64,000 nucleotides of DNA from Bacteroidota bacterium. Its GTDB lineage: Bacteria; Bacteroidota; Bacteroidia; 2-12-FULL-35-15. Under the pieces are notes generated by a model. It ran no database searches. It was given only the letters and a program-made list of their open reading frames with translations, and was not told where the DNA came from. The stretch is taken from the NCBI GenBank assembly GCA_947476185.1, contig CANJPX010000005.1, positions 1-64,000 on the forward strand, in the 5' to 3' direction. The number at the start of each line of letters is the position of its first letter. Within the stretch, counting starts at the first letter, position 1. Both the position numbers and the translations under genes were made by a program. Positions 1 to 64,000 of the stretch are shown one piece after another.

Positions 1-172
1 GAAAAAATCAATGATGAAGAAAGATTTACTAGGATAGCGGCTATTAACCGCGGTACTTCTGAACGAAAGAGAAGAAGAAATTTCCTTTTAAAACAAAAAG
101 AGTTTTTGTTACTTTTTGCGGTCAAAAAGATAAAAAGAAAATTAAAAGCACAAACCTTCGTCTCAGCAGTGG

Positions 173-222
173 AATCCCCCTTACCCCCTTTGTAAAGGGG
201 CAAATATTCTAATAATGAATTT
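173..222. repeat. Dispersed palindromic repeat, copy A (aatcccccttaccccctttgtaaaggggcaaatattctaataatgaattt)
   Basis: Near-identical to 8744-8793 in this window, including flanking 'ctaataatga'; GC-rich palindromic core. Confidence 0.75.
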
Positions 223-318
223 AGTAAATAAGATGAAAATTAAAAACACAGTCCTGTTATTAAATTTATAGTATTGTATAACTACAAAAGCGAAGGAAGA
301 TGCATCGGCATAAATAAA

Positions 319-350
319 AAAAGCGCTTCCGAAATATCGGAAGCGCTTCA
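319..350. terminator. Rho-independent terminator-like hairpin
   Basis: aaaaagcgcttccgaaatatcggaagcgctt, perfect inverted repeat with A-rich left flank (U-tract for the minus-strand gene at 372-1976). Confidence 0.7.
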
Positions 351-371
351 AGCTTAGGGATGCTGTTTAAA

Positions 372-1976
372 CTATTTTTTCTTCATTAATTCTATTACCG
401 CATTATTCACATTCAAAAATCCTCCTGAAATACAGATCTCAGATAATTTTTTTGTAACCGGTTTTGTTTTTTTCTTTCTGAATCCTGCTTTCTTCGTCAA
501 GCCCGGTACATTCACTTTCCCGCTATAAGGCTCAACAGTTTTCATCAGTATCGCTCTTACTTCAGGTGCTTTTAATTCTGGAAAATACTCACGTATCATT
601 GCAGCAACTCCTGCAGTACTTGGCGACGCCATACTTGTTCCCGATAAACTTTCGTATTTATTATCCGGCAAGGTAGAGTATACATCAACTCCCGGTGCAA
701 ACAGATCCACTTTTTTCAAACCATAGTTAGAAAATGATCCGATTATGTCAGCACCTTTCTTATATCCGCTTGCTCCAACCTGGATCCAATTGCTAGCTAC
801 TTCACCGCTCAACAATTCTCTGCTCGGAAATGATAATTCATTATCGTTATCTTTTGATTCATTACCAGCAGCATGTATCATCAGAACATCTTTTGATTCG
901 GCATATTTCACAGCATCATCAACCAGATTTTTATCCGGAGAATAATATTTTCCAAAACTCATATTGATAACCGTTGCTCCATTGTCAACAGCATATCGAA
1001 TTGCATTCGCAACATCTTTGTCGCGCTCATCACCATTTGGCACGGCACGTACGATCATTATCTTCACATTGTTCGCAATTCCGTTCATACCAACACTATT
1101 ATTTCTCATAGCAGCAATTATCCCCGCAACGTGCGTTCCATGCATTGCATCAGGTCCTTGCACGTGATTATTCCCATAATATTTTTCATTCGGATTGTTC
1201 ACATCATCACCCACAATATATGTTCTCATCGAGTCAGCATCAAGTTTGCTATATTTCACCATAGGCTCAAAATGATCTTTTCCTTCTTTCAACTGACTTT
1301 CAAATTCTTCCGGTTTCAATAATCCAAGAGCAACAACACGTTTAATGTTTTTATTCAACTGCTCCTCCATTTCGTTTTCCGGTTTGTAATTTTTGAAAGC
1401 GTCTTTGTTTAAGATACCATTGTTTTGCTTTTTTACTTTAACCAGATAATCACTCACAAATGATATCCCTTCCAACTGCTTCTCATTCATTTTAAGTTCA
1501 GAAGTGTAAATTTCTTTCAGGCGTTTAAACTCTTGATAATTTTTTAATTCATCACCACTAAGTTTTGATTCATCCGTAAGATCTCTGTATTTTTTATTTC
1601 CTTTCTGAACGATACGGCACAATTCGGATGCCTCATTGTCGATGTCACCATTTTTTCCACCAATAAAACTCCAGCCATTCACATCATCAATGTATCCATT
1701 CTTATCATCATCAATTCCATTATCGGCAATTTCACCAACATTTTTCCAGATCACTTCTTTAAGGTCTTCCTGATTTGGATCTACTCCACTGTCGATCACG
1801 GCAACAATTACTGTTTTAGAAGTTTTAGTTGCCAATGCTTTATAGGCCTGCTCCGATCCAACTCCAAATACCTTGTCCTTCTTAGGATCAAGTGTTTGCC
1901 AATAATCGGGATTCTTTTTCTGAGCAAAAAGTGATGCCGTAAAAAGTATACTTAACAAAAAGAGTAGTTTTTTCAT
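372..1976 (-). CDS. S8 family (subtilisin-like) serine peptidase, secreted
   Basis: Signal peptide; VAVIDSGVD (Asp), HGTHVAGIIA (His), SGTSMASPSTAGVAA (Ser) catalytic motifs. Confidence 0.95.
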   Translation of the reverse strand: MKKLLFLLSILFTASLFAQKKNPDYWQTLDPKKDKVFGVGSEQAYKALATKTSKTVIVAVIDSGVDPNQEDLKEVIWKNVGEIADNGIDDDKNGYIDDVNGWSFIGGKNGDIDNEASELCRIVQKGNKKYRDLTDESKLSGDELKNYQEFKRLKEIYTSELKMNEKQLEGISFVSDYLVKVKKQNNGILNKDAFKNYKPENEMEEQLNKNIKRVVALGLLKPEEFESQLKEGKDHFEPMVKYSKLDADSMRTYIVGDDVNNPNEKYYGNNHVQGPDAMHGTHVAGIIAAMRNNSVGMNGIANNVKIMIVRAVPNGDERDKDVANAIRYAVDNGATVINMSFGKYYSPDKNLVDDAVKYAESKDVLMIHAAGNESKDNDNELSFPSRELLSGEVASNWIQVGASGYKKGADIIGSFSNYGLKKVDLFAPGVDVYSTLPDNKYESLSGTSMASPSTAGVAAMIREYFPELKAPEVRAILMKTVEPYSGKVNVPGLTKKAGFRKKKTKPVTKKLSEICISGGFLNVNNAVIELMKKK

Positions 1977-2090
1977 TTTTTTTGATTTTTCACTACGAAA
2001 ATAACGATAATTAACTGATTTTTACTCAATACTTTATGGCATGGCACAACTCAGTATATGAATGGTTTATTTGGGGGATGAATGGAAAAC

Positions 2091-2126
2091 AAAAAACTCC
2101 GATTAGTAGCACTAAACGGAGTTTTT
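2091..2126. terminator. Terminator-like hairpin
   Basis: aaaaactccg...cggagttttt inverted repeat just downstream of the 2144-2554 minus-strand CDS. Confidence 0.7.
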
Positions 2127-2143
2127 CAGGTTGTTTCTAGTGC

Positions 2144-2554
2144 TTAACACAATTCATCATAAGCCATTTTCAGGTTATCAGCAATCATTTGGGCGCTACG
2201 GCCTTCGATATGATGACGCTCTACAAAATGAACTAATTTCCCGTCTTTAAACAATGCAATACATGGTGATGACGGTGGATACGGAGCAAAATGCTTACGC
2301 GCCTCAGCTACTGCTTCAGTGTCAAATCCTGCAAAAACTGTTGTGATCTTTGACGGATGTTTCGCTCCTGTTAATGATAATTTCACTCCCGGACGAGCAG
2401 CTCCTGCTGCGCAACCGCAAACCGAATTGATCACTACTAACGTTGTCCCATTAGTGTTTATAGCTGCATTCACAGCTTCCGGAGTGGTTAGATCTTCAAA
2501 ACCCGCTGCTGTTAACTCAGCTTTCATTGGCATTACAATACTTTCTGGATACAT
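2144..2554 (-). CDS. BrxA/BrxB family bacilliredoxin (YphP/YqiW-like)
   Basis: MYPESIVMPMKAELTAAGFEDL N-terminus and VCGCAAGAARPG motif typical of the family. Confidence 0.9.
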   Translation of the reverse strand: MYPESIVMPMKAELTAAGFEDLTTPEAVNAAINTNGTTLVVINSVCGCAAGAARPGVKLSLTGAKHPSKITTVFAGFDTEAVAEARKHFAPYPPSSPCIALFKDGKLVHFVERHHIEGRSAQMIADNLKMAYDELC

Positions 2555-2747
2555 GGTATTCTATTTTTAAGTTTAATTATAGCAATTTAATTTATGCAAA
2601 TTTACGAAATATATGAATCGCTTTAAGAAACCATTAAAAATAACACATTTCTTTTTATTCTGATTTTTCAATGTGATTTTAAAGGAATCGCTATGAAAAT
2701 AAAGGATCTTAGACCTGATGAAACCTCAGCCTAAATGAATGATTTTT

Positions 2748-3458
2748 TTATTTACCGGACGTTGAGTCTGTATTTAAAATAAAACCTACTCCGAAAACAT
2801 TCTCAATTTTCAGATCAGGGTCTTCTTTAAGATATTTTCTTATTTTGGTGATGAACACATCTAAACTTCGGCCAAGAAAATAATCATTCTCGCCCCACAG
2901 ATCTTTTAAAAGATCTTCTCTCTTCACAACTTTATTTCTGTTATCGTTCAGGTATTTAAGGACCTCACTTTCTTTCTCGGTGATGCGTTTTATTTTATTC
3001 TCGATCATCAACGACTGATTATTAAAATCAAAAGCAAATCTTCCGATAGAAATAATTTCTTCTCTGATTTCTTTTTTCTCTGACGGAATTCTGCGTGCAA
3101 TTGCTTTTATTTTCCAAAGCAATTCTTCCTCGTCAAATGGTTTTGTGATATAATCATCCGCACCAAGATCATAGCCTTTTAATTTATCTTCCTTCAGGGA
3201 TTTTGCTGTAATGAAAATGAAAGGGATATTTTTGTCTTTCATCCTGATCTCTTTAGCTAATGTAAAACCATCCATCTTCGGCAACATCACATCCAACAAG
3301 CATAAGCTAAAATGATTACTTTGAAACGCCTTTAAAGCCAGCTCACCATCTTTGCAAAGCTTCACATCAAATCCTTCCGTCTCCAGATAATCAACTAAAA
3401 GAACACCCAAATTAAGATCGTCTTCCGCAAGTAATATTTTTACTCTCTCTTTATTCAT
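2748..3458 (-). CDS. OmpR-family response regulator transcription factor
   Basis: Receiver (AEDDLNLG, LLDVMLPKMDGF, FITAK, DDYITKPF) plus winged-helix C-terminus; overlaps HK gene by 8 nt. Confidence 0.95.
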   Translation of the reverse strand: MNKERVKILLAEDDLNLGVLLVDYLETEGFDVKLCKDGELALKAFQSNHFSLCLLDVMLPKMDGFTLAKEIRMKDKNIPFIFITAKSLKEDKLKGYDLGADDYITKPFDEEELLWKIKAIARRIPSEKKEIREEIISIGRFAFDFNNQSLMIENKIKRITEKESEVLKYLNDNRNKVVKREDLLKDLWGENDYFLGRSLDVFITKIRKYLKEDPDLKIENVFGVGFILNTDSTSGK

Positions 3459-4713
3459 TTACAAATGGTAATGAAATTATAAAAGTTGTTCCTTTTCCTT
3501 TTTCACTTTCAAGAACAATTGTTCCATCATGCAATTCAATGATCTTATTAACGTATGCCAGTCCAAGTCCAAACCCCTTCACATCATGCACATTTCCTGT
3601 CGGCACCCTAAAAAATTTATCAAACACCTTTTTCACATATTCTTTATCAATACCAATTCCTTTATCAGAAACAACAATTTTTAAATAATTAGAATCATTA
3701 TATGTTTCAATATTTATTTCCGGTTTCTCCTTAGAATATTTTATTGCATTATCAATTAAATTACACAAAGCATTTGTAAGATGACTCTTATCTCCAAAAA
3801 CAACAAACCTCTCTGCCTTCAAAGCTAATGTAAGATCGCCTTTTCTATTCTCTATTTGAATGCTGATACATTTCACAGCATCGTTAATTAATTGATGAAG
3901 ATCGATCTCTGTTTTTACCAATGGGATTTCTCCTCTTTCCAAAGCGGTCATACTCAACACTTGCTCGACCTGTAGACGCAGCTTCTCATTTTCCTCAAGT
4001 ATGATACCCGAATAATGTTTTATCTTTTCTTCTTGTTTGATATTGGAATCCTTCACCATCATCTTTCCTGCTAATGCGATATTCGTTAATGGTGTTTTGA
4101 ATTCATGTGTCATATTATTTAAAAAATCTGTTGTATGTTCCGAAATTCTTTTCTCCTTTATCAAGGATAAAATAGTTCTCCAAAACATAACGAGTACCAC
4201 AAGAATTAAAATCACAGAAGTGATGAACATCGTTCCCATCTCTGCAATAATGAATTGTTTTTTATCGGGCAATATCAACTTCAGTTCCAAGCCATTCATA
4301 TTTACAACCTCCTCCAATCGCTTTTTGAAAACACTTTCATTCCAACTTCCTGCAGGAACTGCTTCATCTTTCTGGCCGGATGGCTTTATTACTTCGAAAG
4401 AGAACTCTAAATGGAAATTATAAAACTTCATATAATTCTTTAACAGCGAATCTATTTTATTGATCTCAGTATTACCCAATTTCAATTTGCAATCAGAATC
4501 GCCCTCAAAGCAACTGCTGCCCATATTCATACAGGTTTTTTTGTCTAAGCAAAGTGCATCTATCGTTTTTGAAAGAACCATATTTGCTTTTTCATTAAAC
4601 AGCTCTTCTTTTGCATTTGCCGTCTGCACTATCCAACTCACTTGAATCGCCAACACAATCACCAGCGCAATCGAGGAGGCTGCAATAAAAATATATGTTC
4701 TGTTTTGTTTCAT
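3451..4713 (-). CDS. Sensor histidine kinase with Cys-containing periplasmic domain
   Basis: Two TM helices, H-box MTHEFKTPLTN, N-box NLIDNAIKYS, G-box DKGIGI/GFGLGLAYV; four Cys in extracytoplasmic loop. Confidence 0.95.
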   Translation of the reverse strand: MKQNRTYIFIAASSIALVIVLAIQVSWIVQTANAKEELFNEKANMVLSKTIDALCLDKKTCMNMGSSCFEGDSDCKLKLGNTEINKIDSLLKNYMKFYNFHLEFSFEVIKPSGQKDEAVPAGSWNESVFKKRLEEVVNMNGLELKLILPDKKQFIIAEMGTMFITSVILILVVLVMFWRTILSLIKEKRISEHTTDFLNNMTHEFKTPLTNIALAGKMMVKDSNIKQEEKIKHYSGIILEENEKLRLQVEQVLSMTALERGEIPLVKTEIDLHQLINDAVKCISIQIENRKGDLTLALKAERFVVFGDKSHLTNALCNLIDNAIKYSKEKPEINIETYNDSNYLKIVVSDKGIGIDKEYVKKVFDKFFRVPTGNVHDVKGFGLGLAYVNKIIELHDGTIVLESEKGKGTTFIISLPFVNE

Positions 4714-4757
4714 ATGATATTCAAAATTAACTATTTTCCTCTTGCTTTTACTGGCAT

Positions 4758-4801
4758 TAACAAGTTATTAACAACAAAATAACTTCTCAGTAACAACATC
4801 A
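4758..4801. promoter_or_regulatory. Four TAAC iterons with 11-bp period (candidate response-regulator binding site)
   Basis: TAACAAGTTAT|TAACAACAAAA|TAACTTCTCAG|TAACAACATCA read directly from sequence. Confidence 0.6.
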
Positions 4802-4816
4802 CCGCTATTTCGAAAG

Positions 4817-4824
4817 TACATTTG
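4817..4824 (+). promoter_or_regulatory. Bacteroidota-type -7 element TACATTTG
   Basis: Matches TAnnTTTG; 29 bp upstream of the ATG at 4853. Confidence 0.55.
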
Positions 4825-4852
4825 TTATATAAATCCTTAAAAAATATAACTC

Positions 4853-5116
4853 ATGAAAAAATTAATTTTAACCTCAGCTACAATTTTATTTATCAGCCTT
4901 TCCTCTTTTGCACAAGATGGCGTAAAAAGCACTAAAAATTGCGAAAAAAAATGTGACATGAAAGAATGTCCGAACAATAACGATTGCAAGAAAAAATGCG
5001 AAATGGGCGAATGTACTGCCGACATGAAATGCCATAAAGCAGAAGCGAAATCTTGTACAAAAAGTTGCAAAATGGATGATGCAAAAAAAGAAAATGCATC
5101 TCCTTCTAACAAATAA
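4853..5116 (+). CDS. Small exported Cys/Lys-rich protein (metallothionein-like composition)
   Basis: Clear signal peptide (MKKLILTSATILFISLSSFAQ) and nine Cys with duplicated Cx3Cx4Cx5 spacing; terminator downstream. Confidence 0.8.
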   Translation: MKKLILTSATILFISLSSFAQDGVKSTKNCEKKCDMKECPNNNDCKKKCEMGECTADMKCHKAEAKSCTKSCKMDDAKKENASPSNK

Positions 5117-5131
5117 TACAAGAATCGATAT

Positions 5132-5165
5132 AAAGAAAAGAGCTTTTACAGAGCTCTTTCTTTTT
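5132..5165 (+). terminator. Rho-independent terminator-like hairpin
   Basis: aaagaaaagagctttta-cagagctctttcttttt. Confidence 0.65.
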
Positions 5166-5360
5166 GCCATACCCTATCCTGAAAGGGCAGCATCAACTGA
5201 TTAGATATCGCTTAAAACAACAGCTCTCCAGCTCTTCAATTCCCTCATTTTTACCTCGCCAATCCACGAAAAAATGCATTTTATTAGGCAAAAATATGTA
5301 CTTTTGCATTGCTAAATTCTCATTTGTTCTGACAGAAAGAGTTTGATAAAAGCCTTTCTT

Positions 5361-5413
5361 CGGACTTAATTGAAATTTTTAATTTTTTGTTTTGACTTTC
5401 AATAGTAAGTCCG
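5361..5413 (+). promoter_or_regulatory. Long leader hairpin upstream of the 5424 CDS
   Basis: CGGACTTA ATTGAAA ... TTTCAAT ag TAAGTCCG: 15-bp stem with 2-nt bulge, ends 10 nt before ATG. Confidence 0.6.
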
Positions 5414-5423
5414 GATCATTTAA

Positions 5424-7106
5424 ATGAATAAACTTAATAAGAACAACTTTTCGCAATCTCAATCAAAGGAAAAATCATATTTCAAACTTTCCTTTCTGAT
5501 TATTGCACTTTATTATTTGCCCTACATACTATTGGGCAAAAATTCTCCATTGCTGATCCTGGATAATATGGACTCCAATATTACCTGGGTGAAAATTTTT
5601 TTAGAAAGCGGAAATTTATTTTCTAACCCTTATACAAAGATCGATCAGGTACTGAATGGAATTCCCAACTCATCAATTTACGGGATGTACGATTTTAGTC
5701 TCATCTGGTTCAAGGCATGCGGCATTTTTTGGGGATATGTGATCAATAAATTTTTAATGACCCTTGTCGGATTTACCGGAATGTATTACCTGCTTAAAAA
5801 ACATTTTTTACCGAAAGATGTATACATTCTCATTCCTTTTGGTGTTGCACTCACCTTCGCCTTCCTTCCATTTTGGTCTTTTACAATGTCTGTTTGCGGA
5901 TTGCCATTATTATTATTCGCTTTTCTGAATCTCCGGAACAAGACTTTCCATTATACCAATTGGCTGATAATTTTATTATTCCCCCTTTATTCTTCACTGA
6001 TACTTTCAGGAGTGTTTTTTATGCTGATAATTACACTCATATTCATTTATGATGCAGTAAAAACAAGATCGTTTAATTTTCCGCTTTTATCAGGGATCAT
6101 CCTCATGGGCTGCATGTATATCATCAGCCACTTCCCGCTTTTCTATACTTTCATTTACAGATCTTCAGTTGTTTCCCATAGGATAGAATTTCAAATGCTT
6201 GCTTTATCATTTCTGGAGGCCTCAAAAAAATCCTTTAAACTATTTACTGAAGGCCAGTTTCATGCGCAAAGTCTGCATACATTTATAATAATTCCCATAC
6301 TCTTGGGCTGCTATCTTTTATACAAATCAAAAAGTATCAATAGATCCTATAAGTTCATTTTGATCTTTATCCTCTTAACAACAATGTTTTACGGCTTCCT
6401 CGACTGGAGCATGATCGCACAATTAAATAAAAAATTAATGGATGTCTTGCCGATACAATTACAACGTATACATTTCCTTCATCCTATGTTCTGGTATATA
6501 CTTTTTGCAGTTTCTCTGTTTAAAATTTCAACCTCTTTTAATGCCGGAAAAAAAATTGTAGTGATCCTATTACTAATTCAGTTTTTATATGTGGTAGGTA
6601 ACCACGAACTTCTTGCAAACAGAAAAGGTCCATCCTTCAATCAATTTTATGCTCAAAAACAATTTAACAAGATAAAAACATTTATTAATAAACCTCAAAA
6701 CTCATATCGGATTATTTCAGTCGGGCTCCATCCAGCCATAGCACAATTCAATGGCTTTTACACATTGGATGGATATTTCCCAAGCTATCCGCTGGATTAC
6801 AAACACGAATTCCGGAAAATCATTTCACCTGAATTAGACAAAAGCAAAAAGCTAAAAGATTACTTCGATAACTGGGGTTCCCGCTGTTACGCATTTTCTT
6901 CAGAAACAGGACTTGATTTCGTAGATCCTAAATACCGTCGTATCCAACAACTGGATTACAACTTTGATGCCTTCAAAAATATGGGCGGCGAATATATAAT
7001 TTCAAGAGCAGAAATCGATCCAGGTAATAATACAAAGTTGAAACTCGTAAAGACCTTTGCAAAATATGATTCGTACTGGAAAATATATTTATACGAAGTT
7101 TTGTAA
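5424..7106 (+). CDS. Polytopic membrane protein, DUF6044-like
   Basis: About 12 hydrophobic segments; N-terminal YYLPYILLGKNSPLLILDNMDSNI pattern resembles the DUF6044 family. Confidence 0.7.
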   Translation: MNKLNKNNFSQSQSKEKSYFKLSFLIIALYYLPYILLGKNSPLLILDNMDSNITWVKIFLESGNLFSNPYTKIDQVLNGIPNSSIYGMYDFSLIWFKACGIFWGYVINKFLMTLVGFTGMYYLLKKHFLPKDVYILIPFGVALTFAFLPFWSFTMSVCGLPLLLFAFLNLRNKTFHYTNWLIILLFPLYSSLILSGVFFMLIITLIFIYDAVKTRSFNFPLLSGIILMGCMYIISHFPLFYTFIYRSSVVSHRIEFQMLALSFLEASKKSFKLFTEGQFHAQSLHTFIIIPILLGCYLLYKSKSINRSYKFILIFILLTTMFYGFLDWSMIAQLNKKLMDVLPIQLQRIHFLHPMFWYILFAVSLFKISTSFNAGKKIVVILLLIQFLYVVGNHELLANRKGPSFNQFYAQKQFNKIKTFINKPQNSYRIISVGLHPAIAQFNGFYTLDGYFPSYPLDYKHEFRKIISPELDKSKKLKDYFDNWGSRCYAFSSETGLDFVDPKYRRIQQLDYNFDAFKNMGGEYIISRAEIDPGNNTKLKLVKTFAKYDSYWKIYLYEVL

Positions 7107-7164
7107 CATAAAAAATATTTAATTTAAAGGATCTTTTTCATAACAAGAATTATAATAAAACAGC

Positions 7165-8418
7165 ATGACAACTAATAAAACAGACAGCCCTAAAGTAGAA
7201 CTCATGGCTCCCGCAGGTTCATACGAAGCAATGATGGCTGCCATTAAAGCAGGTTGTAACTCCGTGTATTTCGGTGTCGAACAATTAAATATGCGTTCAC
7301 GCTCTTCCAATAATTTCACTTTAGAGGATCTTGAAAAAATTGCAGAAATAGGAAAAAAGAATAACATCAAAACTTATCTCACGCTCAATACGATCCTGTA
7401 TGACCACGACATCAGATTGATGAAAGAGATAATTGACGCTGCAAAGAAAAGTAAGATCACCGCAGTGATCGCATCTGACCATGCTGCAATTAATTATGCG
7501 AAAAAAATTGGACTCGTAGTTCATATCTCTACGCAAGCCAATGTCTCAAATATTGAAACGATCGAATTTTATAGTGCTTATGCAGATGTAATTGTTTTAG
7601 CCCGCGAACTTAGCCTAAAACAAGTTGCTGAAATATGCACCAACATCAAACGAAAAAAAATAACCGGACCATCAGGAAATTTGGTCAAAGTTGAAATATT
7701 TGTTCACGGAGCACTGTGTATGGCCATTTCAGGGAAATGTTATATGAGCCTGCACTCAAACTATGCTTCTGCAAACAGAGGTGCATGCATTCAGAATTGT
7801 AGAAAAAGTTATGTTGTAACCGACAAAGAAAATGGTGTAGAATTTGAAGTCGATAACGAATATATCATGTCGGCAAAAGATCTTTGCACCATCGATTTTA
7901 TTGATAAGATCGTAGATGCCGGTGTCAGCGTAATGAAAATTGAAGGACGAGGCCGATCTGCTGATTATGTTTATACCACAACCAAATGTTACCGTGAAGC
8001 CATTCAGTCATTTTACGATGGCACCTTTTCAACAGAAAAAGTGGAAGAATGGAAAACCCAATTGGCAACCGTATTTAACAGAGGATTTTGGGATGGATAT
8101 TACCTCGGAAAAAAGATGGGCGAATGGAGCAACGAGTATGGCTCAAAGGCAACACAAAAGAAAATTTATATTGCCAAGGGAATGAAATATTTTTCCAAAA
8201 CCGGCATCGGGGAATTTAAAATGGAAAGCCATACACTCGAAAAAGGAAATAAGATAATGATCACAGGCCCTACAACGGGATATGTTGAAGCAACAGTTGA
8301 TGAAATACGTGTGGATGATAAGTTGGTGGAACTGACAAATAAAGGAGAAACTTTTACTATCAAGCTTTCAGAAAAAATAAGACCTTCAGATAAATTATAT
8401 AAAATAGTTGAAGAATAA
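7165..8418 (+). CDS. Peptidase U32 family protein (TrhP/YegQ-like)
   Basis: MAPAGSYEAMMAAIKAGCNSVYFG; HGALCMAISGKCYMS...NRGACIQNCR cysteine motif; KIEGRGRSADYV. Confidence 0.92.
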   Translation: MTTNKTDSPKVELMAPAGSYEAMMAAIKAGCNSVYFGVEQLNMRSRSSNNFTLEDLEKIAEIGKKNNIKTYLTLNTILYDHDIRLMKEIIDAAKKSKITAVIASDHAAINYAKKIGLVVHISTQANVSNIETIEFYSAYADVIVLARELSLKQVAEICTNIKRKKITGPSGNLVKVEIFVHGALCMAISGKCYMSLHSNYASANRGACIQNCRKSYVVTDKENGVEFEVDNEYIMSAKDLCTIDFIDKIVDAGVSVMKIEGRGRSADYVYTTTKCYREAIQSFYDGTFSTEKVEEWKTQLATVFNRGFWDGYYLGKKMGEWSNEYGSKATQKKIYIAKGMKYFSKTGIGEFKMESHTLEKGNKIMITGPTTGYVEATVDEIRVDDKLVELTNKGETFTIKLSEKIRPSDKLYKIVEE

Positions 8419-8646
8419 ATGATCAAAATAGTTCATCACCGGAATAAATGCATCGGGTGCAACGCATGCGTAGAGGCAGCACCGAAACGTTGGGGCATAT
8501 CCAGAAGAGACGGAAAAGCTGTCTTGGTAAATGGAATTGAAAAAAAAGGGATCTATACGATCGATCTTCAGGATTGGGAATTAGAAGAAAACCTGAAAGC
8601 AAAACAGAATTGCCCCGTCAAGATCATCGAAATAATAAAACTATAA
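8419..8646 (+). CDS. Single-cluster 4Fe-4S ferredoxin
   Basis: CIGCNAC...NCPV motif; ATG immediately follows the stop of the U32 gene. Confidence 0.88.
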   Translation: MIKIVHHRNKCIGCNACVEAAPKRWGISRRDGKAVLVNGIEKKGIYTIDLQDWELEENLKAKQNCPVKIIEIIKL

Positions 8647-8743
8647 AATTTATCATTCCGTTATAATTGTTGCGACACGAATTGAGGTGTGTCGAAGCTT
8701 CTCGACAGTGCGAGGAGGTACGACACAGCAATATCATTACTAA

Positions 8744-8793
8744 AATCCCCCTTACCCCCTTTGATAAGGGGGAATTATCCTAATAATGATTTT
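8744..8793. repeat. Dispersed palindromic repeat, copy B
   Basis: aatcccccttaccccctttgataagggggaattatcctaataatgatttt; matches 173-222. Confidence 0.75.
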
Positions 8794-8868
8794 CTGAAGA
8801 ATTAAAATACGATATTCCATTTTAGCAAATTTCGAATGAAGATTATTGTTTATATCCAAGCGTGTGGG

Positions 8869-8957
8869 TCACCCTGAGTTTATCGAAGGGCTTGGGAAGT
8901 CGTCACGACACTTCGTCTGGCTCAATGCAGGCTTAACGCAACATAACTACATGTTGT
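8869..8957. repeat. Intergenic direct repeat, copy 1
   Basis: tcaccctgagtttatcgaagggc..tgggaagtcgtcac..cataactacatgttgt. Confidence 0.8.
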
Positions 8958-9038
8958 TCGCTGCAACATTAAGAAAGAGATAAAAAAATCAATTCCAAAC
9001 TATTGTCATTGAAGGAATATAATATCCTATAACACAGC

Positions 9039-9122
9039 TCACCCTGAGTTTATCGAAGGGCGTGGGAAGTCGTCACTTCGTCTGAGTCAATGCAAGCTTG
9101 ACTAAACATAACTGCATGTTGT
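9039..9122. repeat. Intergenic direct repeat, copy 2
   Basis: Starts exactly 170 bp after copy 1; same blocks in same order with small indels. Confidence 0.8.
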
Positions 9123-9200
9123 GCATTGTATAACACTGAGCGTAACCGATGGAGAGAAGCAAAAGAAAGTAAGACAATAGAAAACAAACAAAACAATTCA

Positions 9201-9236
9201 AAAAAATGCCTCACAAAATTGTGAGGCATTTTAAAT
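9201..9236. terminator. Terminator-like hairpin
   Basis: aaaatgcctcacaaaattgtgaggcatttt perfect inverted repeat downstream of accC. Confidence 0.8.
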
Positions 9237-9259
9237 ATGAAAAATATTTCTTCTGAAAA

Positions 9260-10600
9260 TTATTCTACCAGATCAAAATCTTCCAGAAACTTAGTTGTAT
9301 AATCTCCCTTAATAAATTTCTCATCCTTCATCAATTTCAAATGAAATGGAATTGTTGTTTTTACTCCTTCAATTACATATTCACTCAAAGCACGGTGCAT
9401 TTTTGCAATTGCTTCTTCACGTGTTTGTGCAACAGTAATTAGTTTCGCAACCATACTATCGTAATTCGGAGGAATAGTATATCCAGCGTAAATATGAGAA
9501 TCTACACGAATACCGTGTCCGCCCGGAGTATGCAATGTTGTGATCTTTCCCGGTGATGGACGGAAATTATTAAATGGATCTTCCGCATTAATACGACATT
9601 CAATTGCATGCAATTGAGGGAAATAATTCTTTCCTGAAATAGGAACGCCTGCTGCTACCAATATTTGTTCACGCACCAAGTCATAGTTGATCACCTCTTC
9701 AGTAATAGGATGCTCCACTTGAATACGTGTATTCATTTCCATGAAATAAAATTTACGGTGCTTGTCAACCAAAAACTCGACAGTCCCTACACCTTCATAT
9801 TTCACAGCCAATGCAGCCTTTATCGCTGCCGTTCCCATCGCATCACGCAACTCATCCGTCATAAATGGTGAAGGCGTTTCTTCTGTTAATTTCTGATGAC
9901 GTCTTTGTATCGAACAATCTCTCTCCGACAAATGACACGCTTTTCCGTATTGGTCACCTACAATTTGAATTTCAATATGGCGGGGTTCCTCAATATACTT
10001 TTCCATATACATGGCACCATTTCCAAATGCAGCTTCGGCTTCCTTAAAAGCTGAATCATACAAGGCATCCATTTCTTCTTCTTTCCATACAATACGCATC
10101 CCTCTTCCGCCACCACCTGCTGTTGCTTTGATAATAACAGGATAACCCACGTTCGGTGCCAATTGTTTTGCCTGCTCAGCGCTTTCCAATAATCCTTCTG
10201 AACCCGGTACACATGGAACACCTGCAGCGATCATTGTAGCTTTAGCAGACGCTTTATCGCCCATCTGATTGATCATTTCTGGAGAAGCACCAATAAATTT
10301 TATGTTGTGCTCCTCACAGATCTTTGAAAATTTTGCATTCTCAGAAAGAAATCCGTAACCAGGATGTATCGCATCTGCATTAGTGATCTCAGCAGCAGAA
10401 ATAATACTTGCAATATTTAAATAGGACTCTTTACTTGGTGGAGGTCCGATACAAACCGCTTCATCCGCAAATTTCACATGCAATGAATCTTTATCAGCAG
10501 TTGAATAAACAGCCACTGTTTTTATTCCCATTTCTTTACAGGTACGAATGATACGTAATGCAATTTCGCCTCTGTTTGCTATTAATATTTTTTTGAACAT
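9260..10600 (-). CDS. accC: Acetyl-CoA carboxylase biotin carboxylase subunit
   Basis: [29 protein letters not shown]-grasp [22 protein letters not shown]. Confidence 0.97.
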
Positions 10601-10705
10601 GGTGTCTATTTAAAAATTAAATAATTTGAAAATTAATGTGAATCGATTTGAAAATAATTAAAGGACTTATTCATTTTCAAATTGAAACATTTCCAAATTA
10701 TCGAA

Positions 10706-11194
10706 TTAACTAGGATCTACTAAAAACAATGGTTGATCATACTCAACAGGAGTTGCATCATTAACCAATACCTTAACGATCTTACCTTTTACTTCCGATT
10801 CAATTTCATTGAATAATTTCATCGCCTCAATAATACAGATAACTTTTCCTGTTGCCACATCATCACCAACGTTTACAAATGAAGGTTTATCAGGAGATGA
10901 TGAACGATAGAATGTTCCGATCATCGGAGATTTTACAGTAATATATTTTGACTCATCATCACCCTTTTCTACCTTCACTTCAGGTGCTTTTGATTCAGCT
11001 ACTGGCGCAGACACTTGCTGAACTGCCGGTGCAGATGTCTGGAAAGTTGGTTGTGCCGACTGGATATAAACTTGCTCTTTTTTACCTGCAGGAGTTTTTA
11101 TAATGATCTTTACATCCTTAGTTTCTAATTCTACTTCGCTTACGCCAGACTTGGCTACAAATTTTATCAAATCTTGAATTTCGTTCAGTTTCAT
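10706..11194 (-). CDS. accB: Acetyl-CoA carboxylase biotin carboxyl carrier protein
   Basis: Biotinylation motif IEAMKLFNEIE; adjacent to accC. Confidence 0.96.
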   Translation of the reverse strand: MKLNEIQDLIKFVAKSGVSEVELETKDVKIIIKTPAGKKEQVYIQSAQPTFQTSAPAVQQVSAPVAESKAPEVKVEKGDDESKYITVKSPMIGTFYRSSSPDKPSFVNVGDDVATGKVICIIEAMKLFNEIESEVKGKIVKVLVNDATPVEYDQPLFLVDPS

Positions 11195-11320
11195 TATTAA
11201 TTAATTTTAAAATTTATTTATTATTTATTTTACTATATCTAATTACGAATCAAATTACAAATTTTGGAATTACAAATTTTTAGTAATTCGTCCTTTTCGT
11301 ACAAATTCGTATTTCGATGG

Positions 11321-12316
11321 TTACTTACTATCGTAGGCCCATTTCAAATAAATAGCACCCCATGTAAATCCGGCACCAAATGTTGAAATGATAATGTTGT
11401 CACCTTTTTTTAATTGCTTTTCATATTCCCACAAACACAATGGAATTGTACCGGCTGTGGTATTTCCAAATTTCTGAATATTCAACATCACCTTCTCAGA
11501 CGACAAACCCATTCGCTCAGCAGTTGCATCGATGATGCGTTTGTTTGCCTGATGCGGCACCAACCATGCAATATCTTCAGATTTTAATTTGTTGCGTTCC
11601 ATAATTTCTGCACTTACATCCGCCATTCCGACAACAGCACGCTTAAATACCGGCTGCCCATCCTGAAAAACAAAATGCTCTTTTGCATCAACCGTTTCAT
11701 GACTTGGTGGTTTCACCGAGCCTCCCGCTTTTTGATGTAAATATTTTCTACCCGAACCATCCGCTTTTAAAATAGAATCTTGCAATCCCAATCCTTCAGT
11801 ATTTGGTTCCAATAAAACACAACCTGCTCCATCACCAAAAATTATACAGGTCGAACGATCTGTATAATCAATAATTGATGACATCTTATCTGCTCCCACC
11901 ACAAGAACTTTTTTATGTTTTCCGGTCTCAATAAATTGTGCTCCGGTTGCTAATGCAAAAACAAATCCCGAACAGGCTGCCGAAAGATCAAATCCCCAGG
12001 CATTTGTTGCTCCTATCTTATCACAAATAACATTAGATGTGGATGGAAATACAAAATCCGGTGTAACAGTACCGACAATTACCAAGTCAATATCCAATGC
12101 CGTAATCCCGCGCTTTTTCAAAAGTAACTCGATCGCTTTTACACACATATCCGAAGTTCCTAAACCTTCACCCTTCAATATTCTTCGTTCTTTTATCCCT
12201 GTCCGTGTTTCTATCCATTCAGAAGTAGTTGGAAGAAATTTTTCCAATTCAGTATTGGAAAGTACATAGTCAGGAACATATCCGGCAACAGCGGTAATAG
12301 CGGCGGTAGTTTTCAT
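11321..12316 (-). CDS. fabH: Beta-ketoacyl-ACP synthase III
   Basis: [13 protein letters not shown] active Cys, [18 protein letters not shown] motifs. Confidence 0.96.
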
Positions 12317-13254
12317 TATTGAAATGCTAATTTAATTTTTTCCGCCAAATTTGCTTCTATGATGCTTTTTGTAAGCAAGAGCATATTTTTCACGGCAATA
12401 TTATTTGAAATCCCATGTCCAATCATTACAGTTGAATTAATTCCCAAGACAGGCGTTCCACCATAATTTTCATAATTGAAACGATCAAAATAATCATCTG
12501 AAAGTTTACGCTTTTTTATCATTGTATAAAATGCCTCCGCTTGTTTCAATACTACGTTTCCCGTAAAACCGTCACAAACAGTAACATCTGCATGATCGCC
12601 AAAAATATCCCGACCTTCAATATTTCCAATGAAATTAAAATCTTTTGAATCTTTCATCAAGCCATATGCTGCTTGAGTTACAAGATTTCCTTTTTCGGGC
12701 TCTTCACCAATATTCAATAATGCAACTTTAGGATTATCTATACCATAAACATGTTTGGCAAATAGAGAACCTAATACACCAAATTGATAAAGCACATCCG
12801 GCTTACAATCAGCATTTGAACCAACATCGAGAATAAGTCCGAGACCGCCATTTTCTTTTGGAAGTAAGGAGGTGATGCAAGGACGAATCACTCCGGGAAC
12901 AGCTTTCACGCTAAACATTGAGCCTACAAGCATTGCGCCGGTGTTACCGTTGCTGGCAAATCCATCTATCTTGCCTTCTTTTAAAAGATGAAACCCAACA
13001 CTAATGCTAGAATTGGGTTTCTGACTGAAAGCTTTAGTAGGGTGCTCACCCATACCAATTATTTCTGTTGTATGTACGATATCAAAATCACTTACCTCAG
13101 CACCCTCTTTGTTGAGAGCGGCAGTAATCTTTTCCTTATCACCTATCAATACCAGGCGAACATCTTTGGGTAATTCTTTATGGGCTAATACTGCTCCAGA
13201 CACTGTTGCATCCGGTGCATAATCACCGCCCATAATATCTAAACCAATCTTCAT
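12316..13254 (-). CDS. plsX: Phosphate acyltransferase PlsX
   Basis: [21 protein letters not shown]; 1-nt overlap (TAATG) with fabH. Confidence 0.96.
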
Positions 13255-13349
13255 AAACTCCTACGAATTACGAATTAATACTAATTTACGGATTTCGAAA
13301 AAATTTTTTCTGTCCCACAAATGCGGGATCCGTATTGCGCAGTATAATC

Positions 13350-13535
13350 TTATGCAGAAACTTTTTTCTCTACTGCAAGTTTTCCTTTGTAGTACCCACA
13401 CTCTCCGCATACACGGTGATATAATGTTGGCGCTCCACAGTTTGAACATGTTGATAGTGTTGACGCAACTGCTTTGTCTTGACCCCTACGGCTATCTCTT
13501 CTACTTCTCGATAATTTTCGCTTTGGATGTGGCAT
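13350..13535 (-). CDS. rpmF: 50S ribosomal protein L32
   Basis: MPHPKRKLSRSRRDSRR; intact Zn ribbon CSNCG...CGECG. Confidence 0.96.
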   Translation of the reverse strand: MPHPKRKLSRSRRDSRRGQDKAVASTLSTCSNCGAPTLYHRVCGECGYYKGKLAVEKKVSA

Positions 13536-13627
13536 TGTTTATTATTTTTAGAATTGTTGATTTTTAATTTACTTTATTATTATCTCTTGTATTCTTTTGG
13601 GCCTTACTCTTTTTAATCGTCTCTTGC

Positions 13628-14164
13628 TCAATTGAGCTTTATGTTTTTCAGATCGTCCCAACGGGGATCAATTTTCTTCTCTTCTTTTTCTTCTTCTATG
13701 ATAAAGTCTTCCAACTTTTTTAATACTTCTTTATCACATGTGCTCTTTCCTTTTTTATCCAAAGGATGAACACGTTTACTTGGTAATGAAATTGTGATAT
13801 ATTCGTAAATGTATTGCGCCAGATCTAATTCATGTTCATTAGCCGCAATGGTGATGATATCATCATCTTCATTCCCTGTATCACTGCCGCCAACTTTAAC
13901 GATCAGCTTTTGTGTGCCATTTATCGGAAGATCAAATTCTCCCGTACAAAGATCACATTCCGCTTTTACCGTTCCGCTTATTTCAAATTCTAAAACCATC
14001 ATTTGTGATTGTTTTAATAATTTAAGGTCTATGATGATATTTCCTCGTTTTATCTCGGAATATTCAAAATCTTTAAAGAACGTATCTCCTACCTCAAACT
14101 TAAATTCATGTAAGCCAACGCCTAACCCTACAAACTGAATGACGTACTCTTTTCTGGTCGGCAT
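13628..14164 (-). CDS. DUF177 (YceD-like) protein
   Basis: CDLCTGEF motif; position immediately upstream of rpmF. Confidence 0.85.
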   Translation of the reverse strand: MPTRKEYVIQFVGLGVGLHEFKFEVGDTFFKDFEYSEIKRGNIIIDLKLLKQSQMMVLEFEISGTVKAECDLCTGEFDLPINGTQKLIVKVGGSDTGNEDDDIITIAANEHELDLAQYIYEYITISLPSKRVHPLDKKGKSTCDKEVLKKLEDFIIEEEKEEKKIDPRWDDLKNIKLN

Positions 14165-14266
14165 TTTTTCTAAGTTTTTAAGAAAGACGGCAAAGGTAAA
14201 AACTTCTGCCTTAATTCAAAGCATTGTTTGAAATTAATTTCGAAGCAATTTTACCCTTTTTTATGC

Positions 14267-14302
14267 AAAAATCGGATAAAAAAAGACTTTTTATCCGATT
14301 TT
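14267..14302. terminator. Terminator-like hairpin
   Basis: aaaatcggataaaaa...tttttatccgatttt. Confidence 0.75.
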
Positions 14303-14338
14303 CATCTATAAATTACTGTTTTTTGATGACAAAAATAT

Positions 14339-15394
14339 CTATCGCTCCCTTTTTATCGGATTAATCTTTAATGGGTTTGAAGTTATCTCTTTATAAAGCG
14401 CTCTTACCTTATATATATCGATGGCAGCATATATTGCCCTGCGGAATGACTCTTCTGACGCTAAGTTCTTTCCGGCAATATCATAGGCCGTTCCATGATC
14501 TGGAGATGTTCTTACAACCGGCAGCCCCGCTGTGAAATTTACTCCTGAATTAAAAGCAATGGTCTTAAATGGAATTAATCCCTGATCATGATACATCGCC
14601 AATACAGCATCGAAATTCTTATAAGCCTCGTTGCCAAAAAATCCATCAGCAGAATAGGGGCCATAAGCCAACATCCCTTCTTCCTTCATCTGATTGATAG
14701 CCGGAATAATGATATTTTTTTCCTCGTCACCAATTACCCCATTATCTCCGGCGTGAGGATTTAATCCTAAAACCGCAATTTTTGGCTTCCGGATCTCAAA
14801 ATCCTGGATCAGAGATTGGTTTAACGTTCTTAACTTTTTTACGATCTTTTCCTGAGTTAACTCCTGAGCAACACGTGTCACAGGGATATGCCCGGTCACA
14901 ACTGCAACTCGCAGTGTATTGCTTACCAGAAACATCAAACTGTTGCCATCACCGAATTTATCATCTAAATATTCGGTATGACCCGGAAATTTAAAATCTT
15001 CCGATTGAATATTCTCCTTATTAATAGGTGCCGTTACTAAAACATCAACTTTACCTTGTGCCAACGCATAAGCAGCCGCTTCCAGCGATTTGAATGCATA
15101 TTTTCCTCCCGCTTCGGTTTGTTTACCCAGCTCTATATTCACCTCTTCTTCATATACATTGATGAGATTCGCCCGCTTATGATTGATCTCCGAAACATCC
15201 TTGATCTGATTAAAACTAAAATCTTCAATGTTCAGTGCCTTACGATGAAAGCTTGCCGTCTTCATAGAACTGAAAACAACAGGAGTACATATTTCAAGCA
15301 TCTGCGGATCCAGAAATGTCTTAATGATCACTTCCATCCCGATTCCATTTATATCACCTTGTGAAATTCCAACAATTATTTTTTCGTCTGACAT
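14339..15394 (-). CDS. pdxA: 4-hydroxythreonine-4-phosphate dehydrogenase
   Basis: GDINGIGMEVI, TAPINKENI, MYHDQGLIPFK, RTSPDHGTAYDIAGK. Confidence 0.95.
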   Translation of the reverse strand: MSDEKIIVGISQGDINGIGMEVIIKTFLDPQMLEICTPVVFSSMKTASFHRKALNIEDFSFNQIKDVSEINHKRANLINVYEEEVNIELGKQTEAGGKYAFKSLEAAAYALAQGKVDVLVTAPINKENIQSEDFKFPGHTEYLDDKFGDGNSLMFLVSNTLRVAVVTGHIPVTRVAQELTQEKIVKKLRTLNQSLIQDFEIRKPKIAVLGLNPHAGDNGVIGDEEKNIIIPAINQMKEEGMLAYGPYSADGFFGNEAYKNFDAVLAMYHDQGLIPFKTIAFNSGVNFTAGLPVVRTSPDHGTAYDIAGKNLASEESFRRAIYAAIDIYKVRALYKEITSNPLKINPIKRER

Positions 15395-15593
15395 TTTTTT
15401 AAAGTTTAAAGTTCAACGTTTAAAGTTTGAACGTGCTAATACAAATTCAACTTAATAGCCTGAACTTAATAAGAAAACAAAGGTAAATTTTAATTGATTG
15501 TATATGTAAAAAAAATAAAGTTCTGTATCAAGCTCCAAACAAAATTTTAAGCTTTCTAACTTTGAACTTTGGACTCTCTATCTTTGAACTAAC

Positions 15594-16724
15594 TTACTCT
15601 TCTATCCAACCAATGATATCACTGAGAGAAGAAACATCCAAAGATGTCCATTTTTTTGTAGTCGTATTCCAAACTACAACTCCTTGAGAATAACGGTCGG
15701 TACCCATTACTATATCATTTTGAAATGCCGCATACCCGACAGTTGTTTTTGCATTATCCAAACGGCACCATTTTTTTCCCGCTTCCGCAGATTCATACTT
15801 TATGGTTCTTCCGTACTTTGGATTTTCATCCGACTCAACAAAAAAATTGTTTCCTACCGGCTCAAATAATTCCTTTACTGCTAATTTCTTTTTCAAGTCG
15901 ATCTCAAATCTGCCTTTACCACAGGAATAAATAATTACTCCTCCTGTGTTCATCTCAAAAAATGCACTTTGCGCTGTAGCAGGGATCTCTGTAATCTCAC
16001 CAACTTTTTCCACTGTTTTCTTGATGTTCACTTTGTAAATGATTGCCGACTGTTGATTTTTGGAAAAGTTAGCATACAAAAAAGAAGTATTGTCTAACCA
16101 AAATATGGGGAACTTACGTTTTACATCATCCCCCAAAAGAGGCTGTGCTTCACCAAATCCTGCATCCTTAACCAACACATCTTGTTTTCCGCTTACTGCA
16201 TATGCCGAAATACTGAAAGGTAAGGTCGTTTCATCTACTTCCACATCGGGCCGTGGTAAAGGATTATAGTTCGCATTCTCCACCTTCCCGAATTTTTCTG
16301 TTTTCAAATTCAATACAGAATAATACTTCCCCTTAAAAATATCGTTCGTATGAAAAATAATACTGTCCCCACTAAAAGCAACAAAATCGTTCCGCTCTTC
16401 CACCAATAATTTTTTTGTCTTGATATCAATTACATTTCCAATTCCTGTTACCACATATCTGTTTCTGTAAATTCTGTTTTTACCAAGATCGAAACGTACA
16501 TAGTTCCCTTTTATACCTGCCTTTTGTGTAGGAAGTGTGATCACAGTCTCTTTGGAGATCATTGCACCATCAACAAAAACATAATTGATCAGATTCTGCA
16601 AATGATTTACAGAAGCATTATCATCATACTCCGCAACAAGAAGAGAAACTCTTTTTTGAGGCATATGGAATGCTGCAAAAAGAAAAAGGAAAAAAATGAG
16701 AAAAGAAAATTTTACAAGTCTCAT
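15594..16724 (-). CDS. Secreted hypothetical protein
   Basis: Intact ORF with signal-peptide-like N-terminus; no recognised family. Confidence 0.6.
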   Translation of the reverse strand: MRLVKFSFLIFFLFLFAAFHMPQKRVSLLVAEYDDNASVNHLQNLINYVFVDGAMISKETVITLPTQKAGIKGNYVRFDLGKNRIYRNRYVVTGIGNVIDIKTKKLLVEERNDFVAFSGDSIIFHTNDIFKGKYYSVLNLKTEKFGKVENANYNPLPRPDVEVDETTLPFSISAYAVSGKQDVLVKDAGFGEAQPLLGDDVKRKFPIFWLDNTSFLYANFSKNQQSAIIYKVNIKKTVEKVGEITEIPATAQSAFFEMNTGGVIIYSCGKGRFEIDLKKKLAVKELFEPVGNNFFVESDENPKYGRTIKYESAEAGKKWCRLDNAKTTVGYAAFQNDIVMGTDRYSQGVVVWNTTTKKWTSLDVSSLSDIIGWIEE

Positions 16725-16734
16725 TCAGTAATGT

Positions 16735-18171
16735 TTATGCATTATTTTTAAAATAGTCGAACAACAATCTTACTCCAACTCCTGTGCCGCCTTTTACTCT
16801 GTAATTATCCTTGGCGGTTAGAAAAGCCGGTCCGGCGATATCCAGGTGCATCCATGGATATTTTGTATAACGTGCTAAAAATTTTCCTGCTGTGATGCTT
16901 CCTGCATACGGACCACCGATATTTTTCATATCCGCGATATCCGATTTTATCAGCTCATCATAATCATCCCAGAAAGGCATTTCTGCCAACCGTTCAAATA
17001 CTGAATTACCACTTTGTTTTAATTTATTTTTTGTGCGCTCATCAGCAGTACCCATTGCCACAATGCCTGAAGTCCCGATCGCAGCAACCGCTGCTCCTGT
17101 TAATGTTGCCAGATCGATCACTAATTTCGGATCGTATTTTTGTGCGTATGACAAAGCATCCGCAAGTATCATTCTTCCTTCTGCATCTGCATTCAACATC
17201 TCAACAGTCATTCCATTATGCATCGTGATCACATCACCTGGAACATAGGCATTTCCACCCGGACGGTTATCTGTTGCCGGCACCAAACCAATCACATAAA
17301 CAGGTAATTTTGATTTCGCGATCGCATACATTGTTCCTGCAACAGCTGCAGAACCCGCCATGTCGCACTTCATCATATCCATACTATTCGGAGTAGGCTT
17401 TAAACTCAAGCCTCCCGTATCATAAACAACACCCTTACCAACCAAAATAACCGGTTGTTTATTTTTTGCATTGCGGGGTTTATATTCCATGATGCTAAAA
17501 GTAGGAGGCTCTACACTTCCCATATTCACAGATAATAATCCACCCATCTTTAATGCTTTGATCTTTTCTTTGTTGAAAACCTCCACATTAAATCCTGCCT
17601 CTTTACCAAGCTTTTGAAACTCTTTGGAAAGTTGAGTGGCCGTTAAAAAGTTAACAGGCTCATTCACCAATGTGCGTGAGATACACGTTGCTTCCACAAC
17701 AATGTTCAATTCTTCTATTTGATTTGGAGAGACCCCTTTAGATACTACTGTTATTGATTTTAACGAATAGGCTTCTTTATCCTTATCTTTTTTATACTTC
17801 AGGAACTGATAGTTGCTCAATGCTAAACCTTCAGCGAAAGCAAGCGTTTCAACAACTTTTCCTTCTGCATCCAACACAGAAATAGTTTCAATTTTTGCAT
17901 CCGTGATCCAGGTATGTATTGTACTTGCCGCCTTCCGCAGAAGTTCAACAGTTTGATATTTTTCCTTTTTCACATCGATCAACTGAACGATCACCAAGCG
18001 GTGCAGCTGATTGATGCATACAGCCTTTTTATCTTTTATTTTTATTTCATTCTTGATGAAATCGATTTCAGGTTTTGTTAAACCATAGTTATTAAAACTA
18101 TTATTCTTACCACACAACAAAACAACACTATCATTGTTATTTATTGAAGATTTTTTGGAGATATTCGTCAT
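16735..18171 (-). CDS. Leucyl aminopeptidase family (M17) protein
   Basis: VGKGVVYDTGGLSLKP, CDMAGSAAV, NADAEGRMILADAL metal-binding motifs. Confidence 0.95.
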   Translation of the reverse strand: MTNISKKSSINNNDSVVLLCGKNNSFNNYGLTKPEIDFIKNEIKIKDKKAVCINQLHRLVIVQLIDVKKEKYQTVELLRKAASTIHTWITDAKIETISVLDAEGKVVETLAFAEGLALSNYQFLKYKKDKDKEAYSLKSITVVSKGVSPNQIEELNIVVEATCISRTLVNEPVNFLTATQLSKEFQKLGKEAGFNVEVFNKEKIKALKMGGLLSVNMGSVEPPTFSIMEYKPRNAKNKQPVILVGKGVVYDTGGLSLKPTPNSMDMMKCDMAGSAAVAGTMYAIAKSKLPVYVIGLVPATDNRPGGNAYVPGDVITMHNGMTVEMLNADAEGRMILADALSYAQKYDPKLVIDLATLTGAAVAAIGTSGIVAMGTADERTKNKLKQSGNSVFERLAEMPFWDDYDELIKSDIADMKNIGGPYAGSITAGKFLARYTKYPWMHLDIAGPAFLTAKDNYRVKGGTGVGVRLLFDYFKNNA

Positions 18172-18273
18172 ATAATTTCTACTTTTGAGAAAGTAAATGT
18201 AGTAAAAGAATTTTCAATTTCCGAACGATAAAAAGAGCTCTTGAAAAGCGCTACAAAAAACACGAAAAACAGT

Positions 18274-19422
18274 ATGAATACAGAGCAATTATTGAAGCGG
18301 GCATTGAATTTCGAGTTTCTGTCGCAAGAAGAAGGTGTTTATCTGTTTAAACACGCTCCCACTGCCGAATTGATATTTGTCGCAAACGAACTCCGGAAGA
18401 TCCAAAAACCCGATTCGCTCCCAAGCAATGGCAAGCCCGGCAAGATAACCTGGCAAATTGATCGGAACGTGAACACTACCAACGTTTGTATTGCCAATTG
18501 CAAATTCTGCAATTTCTACCGTATTCCAGGCCACTCAGAATCCTATGTCACAGACATTGAAACCTATAAAAAGAAGATCGAGGAAACCCTTAGATTTGGT
18601 GGCGACCAGCTATTATTGCAAGGAGGACATCATCCCGAATTAGGATTGAAATTTTATGTGGATACCTTCAAATCGATAAAGAAATTATTCCCGACAATTA
18701 AACTTCACACGCTGGGACCACCTGAAGTGGCGCACATCACCAAGCTTGAAAAGTCAACACATATAGAAGTATTAAAGGCATTGAAAGAAGCCGGAATGGA
18801 TAGTTTACCGGGTGCCGGAGCTGAGATCCTCAACGACCGCGTTAGAAGATTAATCTCCAAAGGGAAATGTACCGGCCGCGAATGGCTTGACGTAATGCGT
18901 GCTGCACACCAACTGGACATCACCACATCTGCAACAATGATGTTCGGACATATCGAAACGATAGAAGAACGGTTTGAACATTTAGTGCTGATCCGCGAGG
19001 TACAAAGTGAAAAACCTAAAAATGCAAAAGGATTCCTGGCCTTTATCGCCTGGCCTTTCATGGATGACGGCACATTGTTAAAACGACATAAAGGAATAAA
19101 AAATAATGTGAGTGGCGACGAATACATCCGTATGGTGGCAATGAGCCGCATCATGTTACCAAATATCCTCAACATTCAGGCAAGTTGGTTAACAGTCGGA
19201 AAAGATGTTGCGCAACTGTGTTTACACGCCGGAGCGAATGATTTTGGAAGTATCATGTTGGAAGAAAATGTAGTTTCCGCTGCAGGTGCTACACACCGTT
19301 TTACTGCAAAAGGAATTCAGGATGCCATTACAGAGGCTGGATTCGAGCCACAATTACGTACACAACAATATGAATACCGTGAATTACCTTCAAATATGAT
19401 CGAACAAGTTATCACTTATTAA
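18274..19422 (+). CDS. mqnC: Cyclic dehypoxanthinyl futalosine synthase (radical SAM)
   Basis: CIANCKFCNFYR radical SAM motif; LLQGGHHPELGL; first ATG at 18274 preferred over TTG at 18241. Confidence 0.93.
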   Translation: MNTEQLLKRALNFEFLSQEEGVYLFKHAPTAELIFVANELRKIQKPDSLPSNGKPGKITWQIDRNVNTTNVCIANCKFCNFYRIPGHSESYVTDIETYKKKIEETLRFGGDQLLLQGGHHPELGLKFYVDTFKSIKKLFPTIKLHTLGPPEVAHITKLEKSTHIEVLKALKEAGMDSLPGAGAEILNDRVRRLISKGKCTGREWLDVMRAAHQLDITTSATMMFGHIETIEERFEHLVLIREVQSEKPKNAKGFLAFIAWPFMDDGTLLKRHKGIKNNVSGDEYIRMVAMSRIMLPNILNIQASWLTVGKDVAQLCLHAGANDFGSIMLEENVVSAAGATHRFTAKGIQDAITEAGFEPQLRTQQYEYRELPSNMIEQVITY

Positions 19423-19433
19423 TTTTTTTCTGC

Positions 19434-19661
19434 ATGATCAAAAAATACGCCTTTAAAACCATTTGTCTTTTCATAACAATTTCTGTTTTTTCAAGTTGTA
19501 AAAAAGATTATACCTGCACTTGCACCGATCCGAGTGGAAACAAAGAAGTCGTTTTCACACAAAAAACCACCGAAGGAAAAGCATCGTCTCAATGTGACGA
19601 ATATTATAATAACCATTACGGGAATGTACCCTGGAACCAAACAAGTTGCTCTATCTATTAG
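19434..19661 (+). CDS. Small putative lipoprotein
   Basis: Lipobox-like FSSC; Cys-rich short exported protein. Confidence 0.6.
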   Translation: MIKKYAFKTICLFITISVFSSCKKDYTCTCTDPSGNKEVVFTQKTTEGKASSQCDEYYNNHYGNVPWNQTSCSIY

Positions 19662-19816
19662 TGGCTTCCCCCCCGCGTATTTTGAAACTTCCTGAAGATG
19701 ATTATTAATGTTCGATTGTCTTTTTATTTGGATTTTACTGATATTGATCAAATTGCTGCATCTGTGAAATAAATTCCGTAATTTAGAGTTCTATTTTATG
19801 GATGAAATAGTTGTTA

Positions 19817-22540
19817 ATGAAAAAGTTTCTACTTTCTGTAATTATTCTATTGATTGGTTTTTCCAATGCCTTTGCTACACACAATCGTGCCGGGGAAATT
19901 ACGTATGAATATATTGGAGATGCCGCTCACCCTTACAAATACCGAATCACAGTCACTACTTACACAAAATACATTATCGGAGCGAGTAATACCGACCGTT
20001 GCGACTTGGTAGTTTATTTTGGTGACGGTGATAGTGCTACCGCTCCCCGCGTTAACGGACCAAGTATCGATTGTGCCACCGCTGATGGAGTGATGATCGC
20101 CTCCTCTACCAGAAAAAATATTTATATCACCGAACATAATTATGCAGGACCTTTTACCTATTATATCACCGTTGAGGATCCAAACAGAAATTCAGGTATC
20201 TGTAATATCCCCGACTCTGAAAACGCTTCTTTCTTTTTAAGAAGTGAATTGATCATTAATAATTTTTTAGGCCCTAATACCTCACCGACTCTTCTTAATC
20301 CTCCGATTGACGACGCTTGTGTCGGTGTTTGCTTTGAGCATAATCCGGGAGCCTATGATGTAGATGGCGATAGTTTATCCTACAGCCTTACTGCCTGCTA
20401 TGCTAATGGAGCGCCTATTTTATTATGGTCCTATCCGCCAAATATGAATGCGAGTAGCATCGATCCCTTAAAAGGAGATTTGGTTTGGTGTGTCCCTCCT
20501 TCAATTTGCCAATATAACGTTGCTATCCTTATAAAAGAATACCGCAGATTGCCGGGGACAAGCATTCGTTATTATATTGGTTCCATTTTGCGTGACATGC
20601 AGATCACTGTTGGCTTTTGTACGAACACTCCTCCTGATATAATAAATCTGAACGATACATGCGTTATTGCTGGCAGCAATTTACATTTTAATGTCAATGC
20701 AACCGATGCACAAGCAAACCCTTTGACATTAACAGCTACCGGAGGACCTTTATTGTCGAGCTTCGCCCCACCGGCTACCTTTTCTGCTATTTCAGGAATT
20801 GGTACTGCAAGCGGTGTTTTTAACTGGACCCCTAGTTGTACTGAGGTTCAATTATTGCCTTATCTCGTAACCTTCAAGGCAACCGATGGCGACCTTACAA
20901 CGCCTTTAGTAAATTTCGAAACAGTATTTATTACTGTCATTGCTCCTGCTGTAACTGGATTAACAGCCACACCAAGCGGTGCAAGTATTATTCTTAATTG
21001 GAACAACGCGATCTGCAATACCTTGGGAAGCAATCCGCTGATAAATTATTATGTCTACCGTAAAAACATTTGCGACCCTTGGACCCCAGGTCCTTGCGAA
21101 ACAGGTGTTCCCGGCTACACCGGCTATACATTGATCGGAACCACAAATTACAATGTGATAACGTTCACAGATGATAATGGCGGAGCCGGACTGACCAACG
21201 GAGTGCAATATTCTTACATCGTTGTTGCTCACTATGTTGATGGCTCTAACAGTATCGCCTCACAACATGTATGTGCTGAATTGGTGCGTGATGTACCTAT
21301 CATGACCAATGTGAGTGTAATGACAACATCCCCAACTTCCGGTTCTATCTGGACACATTGGGTGAAACCAATTGGCAGCAGCACTAATTTAGATACAATA
21401 ATAAATCCTCCGCCATACGAATACCGTTTGATGCGTGCTACCGGATTCAATCCGCCTGCCGCAGCTTTCGCATTTGAAACATCCTACACCTATCCTAGTT
21501 ATTGGCAAATGACGGATACCGGCTTTGTAAGTACAGCCCTTAATACCACCGGCACTCCATACACTTACCGTGTTGATTTTTATTCAAACGGATTATTAAA
21601 AGGCTCAACGCAAACAGCCAGTTCCGTATTTTTATCCTCTACTCCGGGTGATAAAAAAGTGAATTTATCCTGGCAACATTTTGTGCCATGGCATAATTAC
21701 ATGTATCACATTTATAGGGAAACGACTCCAGGCTCAACCATTTTCAATTTAATTGATAGTACAACTGCCTTAACATATTCTGATACAGGGCTCGTGAATG
21801 AAGTAGAATATTGTTATAAAATTTTAAGCATCGGAGAATATTCAGATGCATCCTTGCCAAAACCATTACGCAATTATTCACAAATAAAATGTGAGACACC
21901 TGTAGATCTTATACCACCGTGCCAACCTACATTTGAGGTGGTTACTACTTGTGATGTTATTCAAAATACCATTACTTGGGTTAACCCGAATACTTACTGT
22001 AGTGATGATGCCGTGCAGATAAATATTTATTTTGCACCACTCGAAGGCGACCCGCTAAATCTTATTTTCAGCACCACAGATATGAGTTTAACGAGTTACA
22101 CCTTACCTATCTACCTTTATGATGGTATTCCGTCCATTGCCGGATGCTATGCTGTAACTGCTGTCGATTCTGCAATTATTCCGAATGAAAGTCCGATCGT
22201 AAATAAAATATGTGTCGACAATTGTCCTGATTATGAATTGCCAAACGTATTCACTCCAAACCTTGACGGCAAAAACGATCTCTTTACACCTCTTCCAAAT
22301 TGGCGTTTTGTAAAAGATATTGACATCAAAATTTACGACCGTTGGGGATTGCTGATGTTCGCAACTGACGACCCGTTTGTTTTGTGGGATGGAACAAATC
22401 AGGAAAACAAAAAAGAATGTTCAGATGGAACTTATTTTTATGTTTGTGTTGTGAATGAAATCCGGATCGATGGAATTCAACCTCGTGTATTAAAAGGTTT
22501 TGTTCAACTGATCAGAGAAGGAAAAAATCCAGATAAATAA
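19817..22540 (+). CDS. Secreted protein with FN3-like regions and gliding-motility-associated (CHU_C / T9SS type B) C-terminus
   Basis: Signal peptide, THNRAGEITYEY N-terminal module, LPNVFTPNLDGKNDLF...KIYDRWG C-terminus. Confidence 0.9.
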   Translation: MKKFLLSVIILLIGFSNAFATHNRAGEITYEYIGDAAHPYKYRITVTTYTKYIIGASNTDRCDLVVYFGDGDSATAPRVNGPSIDCATADGVMIASSTRKNIYITEHNYAGPFTYYITVEDPNRNSGICNIPDSENASFFLRSELIINNFLGPNTSPTLLNPPIDDACVGVCFEHNPGAYDVDGDSLSYSLTACYANGAPILLWSYPPNMNASSIDPLKGDLVWCVPPSICQYNVAILIKEYRRLPGTSIRYYIGSILRDMQITVGFCTNTPPDIINLNDTCVIAGSNLHFNVNATDAQANPLTLTATGGPLLSSFAPPATFSAISGIGTASGVFNWTPSCTEVQLLPYLVTFKATDGDLTTPLVNFETVFITVIAPAVTGLTATPSGASIILNWNNAICNTLGSNPLINYYVYRKNICDPWTPGPCETGVPGYTGYTLIGTTNYNVITFTDDNGGAGLTNGVQYSYIVVAHYVDGSNSIASQHVCAELVRDVPIMTNVSVMTTSPTSGSIWTHWVKPIGSSTNLDTIINPPPYEYRLMRATGFNPPAAAFAFETSYTYPSYWQMTDTGFVSTALNTTGTPYTYRVDFYSNGLLKGSTQTASSVFLSSTPGDKKVNLSWQHFVPWHNYMYHIYRETTPGSTIFNLIDSTTALTYSDTGLVNEVEYCYKILSIGEYSDASLPKPLRNYSQIKCETPVDLIPPCQPTFEVVTTCDVIQNTITWVNPNTYCSDDAVQINIYFAPLEGDPLNLIFSTTDMSLTSYTLPIYLYDGIPSIAGCYAVTAVDSAIIPNESPIVNKICVDNCPDYELPNVFTPNLDGKNDLFTPLPNWRFVKDIDIKIYDRWGLLMFATDDPFVLWDGTNQENKKECSDGTYFYVCVVNEIRIDGIQPRVLKGFVQLIREGKNPDK

Positions 22541-22543
22541 AAT

Positions 22544-23128
22544 ATGTTTTCAGGAATCGTAGAAAGCTTAGGAGAAGTTACCGCTATCGAAAAAGAACAA
22601 GGCAATTTGCACCTTACTGTAAAATCGCCTTTCACCAACGAACTTAAGATCGATCAAAGTGTTGCTCACAATGGCGTTTGCATGACCATTGTGGATATAA
22701 AAAACGATCGATACACTGTTACTGCAATTGGCGAAACACTTTCAAAATCTAATATCGGACTGCTCAACATCGGTGATAAAATAAATTTAGAACGTTGTTT
22801 GAAGGTTGGTGACCGGCTTGACGGGCACATCGTTCAAGGACATGTGGATCAAACAGCGGTTTGCAAAAAGGTAGAAGAAACAAATGGAAGCTGGATGTTC
22901 ACGTTCGAATACGATGCTTCACAAAACAATGTAACAGTAGAAAAAGGCTCTGTTTGTGTTAATGGTGTAAGCCTGACAGTGGTGAACTCTCAGGATAATT
23001 CCTTTTCAGTTTGTATCATTCCTTACACTTTTGAAAATACGAATTTCCATTCGTTTAAATCCGGCTCAATTGTAAACATCGAATTCGATATTCTCGGAAA
23101 ATACATTTCCAGATTAATGAAAAAATAA
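22544..23128 (+). CDS. ribE: Riboflavin synthase alpha subunit
   Basis: MFSGIVESLGEV; duplicated lumazine-binding domains (GVCMTIV, GVSLTVV). Confidence 0.95.
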   Translation: MFSGIVESLGEVTAIEKEQGNLHLTVKSPFTNELKIDQSVAHNGVCMTIVDIKNDRYTVTAIGETLSKSNIGLLNIGDKINLERCLKVGDRLDGHIVQGHVDQTAVCKKVEETNGSWMFTFEYDASQNNVTVEKGSVCVNGVSLTVVNSQDNSFSVCIIPYTFENTNFHSFKSGSIVNIEFDILGKYISRLMKK

Positions 23129-23134
23129 TTCATA

Positions 23135-23172
23135 AAAAAAGCGCTTCCATGTTGTTGAAAGCCCTTTTTTTA
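23135..23172. terminator. Terminator-like imperfect hairpin
   Basis: aaaaaaagcgcttcca...tgaaagcccttttttt between convergent ribE and metF. Confidence 0.55.
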
Positions 23173-23188
23173 GAATGTCAGAGATATA

Positions 23189-24142
23189 TTAAAACACCTG
23201 ACTCGCCACTCTTCGAGTCACTTCAGATGTTCCCATCGTATAATAATGAAGACAAGGGACATTTGCCCGTATCAATTCTTTTGATTGATCGATGCACCAT
23301 TCAATACCTACTTCACGAACCTCTGCATCCGATTTACATTTTAATATCTGCTCCAACAAAGCCTGAGGCACATCTATCTTAAAGATCTTGGCTAATACGG
23401 TCGCTTGCTTTTTAGTAGTGATAATTTTTAATCCCGGTATAATCGGAACATTGATATTTTGTTCCCTGCATTTTTTAACGTATTCAAAATATTGCGAATT
23501 ATCAAAAAACATTTGCGTCACAATATACTCCGAACCTGCATCAATCTTCGCTTTCAGATGCAACATATCGGATATCATATTGGGCGCTTCAAAATGTTTT
23601 TCAGGATAACCTGCAACACCGATGCAAAAATTTGTTGGTGCTACATCTGCTAATTCTTCATCAATATATTTTCCCTTATTCATATTTCCGATCTGTTTTA
23701 CAAGATCTATCGCGTATGAATGTCCGCCCGGCTCCGGCACAAACTCCGGTTCACTTTTTATTGAATCGCCACGCAATGCCAGCACATTATCTATTCCCAA
23801 AAACTGAAGATCAATCAATGCATTCTCTGTTTCTTCCTTACTGAAACCACCACAAATAATATGAGGAACAGCATCCACATGATATTTATTCATGATGGCA
23901 GCACAAATCCCAACAGTCCCGGGACGCTTACGGATACTCACCTTTTCAAGATATCCTCCTTCACGCTTCTTATATAAATATTCTTCACGATGATAGGTTA
24001 CATCCACAAATGATGGTTTAAATTCCATCAATGGATCTATGCCATCAAAAATGGATTGAATGCTTTTGCCTTTTAATGGTGGAAGTATCTCAATGGAGAA
24101 AAGTGTTGACTTCGATTGCTTGATGTGTTCGGTAACTTTCAT
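23189..24142 (-). CDS. metF: Methylenetetrahydrofolate reductase
   Basis: FSIEILPPLKGKSI, FVDVTYH, LALRGD, YIVTQMFFDN. Confidence 0.95.
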   Translation of the reverse strand: MKVTEHIKQSKSTLFSIEILPPLKGKSIQSIFDGIDPLMEFKPSFVDVTYHREEYLYKKREGGYLEKVSIRKRPGTVGICAAIMNKYHVDAVPHIICGGFSKEETENALIDLQFLGIDNVLALRGDSIKSEPEFVPEPGGHSYAIDLVKQIGNMNKGKYIDEELADVAPTNFCIGVAGYPEKHFEAPNMISDMLHLKAKIDAGSEYIVTQMFFDNSQYFEYVKKCREQNINVPIIPGLKIITTKKQATVLAKIFKIDVPQALLEQILKCKSDAEVREVGIEWCIDQSKELIRANVPCLHYYTMGTSEVTRRVASQVF

Positions 24143-24263
24143 AAAAATGTAATTGCAGATCTATCTGCCGACAGGTGAATTTTAATTGCGGGTGCAAAGT
24201 AACGGCATGAGGAACGAAAAACCAAATTAATATAGTTTTTGACAAAGAAGACAAAAAGGGTGA

Positions 24264-24950
24264 TCAATAAAAAAGATTGACAAACGCTGTATCTCCTGAG
24301 TTCACAGCAATCGAGTCTTGAAGGAAGGTCCCGTTTAATGTATAATGTACTTTCCTATAAGGATATGTTCTCCAGGTGATCGTTGTATCAAGATCCCGGG
24401 GATAAAGAGCAAATGTTGGCCCTATTACATAAAACCAATTTAAACTGCCATTATAAACAGCTGCCGTAGTATCTTTTATATGAGTAGTAATATAGGCAGC
24501 AGGTCTGAATAAAATATTTGTTGCTACCAGTGTATCATTTTCAATAATTTGCCACCCTTTGATCTTAACAAATCCGCACGAATTATTGGAATAAGCACTT
24601 ATATAAATATCAGTACTGTCGGAAGGCTTACTGCTTACAGTTGTTCCATTATGATCAAGATCTCCAACATACCAAAATATTTTTCTGATGTATTCCCCAT
24701 TTACATCCGAACCATCGGTAGGAATAACTTCCCCATGCGAAAACGGACCATCGGAATCATAAAGGTTAGCGTTCGCTATTGGATTTCCTGTAACAGAATC
24801 AAGTATGACACCGCGCACATACGCATAATGCGTTGATGCATTACCCCCATGATCAGGATCTCCGGAATCCTCCTCTTTTTTACAAGACGAAATAACTGTT
24901 GCTGCTAGAACAAAAAATAAAAATACCTTTCTCATACATTGATGAATCAT
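24264..24950 (-). CDS. Putative lipoprotein with carboxypeptidase-regulatory-like region
   Basis: Lipobox VISSCKK; VRGVILDSVTGNPIANANLYDSDG; start may be the internal Met at 24935. Confidence 0.6.
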   Translation of the reverse strand: MIHQCMRKVFLFFVLAATVISSCKKEEDSGDPDHGGNASTHYAYVRGVILDSVTGNPIANANLYDSDGPFSHGEVIPTDGSDVNGEYIRKIFWYVGDLDHNGTTVSSKPSDSTDIYISAYSNNSCGFVKIKGWQIIENDTLVATNILFRPAAYITTHIKDTTAAVYNGSLNWFYVIGPTFALYPRDLDTTITWRTYPYRKVHYTLNGTFLQDSIAVNSGDTAFVNLFY

Positions 24951-25080
24951 TATAAAATTAAGCCTTTTCTATCTGTTTAGCAAATAAACTCTTTGGAAAG
25001 AGTCAGCCAGCCATAAACTATGCGCTAACTATCACAAAAAAGTAGTAAATTCGCAATCCTTTAGAAAGAAAAAACAGTAA

Positions 25081-26871
25081 ATGGAGAACATCAGAAATTT
25101 TTGCATCATTGCCCACATCGATCACGGAAAGAGTACCCTTGCCGATCGTCTTTTAGAATACACGAATACCATCAGCAAACGTGACATGCAAGCCCAAGTC
25201 CTTGATGACATGGAGTTAGAGAAGGAACGCGGTATCACCATCAAGAGTCATGCTATTCAAATGGATTACGAATTGAATGGCAAAAAGTATGTTTTGAATT
25301 TAATTGATACGCCCGGTCACGTTGATTTTTCATATGAAGTTTCCCGCTCTATCGCTGCCTGTGAAGGCGCTTTATTAATTGTTGATGCAGCACAAGGGAT
25401 ACAGGCACAAACAATTTCTAACTTATATCTCGCTCTGGGCAATGACCTGGAGATCATTCCGATCTTAAATAAAATTGACCTTCCAAGCGCTGAGCCTGAA
25501 GCAGTAAAAGATCAGATCGTTGAATTATTAGGTTGCAAACGCGAAGAAATCCTATCCGCTTCCGGTAAAACCGGACTCGGTGTTCATGATATTTTAGAAG
25601 CTATTGTTGCCAGAATCCCGGCTCCGAAAGGTAACCCTACCGGTCCGCTTCAAGCATTGATCTTCGACTCGGTCTACAATTCATTCCGAGGAATTATCGC
25701 CTATTTTAAAGTAACAAACGGAACAATAAAGAAAGGTGATAAAGTAAAATTTTTCGCGACCGACAAAGTATATAATGCGGATGAGATAGGTGTATTACGA
25801 TTAAAACAAGAGCCACGAAACGAAGTAAAGACGGGCGATGTAGGATATATCATTTCAGGTATAAAAGATGCTAGAGAAGTAAAAGTTGGTGATACCATTA
25901 CCACCGTTGCTAATCCGTGTGAAGGCGGAATACAAGGTTTTGAAGAGGTGAAACCAATGGTGTTTGCAGGTATTTACCCTGTTGATACAGAAGATTTTGA
26001 AGAGTTGCGTTATTCAATGGAGAAACTCCAGTTGAACGATGCTTCCCTCACCTGGGAGCCGGAATCATCTGCTGCACTAGGCTTTGGATTCCGCTGCGGT
26101 TTCTTAGGAATGCTGCACATGGAGATTATTCAGGAACGGTTGGAGCGTGAATTTAACATGACTGTTATTACAACGGTTCCCAACGTGTCGTATCACGCAT
26201 ACGATACAAAAAACGAATTATTGGTAGTGAACAATCCTTCCGATCTGCCCGATCCAAGTAAATTGGATAGAGTGGAAGAGCCGTATATCAAAGCACAGAT
26301 CATCACAAAATCGGAATATGTAGGAAATATCATGAGCCTGTGTATCGGTAAACGTGGGATCATTACCAACCAGGTTTATTTAACCACCGACCGTGTTGAA
26401 CTTATGTTTGATATGCCGCTGGGCGAAATTGTATTCGACTTTTATGATCGCCTGAAAACAATCTCCAAAGGATATGCTTCTTTCGACTATCAGCCATTGG
26501 ATTACCGCCAAAGTTATTTGGTGAAACTGGATATCTTATTGAATTCCGAACCGGTTGATGCCTTGTCATCATTGATTCACCGCGATAATGCGTATGAGTT
26601 CGGCAAGAAGATGTGCGAGAAATTAAAAGAACTGATTCCGCGTCAACAGTTTGAGATCCCTATTCAGGCGGCTATCGGAGCAAAAGTAATTGCCCGTGAA
26701 ACCATCAAAGCGATGCGTAAAGATGTTACCGCGAAATGTTATGGTGGTGATATTTCCCGTAAACGTAAACTTCTTGAAAAACAAAAAGAAGGTAAGAAAC
26801 GGATGCGTTCTGTCGGCAGCGTTGACATTCCTCAAAGTGCGTTTATGGCAGTGTTGAAGTTGAACGATTAG
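25081..26871 (+). CDS. lepA: Elongation factor 4
   Basis: [28 protein letters not shown]; LepA C-terminal domain. Confidence 0.97.
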
Positions 26872-26888
26872 GTCTTTCATTCATTTAT

Positions 26889-26973
26889 AGGGCCTTCCCT
26901 TTCAGGTCGGGCTATACGCTTCAATCTTTTTTCGTTCCTAAAAAAGGATTTCCACTGCTATCCCTAAGGCGGA
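26889..26973 (-). repeat. Dispersed-repeat-like element, left arm
   Basis: Reverse complement (ccgccttagggatagcagtggaaatcctttttt..aaagattgaagcgtatagcccgacc) resembles 26997-27093. Confidence 0.6.
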
Positions 26974-26996
26974 TATGAAAACACATATATTATTAG

Positions 26997-27093
26997 CTAG
27001 CCCCGATTGTAACGAAAATCCTTTACCGCTTTTCGCGGAAAGATGAAGTGAAAAGCGGGTGAATGTTTGTTACGGAGCGGGATGATTTTGCTC
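26997..27093 (+). repeat. Dispersed-repeat-like element, right arm (inverted relative to left arm)
   Basis: tagccccgattgtaacgaaaatcctttaccgc..aaagatgaagtgaaaagcggg. Confidence 0.6.
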
Positions 27094-27226
27094 CAAAACC
27101 ATGAAACGGCATTCTCATAACCCAAAAACAGTAGATTTTCTTGAAAAATAAAAAATTCCAAAAAACCCTGTAACTTTACATTTAGTTAGTCGTCATAAAC
27201 CTGAAAACGACCAAAAAAACGCTACA

Positions 27227-27712
27227 ATGACTGTCGAAGAATTCAACAAAACAGTTGATTTACATGCAGATAACCTTTACCGGTTCATCCTTAAGAATAT
27301 TAAGGATTCGGAGAAAGCACGTGACATTGTGCAGGATACATATGAGAAAATGTGGCTGAAAGTTTCGGACGTAGAAAGCACAAATGCCAAATCGTATATG
27401 TTCACTACCGCTTATCGCACCATGATCGACAGGATCAGAAGGGATAAAAAACAAGGCGACATGACGGAAGCGAAAATGAATACACTGAGCTCCAGTCGCC
27501 AATACAGCGACCTCAAAGAAATATTGAACGAAGCATTAAATAAGTTACCGGAAATTCAACGTTCTGTGATTTTATTACGTGATTATGAAGGTTATAATTA
27601 TGCTGAGATAGGTGAAATAACAGGCCTCACCGAATCACAAGTGAAGGTTTATATTTTCAGAGCAAGGGGAGCATTGAAAAATTATATTGGTGCGATGGAA
27701 AATGTGATATAA
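27227..27712 (+). CDS. ECF RNA polymerase sigma factor
   Basis: Sigma70 r2 (YRFILKNIKDSEKARDIVQDTYEKMW) and r4 (IQRSVILLRDYEGYNYAEIGEITGLTESQVKVYIFRAR). Confidence 0.93.
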   Translation: MTVEEFNKTVDLHADNLYRFILKNIKDSEKARDIVQDTYEKMWLKVSDVESTNAKSYMFTTAYRTMIDRIRRDKKQGDMTEAKMNTLSSSRQYSDLKEILNEALNKLPEIQRSVILLRDYEGYNYAEIGEITGLTESQVKVYIFRARGALKNYIGAMENVI

Positions 27713-27748
27713 AGAAACAAAACATAACTCTCAAGAGGAGAAAATAAA

Positions 27749-29089
27749 ATGAATATTAACAAAAATAACTACGAAGCCTTTTTCCTTGATTACCACGAAG
27801 GAAATCTTTCACCGCTACAGGTGGCTGACTTGTTATTGTTTGTTGAACAACACCCCGAATTGAGAGAAGAATTTGAAAGCTTTGAAAATGTTACGCTTGA
27901 TGATCTGGCAACCGTTTCTTTCGGAGATAAATCAAGTTTAAAAAAAGAAATAAACATTAATAACAAAGACGAATATTTTATCCGTTCTGTAGAAGACACC
28001 TTAACTGCTGAAGAAAAAGGCTTAGTAGAAAATTTCATTAAACAACATCCCCAATATTTACCTGAATTTGAATTGTTTCAGAAAACAAAATTGTCTGCTG
28101 ATACTTCAATCGTTTTTGAAAATAAAGAATCCTTAAAACGAAGCCTCTCCCCAGCCCTCTCCAAAGGAGAAGGAGTTGTTCCCGAATTACAAAAGTGGGA
28201 CGACTTGCTTATCGCTTCGATTGAAGGATTATTAAGCAAACCAGAATCGGCTTTGCTGGATCAGCAACTATCTGTTAACACTGAGATGCAACATAATTAT
28301 AGTTTGTACAAACAAACAAAACTTGTTGCGGATCTATCCGTTGCATACGAAAACAAAGAAGAATTAAAGCGTAAAGAGAGAAAGATCATTCCTTTCTATT
28401 ATTACGTTGCGGCTGCTGCATCCATATTATTATTGTTTGGTTTGTTCTTCATTTATAAGGGCAAAAATACTGTTGACCAAAATTTTGCAGATAAAAATAA
28501 TGGAATTGAAACAATTCAAAAAGAAAATAGCGGAAATACAAATGCTGTCGTTAAAGCAAATGAAGTAATTAAAAATTCTTCAATCACTCCAATTCAAACA
28601 GCATCAGTTGTAAAAAAGAAAAAAGAAAATCATGTAAAAAACAATATCTCCATTGACCCTATTCTCACCGCTAATGAAGAAGAAAAAATAAATATTGCGG
28701 AGATCAAAAAAGAAAATAGCATTGAAAAGACTCCCAATAACGAAGTGCTTGTAATTCAACAGCCGACAATTAACAACCAACAGTTACCTGCATTGGCAAA
28801 CAATAAAGAGAAAATAAATACAAACCGAACAGGAACTGAATACCTTTCTTTAAAAGAATTAGCTGCTGAAAAGATCAAGGAAAAAACATTGGACGACCAA
28901 ACACTTGCTGTGCAAAAAAAGAATGGACGCGCTAAACGATTTACAGGTTGGGATCTCGCTCAGATCGTTACCAGAGGAATAAGTAAAATAACCGGCCGTG
29001 ATGTTGAAGTAAAACCTACCTATAATGAAGAAGGCAATGTTACGGCATATGCCCTAGGTGGAGGCTTTCAGGTATCAAGAGGAAAATAA
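27749..29089 (+). CDS. Membrane protein, putative anti-sigma factor with three internal repeats
   Basis: Directly downstream of ECF sigma; three ~60-aa repeats then one TM (YYYVAAAASILLLFGLFFIY). Confidence 0.75.
   Translation: MNINKNNYEAFFLDYHEGNLSPLQVADLLLFVEQHPELREEFESFENVTLDDLATVSFGDKSSLKKEININNKDEYFIRSVEDTLTAEEKGLVENFIKQHPQYLPEFELFQKTKLSADTSIVFENKESLKRSLSPALSKGEGVVPELQKWDDLLIASIEGLLSKPESALLDQQLSVNTEMQHNYSLYKQTKLVADLSVAYENKEELKRKERKIIPFYYYVAAAASILLLFGLFFIYKGKNTVDQNFADKNNGIETIQKENSGNTNAVVKANEVIKNSSITPIQTASVVKKKKENHVKNNISIDPILTANEEEKINIAEIKKENSIEKTPNNEVLVIQQPTINNQQLPALANNKEKINTNRTGTEYLSLKELAAEKIKEKTLDDQTLAVQKKNGRAKRFTGWDLAQIVTRGISKITGRDVEVKPTYNEEGNVTAYALGGGFQVSRGK
28144..28177. repeat. Palindromic repeat embedded in coding sequence
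   Basis: cctctccccagccctctccaaaggagaaggagtt, encoding SLSPALSKGEGV in the 27749 CDS. Confidence 0.7.
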
Positions 29090-29091
29090 AT

Positions 29092-29721
29092 TTATTTATA
29101 ACTAAAATTTACTCCAACAACTTCATCAGCAACTGAGAAGTGAATCAACATATATTTCAAATCACTCCTTTCTATATTGTTGTCGATCCTGATCTCTGTC
29201 ATCAATGTTGTAATGTTTGAATTGATCTCCACCCTGCACGCATATGATTTTGGAAATTTTTCAATATACCAGCCAAGTCGTTTTGAAGGATCAACAACAA
29301 AATTATCATTTTCAGAAACAATTTGAAATGGACTGGAATGGTCCAGTTTAATTTCAGTCAGCCGGCCATTATTTTTATTTTGATCAAAATTGAATTTTAC
29401 ATTATCCAGCTTAAATGCTTGATGGGAATTTTCGAGTACGGGATCATAAATAAAATCATACAACTCTCCTTTATGGTAATATAACAAGGTATCGATATTT
29501 AGCATCATAGAAAATGGCCTCCCATTTCCTTTAACCACAACATTATCAAGATTCATCTTATCAAACACACAGGTTCCGTTTTCCAAACGAATCGCTCGTT
29601 CTTTATCCTCGGCTTTCATTTTATCAAGATTTGTTAATCCCAGATAGATCAACCAGACCACCAAAATAATTACACTGGAATAAATAACTGCCTTGGTAAG
29701 AATGCGTTTCATGTTTTTCAA
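29092..29721 (-). CDS. Hypothetical membrane-anchored protein
   Basis: N-terminal TM; 4-nt overlap with nadB. Confidence 0.6.
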   Translation of the reverse strand: MKNMKRILTKAVIYSSVIILVVWLIYLGLTNLDKMKAEDKERAIRLENGTCVFDKMNLDNVVVKGNGRPFSMMLNIDTLLYYHKGELYDFIYDPVLENSHQAFKLDNVKFNFDQNKNNGRLTEIKLDHSSPFQIVSENDNFVVDPSKRLGWYIEKFPKSYACRVEINSNITTLMTEIRIDNNIERSDLKYMLIHFSVADEVVGVNFSYK

Positions 29722-31283
29722 CTTCCTTTTGGATAATTCACGGTAAAATGCAAACCACGGCTTTCTTTGCGGTTTCTTGCTTGTTTGATAATGATATATG
29801 CTACATTGATCAGGTTTCTTAGCTCACATAATTTCGGAGAAATAATCGTCTTTAGATACAATGCCTCATTCTCCTTGTATAAAATTTCTAAGCGATCAAA
29901 AGCACGCAGTAAACGTATATCAGAACGGACGATCCCAACATAGTTCGTCATTATGGATTGAACTTCCCTCAAACTTTGTATCAGCAAAACCATTTCTTCG
30001 GGATGAGCAGTACCTTCGGCATCCCAATCAGGAATAGAATCACAGAATTTCAATGTATTGAATTTTTCAATCGCATCAATAGCAGCATGATGAGAATACA
30101 CGATTGCTTCCAACAAAGAATTAGATGCCAACCGGTTTGCACCATGCAATCCTGTGGAAGAACACTCACCAATAGCATACAACTGATTGATCGAACTCCT
30201 TCCTTTCTTATCTACCTTAATACCTCCACACATATAATGTGCTGCAGGCACAACTGGAATATAATCTTTTGTGATGTCGACCCCGATACTCAAACACTTC
30301 TCATATATATTTGGGAAATGTTTTATCAATTCCTCTTTATTCAAATGGCGGCAATCCAAATAAACATAGTCATCTCCCCTTATTTTCATTTCATTATCTA
30401 TCGCACGCGCAACAATATCTCTTGGAGCTAATGATCTGCGTTCATCATATTTTTGCATGAACTCTTCGCCATCAATAGTTTTCAAAATTCCGCCGAAACC
30501 ACGAACCGCCTCAGAAATTAAATAGGAAGGACTCTCCTCGGGATTAAATAAGGATGTCGGATGAAATTGATAAAATTCCATTCCTTCTATTCTGCCTTTT
30601 GCCCGGTACACCATCGCAACACCATCACCGGTAGCGATAGTAGGATTGGTGGTTGTGCTATATACATGCCCTGCACCACCGGCTGCCATCAGAATTGTTT
30701 TTGCTAAAATGGTTTCAATCTTATTGCTTCGCAAATTCAAAACATATGCCCCGTAACATTCGATGTTTGGAGTTCTGCTGTTTACTTCTTCACCTAAATG
30801 ATGTTGAGTAAGAATATCGATCGCAAAATGATGATCAAGAATTTCAATATTCGGATGCTTATGAACTGCTGCTAATAATGCGCGTTCGATTTCATATCCT
30901 GTATTATCTTTATGATGAAGTATTCTGTGTTCAGAGTGTCCGCCTTCTTTTGCAAGATCATATTCTCCACTCTCCGTTTTATCAAATTTTGCTCCCCATG
31001 AAATTAATTCATTCACACGTTCAGTAGATTCACTAATTACCATCCGCACAATTTCTTCATCACAAATTCCATCTCCGGCGATCAAAGTATCCTGAATATG
31101 CTTTTCATAACTATCCGGACTATACATCACAGCAGCAATTCCACCCTGAGCATATTTGGTATTGCTTTCATCTTCATTCGCCTTTGTGATCATGCATACC
31201 TCACCATGCTCCGCCACCTTCAGCGCATAACTCAATCCGGCAACACCCGAACCAATAATTAAAAAATCTATCTTTCTTTTCAT
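29718..31283 (-). CDS. nadB: L-aspartate oxidase
   Basis: FLIIGSGVAGLSYAL FAD motif; NTKYAQGGIAAV; HGANRLASNSLLEA. Confidence 0.95.
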   Translation of the reverse strand: MKRKIDFLIIGSGVAGLSYALKVAEHGEVCMITKANEDESNTKYAQGGIAAVMYSPDSYEKHIQDTLIAGDGICDEEIVRMVISESTERVNELISWGAKFDKTESGEYDLAKEGGHSEHRILHHKDNTGYEIERALLAAVHKHPNIEILDHHFAIDILTQHHLGEEVNSRTPNIECYGAYVLNLRSNKIETILAKTILMAAGGAGHVYSTTTNPTIATGDGVAMVYRAKGRIEGMEFYQFHPTSLFNPEESPSYLISEAVRGFGGILKTIDGEEFMQKYDERRSLAPRDIVARAIDNEMKIRGDDYVYLDCRHLNKEELIKHFPNIYEKCLSIGVDITKDYIPVVPAAHYMCGGIKVDKKGRSSINQLYAIGECSSTGLHGANRLASNSLLEAIVYSHHAAIDAIEKFNTLKFCDSIPDWDAEGTAHPEEMVLLIQSLREVQSIMTNYVGIVRSDIRLLRAFDRLEILYKENEALYLKTIISPKLCELRNLINVAYIIIKQARNRKESRGLHFTVNYPKGS

Positions 31284-31385
31284 AAGCTTTGATAAACTTC
31301 AATTCTAACCGATTTGATATTAAGATGGCAGTTCGAGTATCGTGAATGCCTGTTCATCTATTAATATTAATTGAAGATACTTTAG

Positions 31386-31393
31386 TACCTTTG
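31386..31393 (+). promoter_or_regulatory. Bacteroidota-type -7 element TACCTTTG
   Basis: TAnnTTTG match 35 bp upstream of the 31428 ATG; -33 box not clear. Confidence 0.4.
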
Positions 31394-31427
31394 TAAAAAT
31401 CTTAATACCTCAAAATTACAGAAAAAG

Positions 31428-32051
31428 ATGGACACAGTTGTTAAAAAGCCAATTATAGTATACGCAGAAAGCACTCCAAATCCTTCATCCATGAAGTTTG
31501 TTGCAAATCAATTGCTGGTTCATGATGGGGCAACCGCACAATATCTTTCAAAAGCGGAGACGCAAGGTTCACCATTGGCGAAAGCATTATTCGAATTCCC
31601 ATTTGTGAAAGCTGTGTTTATGGCAGCAAACTTTGTGACCGTTACAAAAATTGATAAAATTCAATGGGAGGAAGTTACATTGGAATTACGTGATTTCATC
31701 CGCATTTACGTCGGTGAAGGAAAAACTATTATCTCTGAATTGCCAAAAACAGAAGTTGCAGTTGATAATACTTTTACAGAAAAGAAAGAAGTATTTACTG
31801 AACATGCTGCACCAACAACAGAAATAGAAGTAAAAATCATAGAAATCCTGGAACAATATATTCGGCCGGCTGTTGAAGGTGATGGTGGAAGTATCACATT
31901 CAAAAATTATGCTGATGGAATTGTAACCGTTCAATTGAGAGGAGCCTGCAGCGGCTGCCCTTCATCTACTGTTACTTTAAAAGCTGGAATTGAAGGATTG
32001 CTGAAACGGATGATCCCTGAAGTAACGGAAGTTGTTTCTGAAGCGGTATAA
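31428..32051 (+). CDS. NifU/Nfu-type Fe-S scaffold protein
   Basis: YAESTPNPSSMKFVAN (Nfu N domain) and CSGCPSS (NifU C domain). Confidence 0.93.
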   Translation: MDTVVKKPIIVYAESTPNPSSMKFVANQLLVHDGATAQYLSKAETQGSPLAKALFEFPFVKAVFMAANFVTVTKIDKIQWEEVTLELRDFIRIYVGEGKTIISELPKTEVAVDNTFTEKKEVFTEHAAPTTEIEVKIIEILEQYIRPAVEGDGGSITFKNYADGIVTVQLRGACSGCPSSTVTLKAGIEGLLKRMIPEVTEVVSEAV

Positions 32052-32076
32052 AAAAATCAATATATTATTGTAAAAT

Positions 32077-32115
32077 AAAAAAGTTCAATTTGTGTATTAC
32101 AAATTGAACTTTTTA
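32077..32115. terminator. Terminator-like hairpin between convergent genes
   Basis: aaaaagttcaattt gtgtattac aaattgaacttttt. Confidence 0.8.
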
Positions 32116-32130
32116 AATTTAATCCTCGAA

Positions 32131-34638
32131 TTAATTTTTAATGATCTTTTTATTTACCACCTCATTATTTGAGATCATTTGTAGATAATATACCCCACTT
32201 GCATTTTTACTTAAACTGATCTCCTTTTTATTATTACCGGGCAAGGCTTCTATTTCTTCAGTGTAAATGATCTGTCCGGAGATATTCATTACATTAATTT
32301 TTATTGGGCTAGCATTCGAAAGCATAAACTCAACTGTAAATTTATTCGTTGTCGGATTTGGATAAACACTTAATGATAATGTAGTTGAATTTTCTGAGAT
32401 CCCAACATCGCTAATTACTAATACTGAAGAAACCGTTGAACAACCATAAACATTGAACACCTCAACATAATAATTTCCATTTGCGGTAAAATTATAATTC
32501 TGACTTGTTGCACCAACAATTGGAGAACCGTTAAAATACCATTGATATCCAAAGTAGGAAGGAGTGCACATCACCGAATCTAACACCTCTGTAATAGTAG
32601 GTAAGCCGGGGTTTCCTAATACAGTAATTGTAACGGAATCAGTATTGGTACAACCACCAACCGCTGTTCCAATAACAGTATACGTTGTAGTAACAGTTGG
32701 TCCGGCAATTGGATTTGCAATATTCGGATCACTTAAGGAAGATGCAGGTGACCAAACATAAGTACTTGCTCCTGTTGCCAGAAGATTAATATTTACACTT
32801 AAACATGTGCTGTCATTTAATCCTGCATTAACAGGTGGTAATCCAAAAACACTAACCGATTGCGTTGCTGTACTGGAACACCCATTACCATTTGTAATAG
32901 TAACAGTATACGTTCCTGAAGCTGAAACTGTAATAGACTGCAATGTATCATTTACTGAAGTGCTCCACAAATAAGATGTTGCAGCAGCAGCAGTTAATGT
33001 TACGGAACCTCCCGTGCAAAATGATGTAGCCCCGCTTGGAGTGATACTAGGTGAAGGTAATGGAACAACGGTAACTACTATGCTATCCATATCCGTACAA
33101 CCATTCACATTGGTAATTGAAACAAAATACGTTGTAGTAACAGTTGGATTTGCAACAGGATTTGCAATATTTGTAAAATCAAGACCGGTTGAAGGAGTCC
33201 AAACATAGCTAACAGCAGCTGGAGCAGAAGCATTTAATTGAACGGAACTACCATTACAAATAGTTGTATCAACTCCGGCATCAGAGACCAATTGACAATA
33301 TTTTATCGTTTCAAAATCTTCATTTGAACCTGCACCTTTACTTAAACCTGTAATAAAAATGTTTCCTATTCCATCAACAGCTATAGCAGCTGCCTGATCT
33401 GCATTGTTTCCTGTACCATTATATTTTGTGAGCCACTCCTGAGTTCCTGCAGCATCATATTTAATAGTTAAATAATCATTATTAGCACCGGAAGTAAAAG
33501 AATAACCAGTAATATAAACGTTTCCTGTGGCATCCACTGCGATAGCTTTCCCTTCATCATAACCATTTGAAGGTCCATTATATCTTGCTGCCCATTGTGA
33601 TACACCTGCATTATCATATTTAATTGTCAACGCATCTTCAGCAGCACTTCCTGCACCAACACTTTTTCCCGTAACATAAACATTTCCTAGAATGTCAAGA
33701 GTAATAGCATTGGCTCTGTCGTAATCATCACCGGTTCCATTGTATTGTTGAACCCATTGTTGAGCCCCTGCAGAATTGTATTTTACAGTTGCATAATCAT
33801 AATTTGTCAGAACTAATGTCTGGCTATAGCCTGTAACATAAACATTTCCAGAACCATCCACAGAAATTGCTCTGGCTTCATCATATTTTGAGTTAGTACC
33901 ATTATATTGAGTAGCCCATTGTTGTGCTCCGGCTAAATTATATTTAATGGTGATGTAATTAAAATCGGCAGCTGCACTAATATATGAATATCCGGTAACA
34001 TATGCCTCCCCCGTTGTAGAATTTACAAAGATGCCATATCCGGTATCAATACCACCACCTGCGCCATCATATCGATTTGCGTATTGTTGAACACCTGCAG
34101 AACTGTATCGGATAGTTGCTGCAGCACTATTTGCTCCTGAACCATCACTACTGCCAGTAACAATAACATTTCCGGAATTATCCACTCCAATATCCCATGC
34201 TTCATCAGTTCCACCGGCAGTATTAGTGTATCGCGATGCCCATTGCTGAACCCCTAATGAATTATATTTTACGGTTCCATAATCATATCCAGTTGCCGCA
34301 CCACCATAACTCCAACCTGTAACATACACATTTCCAGAACCATCAACAGTAATAGCATGCGCTTCGTCCAAGCTATTTCCCGGACCATTATATTCCGTTC
34401 TCCATAACTGAGTTCCGGCAGGATCATATTTTATTGTAACGTAATCGAAATTCCCACTTGCACCCATCCCTAAGCCTGTAACATACACATTTCCAGATGC
34501 ATCCATAAACAAATCCTCTGCCCTGTCAATATTGCTTCCTGCACTTGAATAACGCGTTTGCCACTGAATATTTATTTGAGCCGTAGAGGCTAAAATGGAG
34601 ATTCCTGAAATAATTATTATTAGTAGTACTTTTTTCAT
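32131..34638 (-). CDS. Secreted SBBP-repeat beta-propeller protein with T9SS type A sorting domain
   Basis: Eight repeats of DxAxAIxVDxxGNVYVTGxS..TIKYxxAGxQQW; C-terminal LSVYPNPTTNKFTV..GVYYLQM. Confidence 0.9.
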   Translation of the reverse strand: MKKVLLIIIISGISILASTAQINIQWQTRYSSAGSNIDRAEDLFMDASGNVYVTGLGMGASGNFDYVTIKYDPAGTQLWRTEYNGPGNSLDEAHAITVDGSGNVYVTGWSYGGAATGYDYGTVKYNSLGVQQWASRYTNTAGGTDEAWDIGVDNSGNVIVTGSSDGSGANSAAATIRYSSAGVQQYANRYDGAGGGIDTGYGIFVNSTTGEAYVTGYSYISAAADFNYITIKYNLAGAQQWATQYNGTNSKYDEARAISVDGSGNVYVTGYSQTLVLTNYDYATVKYNSAGAQQWVQQYNGTGDDYDRANAITLDILGNVYVTGKSVGAGSAAEDALTIKYDNAGVSQWAARYNGPSNGYDEGKAIAVDATGNVYITGYSFTSGANNDYLTIKYDAAGTQEWLTKYNGTGNNADQAAAIAVDGIGNIFITGLSKGAGSNEDFETIKYCQLVSDAGVDTTICNGSSVQLNASAPAAVSYVWTPSTGLDFTNIANPVANPTVTTTYFVSITNVNGCTDMDSIVVTVVPLPSPSITPSGATSFCTGGSVTLTAAAATSYLWSTSVNDTLQSITVSASGTYTVTITNGNGCSSTATQSVSVFGLPPVNAGLNDSTCLSVNINLLATGASTYVWSPASSLSDPNIANPIAGPTVTTTYTVIGTAVGGCTNTDSVTITVLGNPGLPTITEVLDSVMCTPSYFGYQWYFNGSPIVGATSQNYNFTANGNYYVEVFNVYGCSTVSSVLVISDVGISENSTTLSLSVYPNPTTNKFTVEFMLSNASPIKINVMNISGQIIYTEEIEALPGNNKKEISLSKNASGVYYLQMISNNEVVNKKIIKN

Positions 34639-34777
34639 GCTTATGCAAAATAAGTTTAGCCAAAACTAAGCTTTTTTATTATAAATATGACATTTTGGAC
34701 GATAAAAAATTGTATGAAAAAAAAATATATTACATTTACGGTTCGTAATTGTTTTCAACGTCTAAAGAATTAACTGA

Positions 34778-37700
34778 ATGAAGAATAAATTTTTACTCCT
34801 AATTATTTTTGTCTTCCTTCTCTCTTTTGTTACCCAAGCAACTCATATTGTCGGTGGTTCCCTTACCTATGAACAATTAGGTGGATCTACCTATCGTGTA
34901 ACATTAAAACTTTACCGAGATTGTAAGGCGGGAAGTGCTGCTTTTCCAAATCCAGTTACAATTGAGGTAAGAAGAAGCTGTGGTACTGTTTCACTTGCAG
35001 ATATTGTTATTCCATTCCCCGGCGCAACTCTTGTTCCACCAAACATTGACACTTGTGCTGTAAATCCGGGTATTTGTCTTGAAGAAGCTGTTTACACCAA
35101 AGTGGTAAGCGGGCTTCCGCCAACTGCCGGAGGATATGATCTCTTCTTTTCTTATTGCTGCAGAAACTCTACCTTATTAAATATTGTTGCACCGCTTTCC
35201 GCCGGAGAAACCTGGTATGCTCATATTCCCGATAATGGTATTGTGATCGCGAATAGCAGTCCGAAATGGGTAAGACCTCCTCCAGTTTTCGTTTGTCAGG
35301 GAAACAATATGTTTGTAGATCACGGCGCTACTGATGCTGACGGAGATTCTCTTGTATACTCATTGTATACTCCTTATACTGATCTTCCTGCTGCAACTTG
35401 GCCAGGCTGTGTATTCACCCAACCAACCGTTACATGGACCAGCACCTATGGTGCCAATAATCCTTTAGATGCAGGAACTCCAAACTCTTTGACAATTAGC
35501 TCTACAGGAATGATAAATGGTGTACCGCCGATTCTAGGTCAATTTGTTGCCGGTGTAAAATGTGAAGAGTGGAGGAATGGTGTTAAGATTGGTCAGATCC
35601 TACGCGACTTTCAATTTAACGTTGTGAACTGCCCGCCTGTTGCTGTGGCTAGTTTCAACTCAAGCGGTGCGTGTAGCGGAACAACTATTACCTTCACAAA
35701 TACGACCACTCCAACTGCTAACACTTATTTATGGGATTTTGGTGATGGTTCTCCAACAACAACTGTTACAAGTCCTACTCATACCTATCCGGCATTAGGA
35801 AGTTATACCGTCCAATTGATCATCAACAATGGTACTCCTTGTGCCGATACAATGACGCATACGGTTAATATTTCATTTGTTATTTCTAATTATACCAGCG
35901 ATGCCCCAAACTGTATGGGACTCCCTATAAATTATACTGATAATTCATCCGTGGATCCCGGAAGTTCTATCACATCATGGAACTGGAATTTCGGTGACGG
36001 ATTTACTTCCTCGCTGCAAGATCCAACACATATATATGGTGTCGGAGGTACTTTTAACGTTAGTTTGGTTGTTACTACTTTAGCCGGATGTAAGGATACA
36101 ATTGTTTATCCAGTCACCATTCAAGGCAGGCCAATTGCAAATGCAGGTGGCGATACGATCAGTTGTACCAACAATTCAACCATTACTTTGGGCGGTACAA
36201 TACTGAATGCCCTTGGCGGACAATGGATCGGAGGGCTCGGTAGTAGTTTCTCTTCTAGTATCTCGTTAAATCCTACTTATACACCTTCTGCCGGCGCTAT
36301 CGCCAGTGGAGCAGACACATTATTATTATATACAACAGGTAACGGATTTTGTCCGGCTGATACCGATCAGGTGATAATTTCTTTTTACCCCGGGCCGACA
36401 ATAAATGCCGGAGCTAATATTTTCGTCTGTAAGGATACCGCAAGTGTGCCTGTTTGTGCAATACTCACTGTATCATCAGGTGGATTATGGGCTACAACTG
36501 GAACAGGAACATTTGTGAGTCCTACTTCATTGTGTACCAGCTACATTCCTAGTACTGCCGACACTTCTGCGGGCACCGTTATGCTTTATGTGACATCCAC
36601 AGGAAATGGAAATTGTATTGCAGCAAGCGACAGCACAATAGTAACATTTACCGCAACACCAATTGCTGTTATTACTTCAGGTAACAGCGCCTGCGCAAGC
36701 AATCCAATAGCACTAAACGCATCTGTTACAACTAGTAATGGAATTTGGACATCAAGTGGAACCGGTTCATTCGCACCAAGTGATACGTCATTAAGTAGTA
36801 CTTATTTGCCGAGCCCTTCAGACGATCTTTCCGGAAGTGTTACTTTAATTTTTACTTCCACAAACAATGGCGGTTGTCATTCTAATGCTGACACCATTAA
36901 CATTACGATCATACCGTCACCAATAGCAGCCTTCAGCAGCGTAAATGCTTGTCCGCAAGACACGGTTGTCTTTACTGATGCTTCCACATCTGTTGGAACT
37001 ATCGTAGGATGGAGCTGGAATTTTGGCGATCTGGGAACAAGCATTTTGCAGGATCCTACACACATTTACGCTTCAGGTGGTCCTTACACTGTATCATTAA
37101 TTGTTACCTCTAATAATGGCTGCGTTGATACACTTGCACAAACTTTAAATGTATTTGAAAAACCAGTAGCTAATTTTAATGCCAACGGTATTTGTTTGGA
37201 TGACGGAACAGTTTATACTGATATGTCTACTATTGGTGGAGGGGCAACAATCGCTTCATGGAATTGGACATTCGGTGATTCAAGTCCGAACAGTACAATT
37301 CAGAATCCTTCACATAACTTCCCTTCTGCAGGATCTTACAATACAATTTTGATCGTTCAATCATCTCAGGGATGTATTGATTCTGTTACACAAGTAGTAA
37401 ATGTTTTACCCGGACCCGGCGCGGCTTTTACGGCGGACGATTTTACAGGAAACGTAAATCAAACCATTAATTTTTCTGACCAATCTACAAATGGTCCGAT
37501 TTCGTGGTTTTGGAATTTTGGTGATTCCTCTGCCGATTCATCATCAACCTTACAAAACCCTACTCACATTTATGGAGCAGGGGGATATTATGATGTATGT
37601 TTGATCGTTACAGACATTAATGGTTGTACCGATACCATCTGCAAAACAGAAATTATTTCAATGCCACCGGAAATACCAACCGGATTTTCTCCAAATGGAG

Positions 37701-37954
37701 ATGGAGCGAATGATATTTTCTATGTCTATGGCGGTCCATTCAAGAAATTAGAATTTAAAATTTATAATAACTGGGGCGAATTGATTTTTGAATCAAGTGA
37801 TGCAACTGATTGTTTGGGTCACTCCTGTGCAGGATGGGATGGCAAACGCAACAATATTGAACAAGCCATCGGAGTATATGTTTATACAGTTGTTGGTATT
37901 ACAATGGATGACAAAGAATATAAATTGTCAGGAGATGTTACTTTGTTGCGATAA
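34778..37954 (+). CDS. Large secreted PKD-repeat protein with gliding-motility-associated (CHU_C / T9SS type B) C-terminus
   Basis: THIVGGSLTYEQLGG module, five PKD repeats (W.FGDG), IPTGFSPNGDGANDIF C-terminus. Confidence 0.93.
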   Translation: MKNKFLLLIIFVFLLSFVTQATHIVGGSLTYEQLGGSTYRVTLKLYRDCKAGSAAFPNPVTIEVRRSCGTVSLADIVIPFPGATLVPPNIDTCAVNPGICLEEAVYTKVVSGLPPTAGGYDLFFSYCCRNSTLLNIVAPLSAGETWYAHIPDNGIVIANSSPKWVRPPPVFVCQGNNMFVDHGATDADGDSLVYSLYTPYTDLPAATWPGCVFTQPTVTWTSTYGANNPLDAGTPNSLTISSTGMINGVPPILGQFVAGVKCEEWRNGVKIGQILRDFQFNVVNCPPVAVASFNSSGACSGTTITFTNTTTPTANTYLWDFGDGSPTTTVTSPTHTYPALGSYTVQLIINNGTPCADTMTHTVNISFVISNYTSDAPNCMGLPINYTDNSSVDPGSSITSWNWNFGDGFTSSLQDPTHIYGVGGTFNVSLVVTTLAGCKDTIVYPVTIQGRPIANAGGDTISCTNNSTITLGGTILNALGGQWIGGLGSSFSSSISLNPTYTPSAGAIASGADTLLLYTTGNGFCPADTDQVIISFYPGPTINAGANIFVCKDTASVPVCAILTVSSGGLWATTGTGTFVSPTSLCTSYIPSTADTSAGTVMLYVTSTGNGNCIAASDSTIVTFTATPIAVITSGNSACASNPIALNASVTTSNGIWTSSGTGSFAPSDTSLSSTYLPSPSDDLSGSVTLIFTSTNNGGCHSNADTINITIIPSPIAAFSSVNACPQDTVVFTDASTSVGTIVGWSWNFGDLGTSILQDPTHIYASGGPYTVSLIVTSNNGCVDTLAQTLNVFEKPVANFNANGICLDDGTVYTDMSTIGGGATIASWNWTFGDSSPNSTIQNPSHNFPSAGSYNTILIVQSSQGCIDSVTQVVNVLPGPGAAFTADDFTGNVNQTINFSDQSTNGPISWFWNFGDSSADSSSTLQNPTHIYGAGGYYDVCLIVTDINGCTDTICKTEIISMPPEIPTGFSPNGDGANDIFYVYGGPFKKLEFKIYNNWGELIFESSDATDCLGHSCAGWDGKRNNIEQAIGVYVYTVVGITMDDKEYKLSGDVTLLR

Positions 37955-37987
37955 TATTATTATTTAGAAATAGTAGGATATACTTTT

Positions 37988-39010
37988 ATGAAACACGTTT
38001 TTTCAACATACATTAGACACACGACCAAAACAGTCTTTTTACTGGCTTGTCTTGTATTTGGTAAAGTTGCCTCTGCTCAGGATTTTCACTTATCGCAATA
38101 TGACGCTCCTCCTATGTTTTTAAATCCTGCCATGACAGGAATGTTTGACGGGAAATATCGTGTTCACGCACACTATCGTACACAATGGATGGCAGTGGCT
38201 ACAAAACCATTTACAACAGCTGGAATATCTTTTGACATGCCTGTAAAAAAATTCGGAGTAGGTCTTCAGGTTTTTAATTACCGCGCAGGTGTTGGAAATT
38301 ACAATGTTTTTAGTGCCTTATTATCTGTTGGTTATGATGTGGTATTTGACAAAGAAAAGAAACATCATTTAGCGTTGGGAATCCAAGGCGGGGTCGTTCA
38401 AAAAAGTGTAAACATCGACAAACTTACATTCGGTAATCAGTATACAACTGTTGATGGCGGAGGATTCAACACATCGATTTCAAGTGGTGAATCATACAGT
38501 AATACAAACTTTTTGATTCATGATATCAATGCCGGATTTCTATATTATTACGCTAAAGATAATGCACGCTTAAATCCCTTCATCGGGTTTTCTGCATTTC
38601 ACTTAACACAACCGACAGAAACATTTTTTGGATCTTCAAATAAATTACCAATACGATATTATTTACATGGTGGTGTAAAAGTAAATGTCAACGAAAAAAT
38701 CCAGTTGTTACCGAAGTTCATATACATGAAACAGATCAACGATCAGGAATTTACTGCAACTTTATTATTGCATTACTTCTTAAAAAATTCTGATTCTTAT
38801 TTGATCTTTGGACCAACATATAGAAATAAAGATGCTGCAATTATTGAAGCAGGATTAAAAAAAGGAAGTTATACGGCACGCATCAGCTATGATATTAATA
38901 CCTCATCCTTAAAACAGGTATCGAATCACCGTGGTGGTTTCGAAATATCATTAACTTATGTTGCCCGCACAAAAAAACCAAATCCATTAGCTAATTGCCC
39001 AAGATTATAG
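37988..39010 (+). CDS. PorP/SprF family type IX secretion system membrane protein
   Basis: FHLSQYDAPPMFLNPAMTGMFDGKYRVHAHYRTQW signature. Confidence 0.94.
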   Translation: MKHVFSTYIRHTTKTVFLLACLVFGKVASAQDFHLSQYDAPPMFLNPAMTGMFDGKYRVHAHYRTQWMAVATKPFTTAGISFDMPVKKFGVGLQVFNYRAGVGNYNVFSALLSVGYDVVFDKEKKHHLALGIQGGVVQKSVNIDKLTFGNQYTTVDGGGFNTSISSGESYSNTNFLIHDINAGFLYYYAKDNARLNPFIGFSAFHLTQPTETFFGSSNKLPIRYYLHGGVKVNVNEKIQLLPKFIYMKQINDQEFTATLLLHYFLKNSDSYLIFGPTYRNKDAAIIEAGLKKGSYTARISYDINTSSLKQVSNHRGGFEISLTYVARTKKPNPLANCPRL

Positions 39011-39012
39011 TT

Positions 39013-41076
39013 ATGAAAAGCACGAAGAATATTTTTGCATTATTATTTCTGTTTGTAACTGTAACTGCTTTTGCTCAGACCAAAAGGGAGTGGAGAGAGT
39101 ATGCTGATATCGCTTATAAGAACGGGGATTATAAAAGTGCTTTAACGTTTTATTTAAAAATAATCGACAAAGGGACTTCTGTTGATCTCACCTTTCCATA
39201 CACATCTAAACCTTATGTTGCTCCTCCGAAAAAAAATAAGGACAGCGCGAAAGTTGTAAAAGACTCCGTAAAAACGGAGGTTACAAATGATCCACTTGAA
39301 CAATATACAATTCATCAAATTGCGGATTGTTACCGATTGAATCATGATTATGCAAATGCAGAGATCTGGTTTAAAAAATCTGTAGACAACAAACCTGTGG
39401 ATTATCCTTATGAACGTTTTTGGTATGGTGATGCTCTGATGAAGAACCAACGTTATCCAGGTGCTGCATTTCAATTTGAAATGGTGATGAATGATTCGGA
39501 GAAAAAAGACTCTGTAATGTTCAAGCAAGCGAAACTAAAAATTGCCGGTTGCTATTTGGCTACTGATACTTCTAATATCAAATCAGGAGTAATCATTAAA
39601 AAGCTTGATTCAATCTTTAATTTAGGAACTGCAAGTTTTGCAGTAAACTATTACGGTGATGCGAATACTATTCAATTTACCACGGCGCGCGATGGCAATA
39701 CTGTTTTGGATCCGAAAAAACAAGACCCAAAATATGTCTGCGATATCTACACCTTAAAGAAAACAAATAGCGGTTGGAACAGCTTGAGCAAGATTGAAGG
39801 TCCTGCGAATACAGAAATGCATGAAGGAGCAGGATTTTTAACTTTAGACAGAAGCAATTATTTTTTCACTCGCTGGTCAACAACAAATAAAAATGAGTGT
39901 TCTATTTATCTTTCAAAATCAATGAATGATAAATGGCTTGGTGCAGAAAAATTAAATGATAATATAAATCTTGCAGGATATAAAACAATGCACCCATCAC
40001 TTTCTCCAGATGGAAGTGTTTTGTATTTCTCCTCCAACCGACCGGGAGGTTTCGGGAAAATGGATCTTTGGTATGTGAATTTAGATGATGACAGCCGTCC
40101 AACCGGCTCCCCAATCAATATGGGACCTTTATTCAATACTCCGGGAGACGAAGTGACACCATTCTTTCATTATTATACATCAACACTTTATTTCAGTTCT
40201 GACGGACATCCGGGATTTGGCGGATTGGATATTTTTAAGTCTTCGTACAACAGTGATTCATTGTGGTCCGCTCCCAAAAATTTAGGCGCTCCATTTAACT
40301 CCAGTAAAGACGATTCATATTTTGTTTTAGAACGTAGTCAGAGAAATGGATTTTTAACTTCCGACAGAGAGGAATGTAAAACCTGTTCAGGTGGAGCATG
40401 TTTAAAAGTATATTCGATAGAAAAAGATCCGTTGGTATTTGATCTAAAAGGAACTGTATATAATGCTGAAACAAATCAGGTGATTGCAAATGCAATGATC
40501 ACTGTAAAAGATATTCGTGGAGATAAAGAACCATTTTATTTATTCTCAGATGCTGATGGAAATTATTTCACAGCCTTGGATGAAGGAATGGAATTGTATT
40601 TAAAAGCACAGAAAAATAAATTTTTCGGTGATGCCGGAAACGTAACTACATTGGGCCTAACAGAATCTGCTCACTTGGTAAAAGATTTCTTTTTATCTCC
40701 TATTCCTTCCGGAGATATCGTGATCCCGGGCATCGAATACGATTTGGATAAAGCTACTTTACGACCAGCTTCAAAAAAGATCCTGGACGATCTTACAGAT
40801 TTCTTGAATTTGAATAATAACTTAACTGTTGAAATTAACTCACACACTGATGATCGTGGAAGTGATAAATACAATATGAAATTATCACAAGAGAGAGCTA
40901 AATCTTGTGTTGACTATTTAATTTCAAAAGGCATCGCACCTGAACGATTATTACCTCAGGGATACGGCGAAAGCAAATTGTTGATTCCACATGCAACAAC
41001 AGAGGAAGAACATCAAAAGAATAGAAGAACAGCCTTCCGACCACTGAAAGAAGGAGATATCAGAACTACCAAATAA
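39013..41076 (+). CDS. OmpA-family protein with WD40-like PD repeats (PorE-like architecture)
   Basis: TPR-like N-terminus, SLSPDGSVLYFSSNRPGGFG, carboxypeptidase-regulatory-like domain, OmpA NSHTDDRGSDKYNMKLSQERAKS. Confidence 0.9.
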   Translation: MKSTKNIFALLFLFVTVTAFAQTKREWREYADIAYKNGDYKSALTFYLKIIDKGTSVDLTFPYTSKPYVAPPKKNKDSAKVVKDSVKTEVTNDPLEQYTIHQIADCYRLNHDYANAEIWFKKSVDNKPVDYPYERFWYGDALMKNQRYPGAAFQFEMVMNDSEKKDSVMFKQAKLKIAGCYLATDTSNIKSGVIIKKLDSIFNLGTASFAVNYYGDANTIQFTTARDGNTVLDPKKQDPKYVCDIYTLKKTNSGWNSLSKIEGPANTEMHEGAGFLTLDRSNYFFTRWSTTNKNECSIYLSKSMNDKWLGAEKLNDNINLAGYKTMHPSLSPDGSVLYFSSNRPGGFGKMDLWYVNLDDDSRPTGSPINMGPLFNTPGDEVTPFFHYYTSTLYFSSDGHPGFGGLDIFKSSYNSDSLWSAPKNLGAPFNSSKDDSYFVLERSQRNGFLTSDREECKTCSGGACLKVYSIEKDPLVFDLKGTVYNAETNQVIANAMITVKDIRGDKEPFYLFSDADGNYFTALDEGMELYLKAQKNKFFGDAGNVTTLGLTESAHLVKDFFLSPIPSGDIVIPGIEYDLDKATLRPASKKILDDLTDFLNLNNNLTVEINSHTDDRGSDKYNMKLSQERAKSCVDYLISKGIAPERLLPQGYGESKLLIPHATTEEEHQKNRRTAFRPLKEGDIRTTK

Positions 41077-41078
41077 TA

Positions 41079-41111
41079 AAAAAAGCCAAACAAATGTTTG
41101 GTTTTTTTTAT
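41079..41111 (+). terminator. Terminator-like hairpin
   Basis: aaaaaagccaaacaaatgtttggtttttttt. Confidence 0.75.
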
Positions 41112-41145
41112 TGAGAAGTTCTTCGAAAAATAAAAATTTAACAAC

Positions 41146-41406
41146 CTATTTCGATACGTAATAATTAATTGAGGGTTTACTATTTATTCCCATTGAGGGA
41201 GCAAACTTATGCACTCTCTTTTTTCTTTTTCTGTGATCACGTTTTGTCCCACAAGCTGGTTTCGGAGCACAACCCATTTCATTAACAACAATAATACTCG
41301 CAGTAAGAAGAAACATCAAACTTACCATGGATAATTTGGGTAGAAAAAAAAATCGTTTCATTTTATTTGTTAAATTTTTAATCATTTTTTTATGAAGGAA
41401 TTTCAA
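41146..41406 (-). CDS. Small basic putative lipoprotein
   Basis: Hydrophobic N-terminus then GCAPKPACGTKRDHRKRKKRVHKF; true start may be an internal Met. Confidence 0.5.
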   Translation of the reverse strand: MKFLHKKMIKNLTNKMKRFFFLPKLSMVSLMFLLTASIIVVNEMGCAPKPACGTKRDHRKRKKRVHKFAPSMGINSKPSINYYVSK

Positions 41407-41633
41407 TTTTTGAATTCTTCCGTCTTTTAAAGTTACAAAAATATTTTAATTGACAACGTTTCTATTTCTTGAGTCAAAAACAATAAAAAATAAGTGAACA
41501 AAATTTAGGTTTATTTAATAAGCTAAATTACATTTATGTATGTGTAAAAAGAGAAACTGTTCCGGAAATTTAATCTTTTGAAATATAGATCAACAATACT
41601 TTTTCTGAAAAAATAACTAAAAAAAACATCCCA

Positions 41634-41930
41634 ATGGAAAACAGAGACGAACAATTATGGCGCATCGCCAAAAAGCGTGCAGGATTTAAAAAGCAATTGG
41701 CATCCTACATTATTGTAAATGGATTTTTATGGTCAATGTGGTATTTTACACAGGATCACAGTGATTTTGACACAGTGCAAGGAAGAGACTTCCCTTGGCC
41801 AATATGGTGTACACTTGGTTGGGGTATTGGATTAGCCTTTGGTTATTATAATGCATACCACGACGACAAAGAAACAAATACCATAAGAGAATATCAAAAG
41901 CTAAAGGACAAAGAGGTAAATAAAAATTAA
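41634..41930 (+). CDS. 2TM domain-containing protein
   Basis: RIAKKRAGFKKQLASYIIVNGFLWSMWYF...WPIWCTLGWGIGLAFGYYNAY. Confidence 0.85.
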   Translation: MENRDEQLWRIAKKRAGFKKQLASYIIVNGFLWSMWYFTQDHSDFDTVQGRDFPWPIWCTLGWGIGLAFGYYNAYHDDKETNTIREYQKLKDKEVNKN

Positions 41931-44341
41931 ACCTTCAGAGATATCTGCAAAGCAAATGTCCTTGGTGATTCAATCTTAAGCGGACGTAAGGAATAACTTT
42001 TATTAAAGACATTATTTACAACGAATGCTACCTTAAGTTTTTTGGAGACTTCCACTCCCACTCTTGCATCAAATATATGGGTGCCATAATTATGATTGTC
42101 CCTATACTTTTCGATTCCGCTGTGTAAAACAGTTTCCAAGCGATAAAACGTTTTATCAATATTTTGCATCGGACTAAAATACCGCCAGCTGGCACCGATG
42201 GAAAACATTTTATAAGTCACTTGGACATCCGCTTTTGCGATGTGCTGAAAACGATACTTCAAAATATTGTTAGTGGTATCGGTACTAGTAAAAATATAGG
42301 TCATTGCCTGAGGAGTACTATCAACAGCAAATACAGCATTTGGATTCACTGCTTGAGGCAGAACATAAGTGTATCCGCACAATAGATCAATCTTAAGATC
42401 ATTTGAAACTTTCCCTTGTCCTGCAATTGAAGCTTCTAGTCCACGAACGCGCGTTTCACCTGTATTGATAAATTTAAATCCTGCAGCTAAACTGTCATCG
42501 CCAAAAATATCTTTATGCTTATCCCAGAATCCGTAAGTAAATTCAATTGTATTTGAATACTCTTGCCAAAAGGCAGCAAGGTCGATAAAGCCAATGAAAT
42601 TATTTATCTTAAATCCTTGTTTCAAGCCGACCTCTGTATTCCAACTTGTTTCAGGCTGTAGCTGAGGATTAGGAAAAATATCTAAACCACCGGTCCTTGT
42701 TTTGATGAATTTCTCTGTTATTGTTGGAAAGCGATAACCTTGTCCGTATGAATACCGCAAAAAGGTTGCTTGCGCCAATTTTAAATTCAATCCCGACCTG
42801 AAGATTGGTTTAACAACATTTTCCTCATTATTCATTTTGAAGTATTCACCCCTGAATCCGAATGAAGCATTTAAAACTTTCATTATTTTTTTATCAAGTT
42901 GAGTATAGGCTGCATAATTTTTCAAATGATTGTCGGGAGAGATCCCGTTATTATACAATGCTGCAAAAGAATAGGTCTGGTTCATCACTATACCACCAGT
43001 AATATTGAGCCCTTCAATTTTTTCCAATTGCTTTGTAAATTGGTATTCAGAATAGATAACGTTTGTTTCATTCGACTGACTGTTGGTCAAACTGTTTTTT
43101 GTATAGAAATATCGGCCGCGCAACGTGTGTTTCAATCCGCTTTTGGTATAATAATTTATAAATGGATCAACATATAATAACGTCTGATTTTGCAACGTCA
43201 TTGTCTTTGGGAATGCACGATACAAGCCTGATGTATCATTGTCCCATACCAATGAAAAATTATTTGTCGACTTCATAAAATTTCCATTGACACCCAAATT
43301 CAATTGAACAATTTTTTTTGGACGATAACGGAAATTAAAATTAAACCTTCCCGTCTTTTCACCAACTTGCGATTCGCTGATAGTATCATTTCCTGAACCA
43401 AGATTCGGATGAAATGAAGGAGGACCGATATAACCGTGGTCGTAGATACCCATTCCACCAACCACAAGATCCACTTGCCCAAATTTTTGAGAATGCAGAA
43501 AACTGAGATTTGAAAAATTAGCGGTGCCTTTCCACCATTTAGTACTATCAACAGATGGTGCATCATAAATTCCGGATGATACATTCACTTTCGTCAATGG
43601 TTTGTCGGTAGGATATGCTGTACGAATATTGATACTTCCACTTAGTGCAGAAGAACCATAAGTAACGGAAGAAGCACCTTTAATAATTTCGACTTGCTCC
43701 ACATTTTCAACAGGAATAAAATTCCACTCTGGCCGACCTGCATCTCCTGCTAAAGCAGGCAATCCATCTATCAATATCGCAACGCGGCTGCCAACACCAA
43801 AACTAAATCCACTTCCTCCACGAATTTGCGGCTCTCCATCTAAAATATTTAATCCGGGAGCCTGTTCGAGAGCACCTTTAATGTTAGCGGCATTTTTATT
43901 TTCTATCAGAGAAGGTTTTAACACTTCCATTGAAACAGTAACCTCCTCTAATCGTTGCTCATATTTGCCGGCAGAAACAACCATTGTTTGCAGCTGTGTG
44001 GCATTCGACTTTAGCATTACATTGTATTCTGCCACTTTATTTGAATCAATAAATACAGTAAAAGTATCCGCACGCATTCCAACAAACGAGCAGATCATAT
44101 TATGTTTTCCTAAATTCATTCGCAACTCATAATTTCCATTTACATCACTAACAACCCCGCGCGTGATGTCATTCGCATCATAAATTGTCGAACCAATAAT
44201 TGCTTCTTTAGTTGAAGCATCCATGATAGTCCCTTTCAAGACCCCATATCCCTGAGCTTTCATCGAACAAGAAATGGACACAAGAAAAATAAAAAACAAG
44301 AAACGAGAAATAATTTTCAGAGAAATTGGAGTTTGCATCAA
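41927..44341 (-). CDS. TonB-dependent outer membrane receptor
   Basis: CarboxypepD_reg-like N domain, plug (GLNILDGEPQIRGGSGFSFG..RVAILIDGLP), beta-barrel ending in FALQISLKV. Confidence 0.93.
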   Translation of the reverse strand: MMQTPISLKIISRFLFFIFLVSISCSMKAQGYGVLKGTIMDASTKEAIIGSTIYDANDITRGVVSDVNGNYELRMNLGKHNMICSFVGMRADTFTVFIDSNKVAEYNVMLKSNATQLQTMVVSAGKYEQRLEEVTVSMEVLKPSLIENKNAANIKGALEQAPGLNILDGEPQIRGGSGFSFGVGSRVAILIDGLPALAGDAGRPEWNFIPVENVEQVEIIKGASSVTYGSSALSGSINIRTAYPTDKPLTKVNVSSGIYDAPSVDSTKWWKGTANFSNLSFLHSQKFGQVDLVVGGMGIYDHGYIGPPSFHPNLGSGNDTISESQVGEKTGRFNFNFRYRPKKIVQLNLGVNGNFMKSTNNFSLVWDNDTSGLYRAFPKTMTLQNQTLLYVDPFINYYTKSGLKHTLRGRYFYTKNSLTNSQSNETNVIYSEYQFTKQLEKIEGLNITGGIVMNQTYSFAALYNNGISPDNHLKNYAAYTQLDKKIMKVLNASFGFRGEYFKMNNEENVVKPIFRSGLNLKLAQATFLRYSYGQGYRFPTITEKFIKTRTGGLDIFPNPQLQPETSWNTEVGLKQGFKINNFIGFIDLAAFWQEYSNTIEFTYGFWDKHKDIFGDDSLAAGFKFINTGETRVRGLEASIAGQGKVSNDLKIDLLCGYTYVLPQAVNPNAVFAVDSTPQAMTYIFTSTDTTNNILKYRFQHIAKADVQVTYKMFSIGASWRYFSPMQNIDKTFYRLETVLHSGIEKYRDNHNYGTHIFDARVGVEVSKKLKVAFVVNNVFNKSYSLRPLKIESPRTFALQISLKV

Positions 44342-44352
44342 TCAAGTATTAA

Positions 44353-44393
44353 AAAAAAGCTGTTCCATTAACCTATGTTAAAGGAACAGCTTT
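44353..44393. terminator. Terminator-like hairpin
   Basis: aaaagctgttcc...ggaacagcttt between two minus-strand genes. Confidence 0.7.
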
Positions 44394-44407
44394 AATGATC
44401 AAAAATA

Positions 44408-45304
44408 TTATTTTTGGATGATCAATTTATCGGTTTTGATGACATTATTGTTTTCATCGCTAACAGTATAAATATATAATCCCATTGGGTATTCATTGAT
44501 GTCTATTAATGTTGTTCCCGCCTCAATTTGTTTCTCTGCAACTTTGCGTCCTGTAACATCATATAAAACAAAAGCAGCTTTCGGTGTCATGCTATTTTTG
44601 ATGATGATACGGTCAATAGAAGGATTCGGACCAACAGTAAGTTCAAATTTCGGTTGACTAACGATTCCGGTAGCAGGTGCAAACACAAGGGTCACATCAT
44701 CAAAGAAAGCGGTACTACCTACAAAGTGAGTAACAGCATCTTTGCTTGAAGACAATATCCAAATTGATTTTGCAATTGGATTTGCATTACGATAAATGAT
44801 TGCCTTGGCAAATCTAGTATATGACCCAACTGTTGTTGTTGGTGTTGTAAATCGTGCATAACCAATTGTATCGGTATCTCCTCCAGCACCTAATAATTGT
44901 ATTTCTGCAAACCCGTTATCACCTGTTACAGATGTATATTTATAGAAACCAACGATACTATCAGGTCTTAAAGTATAAACAATACCACCACCGATCGTTT
45001 GGGTAGTTGTATTGATAGTTCCAGTTGTTGCAATTCCATTCGCAGTTTGTCCGAATACAGATTTTGTAATTAATTTTATTGCAGCTGCTCCGCCATGAAT
45101 ATCTGCTGCTGCTGTTGCTTTAATACACGTGAAAACACCAAGACCTCCCGTTGAAGAATTTAAATTATCCCAACTATTAGGAGTGTCATAACTAGGAAAT
45201 GTGTTATGTGTCCAGGCTTCAAATCCTGCGTTTGGAGTTGCTTGAGCAAAAAGTCCGGCAGAAGTAATAATTGTTGAAACAATAAGTGTAAAGATTTTTT
45301 TCAT
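44408..45304 (-). CDS. Secreted protein with T9SS type A sorting domain
   Basis: Signal peptide; C-terminal VGPNPSIDRIII..YPMGLYIYTV..KTDKLIIQK. Confidence 0.85.
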   Translation of the reverse strand: MKKIFTLIVSTIITSAGLFAQATPNAGFEAWTHNTFPSYDTPNSWDNLNSSTGGLGVFTCIKATAAADIHGGAAAIKLITKSVFGQTANGIATTGTINTTTQTIGGGIVYTLRPDSIVGFYKYTSVTGDNGFAEIQLLGAGGDTDTIGYARFTTPTTTVGSYTRFAKAIIYRNANPIAKSIWILSSSKDAVTHFVGSTAFFDDVTLVFAPATGIVSQPKFELTVGPNPSIDRIIIKNSMTPKAAFVLYDVTGRKVAEKQIEAGTTLIDINEYPMGLYIYTVSDENNNVIKTDKLIIQK

Positions 45305-45368
45305 GAAATGGGGGATTAATTAATTTTATACTTGTTTATTTCATCAAATTTAATGATTTTTTTTCGTT

Positions 45369-47306
45369 TTACAATTTTTCCTTCTCTACCCAATCGCCAT
45401 TTTTTTTGATCAATTCTACAAGTGCATCTACCGCCTTATCCGAATTTACATTCCGCTCTACTACTTCTCGGCCTTTATATAAAGTTATTTTATCAATGCC
45501 CGTACCCACATATCCGTAATCGGCATCAGCCATTTCGCCCGGTCCGTTTACGATACATCCCATGATCCCTATTTTTATTCCTTTTAAATGATCGGTACGG
45601 CTCCGGATCTTCGCTGTTGTTTCCTGAAGATCGAATAACGTTCTTCCACAGGAAGGACAAGAAATATAATCTGTTTTGGAGATACGTGTTCGTGTTGCCT
45701 GAAGTATCCCAAATGCAATAGCATTTACATTTTTTGTGGAAGTACACTTGTTTTGTGAGATCCAGATACCATCACCAAAGCCATCTAAAAATAATGCTCC
45801 GAAATCCGTGGAAGCATGTAATTGAATTTTCTCTTCAGAGATATTAGAATAGTTCCTTTTTATGATAACCGGGACACCAACATTATTTTGCATTAACGCA
45901 ACAAACATTCTTCTTTGTTCTGCCATTCCATGTTCATTAGATGTTTCAAAAACAAAAACACAATTTGGAAATTTGGAAATTTGAAGCTCTGAAAGCTGAA
46001 GGATATCGTTTATTGTAACCAAAATAAAATTCAGGCTCTCCGATCTTTTTTGTGAATTAACAAATTCATCAAACGTAAATAAAGGATAACACCTAGTTAC
46101 ATCAAATAAATTATTCCACGTCGCTGCGTTATATATCAATCCCAATGTTCCAGGAATTTGAAAATCAACGCTGTTATCGCCAACAAAAATATAATCACAT
46201 GCCTGATCGGTGAGGTTCCACTTATCTGAAGGTACCGAATAATTATTTCCTACGGCATAAAATGACGCTGCTGTAATTTTTTGTTTTTCACTATAATCAG
46301 CAATAACACGAGGAACATTATGGCCACCAATATTTACTACTTCCTGAGAAATTCTTTTCGTAAAATCATATGGGGAATAAGGTAATTTTATTATTTCAGG
46401 AATTGATTTATGATCTGTCCTTTTCGAATAACGTTCAATTAAATTTTTTGCAACAGGAATTTCAAATTCAGGATCTTCTGTTAATGAAACACGCACAGTG
46501 TCACCAATACCGTCTTCCAACAAAGTTCCTATTCCAACAGCAGATTTTATTCGACCATCTTCACCTTCACCAGCTTCTGTAACACCTAAATGCAATGGGT
46601 AATTCATATTTAATTCCTGCATTTTCAAGATCAATAAACGGTATGCCTGCACCATCACCTGAGGGTTGCTGGCTTTCATCGATAAAACAATGTTGTAATA
46701 ATTATTGTCTTCGCAGATGCGCAAAAATTCCAAAGCACTTTCTACCATTCCCAATGGCGTATCACCGTATCTGCTTAGGATACGATCGCTTAATGAACCA
46801 TGATTCGTTCCGATTCGCATTGCAGTGCCATACTCTTTACAAATTTTTACTAATGGAGTAAATCGTTCCCTGATACGATCCAATTCAGAAATATAAATAG
46901 CATCGGTGTATTCAATATTCTCAAATTTCTTTTTGTCGGCATAATTCCCCGGATTCACGCGCACCTTTTCAACTATACGGGCGGCAAGTTCTGCAGCATT
47001 CGGAGTAAAATGAATATCGGCGATCAAAGGTGTATTGCACCCACGGGCACGTAATTCTTTTTTGATATTCTCTAAATTCTGAGCTTCTTTAATACTTGGT
47101 GCTGTGATCCTCACATATTCACAGCCAGCATCGATCATCCTGATACTTTGCTCAACCGTTGCGATCGTATTCATAGTATCCGTTGTTGTCATGGATTGTA
47201 TGCGAATTGGATTATCGCCACCCATCGGCAGGTCGCCTATGGTTACAACACGGGTTTTATATCTCGAATATTGTGTTAAACTATTGCAATAAAGTTTAGA
47301 ATTCAT
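45369..47306 (-). CDS. ispG: (E)-4-hydroxy-3-methylbut-2-enyl-diphosphate synthase, large form
   Basis: TRVVTIGDLPMGGDNPIRIQSMTTTDT; C-terminal SCPSCGRTLFDL and GCIVNGPGEMADADYGYVG. Confidence 0.95.
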   Translation of the reverse strand: MNSKLYCNSLTQYSRYKTRVVTIGDLPMGGDNPIRIQSMTTTDTMNTIATVEQSIRMIDAGCEYVRITAPSIKEAQNLENIKKELRARGCNTPLIADIHFTPNAAELAARIVEKVRVNPGNYADKKKFENIEYTDAIYISELDRIRERFTPLVKICKEYGTAMRIGTNHGSLSDRILSRYGDTPLGMVESALEFLRICEDNNYYNIVLSMKASNPQVMVQAYRLLILKMQELNMNYPLHLGVTEAGEGEDGRIKSAVGIGTLLEDGIGDTVRVSLTEDPEFEIPVAKNLIERYSKRTDHKSIPEIIKLPYSPYDFTKRISQEVVNIGGHNVPRVIADYSEKQKITAASFYAVGNNYSVPSDKWNLTDQACDYIFVGDNSVDFQIPGTLGLIYNAATWNNLFDVTRCYPLFTFDEFVNSQKRSESLNFILVTINDILQLSELQISKFPNCVFVFETSNEHGMAEQRRMFVALMQNNVGVPVIIKRNYSNISEEKIQLHASTDFGALFLDGFGDGIWISQNKCTSTKNVNAIAFGILQATRTRISKTDYISCPSCGRTLFDLQETTAKIRSRTDHLKGIKIGIMGCIVNGPGEMADADYGYVGTGIDKITLYKGREVVERNVNSDKAVDALVELIKKNGDWVEKEKL

Positions 47307-47427
47307 ACGGATCTTATTGAATTACAAATTTAGGATAAATGCATAAACTATCTTCTTTTTTTTGTAAATTTGAAATGGATGAAACAATGCGCTTTCCATT
47401 ATTATTTATGATTCGCAAGTACTATTA

Positions 47428-47529
47428 ATGATTAATCAAACAGGAGAAATAAATTACTTTTTTCTTCCATTTATTTTATTATATCTGCTTTTTGGCTTCT
47501 TAATTGATCCTATTTTAAAATTTGAATAA
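47428..47529 (+). CDS. Possible 33-aa single-TM microprotein
   Basis: MINQTGEINYFFLPFILLYLLFGFLIDPILKFE; below ORF-track cutoff; no independent support. Confidence 0.25.
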   Translation: MINQTGEINYFFLPFILLYLLFGFLIDPILKFE

Positions 47530-47693
47530 GAAAGTCCTTTGAACGAATATTTGCTTTATAATTGAACTATTTAAAGTTTATTGTGTTTTTGAATGCGTAA
47601 GATTTTTAGATTTTGATTTTAATACTGTCATTTTGTGTTGCACATTTGTATCATCAAATTAGAAATCTTTAAAAACAATTAAAACCATATACC

Positions 47694-49142
47694 ATGAAAA
47701 CAATTTTCGCAATTAGAAAAAACATTCTATCAAAACTCATAAGAGCCTTAATGTTTGTTGCCTTAGTTTCCTTCGGCTTTAAAGCTAGTGCACAATGTAC
47801 TGCCGGTTACACTTCGATCGTTGACCCAGCAAATAACGGAGACGTTGCATTTACAAATACTTCCTCAGCAGGAACAGGGTTAAATTATTACTGGTCATTC
47901 GGTGATGGCAATTACAGCACGTTATTAAACCCTGGAATACACAACTATGCAAGTTCCGGAACCTATACTGCATGTTTGACAATTTACGATTCGCTTGGAT
48001 TGTTCGATAGTACATTAGGATGCTACAATACTTTTTGCAATACAATAGCGATAATTAATCCTACAGGCACGGCTTCTTGCACCGCATCTTTTATACCTTT
48101 CGACTCAATTGGATATGGTTATTTTGTAAATATGTCAACAGGTACAGGATTAACTAGCAGCTGGTCTTTTGGTGATGGAACCGGCGGCACAAGTACCGGT
48201 GACATAACTCATTTATATGCTTCTCCGGGAACCTATATAGTTTGTTTAACCATCAGCAATTTTTTAGGAACTTGTACCGATACATTTTGTGATTCAATTA
48301 CAATTGGATCCGGATCAACAGGATCGTGTATGGGAATTGTAAATCCTATATTTACTTATTCTGAATCAGCTGGCCTTGCATCATTTTCCAACACACCTTC
48401 AGGTTCCAGTCCGGTTTACTTCTGGGATTTTGGAGATGCCGCTACAAGTTCAACTGTTGGGAATAACTCCCATTTATATGCTGCAAACGGAACATATTTA
48501 GTATGTCTTACTGTTTATGAAACAGGCGGTGGCACAGATTCTTGTCAGTACTGCAATTATGTTACAATTAGTGGCTTAACAAGTTGTGATGCTACTTTTA
48601 ATATCATTCAGGATTCAACAAACTTATTCAATTACTTCATCTATAACACAGCAGCTCTTGCAGCAGGGACAACTTATTTTTGGGATTTTGGTGACGGAAC
48701 ATCATCAACGCTGCAATACCCATCACACACCTATTCGATCACCTATCCGGTAATGATCTGTTTGACAATTTCAACAGGACCGGCTTGTACTGCTACTTAT
48801 TGTGATTCAATAAATCCCGGACATACATCTGGTGTGTTTACAATAAATGTACTTCCACTTGGTGTACAAGAGCAAACCAATATTGTTTCATTATTTGAAA
48901 ATTATCCGAATCCATTCAGTGATAATACAACAATAAATTATTCCATCAATAAAGATGCAAATGTATCCATCACCATTGTTGATCTTTTGGGAAATACAAT
49001 TGCTGAATTAGAAAACGGAAATAAAACCAGTGGAAATTATTCTACTACCTGGAATGCTTCTTCGGTAGCAGAAGGAATGTATTTGCTTCAATTGAAAGTA
49101 AACAACACTGTTTCTACTAAAAAGATTATTGTTAATAGATAA
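47694..49142 (+). CDS. Secreted PKD-repeat protein with T9SS type A sorting domain
   Basis: Four PKD-like repeats (YWSFGDG, SWSFGDG, FWDFGDA, FWDFGDG); C-terminal YPNPFSDNTTINYSI..EGMYLLQLKV. Confidence 0.9.
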   Translation: MKTIFAIRKNILSKLIRALMFVALVSFGFKASAQCTAGYTSIVDPANNGDVAFTNTSSAGTGLNYYWSFGDGNYSTLLNPGIHNYASSGTYTACLTIYDSLGLFDSTLGCYNTFCNTIAIINPTGTASCTASFIPFDSIGYGYFVNMSTGTGLTSSWSFGDGTGGTSTGDITHLYASPGTYIVCLTISNFLGTCTDTFCDSITIGSGSTGSCMGIVNPIFTYSESAGLASFSNTPSGSSPVYFWDFGDAATSSTVGNNSHLYAANGTYLVCLTVYETGGGTDSCQYCNYVTISGLTSCDATFNIIQDSTNLFNYFIYNTAALAAGTTYFWDFGDGTSSTLQYPSHTYSITYPVMICLTISTGPACTATYCDSINPGHTSGVFTINVLPLGVQEQTNIVSLFENYPNPFSDNTTINYSINKDANVSITIVDLLGNTIAELENGNKTSGNYSTTWNASSVAEGMYLLQLKVNNTVSTKKIIVNR

Positions 49143-49163
49143 TTTGTTCCTTAGTTTAGAGAG

Positions 49164-49198
49164 AAATCCTGTCCGGAATAGCGGACAGGATTTTTTTA
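49164..49198. terminator. Rho-independent terminator-like hairpin
   Basis: aaatcctgtcc ggaatagc ggacaggattttttt. Confidence 0.85.
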
Positions 49199-50101
49199 TT
49201 CTTTCTTCAGATATTGCTTCAACAAACCATTACCAAAAATGGTTGCCAGAATAATCATTGTTCCTAAATAAAAACCTGGAGTCATTGATTCATCTTTTTT
49301 CCATAGAATATAGGCGATGATAATTCCATAGATGGTTTCTAAATTTACGGTGAGCGTAATTGTATAAGGACTTATCTTTTTCATCAGATTAACACTGGCA
49401 ATAAAAGGAAATGCTGTTCCTAAAATTGATAATACAGAAAGCCATCCCCATCCTCTCGGACTGATACTAAAAAATTCAGGCTTAAATTCTCCTGTAAAAA
49501 AAAGATAAATTGTCAAGGCTAAAAACCCTCCACCCAACTCATAAAAAGCAATAACCGGCGAAGGTATTCTTCTTACAAGCAACCCATTGAAAACTGTAAA
49601 AAAAGAAGATGTAAGTGCTGCCAACATTCCGAAAATGATCCCTAAGGTATATTGCGTTTCCACTTGAAAGATCATGGCAATAGCTCCGATAATGACCATT
49701 CCAAAAGCTATTTCATAGCGAATGATCTTTCTTTTATAAAACACTGGTTCAATTATAGAAGTGAACAATGTCCCGGTTGCAAAGGCTACCAAAGTAACCG
49801 ACACATTCGAAACATTGATTGCGTTGTAAAAACAAAACCAATGAAAGGCGATGATAGCACCTGTTCCAACAAGACGATAAATATCATTCTTAGGAAGTTG
49901 TATGCTTTTTTTTGCAAGAATTAGATAGGAAGAAACGGTGATCACAGTGATTAACATCCGGAACCAAACTAGTTGATAAGCAACAACGCCTTCAATATTA
50001 ATGAGTTTACCAAGAATCGGGGACCAGCCCCAGATGAGAACAATAAAATGTAATAAAAGAAGATTTTTATTTTTGAAAAGCATACATTTATTTTGCCCCA
50101 A
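49196..50101 (-). CDS. EamA/DMT family transporter
   Basis: Ten hydrophobic helices, two EamA repeats. Confidence 0.9.
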   Translation of the reverse strand: MGQNKCMLFKNKNLLLLHFIVLIWGWSPILGKLINIEGVVAYQLVWFRMLITVITVSSYLILAKKSIQLPKNDIYRLVGTGAIIAFHWFCFYNAINVSNVSVTLVAFATGTLFTSIIEPVFYKRKIIRYEIAFGMVIIGAIAMIFQVETQYTLGIIFGMLAALTSSFFTVFNGLLVRRIPSPVIAFYELGGGFLALTIYLFFTGEFKPEFFSISPRGWGWLSVLSILGTAFPFIASVNLMKKISPYTITLTVNLETIYGIIIAYILWKKDESMTPGFYLGTMIILATIFGNGLLKQYLKKE

Positions 50102-50153
50102 AAGATTTATGAATTGCCTTCAATGCGAAGAACGATGTTTTTTACAACATTTT

Positions 50154-51449
50154 CTATTCAAACCGTTTTGAAATTTCCGCTTCAATATATTCGCGTAGAG
50201 CTTCAATCTTCACAGTATCAACAACTTCAGAAGCAAAAGCATGCATCAGTAATTTTTTGGCACTTATTTCACTCAAGCCGCGTGCACGAAGATAAAATAT
50301 TTTATCCGCATCCAACTTTCCTGTTGATGTTCCATGTGAGCATTTTACATCGTCCGCATAGATCTCTAATTGTGGTTTTGTATTAATGGTTCCATCATCA
50401 CTCAATAAAATATTTTTATTCGACTGAAAAGCATTTGTCTTTTGCGCATCTTTACGAACGTAAATTTTTCCATTAAATGTTGCTGAGGACTTGTCTTCAA
50501 TAATCCCCTTGTAAAGCTCATTGCTATTACAATTTGGCTTGCGATGATCCACTAAGGTATGATTGTCGACAACCTGCGTTCCATTTGTTAAGTACAATCC
50601 ATTTAAATGTGATTCAATGAATTGGTCATCCAAAACCATATTCAGATTATTCCTTACGAATGAACCACTCAAAGTAAATGTATGCGTAGAAAAATGACTC
50701 TGCTTTTTCTGCAGCACCTGAGTTGTTGAGATCAGATTCCCGAACTCCTTTTCATTCTGAATTTTATAATGATCGACAATGGCGTTTACTTCAACTGCAA
50801 TCTCTGTCAAAGCGTTGTTAAAACATTTAACCGAGGAATCAATAATTTCATACGATTCAACAATTTTCAATTGCGCATTTTCATCTACTACAACTAAATT
50901 ACGAGAATTTAATATAGTAGCCTCAGAAACCGAAGTGATATGAATAATATGCACCGGCGTTACAATCACAGCACTTTTCGCAACATGAATAAATACACCA
51001 CCTGATGCCAAAGCCCCATTCAAAGCGATAAAAGGATCGCTTTTTATATCAGAATATTTAGAAAAATGTTTTTGAAATGTCTCGTTTGAATTTGCCTCCG
51101 CAATATTAAAAATTTGCAAACCTTGCGGCAACGGATTTATTCTAGAATGCTCCTTATTATAAACTCCATTTTCAATTACAATAACAATAGCATCTTTCAA
51201 AAACTGTGTGCTGCCAATTTGCTGACTAGAAAGTTTTTTGGAACTTGAAAAAGAATGATCTCCTTTCAACAACAACTCCACATTCACATATTTATATTCT
51301 TCACTCTTGCGATTAGGAATACCTTGTTTTGAAAATGCTTCTGCAGCTGCCTCACGCAATTTCAAATCACCAAACAATGAATTCTTTGAAGATTCAAATT
51401 CAGCGATCAGCTTATCTTTTGTAATATTTGTCTTTGTTATGATTTCCAT
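50154..51449 (-). CDS. sufD: Fe-S cluster assembly protein SufD
   Basis: SufD fold motifs DDVKCSHGTSTGKLDADKIFYLRARGLSE; 1-nt overlap with sufC. Confidence 0.95.
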   Translation of the reverse strand: MEIITKTNITKDKLIAEFESSKNSLFGDLKLREAAAEAFSKQGIPNRKSEEYKYVNVELLLKGDHSFSSSKKLSSQQIGSTQFLKDAIVIVIENGVYNKEHSRINPLPQGLQIFNIAEANSNETFQKHFSKYSDIKSDPFIALNGALASGGVFIHVAKSAVIVTPVHIIHITSVSEATILNSRNLVVVDENAQLKIVESYEIIDSSVKCFNNALTEIAVEVNAIVDHYKIQNEKEFGNLISTTQVLQKKQSHFSTHTFTLSGSFVRNNLNMVLDDQFIESHLNGLYLTNGTQVVDNHTLVDHRKPNCNSNELYKGIIEDKSSATFNGKIYVRKDAQKTNAFQSNKNILLSDDGTINTKPQLEIYADDVKCSHGTSTGKLDADKIFYLRARGLSEISAKKLLMHAFASEVVDTVKIEALREYIEAEISKRFE

Positions 51450-52201
51450 TACGCTCCTACTTCCTCTTTAATAAAATCATATCCTTTTTCTTCCAACTCT
51501 AAGGCTAATTCTTTCGGACCCGACTTTACAATCTTCCCGTTAAATAAAACATGTACCACATCCGGAACGATATAATCCAACAAGCGCTGATAGTGCGTTA
51601 TCACAATCGTTGCATTGTCTTTTGATTTTAATTTATTTACACCGCCGGCAACAATTCTCAAGGCATCAATATCCAATCCGCTATCTGTTTCATCTAAAAT
51701 AGCTAAACAAGGATCCAACATAGCCATCTGGAAAATCTCATTTCTTTTTTTCTCACCACCGCTGAAACCTTCATTTACAGAACGGTTTGCAAGCTTGCCA
51801 TCTAACTCAACCAATTTTTGTTTCTCTTTTAACCGCGCTAAAAAATCTTTTGCTTCCATAGGTTCTAATCCTTTATAAGCACGGATCTCATTTAATGCAG
51901 TTTTCAAAAAGTTCACATTGCTAACTCCTGGGATTTCTATCGGATACTGAAAAGCAAGAAATATTCCTTCTCTGGCACGGTCTTCAGGAGATAACTCTAA
52001 CAAATTTTTACCGTTGAAGGTTATCGATCCTTCCGTAACTTCATAATCTTCTCTTCCTGCAAGTACAGCTGACAAAGTACTTTTCCCGGAACCGTTCGGT
52101 CCCATGATTGCATGAACTTCTCCGGCTTTTACTTCTAAATAAATTCCTTTCAGAATTTCTTTTCCTCCAATGGAGGCGTGTAGATTTTTTATACTTAACA
52201 T
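51449..52201 (-). CDS. sufC: Fe-S cluster assembly ATPase SufC
   Basis: Walker A GPNGSGKST; NEGFSGGEKKRNEIFQ; LAILDETDSGLDIDAL. Confidence 0.97.
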   Translation of the reverse strand: MLSIKNLHASIGGKEILKGIYLEVKAGEVHAIMGPNGSGKSTLSAVLAGREDYEVTEGSITFNGKNLLELSPEDRAREGIFLAFQYPIEIPGVSNVNFLKTALNEIRAYKGLEPMEAKDFLARLKEKQKLVELDGKLANRSVNEGFSGGEKKRNEIFQMAMLDPCLAILDETDSGLDIDALRIVAGGVNKLKSKDNATIVITHYQRLLDYIVPDVVHVLFNGKIVKSGPKELALELEEKGYDFIKEEVGA

Positions 52202-52209
52202 ACTTTTTT

Positions 52210-52273
52210 ATTTAACCACAGATTTCTCAGGCTTTCACAGATTCTGTGTTGATCTGCGTAATCCGTGGTGAAT
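52210..52273 (-). repeat. Dispersed-repeat-like sequence between sufB and sufC
   Basis: Minus strand: caccacggattacgcagatcaacacagaatctgtgaaagcctgagaaatctgtggttaa; internal imperfect palindrome. Confidence 0.6.
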
Positions 52274-52277
52274 TATT

Positions 52278-53729
52278 TTATCCAACCGACCCTTCCAATG
52301 AAACCGCCAAAAGCTTCTGAGCCTCAACGGCAAATTCCATCGGTAACTTATTTAATACTTCTTTGCAATATCCGTTTACAATTAACCCAATCGCTTTTTC
52401 ATTATCTATTCCGCGTTGCTTGCAATAGAATAATTGATCCTCACCAATTTTTGAAGTGGTTGCTTCATGCTCTACTACTGCCGACTTATCTTTTATTTCG
52501 ATGTATGGAAATGTATGTGCTCCACATTTATCACCCATCAATAAACTATCACATTGCGAAAAATTACGCGCGTTGCTGGCACCTTTAGCGATACGCACCA
52601 ACCCTCTGTAACTATTATTACTAAAGCCTGCTGAGATCCCTTTGGATATGATCGTGCTTCTTGTATTTTTTCCAAGATGCATCATTTTTGTTCCGGTATC
52701 TGCCTGCTGATAATTATTTGTAACAGCAACAGAATAAAATTCACCCACTGAATTATCGCCTTTTAAAATTACCGATGGATATTTCCAGGTTACTGCAGAG
52801 CCTGTTTCTACTTGCGTCCAGGATATCTTCGAATTATCTTCTAAACAAATTCCACGCTTGGTAACGAAATTAAAAATCCCGCCTTTCCCTTCTTTATCTC
52901 CAGGATACCAATTTTGAACGGTACTGTATTTCACTTCTGCATTTTTATGCGTAACGATCTCCACAACTGCAGCATGCAACTGATTTTCATCACGCATTGG
53001 TGCCGTGCATCCTTCCAGATAACTAACATAACCACCTTCGTCAGCGATGATCAAGGTGCGCTCAAACTGACCTGTACCGGAAGCATTGATCCTGAAATAA
53101 GTTGAAAGTTCCATCGGACAACGTACTCCTTTCGGAATGTAACAGAATGATCCATCTGTGAAAACAGCTGAATTTAATGCCGCATAAAAATTATCGGTAT
53201 AAGGAACAACCGAGCCCATATATTTTTTAATTAATTCAGGATGCTCTTGAACGGCTTCTCCGAATGAACAAAAAATAATTCCTTTTTCTGATAAGGTTTC
53301 TTTGAAAGTTGTTTTTACTGAAACACTGTCCATCACTATATCCACAGCAATTCTACTTTCTACTCCACTTAAACGTTTTTGCTCTTCAATAGAGATACCA
53401 AGCTTTTCAAATGTTTTTAATAATTCAGGATCTACTTCATCCAAACTATTCAATTGTACTTTTGGTTTTGGTGCTGAGTAATAGATGATATCTTGAAAAT
53501 TTGGCTTGGTATAGGAAACATGCGCCCAGCGAGGCTCTTCCAGGGTTAACCAATACCGAAATGCCTTTAAACGATATTCCAACATCCATTCGGGTTCGTT
53601 TTTTTTCTTGGAAATAAACCGGATAATATCTTCATTCAATCCTTTCGGAGCATTATCCGCCTCGATATCAGTAACAAATCCGTACTTATATTCCCCGCCT
53701 ATCTGATCTTCTAAAATCTCGTTTGCCAT
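52278..53729 (-). CDS. sufB: Fe-S cluster assembly protein SufB
   Basis: [63 protein letters not shown]. Confidence 0.97.
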
Positions 53730-53750
53730 TTCTTTATTTTAATTTTGCAA

Positions 53751-53777
53751 AGTTTAAGAATTAAAAAATTCTAAACT
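53751..53777. promoter_or_regulatory. Hairpin in the iscA-like/sufB spacer
   Basis: agtttaagaatt aaaa aattctaaact. Confidence 0.45.
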
Positions 53778-53829
53778 ATGACTTATAACTCCAAACCATC
53801 AATTACTCCTGTCGCCCTATTACTAGTTT

Positions 53830-54156
53830 TTATACTCCGAACGACTCTCCGCAACCACATGTTCTGCTTGCATTGGGATTGTTAAAAACGAAGCCTTTTC
53901 CATTTAAACCTCCCGCATAATCCAATTCGGTTCCAATAAGGTATAAAAAACTCTTTTTATCTACCACGATCTTTATTCCTTTGTCTTCGAATACCTGATC
54001 TCCTTCTTTGATCTGATTATCAAATTCCAATTTGTAGGAAAGTCCTGAACATCCGCCACCATCAACTCCTACACGGATAAAAGTATCCTGAGGGCGATTT
54101 TCACTTAAAATCAGGTTTATGGCATGCTGTTTTGCATTTTCTGAGACTGTTATCAT
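53830..54156 (-). CDS. SufA/IscA-like iron-sulfur assembly accessory protein
   Basis: HesB fold: VDGGGCSGLSYKLEFD and C-terminal RTCGCGESF. Confidence 0.93.
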   Translation of the reverse strand: MITVSENAKQHAINLILSENRPQDTFIRVGVDGGGCSGLSYKLEFDNQIKEGDQVFEDKGIKIVVDKKSFLYLIGTELDYAGGLNGKGFVFNNPNASRTCGCGESFGV

Positions 54157-54551
54157 TTTATATCTTTCTTATAATGAATTACTTACAATATATTTTTATT
54201 TAGAATCAATCTAAATAGAGGACAAAAATACTGTAAAATCAGGAGTAAAACAAATAAAACCAACATATTTATTTTCTGCTGAATAATACGGGAGATTTTC
54301 GCAGATAATTGGTTCCATATTTCTAAAATGGAATAAAGAATTTTCTTCAAAACAAATACGCAAACTGAAATATTAATAAAAATGGAATTATTTCAACGCC
54401 ATTGAATTACTGCAGAAGAATAAACGGTTATTGAGTAATGAAAATCAGGAAGTTCCTTAACGGATTTTCTGTTTATTAAAGGCATAAATAGATAAAAGAT
54501 AGTAAATTTGTTTTTTTCAATGTTTGATCAAATATTTCATTAATACTTACT

Positions 54552-56342
54552 ATGGCGCACCCGAAAAATAAAATTGAACAACCGATGCAACAAAATAATA
54601 AAACACTTTTTATTGCCGTTTCTTTGATCGCCATTCTTGTAAGTTTCATTTATTCCTACAAACTAAAATGGCTGGGGGATGATATTTTTATCGCACTCCG
54701 TTATGTTCAGAATTTTATCGATGGGAAAGGATTGGTTTACAATGCCGGTGAACGCGTGGAAGGCTTTACCGACTTTCTTTGGCTAATGCTTATCAGTCTC
54801 TTTTCGAAACTCCATTTCAATCCGCTTACTACAACTCAAACACTTGGAATACTTTCTTCCATCGGAACATTGACTCTCTTTTCGATCATCGGATACAAAA
54901 TTTCCAACAAACACAATGTTTTTATCTTGCCATTTATCACACTCGCACTCGCCTTAAATTATGATTACAATATCTGGGCAACCAGTGGTTTAGAAACATC
55001 GTTCTACAGCTTTTTATTAGGTGCCTCATTTTATACATTTTTCTTTTCCGATCTCAAAGAGAATACTAAACTGATGCTCACCGGATTATTTTTGATCTTA
55101 GCAATGATGACTCGTCCTGATGCATTATTGATCACCTTTGGGGTGAATGGCTTATTGGTTTTAAATCAGTTGCTCAATAAAACAAAACTTTCGAAGATCA
55201 TTTCGATGCTCCTCTTTTTTAATCTTGCCTTTTTTATAATTTACATTCCCTATTTTATTTGGCGCTACAATTACTACGGATTTATTTTTCCGAATACCTA
55301 TTATGTAAAACTTGGAAATGAAACATTGTTCAGCAAAGGATTTTTTTATTTGTGGCTGTATTTCAAACCGCATTTCACTTCCTTCTTAATTATCATTCTT
55401 CCGCCACTCGTTTTATGGCCTGCCTTAAAAGGGAAACCTCTTGCACGACTAAAAGAATATGCAGCTGACAGATGGAATGCTGCTTTTTTAACTTCCATAA
55501 TTGTTGTATATGCTTACCTGATATTATTTGTTGCAAAGGTTGGTGGCGACTTTATGCACGCACGTTTTATTATACCTGTTGCGCCATTTATTTATTTTAT
55601 CATTTTCTATTCTTTGCTAAATTATTTTTCAAAAAAGAATTTAAATATCGCATTAACCGTATTATTACTTTGCAGTATTCCTGAAACACAGATCCGTGCC
55701 GATGTTTTTAAGGCTCCCGATAAAGACGGAAAGATCATCACAACGCTTAACCGTGATGTCGCTGATGAACAATGGGTATATACTACCTATTTACCGATTG
55801 AAAATGAGATGAAGCTCGGTAAAGCGCTTCACAAAACATTTGAAGGCATTGATGCAAACTTGTTGGTCAGAGGCGGACAAGGTTGTATGGCGTATTTTGC
55901 AAATTTCAATTATGAACAAGAATATCACGGATTGACAGACACTCTCATTGCGCATTCCAAAATTGCTCAGAGAGGCCGTATCGGACATGAAAAACATGCT
56001 ACAAATGAATATCTGCAAAATAAAGGCATTCAGTTCTTATTCAACAGAAGCCCGATCACAAAAGATCAATATAAATATGCTCAACTTGAAATTGGGAATT
56101 TTAAAATAAGAACAGAGATCATCACTTATCACAATAAAATTATTGAGCAATTGAAACAACGTTTAGGCGATGGTTTTAAATTCACCGATTTTCAACTATA
56201 TTTAGATGATTATATTCAAAACAAATTGCTTGCCGTTTCAAAGGCGGAATTACAAAAAGATTACAACGATTATTATTTATATTACTTTAAACATAATGAT
56301 GATAAAGTAAGAGAGAATAAATTTTTAGAAGCACTTAAATAA
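54552..56342 (+). CDS. GT-C-type membrane glycosyltransferase-like protein
   Basis: WLGDDIFIALRYVQNFIDGKGLVYNAGERVEGFTDFLW resembles AftB-type GT-C signature; many TM helices. Confidence 0.7.
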   Translation: MAHPKNKIEQPMQQNNKTLFIAVSLIAILVSFIYSYKLKWLGDDIFIALRYVQNFIDGKGLVYNAGERVEGFTDFLWLMLISLFSKLHFNPLTTTQTLGILSSIGTLTLFSIIGYKISNKHNVFILPFITLALALNYDYNIWATSGLETSFYSFLLGASFYTFFFSDLKENTKLMLTGLFLILAMMTRPDALLITFGVNGLLVLNQLLNKTKLSKIISMLLFFNLAFFIIYIPYFIWRYNYYGFIFPNTYYVKLGNETLFSKGFFYLWLYFKPHFTSFLIIILPPLVLWPALKGKPLARLKEYAADRWNAAFLTSIIVVYAYLILFVAKVGGDFMHARFIIPVAPFIYFIIFYSLLNYFSKKNLNIALTVLLLCSIPETQIRADVFKAPDKDGKIITTLNRDVADEQWVYTTYLPIENEMKLGKALHKTFEGIDANLLVRGGQGCMAYFANFNYEQEYHGLTDTLIAHSKIAQRGRIGHEKHATNEYLQNKGIQFLFNRSPITKDQYKYAQLEIGNFKIRTEIITYHNKIIEQLKQRLGDGFKFTDFQLYLDDYIQNKLLAVSKAELQKDYNDYYLYYFKHNDDKVRENKFLEALK

Positions 56343-56357
56343 TTTAATTTAAAAAGG

Positions 56358-57092
56358 ATGTTCTATTATAAAAAATGGGCTATTGTTGTTCCAATGGCCA
56401 ATGAGGAAGAGGATTTTGTTCCATTCATTGATATGCTCAATTTTGTGATCAATGAACTGAATCCCGGCAATATTTATTTTATTATCGATAAAGCATCCAA
56501 CGACAAAACATTAGAACTTTGTCAGGCTTTGTCCGCTAAAGATCCCAGATATGTAACTGTTTGGGCACCTGAAAATAAAAATGTCGTTGACGCATACGTC
56601 CGCGGATTACGTGTTGCCTATGAAGCAGGTCATGACATAATCATTGAGATGGATGCTGGTTTGTCGCACGACCCACGGGCAATCCCAATGTTCTTACGTG
56701 TATTAAATGAAGGAAACGAATGTGCCTTCGGTAGCCGATTCATCAATGGTGGTTCTATGGGTGATTCTCCTTTTAAAAGAAGAATGCTTTCCAAAACAGG
56801 AACCATTTTGGCTAACGTTTTACTGGGAACTAAATTGCGTGATATGACTTCCGGATATCAAGGTTTTCATAGAGATGTAGTTGCAAAGATCATCAACCAC
56901 AAATTTAAATCCAAGGCACATTTCTATCAAACAGAATTAAGATACTTACTTCGTAAACGTAGAATATTTGAAGTGCCAATTCACTACCAGGCCCCATCAC
57001 CACGTGTATCTAAGAATGCAATAAAAAACGCATATCAATCTTTGTTCTATTATTTCTTTCAACGATTGATTGGAAATAAACCAACATTATAA
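56358..57092 (+). CDS. GT2 family polyprenol-phosphate glycosyltransferase-like protein
   Basis: VPMANEEEDF, IIDKASNDKT, IIEMDAGLSHDP, FGSRFINGG, DMTSGYQGF. Confidence 0.85.
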   Translation: MFYYKKWAIVVPMANEEEDFVPFIDMLNFVINELNPGNIYFIIDKASNDKTLELCQALSAKDPRYVTVWAPENKNVVDAYVRGLRVAYEAGHDIIIEMDAGLSHDPRAIPMFLRVLNEGNECAFGSRFINGGSMGDSPFKRRMLSKTGTILANVLLGTKLRDMTSGYQGFHRDVVAKIINHKFKSKAHFYQTELRYLLRKRRIFEVPIHYQAPSPRVSKNAIKNAYQSLFYYFFQRLIGNKPTL

Positions 57093-57119
57093 TTTTCAGG
57101 AAAACGAAAGGTTGAGCAT

Positions 57120-58766
57120 TTAATATTTTATTTCATACAACTCACATTTCTCGCTTGTGCCGATTGACTTTACCAATCGTATCTTTTGAGGATATTTCTG
57201 ATAAACAGGACCTATCATTCTGTGAATATTATTAATGATCCTGCCATTATTTTTCACAGGGTTCATGCGTAAACTTGCCAAAATCAGGTATTGAATATTT
57301 TGCTTTTTCCATCCCATCAAAACAGTATCGGCATCGGTTGACGTTGTAATAAACTGACCAACGAATTTTTTTCCTCCACTATAAATAAAGGACATTGCTG
57401 GTTTTCTCGAGATCACTTGTGCATCAGCAGGCAAGCTATCTGCACAATATTTACTCATCTTAATAAAATTTTCATAATCCGGTGTGTAACCCGATTTTGA
57501 ATTTTCTTTCATTCTTTCCAAGGAACAAACGACATTCCATATCAGAAAACCACTTGAAATTAAAATAAAAATTGTTTGAAATCCGGAATACCTTTTTGCA
57601 AACTCGTATGTACCATAATAAAATAAAAGAAAAATAAATGGCATAACAATAATGATCAAACGGTCTTGCATATTAGCCGCCTGCACACCAAAGAAAATAC
57701 CTCCGCAAAGTACAATCAGGTAAATGCTGGTAAAAAATATGAAATTATTTTTTTTGTAACTGAATATTGCACAAATACCAATGAACAAAGATGTAAGAAA
57801 TGCAAAAAACGGAACAATGCTTTCTGCAACATATTTGGTTGGCCGAACATGCAATATCCGATAAACGTGTAATGAAAAATATGTCCCACAGTTATTAAAA
57901 AACCTGCTAATCATTCCACTAAGATCTTCATGTCCGGATGCCGGTTTATACAACTCCTTACGAAGCATCATTTCCAATTGATTGGCATCGTTTGCTCCAT
58001 ACATTGTTGCAGTGAGCCATTGATATATCATCCTGATAGCGAAAAATGCAACGAAAGCATACACCGCCTGTTTGTAATTCTTCTTGGTAATAAAATAAAC
58101 AAAAACTGCTACAATGGTAACAAAGGCTATACTTTTGGAAGTAGATAACAATACGAACAACAGTCCGAACAAGATCCATTTCATATAATTTTGCTTGAAT
58201 CCTTCCACCCAACCTAATTCACTATCAATACTATCAATGATCTTGAACATTACATATAAACACATCGATTGCACAAACAAGAAAAACGTTTCGGTGAACG
58301 TCTGACTGGAATAAAACTGTATATAATCATTTAACGAAATGAATGCGAGCAATGCCACCAAAACAGTATATGGAATTCTTTTCACGAATGTTTTGTATGT
58401 GAACCAAACAAAACCAAACTGGCAGATCACTGAAAAAGATTTTAACGCGACCACATTCAACCCAAACAACTTCAAAAAGATGGAAAGAAAAACCGGATAT
58501 GCTGGGCCTTGAAAATAAGGAAATTTCCCTTCATTCAAAAACGACCACGCTCTTTCAATATAAGTTGAATCATCGAGTCCATCTGATACTTTCGCATCAA
58601 ATAATAAATAGGAAAACAATGTTGACAAAAATAAAAAACCGTAAAAAATTAATTTATCATTTTTCTCAAACCATACATTCAAGTTATCGAACAGGTCAGC
58701 TTTTGAAGACATCTTTTTTACCGGACCTTTTGCCTGAATAACAGTTTGTTTTTCTTTTTTAGCCAT
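57120..58766 (-). CDS. GT39-like membrane glycosyltransferase
   Basis: Multi-TM; KVSDGLDDSTYIERAWSFLNEGKFPYFQGPAYPVFLSIFLKLFG resembles PMT/ArnT-like N-terminus. Confidence 0.7.
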   Translation of the reverse strand: MAKKEKQTVIQAKGPVKKMSSKADLFDNLNVWFEKNDKLIFYGFLFLSTLFSYLLFDAKVSDGLDDSTYIERAWSFLNEGKFPYFQGPAYPVFLSIFLKLFGLNVVALKSFSVICQFGFVWFTYKTFVKRIPYTVLVALLAFISLNDYIQFYSSQTFTETFFLFVQSMCLYVMFKIIDSIDSELGWVEGFKQNYMKWILFGLLFVLLSTSKSIAFVTIVAVFVYFITKKNYKQAVYAFVAFFAIRMIYQWLTATMYGANDANQLEMMLRKELYKPASGHEDLSGMISRFFNNCGTYFSLHVYRILHVRPTKYVAESIVPFFAFLTSLFIGICAIFSYKKNNFIFFTSIYLIVLCGGIFFGVQAANMQDRLIIIVMPFIFLLFYYGTYEFAKRYSGFQTIFILISSGFLIWNVVCSLERMKENSKSGYTPDYENFIKMSKYCADSLPADAQVISRKPAMSFIYSGGKKFVGQFITTSTDADTVLMGWKKQNIQYLILASLRMNPVKNNGRIINNIHRMIGPVYQKYPQKIRLVKSIGTSEKCELYEIKY

Positions 58767-58895
58767 AATCTTGTGGTTGTAATAATAACCTAAAATTAAC
58801 TAAAAAAAAGACATCTCAAAAAAATACAATGAATCCAAATTAAGGTTTGTTGCATTCGCAGATAAGCCTTACTTTTACTTAATAATAATAATGAT

Positions 58896-59939
58896 ATGCT
58901 GGAAAATACAGACCGCACCGAACTAAGCAGTTTGGGTGAATTTGGGTTAATAAAACACCTTACACAATTTATTGAAATAAAAAACGAAAGCACTATAAAA
59001 GGAGTTGGAGATGATGCTGCCGTTATCGATTATAAAGGAAAACAAACCGTTGTTTCCACCGATATGCTTGTTGAAGGAGTTCACTTTGATCTTGCATATG
59101 TTCCCCTGAAACATTTAGGTTTCAAATCTGTATCAGTCAACTTATCGGATATTTATGCGATGAATGCTACTCCGAAGCAGATCACAATCTCTCTTGCGAT
59201 CTCCAATCGTTTCTCTGTTGAAGCAATGGAAGAACTTTACGAAGGTATCGGTATGGCCTGCAAAAAACACAATGTAGATATTGTCGGTGGTGACACAACC
59301 ACCTCCAAATCCGGACTCGTGATAAGCATTACAGCCATCGGCGAAGCCGACCCGGACGAACTTGTTTTCAGAAATGGTGCAAAAGAAGGAGACTTACTTT
59401 GTGTAACCGGTGATCTTGGAGCTGCCTATGTCGGACTACAATTGTTAGAACGTGAAAAACAAATTTTCATGGAATCACCGGGCGTTCAACCGGACCTTGG
59501 CGGCAACGATTATATTCTCGAACGTCAATTAAAACCGGAAGCAAGAAAAGATATTCCTGTTCTATTGAAAAAATTAGAAGTGAAACCTACTTCCATGATC
59601 GATATTTCTGATGGTTTAGCTTCCGAAATTTTACATATCAGTTCACAGTCAAATGTAGGCTGCAATTTGTTTGAAGAAAAGATCCCTATCGATCCATCAA
59701 CATACAATATGGCGAGGGAATTTAATATGGACCCCACAATTTGTGCTCTAAATGGTGGCGAAGACTATGAATTACTTTTTACAATTGACCAATCAGATTT
59801 TCCAAAAGTAAAGGCCAACCCCGATATCACAGTCATTGGACACATGACAAATAGTAAAGATGGCGTAAATTTAATTTCAAAAGCAGGCACCTCCATAATG
59901 CTAACTGCACAAGGATGGGATTCACTTTTGAAAAAGTAA
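58896..59939 (+). CDS. thiL: Thiamine-phosphate kinase
   Basis: GVGDDAAVIDYKGKQTVVSTDMLVEGVHFD; VGGDTTTSKSGLVISITAIG; SMIDISDGLASEILH. Confidence 0.95.
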   Translation: MLENTDRTELSSLGEFGLIKHLTQFIEIKNESTIKGVGDDAAVIDYKGKQTVVSTDMLVEGVHFDLAYVPLKHLGFKSVSVNLSDIYAMNATPKQITISLAISNRFSVEAMEELYEGIGMACKKHNVDIVGGDTTTSKSGLVISITAIGEADPDELVFRNGAKEGDLLCVTGDLGAAYVGLQLLEREKQIFMESPGVQPDLGGNDYILERQLKPEARKDIPVLLKKLEVKPTSMIDISDGLASEILHISSQSNVGCNLFEEKIPIDPSTYNMAREFNMDPTICALNGGEDYELLFTIDQSDFPKVKANPDITVIGHMTNSKDGVNLISKAGTSIMLTAQGWDSLLKK

Positions 59940-59984
59940 GAGATCAATTTTTAATTGAAATAAATAATTATTGCTTATCGTATT

Positions 59985-62939
59985 ATGAAAGCAAAACGTA
60001 TTCTTCTCTTCATTTCTTTTTTGCTCACAATAAACTGTGCTGCACAATCTGTATTTTTCCAAAATTATTCCGTTGATGACGGATTGCCTTTCATAAATGT
60101 ATCGGCTATTTTTCAAGATAATAAAGGGAATTTATGGAGTGGTGGATATGGCGGATTGAGTAAATTCGACGGGATCTCTTTCACCAACTACGCCACAAAA
60201 GACGGGTTACTCAACCACTTTGTAACAACCATATGTGACGACAACCAAGGAAATTTATGGATAGGAACTGTCAGCGGCATAAATAAATTTAACGGTAAAA
60301 CATTTACAAGTTTTACTACAAAAAACGGACTTATCAACAACAGTATCTCTTCCTCCCTGAAAGATGTAAATGGTAATATCTGGTTCGGTACAGAAAATGG
60401 GATAAGCAAATTAACGGAAGGAACGTTTATTAATTTTTCAGTGAAAAATGGATTGGCAGGAAATATTGTTAAATGTATCTTTCAGGATAAAGACGCAAAC
60501 ATATGGATAGGAACAACTGCAGGCTTAAGTGTTTTCGATGGAAAGAAATTCACTAATTACAACATTGCAGATGGACTTTCATCCCACATCATCACCGGCA
60601 TTACTCAGGATAAAGAAAAAAATATCTGGATCGCTACTTCTAATGGGGTCTGTAAATTATCAAATAACATTTTCACTTGTTATTCTGAAAACGAAGGATT
60701 GGTCGATAACAATGTAACTTCTATTTTATGCGATTATAAAAATACAATTTGGATAGGCTCAGGAAAAGGTATCCAAAAATTTGTTGATGGAAAATTTACA
60801 AAATACTCTATAAAGAGAGATCAGAATAGCAACTTAGTGGGTTGCTTATATGAAGATTTTGAACGTAACCTTTGGATCGGCACCTATTCCGGATTATTTA
60901 AATACAGAGGAAATCCTTTTGTAAGTTTTGGTATCCACGATGGACTAACAAACAATTTTATTTTCGGAGTAACACGTGACTCCAAAAATAATTTATGGGC
61001 AGGTTCGCAAGGAGGAGGTTTGTATAAATATAACGATGGAGAATTCTTGCAGTTCGATAAAGAAAAAGGGCTGGATGCAAATGGTGTAAACATGATCTTC
61101 GAATATAGTCCTGGAATCCTTTGGCTGGGCACCGATAAAGGACTGACGATCTATAACGAAAAAATATTCAGTAAAAAAAATGATACCTCCTCGGTATGGA
61201 AAGATCCTATCAATTGTATATATAAAGATTCGAAAAACAATATTTGGCTGGGAAGCAGCAGGAAAGTATATAAATATGACGGAGAAAAATTCAGCTCGTT
61301 TCCTTTCAAGGGATTATCAGAGAAGTGCGATGCCTGGACTTTTGTAGAAGATAAAAGTGGGAGATTATGGGTAGGAACCTATTTAGGAGGATTATTCAAA
61401 CAAGAAGGAAAAACATTTGTTGAATGCAGCAAACAATTAGGGCTTACAAATGATTCTTATTTGGCATCACTGATTGATAAGGAAGGAAATTTATATTTCG
61501 GGGCTTTGGATGGATTATGGATGATCGATCCGGATCAACCTCATAAAAGACCGGTAAATTTTAATGAAAATGATGGTATGAGTTCTGATCTTATTTACTC
61601 GCTTGCATTTGGAACTTCACAAGATGATATTTGGGTGGGCACCAATCAAGGGTTAAACAAATTGAATCTTGCTGATTATAAAAAGAACGGCACAAAAAAA
61701 ATCATACAATTTGGGAAACAAGATGGATTTTCAGGAGTAGAATGTAATGGAAACGGAGCCTTCGTTGATAAGGACGGCTCTATTTGGTTTGGTACCGTAA
61801 ACGGATTAATAAAATACGATCCGCATGAATATATTGATAACACCTTCGAATCTAAAATAAGCATTACGGATTTCAGCCTTTTTTATAAAGACACCGTTCT
61901 TCCTAATTATGTTCATTTATCTTATGATAACAACAATATCACCTTTAAGTATTCCGGAATTTGTCTGACCAACCCTTCAAAAGTAAAATATTCACACTTT
62001 TTAGACGGCTTCGAAAATAATTGGTCGCCACCAACAAAAGACCGCTTCAGCACCTTTTCAAATTTACCTCCTGGAACATATACATTTAATGTGATCAGTT
62101 CTAACAATGAAGGTGTATGGAATAAAACACCCGTGTCCTTTACATTCACGATCGACCGGCCATTTTGGAGAACATGGGCATTCACAATTTCCACAACTTC
62201 ATTTTTTATTCTGGCGCTGATCTTATCGATAAGATTCCGCATCCTGCGAATAAAAGACCGTGAAAAAAACAAAACCGAACTCAATAAAAAAATTGCCAAC
62301 ATCGAGTCACAAGCATTGCGTGCTCAGATGAATCCACACTTTATCTTTAATACATTAAGCTCTATTCAACATTATATCTCCAACAATGATACTGATGCGG
62401 CATTAAAATATTTGTCGAAATTTGCCAAACTAATGCGTAGGATAATGGATAATTCGAAACAACAAGTGATCGCTGTTGCGGAAGAAATAAATGCACTGGA
62501 CCTCTATCTCGAATTAGAAGTGATGCGTTTCGACAAGAAGTTTGAATACCATATTATTATAGATCCACAGATCGATCAGGCCTATGACCGCATTCCATCC
62601 ATGCTCATCCAGCCATATGTAGAAAATGCAATTTTACATGGCCTCCTTCCAAAACAAGGAAACGGGAAGATCACCATTACATTAATTAAACAAAATGATA
62701 CTATTTTATGTACTATCGAAGACAATGGTATCGGAAGGGAAAGTTCAATGGAATTCAAAAAGAACAGGGTGCAACAACACAAATCGATGGGAATGAGTAT
62801 CACCAAGGAACGCTTGGATATTTTGAATTCCAGTTTAAACAGTACTATTTATGCTGAAATAATTGATCTGTTTGAAGATGGCAAAGCTTCAGGAACAAAG
62901 GTTCGTTTAGTCATTCCACTAGATGAAAAAGAGAATTAA
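59985..62939 (+). CDS. Two-component-regulator propeller / Y_Y_Y domain sensor histidine kinase (LytS-type)
   Basis: Many NIWIGT-like Reg_prop repeats, Y_Y_Y-like domain, one TM, AQMNPHFIFNTLSSIQ and IQPYVENAILHG. Confidence 0.93.
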   Translation: MKAKRILLFISFLLTINCAAQSVFFQNYSVDDGLPFINVSAIFQDNKGNLWSGGYGGLSKFDGISFTNYATKDGLLNHFVTTICDDNQGNLWIGTVSGINKFNGKTFTSFTTKNGLINNSISSSLKDVNGNIWFGTENGISKLTEGTFINFSVKNGLAGNIVKCIFQDKDANIWIGTTAGLSVFDGKKFTNYNIADGLSSHIITGITQDKEKNIWIATSNGVCKLSNNIFTCYSENEGLVDNNVTSILCDYKNTIWIGSGKGIQKFVDGKFTKYSIKRDQNSNLVGCLYEDFERNLWIGTYSGLFKYRGNPFVSFGIHDGLTNNFIFGVTRDSKNNLWAGSQGGGLYKYNDGEFLQFDKEKGLDANGVNMIFEYSPGILWLGTDKGLTIYNEKIFSKKNDTSSVWKDPINCIYKDSKNNIWLGSSRKVYKYDGEKFSSFPFKGLSEKCDAWTFVEDKSGRLWVGTYLGGLFKQEGKTFVECSKQLGLTNDSYLASLIDKEGNLYFGALDGLWMIDPDQPHKRPVNFNENDGMSSDLIYSLAFGTSQDDIWVGTNQGLNKLNLADYKKNGTKKIIQFGKQDGFSGVECNGNGAFVDKDGSIWFGTVNGLIKYDPHEYIDNTFESKISITDFSLFYKDTVLPNYVHLSYDNNNITFKYSGICLTNPSKVKYSHFLDGFENNWSPPTKDRFSTFSNLPPGTYTFNVISSNNEGVWNKTPVSFTFTIDRPFWRTWAFTISTTSFFILALILSIRFRILRIKDREKNKTELNKKIANIESQALRAQMNPHFIFNTLSSIQHYISNNDTDAALKYLSKFAKLMRRIMDNSKQQVIAVAEEINALDLYLELEVMRFDKKFEYHIIIDPQIDQAYDRIPSMLIQPYVENAILHGLLPKQGNGKITITLIKQNDTILCTIEDNGIGRESSMEFKKNRVQQHKSMGMSITKERLDILNSSLNSTIYAEIIDLFEDGKASGTKVRLVIPLDEKEN

Positions 62940-63010
62940 CAAAATTTAATATTTTATTAGTATATTAGTATTGGAATAAATCAGGAAACAAAATTCATAT
63001 TTCGTAGCAC

Positions 63011-63760
63011 ATGATAAAAGCGATAATAGTAGATGATGAATTGGGCGCACGCGAATCATTGTCTAAAATGCTGGAAAAAAATTGCAAACAAATTGAAGTT
63101 GTTGCAAAAGTCGATTCCATGTTAAGTGCTTTCGAAGCAATCACAAATAAAGAACCTGATCTGGTATTTTTAGATATAGAAATGCCAAATGGGAATGCTT
63201 TCGACCTACTCGAAAAATTCAAGAACATCAATTTCAATATTATTTTTACTACCGCATACGATCATTACGCTATCAAAGCGATCAAATTCAGTGCTGTCGA
63301 TTATATCTTAAAACCCATCGACCCGGAGGAACTGGTAATTGCAGTTAAACGATTTGAAGAACGTGCCGGACAAAAAAGCACGCTGGACAAACAATTCAAA
63401 ACATTATTATCAAACGTAAGACCCGAAAATAAACTTAAGAAGGTTGGCATTCCTGATGGCGATGGATTGATCTTTATTAATCTTTCTGATATTATCCGCT
63501 GCGATTCGGATGGGAATTATACTTTTTTTATCCTTACTAACGGCAAAAAGATAATTGCCTCCCGCACATTGGGGGAATACGAACAAATGTTTGCTGACGA
63601 TAACTTTTTCCGCATTCATCGCTCCCATTTGGTCAACCTCGAACACGTTAAAAAGTATATTAAAGGAGAAGGAGGATATGTTGTAATGAGCGACAATTCA
63701 CAGGTTGAAGTATCCAGACGTAATAAAACTGATTTCCTCGAGAAACTTTCTCATTTATAG
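63011..63760 (+). CDS. LytTR family response regulator
   Basis: Receiver DDELGARESL, FLDIEMPNGNAF, KPIDPEEL; LytTR FFRIHRSHLVNLEHVKKYIKGEGGYVVMSDNSQVEVSRR. Confidence 0.95.
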   Translation: MIKAIIVDDELGARESLSKMLEKNCKQIEVVAKVDSMLSAFEAITNKEPDLVFLDIEMPNGNAFDLLEKFKNINFNIIFTTAYDHYAIKAIKFSAVDYILKPIDPEELVIAVKRFEERAGQKSTLDKQFKTLLSNVRPENKLKKVGIPDGDGLIFINLSDIIRCDSDGNYTFFILTNGKKIIASRTLGEYEQMFADDNFFRIHRSHLVNLEHVKKYIKGEGGYVVMSDNSQVEVSRRNKTDFLEKLSHL

Positions 63761-63898
63761 TCACACCGCTTAAATTTTAATACCTACCGTTAAATAAGTG
63801 AACCTGCCATTTACTCATTATGGGTTTACTTGTGCTCTTTTGTACCGTAATATTGTTCAGAAGTTCATTCAAATAGTGTTTCAGAATAATTCAAGAGC

Positions 63899-63976
63899 AG
63901 GTGTTGGGAGGTTTGCAACAAAATTAATTGGCACATGGGGATGTTGTTTATATTAATTGGCAGACGCCCACACCTT
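63899..63976. repeat. Small inverted-repeat element
   Basis: ggtgttgggaggtttgc ... ggcagacgcccacacc arms plus internal attaattggca direct repeats at 63923 and 63952. Confidence 0.4.
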
Positions 63977-64000
63977 AACTCAAAAAAGAAAAAATATCCG

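Follow-up and report, generated by a model that had tools for sequence, protein, structure and literature searches.

The region between the divergently oriented genes for a histidine kinase and a small secreted Cys-rich peptide reads as a two-way promoter arranged around a central four-site operator, and the repeat array in its centre is very probably the docking site of the response regulator encoded next to the kinase. The features concerned (Table 1) are located in a 64,000-nucleotide stretch of DNA from a member of Bacteroidota, referred to below as the window. The array, both -7 boxes, the fixed distances between them, the conservation of this layout and its co-occurrence with the kinase are seen directly in the DNA. 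The array is real, and the interpretation given in the initial annotation, according to which the adjacent OmpR-type regulator binds the repeats, activates the small gene and possibly regulates its own operon, is supported and extended by our analysis.

Table 1. Features of the kinase/Cys-rich peptide locus (positions in the window)
Feature	Position	Strand	Remarks
RprY-like OmpR/PhoB-family response regulator, 236 aa	2748..3458	-	Pfam Response_reg + Trans_reg_C; gene overlaps the kinase gene
Histidine kinase, 420 aa	3451..4713	-	Pfam HisKA + HATPase_c; orthologues aligned
Kinase-facing -7 box	4722..4729	-	CAAAATTA on the + strand, starting 36 bp before the first TAAC; TAATTTTG on the - strand
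Operator (predicted), 4 direct half-sites T(T)AACA	4758..4798	+	Read directly; conserved in 22 orthologous loci
-7 box TACATTTG (TAnnTTTG class), promoter of the 4853 gene	4817..4824	+	First base 26 bp after the first base of the last TAAC
Secreted Cys-rich peptide, 87 aa, predicted target gene	4853..5116	+	Signal-peptide-like start, nine Cys

Direct reading of the sequence gives the pattern (TAACN7)x4, with TAAC starting at positions 4758, 4769, 4780 and 4791, i.e. with a period of exactly 11 bp. The repeats and the downstream -7 box stand where the initial annotation had placed them, and the three neighbouring genes it had named are likewise correct. The term "iteron", by which it referred to the repeats, is merely a word for a repeat, and nothing suggests a role in replication. 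Across 22 orthologous loci the half-site extends beyond TAAC, the consensus being TTAACAAGTCAT TAACAAGTCAA TAACTACTCAR TAACA. Given the AT-rich composition of TAAC and its intergenic location here, one could attribute the phasing to chance. However, the three-unit pattern is expected 0.02 times per 64 kb, against two overlapping matches observed in the window, and the reversed pattern used as a control has no match in any of 37 genomes of the genus (in its four-unit form), nor in the samples of 398 and 395 genomes described below. The initial annotation had also warned that phased TAAC runs might be common in this genome; they are not, as the four-unit pattern occurs only once in the whole 4.25 Mb, and the only other array of at least three units near a -7 box is a Pho-like one (G000:C8:67070, L209). 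Chance phasing is in any case refuted by conservation, which is strict in the array and lost in the spacer next to it, and we regard it as practically dismissed.

Orthologues of the kinase were found in 12 relatives (59-77% identity), and further array loci came from a pattern scan and from named uncultured Bacteroidetes MAGs. The 11-bp period, whose loss in orthologous loci would have spoken against the initial reading, is kept exactly in every such locus with complete upstream DNA, with the exception of G023, in which the kinase and the Cys-rich gene are on different contigs, the former retaining two units and the latter the full four-site array. Of the 37 genomes surveyed in the genus, 18 encode the sensor domain of the kinase and 17 of these have the array, versus one of the 19 that lack the domain (p=2e-8). 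The genome with the kinase but no array found (G013) has a contig that ends at the kinase start, and the single array in a genome without the sensor domain (L036 in G022) precedes a PhoU-like-looking protein and has its -7 box at 36 bp. Relatives of the 87-aa peptide, which has no match to a curated family in Pfam or NCBIfam, show a similar distribution: they occur in 8 of the 18 kinase-bearing genomes versus none of the 19 kinase-less ones.

G047 (L044 / L217:2995-3468, with a DUF4920 lipoprotein) and G052 (L050 / L220:5145-5750, with an unknown lipoprotein) each have a second array with the exact 26-bp distance, and these second arrays are likely to mark additional genes of the regulon that lie apart from the kinase. 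In other loci, one of the first two genes on the side of the target encodes a protein containing a TonB C-terminal-like domain, either the second gene (L213:6915-7712, L218:4891-5682) or the first (L219:6822-7553). In the window, the regulator gene is followed by a gene for a bacilliredoxin-like protein of the Disulph_isomer family (2144-2554), which is absent from this place in the relatives examined. Among the relatives compared there is no conserved neighbourhood beyond the module itself; the flanking genes vary between species, and therefore the function cannot be read from synteny, nor does synteny give a further hint of the signal.

The primary sigma factor of Bacteroidota recognises a TAnnTTTG element at -7 together with a less consistent TTTG at -33, the latter being missing in some members of the phylum (PMC7366714). 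The box at 4817 conforms to the former, while at about -33 the TTTG is lacking and the last half-site, TAACAA, is found instead. In a set of 20 arrays collected without the -7 box in the search pattern, 17 have a TAnnTTTG that starts exactly 26 bp past the first base of the last TAAC, and 19 do so if one mismatch is allowed. With the -7 box fixed at 26 bp, the last repeat falls where the -33 element would be, as the initial annotation had proposed. The 18-bp spacer that separates the array from the -7 box is unconserved in the 22 orthologous loci (35% mean pairwise identity), whereas the half-sites and both -7 boxes beside it are conserved. The region has sequence features expected of an OmpR/PhoB operator: direct rather than inverted repeats at 10-11 bp (four TAAC in the same orientation, exactly 11 bp apart), a fixed phase to the core promoter, in which they replace the -35/-33 element (the 26 bp observed in 17 of 20 arrays), and a winged-helix regulator encoded nearby, with the domains Response_reg and Trans_reg_C.

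On the other side of the array, CAAANNTA, which is the -7 box read the opposite way, starts 36-37 bp before the repeats in almost every locus from the genus. Of 34 loci in other families, 22 carry a kinase-facing -7 box 35-37 bp ahead of the first TAAC, compared with about 0.07 expected from its density, and this box formed no part of the search that yielded these loci. The presence of a second, opposed -7 box at a fixed distance marks the region as a two-way promoter whose two halves share the four-site operator between them, and it supports the autoregulation that the initial annotation had considered possible.

The same layout, with spacings of 11-11-11 or 11-10-11, recurs across the class, mostly between a gene for an RprX-like kinase and a gene for a secreted protein. 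A scan of 395 genomes of the class for 11-10-11 spacing and 26 bp to the -7 box returned 35 matches in 34 genomes. The divergent ORF contains a kinase H-box in 23 of the 30 loci examined and has a kinase-like start in about four more, and the gene on the other side usually codes for a secreted protein. These partners include Cys-rich peptides (L084, L085, L100, L135) and DUF1573 proteins (L154, L194, L207); Pontibacter pamirensis (L140) has the same array layout beside a kinase. Three arrays of one family (L174-L176, f63), with 11-10-11 and 26-bp spacing, precede secreted proteins and have no adjoining kinase.

In a sample of 398 genomes from the phylum, with the -7 box allowed at a gap of 10-40 bp, we found 27 arrays with a -7 box, and the distances from array to box fall into sharp classes of 14, 26 and 29 bp. 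The arrays of the 29-bp class (L155-L158, all from one family) are located between dapF and a divergent HtrA-like gene and are perhaps the site of an envelope-stress regulator. A separate case (L173, in G386) consists of long runs of TTAACGTCAAG-type 11-bp units with two arrays about 550 bp apart and no obvious gene, and looks like a satellite.

The 14-bp class is a second type of TTAAC array with an 11-bp period before TAnnTTTG (L159-L172, L177). In the phylum scan its 14 arrays are found upstream of genes for TonB-receptor-like, porin-like and PstS-like proteins, and one of them lies beside a divergent regulator; the resemblance to a phosphate regulon is based on one confirmed PBP_like_2 binding protein, the others having been judged by eye. 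This class is probably the Bacteroidota Pho box. As phosphate promoters of this phylum also seem to carry TTAAC repeats with the same period, the window array could itself be taken for a Pho box bound by PhoB. However, the last repeat in Pho-type arrays is 14 bp and not 26 bp from the -7 box, their half-sites are mostly TTAACATT rather than TTAACAAGTC, the neighbours of the window array are not phosphate genes, and the array tracks the local kinase. Moreover, the regulator encoded beside a 14-bp array has a different recognition helix. A Pho box was rejected for the window array on the grounds of spacing and half-site, and we consider it very improbable.

According to NCBIfam, the best-scoring family for the regulator from the window is RprY (NF051850), with 265 bits, which is below the curated cut-off of 370, and we therefore refer to it as RprY-like. 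RprY is the top-scoring family for all array-linked regulators tested; those from other families reach 267-311 bits, compared with 447 bits for a true Bacteroides RprY. The array-linked regulators have in common the recognition helix GRSxDVFIxKxRKYL, which differs from that of the PhoB-type regulator mentioned above, and this shared helix presumably belongs with the shared half-site.

Taken together, we propose that the array is probably the operator of the adjacent RprY-like regulator, which would bind it as a tandem tetramer, use the -33 position to activate the small gene, and regulate its own synthesis. The phosphorylated regulator would occupy the four direct half-sites head to tail in a cooperative manner. 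As the last half-site stands in place of the -33 element of the promoter of the small gene, the regulator bound there would recruit RNA polymerase (class II activation), and the secreted Cys-rich protein would thereby be switched on. The same bound array, which lies 29-30 bp upstream of the -7 box that faces the kinase, would autoregulate the kinase-regulator operon. What counts against this explanation is that the kinase-side -7 box is unrecognisable in about a third of the distant loci, that the regulator falls short of the score set for RprY, its closest named family, and that a repressor role has been ascribed to the superfamily of P. gingivalis RprY (PMC6032018). Binding by the regulator, its dependence on phosphorylation, activation rather than repression and the nature of the signal are all features that we infer from the sequence.

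The main rival to class II activation is a model in which the same regulator acts with the opposite sign: by occupying the -33 position it would repress one promoter or both, and the signal would relieve the repression. The array does overlap this position, and the assignment of P. gingivalis RprY to a superfamily whose members are said to act as repressors (PMC6032018) makes repression possible. On the other hand, the consensus leaves no TTTG at -33 for the polymerase, so the promoter should be weak if unaided, and a fixed distance of 26 bp would be more expected of a regulator that touches sigma than of one that simply occludes the promoter. In general, tandem arrays of the PhoB/PhoP type that lie over -35 usually activate. 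We therefore judge repression to be unlikely and retain activation from the -33 position as the preferred reading.

As for the signal, the periplasmic domain of the kinase in the window contains 4 Cys within the segment CLDKKTCMNMGSSCFEGDSDC. When the stretch is counted across loci, kinases encoded beside Cys-rich-peptide partners have 4-5 periplasmic Cys (9 loci) versus 1-2 in those beside other partners (11 loci), a perfect split with no overlap (p=8e-5); where a haem c-like lipoprotein or a TonB-domain protein takes the place of the peptide partner, the number of sensor Cys drops from 4-5 to 1-2. On the tree this pattern requires only about three changes, and the AU test does not reject a single origin (p=0.28), hence the covariation is a lead and not a test, and its bearing on the signal is suggestive. 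A speculative possibility, to which we give distinctly less weight than to the operator itself, is that the module works as a closed loop that senses either a thiol-reactive metal or the redox state of periplasmic thiols, in which the periplasmic Cys of the kinase would sense the ligand, the regulator would induce the secreted Cys-rich protein, and this protein would buffer the same ligand and quiet the sensor.

The recurrence of the layout across the phylum with nearly base-pair precision means that such switches can be read straight from the DNA. The grammar comprises four TTAAC half-sites spaced 11-11-11 or 11-10-11, with one -7 box at a distance of 26 bp and the opposite box at 35-37 bp, and its rigidity would allow operators and their partner genes to be found over the phylum from sequence alone. 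It separates RprY-like operators from Pho-type promoters with a similar half-site at 14 bp, and it provides a predicted regulator for uncharacterised secreted proteins such as Cys-rich peptides, DUF1573 proteins and c-haem-like lipoproteins.

The literature searched, from which subscription journals were mostly absent, gave no description of a TTAACA consensus, an RprY motif, a Bacteroidetes Pho box or two-component systems with Cys-rich or DUF1573 partners, nor a published binding-site consensus for RprY or RprY-like regulators of Bacteroidota. Operators of this kind are known, but those papers contained no account of the strict two-way architecture that accompanies RprY-like systems across Bacteroidota. 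The module resembles RprX/RprY of Bacteroides and Porphyromonas in having an adjacent kinase and regulator with a closely similar recognition helix; it differs from the Bacteroides system in the scores of the array-linked regulators (265-311 bits, with the cut-off at 370) and in the array, which was not found at the Bacteroides rprXY loci examined. Bacteroidota Pho-type promoters share with it the TTAAC direct repeats of 11-bp period before TAnnTTTG and differ in the 14-bp distance, the TTAACATT-like half-site and the phosphate-type genes. As in OmpR/PhoB tandem operators generally, the array lies over the upstream core-promoter element and the cognate regulator is encoded next to it. The 11-bp direct repeats are also those of the E. 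coli Pho box and of the PhoP box of M. tuberculosis (a 7-bp motif with a 4-bp spacer), where PhoP binds head to tail to repeats of 11-bp period, four repeats being bound cooperatively and tetra-repeats more tightly (PMC4832192). Unlike these boxes, the array in the window has a TTAACA half-site and four sites phased both to TAnnTTTG at 26 bp and to an opposite -7 box, and arrays of its type conserve the 11-11-11 or 11-10-11 spacing over an entire class.
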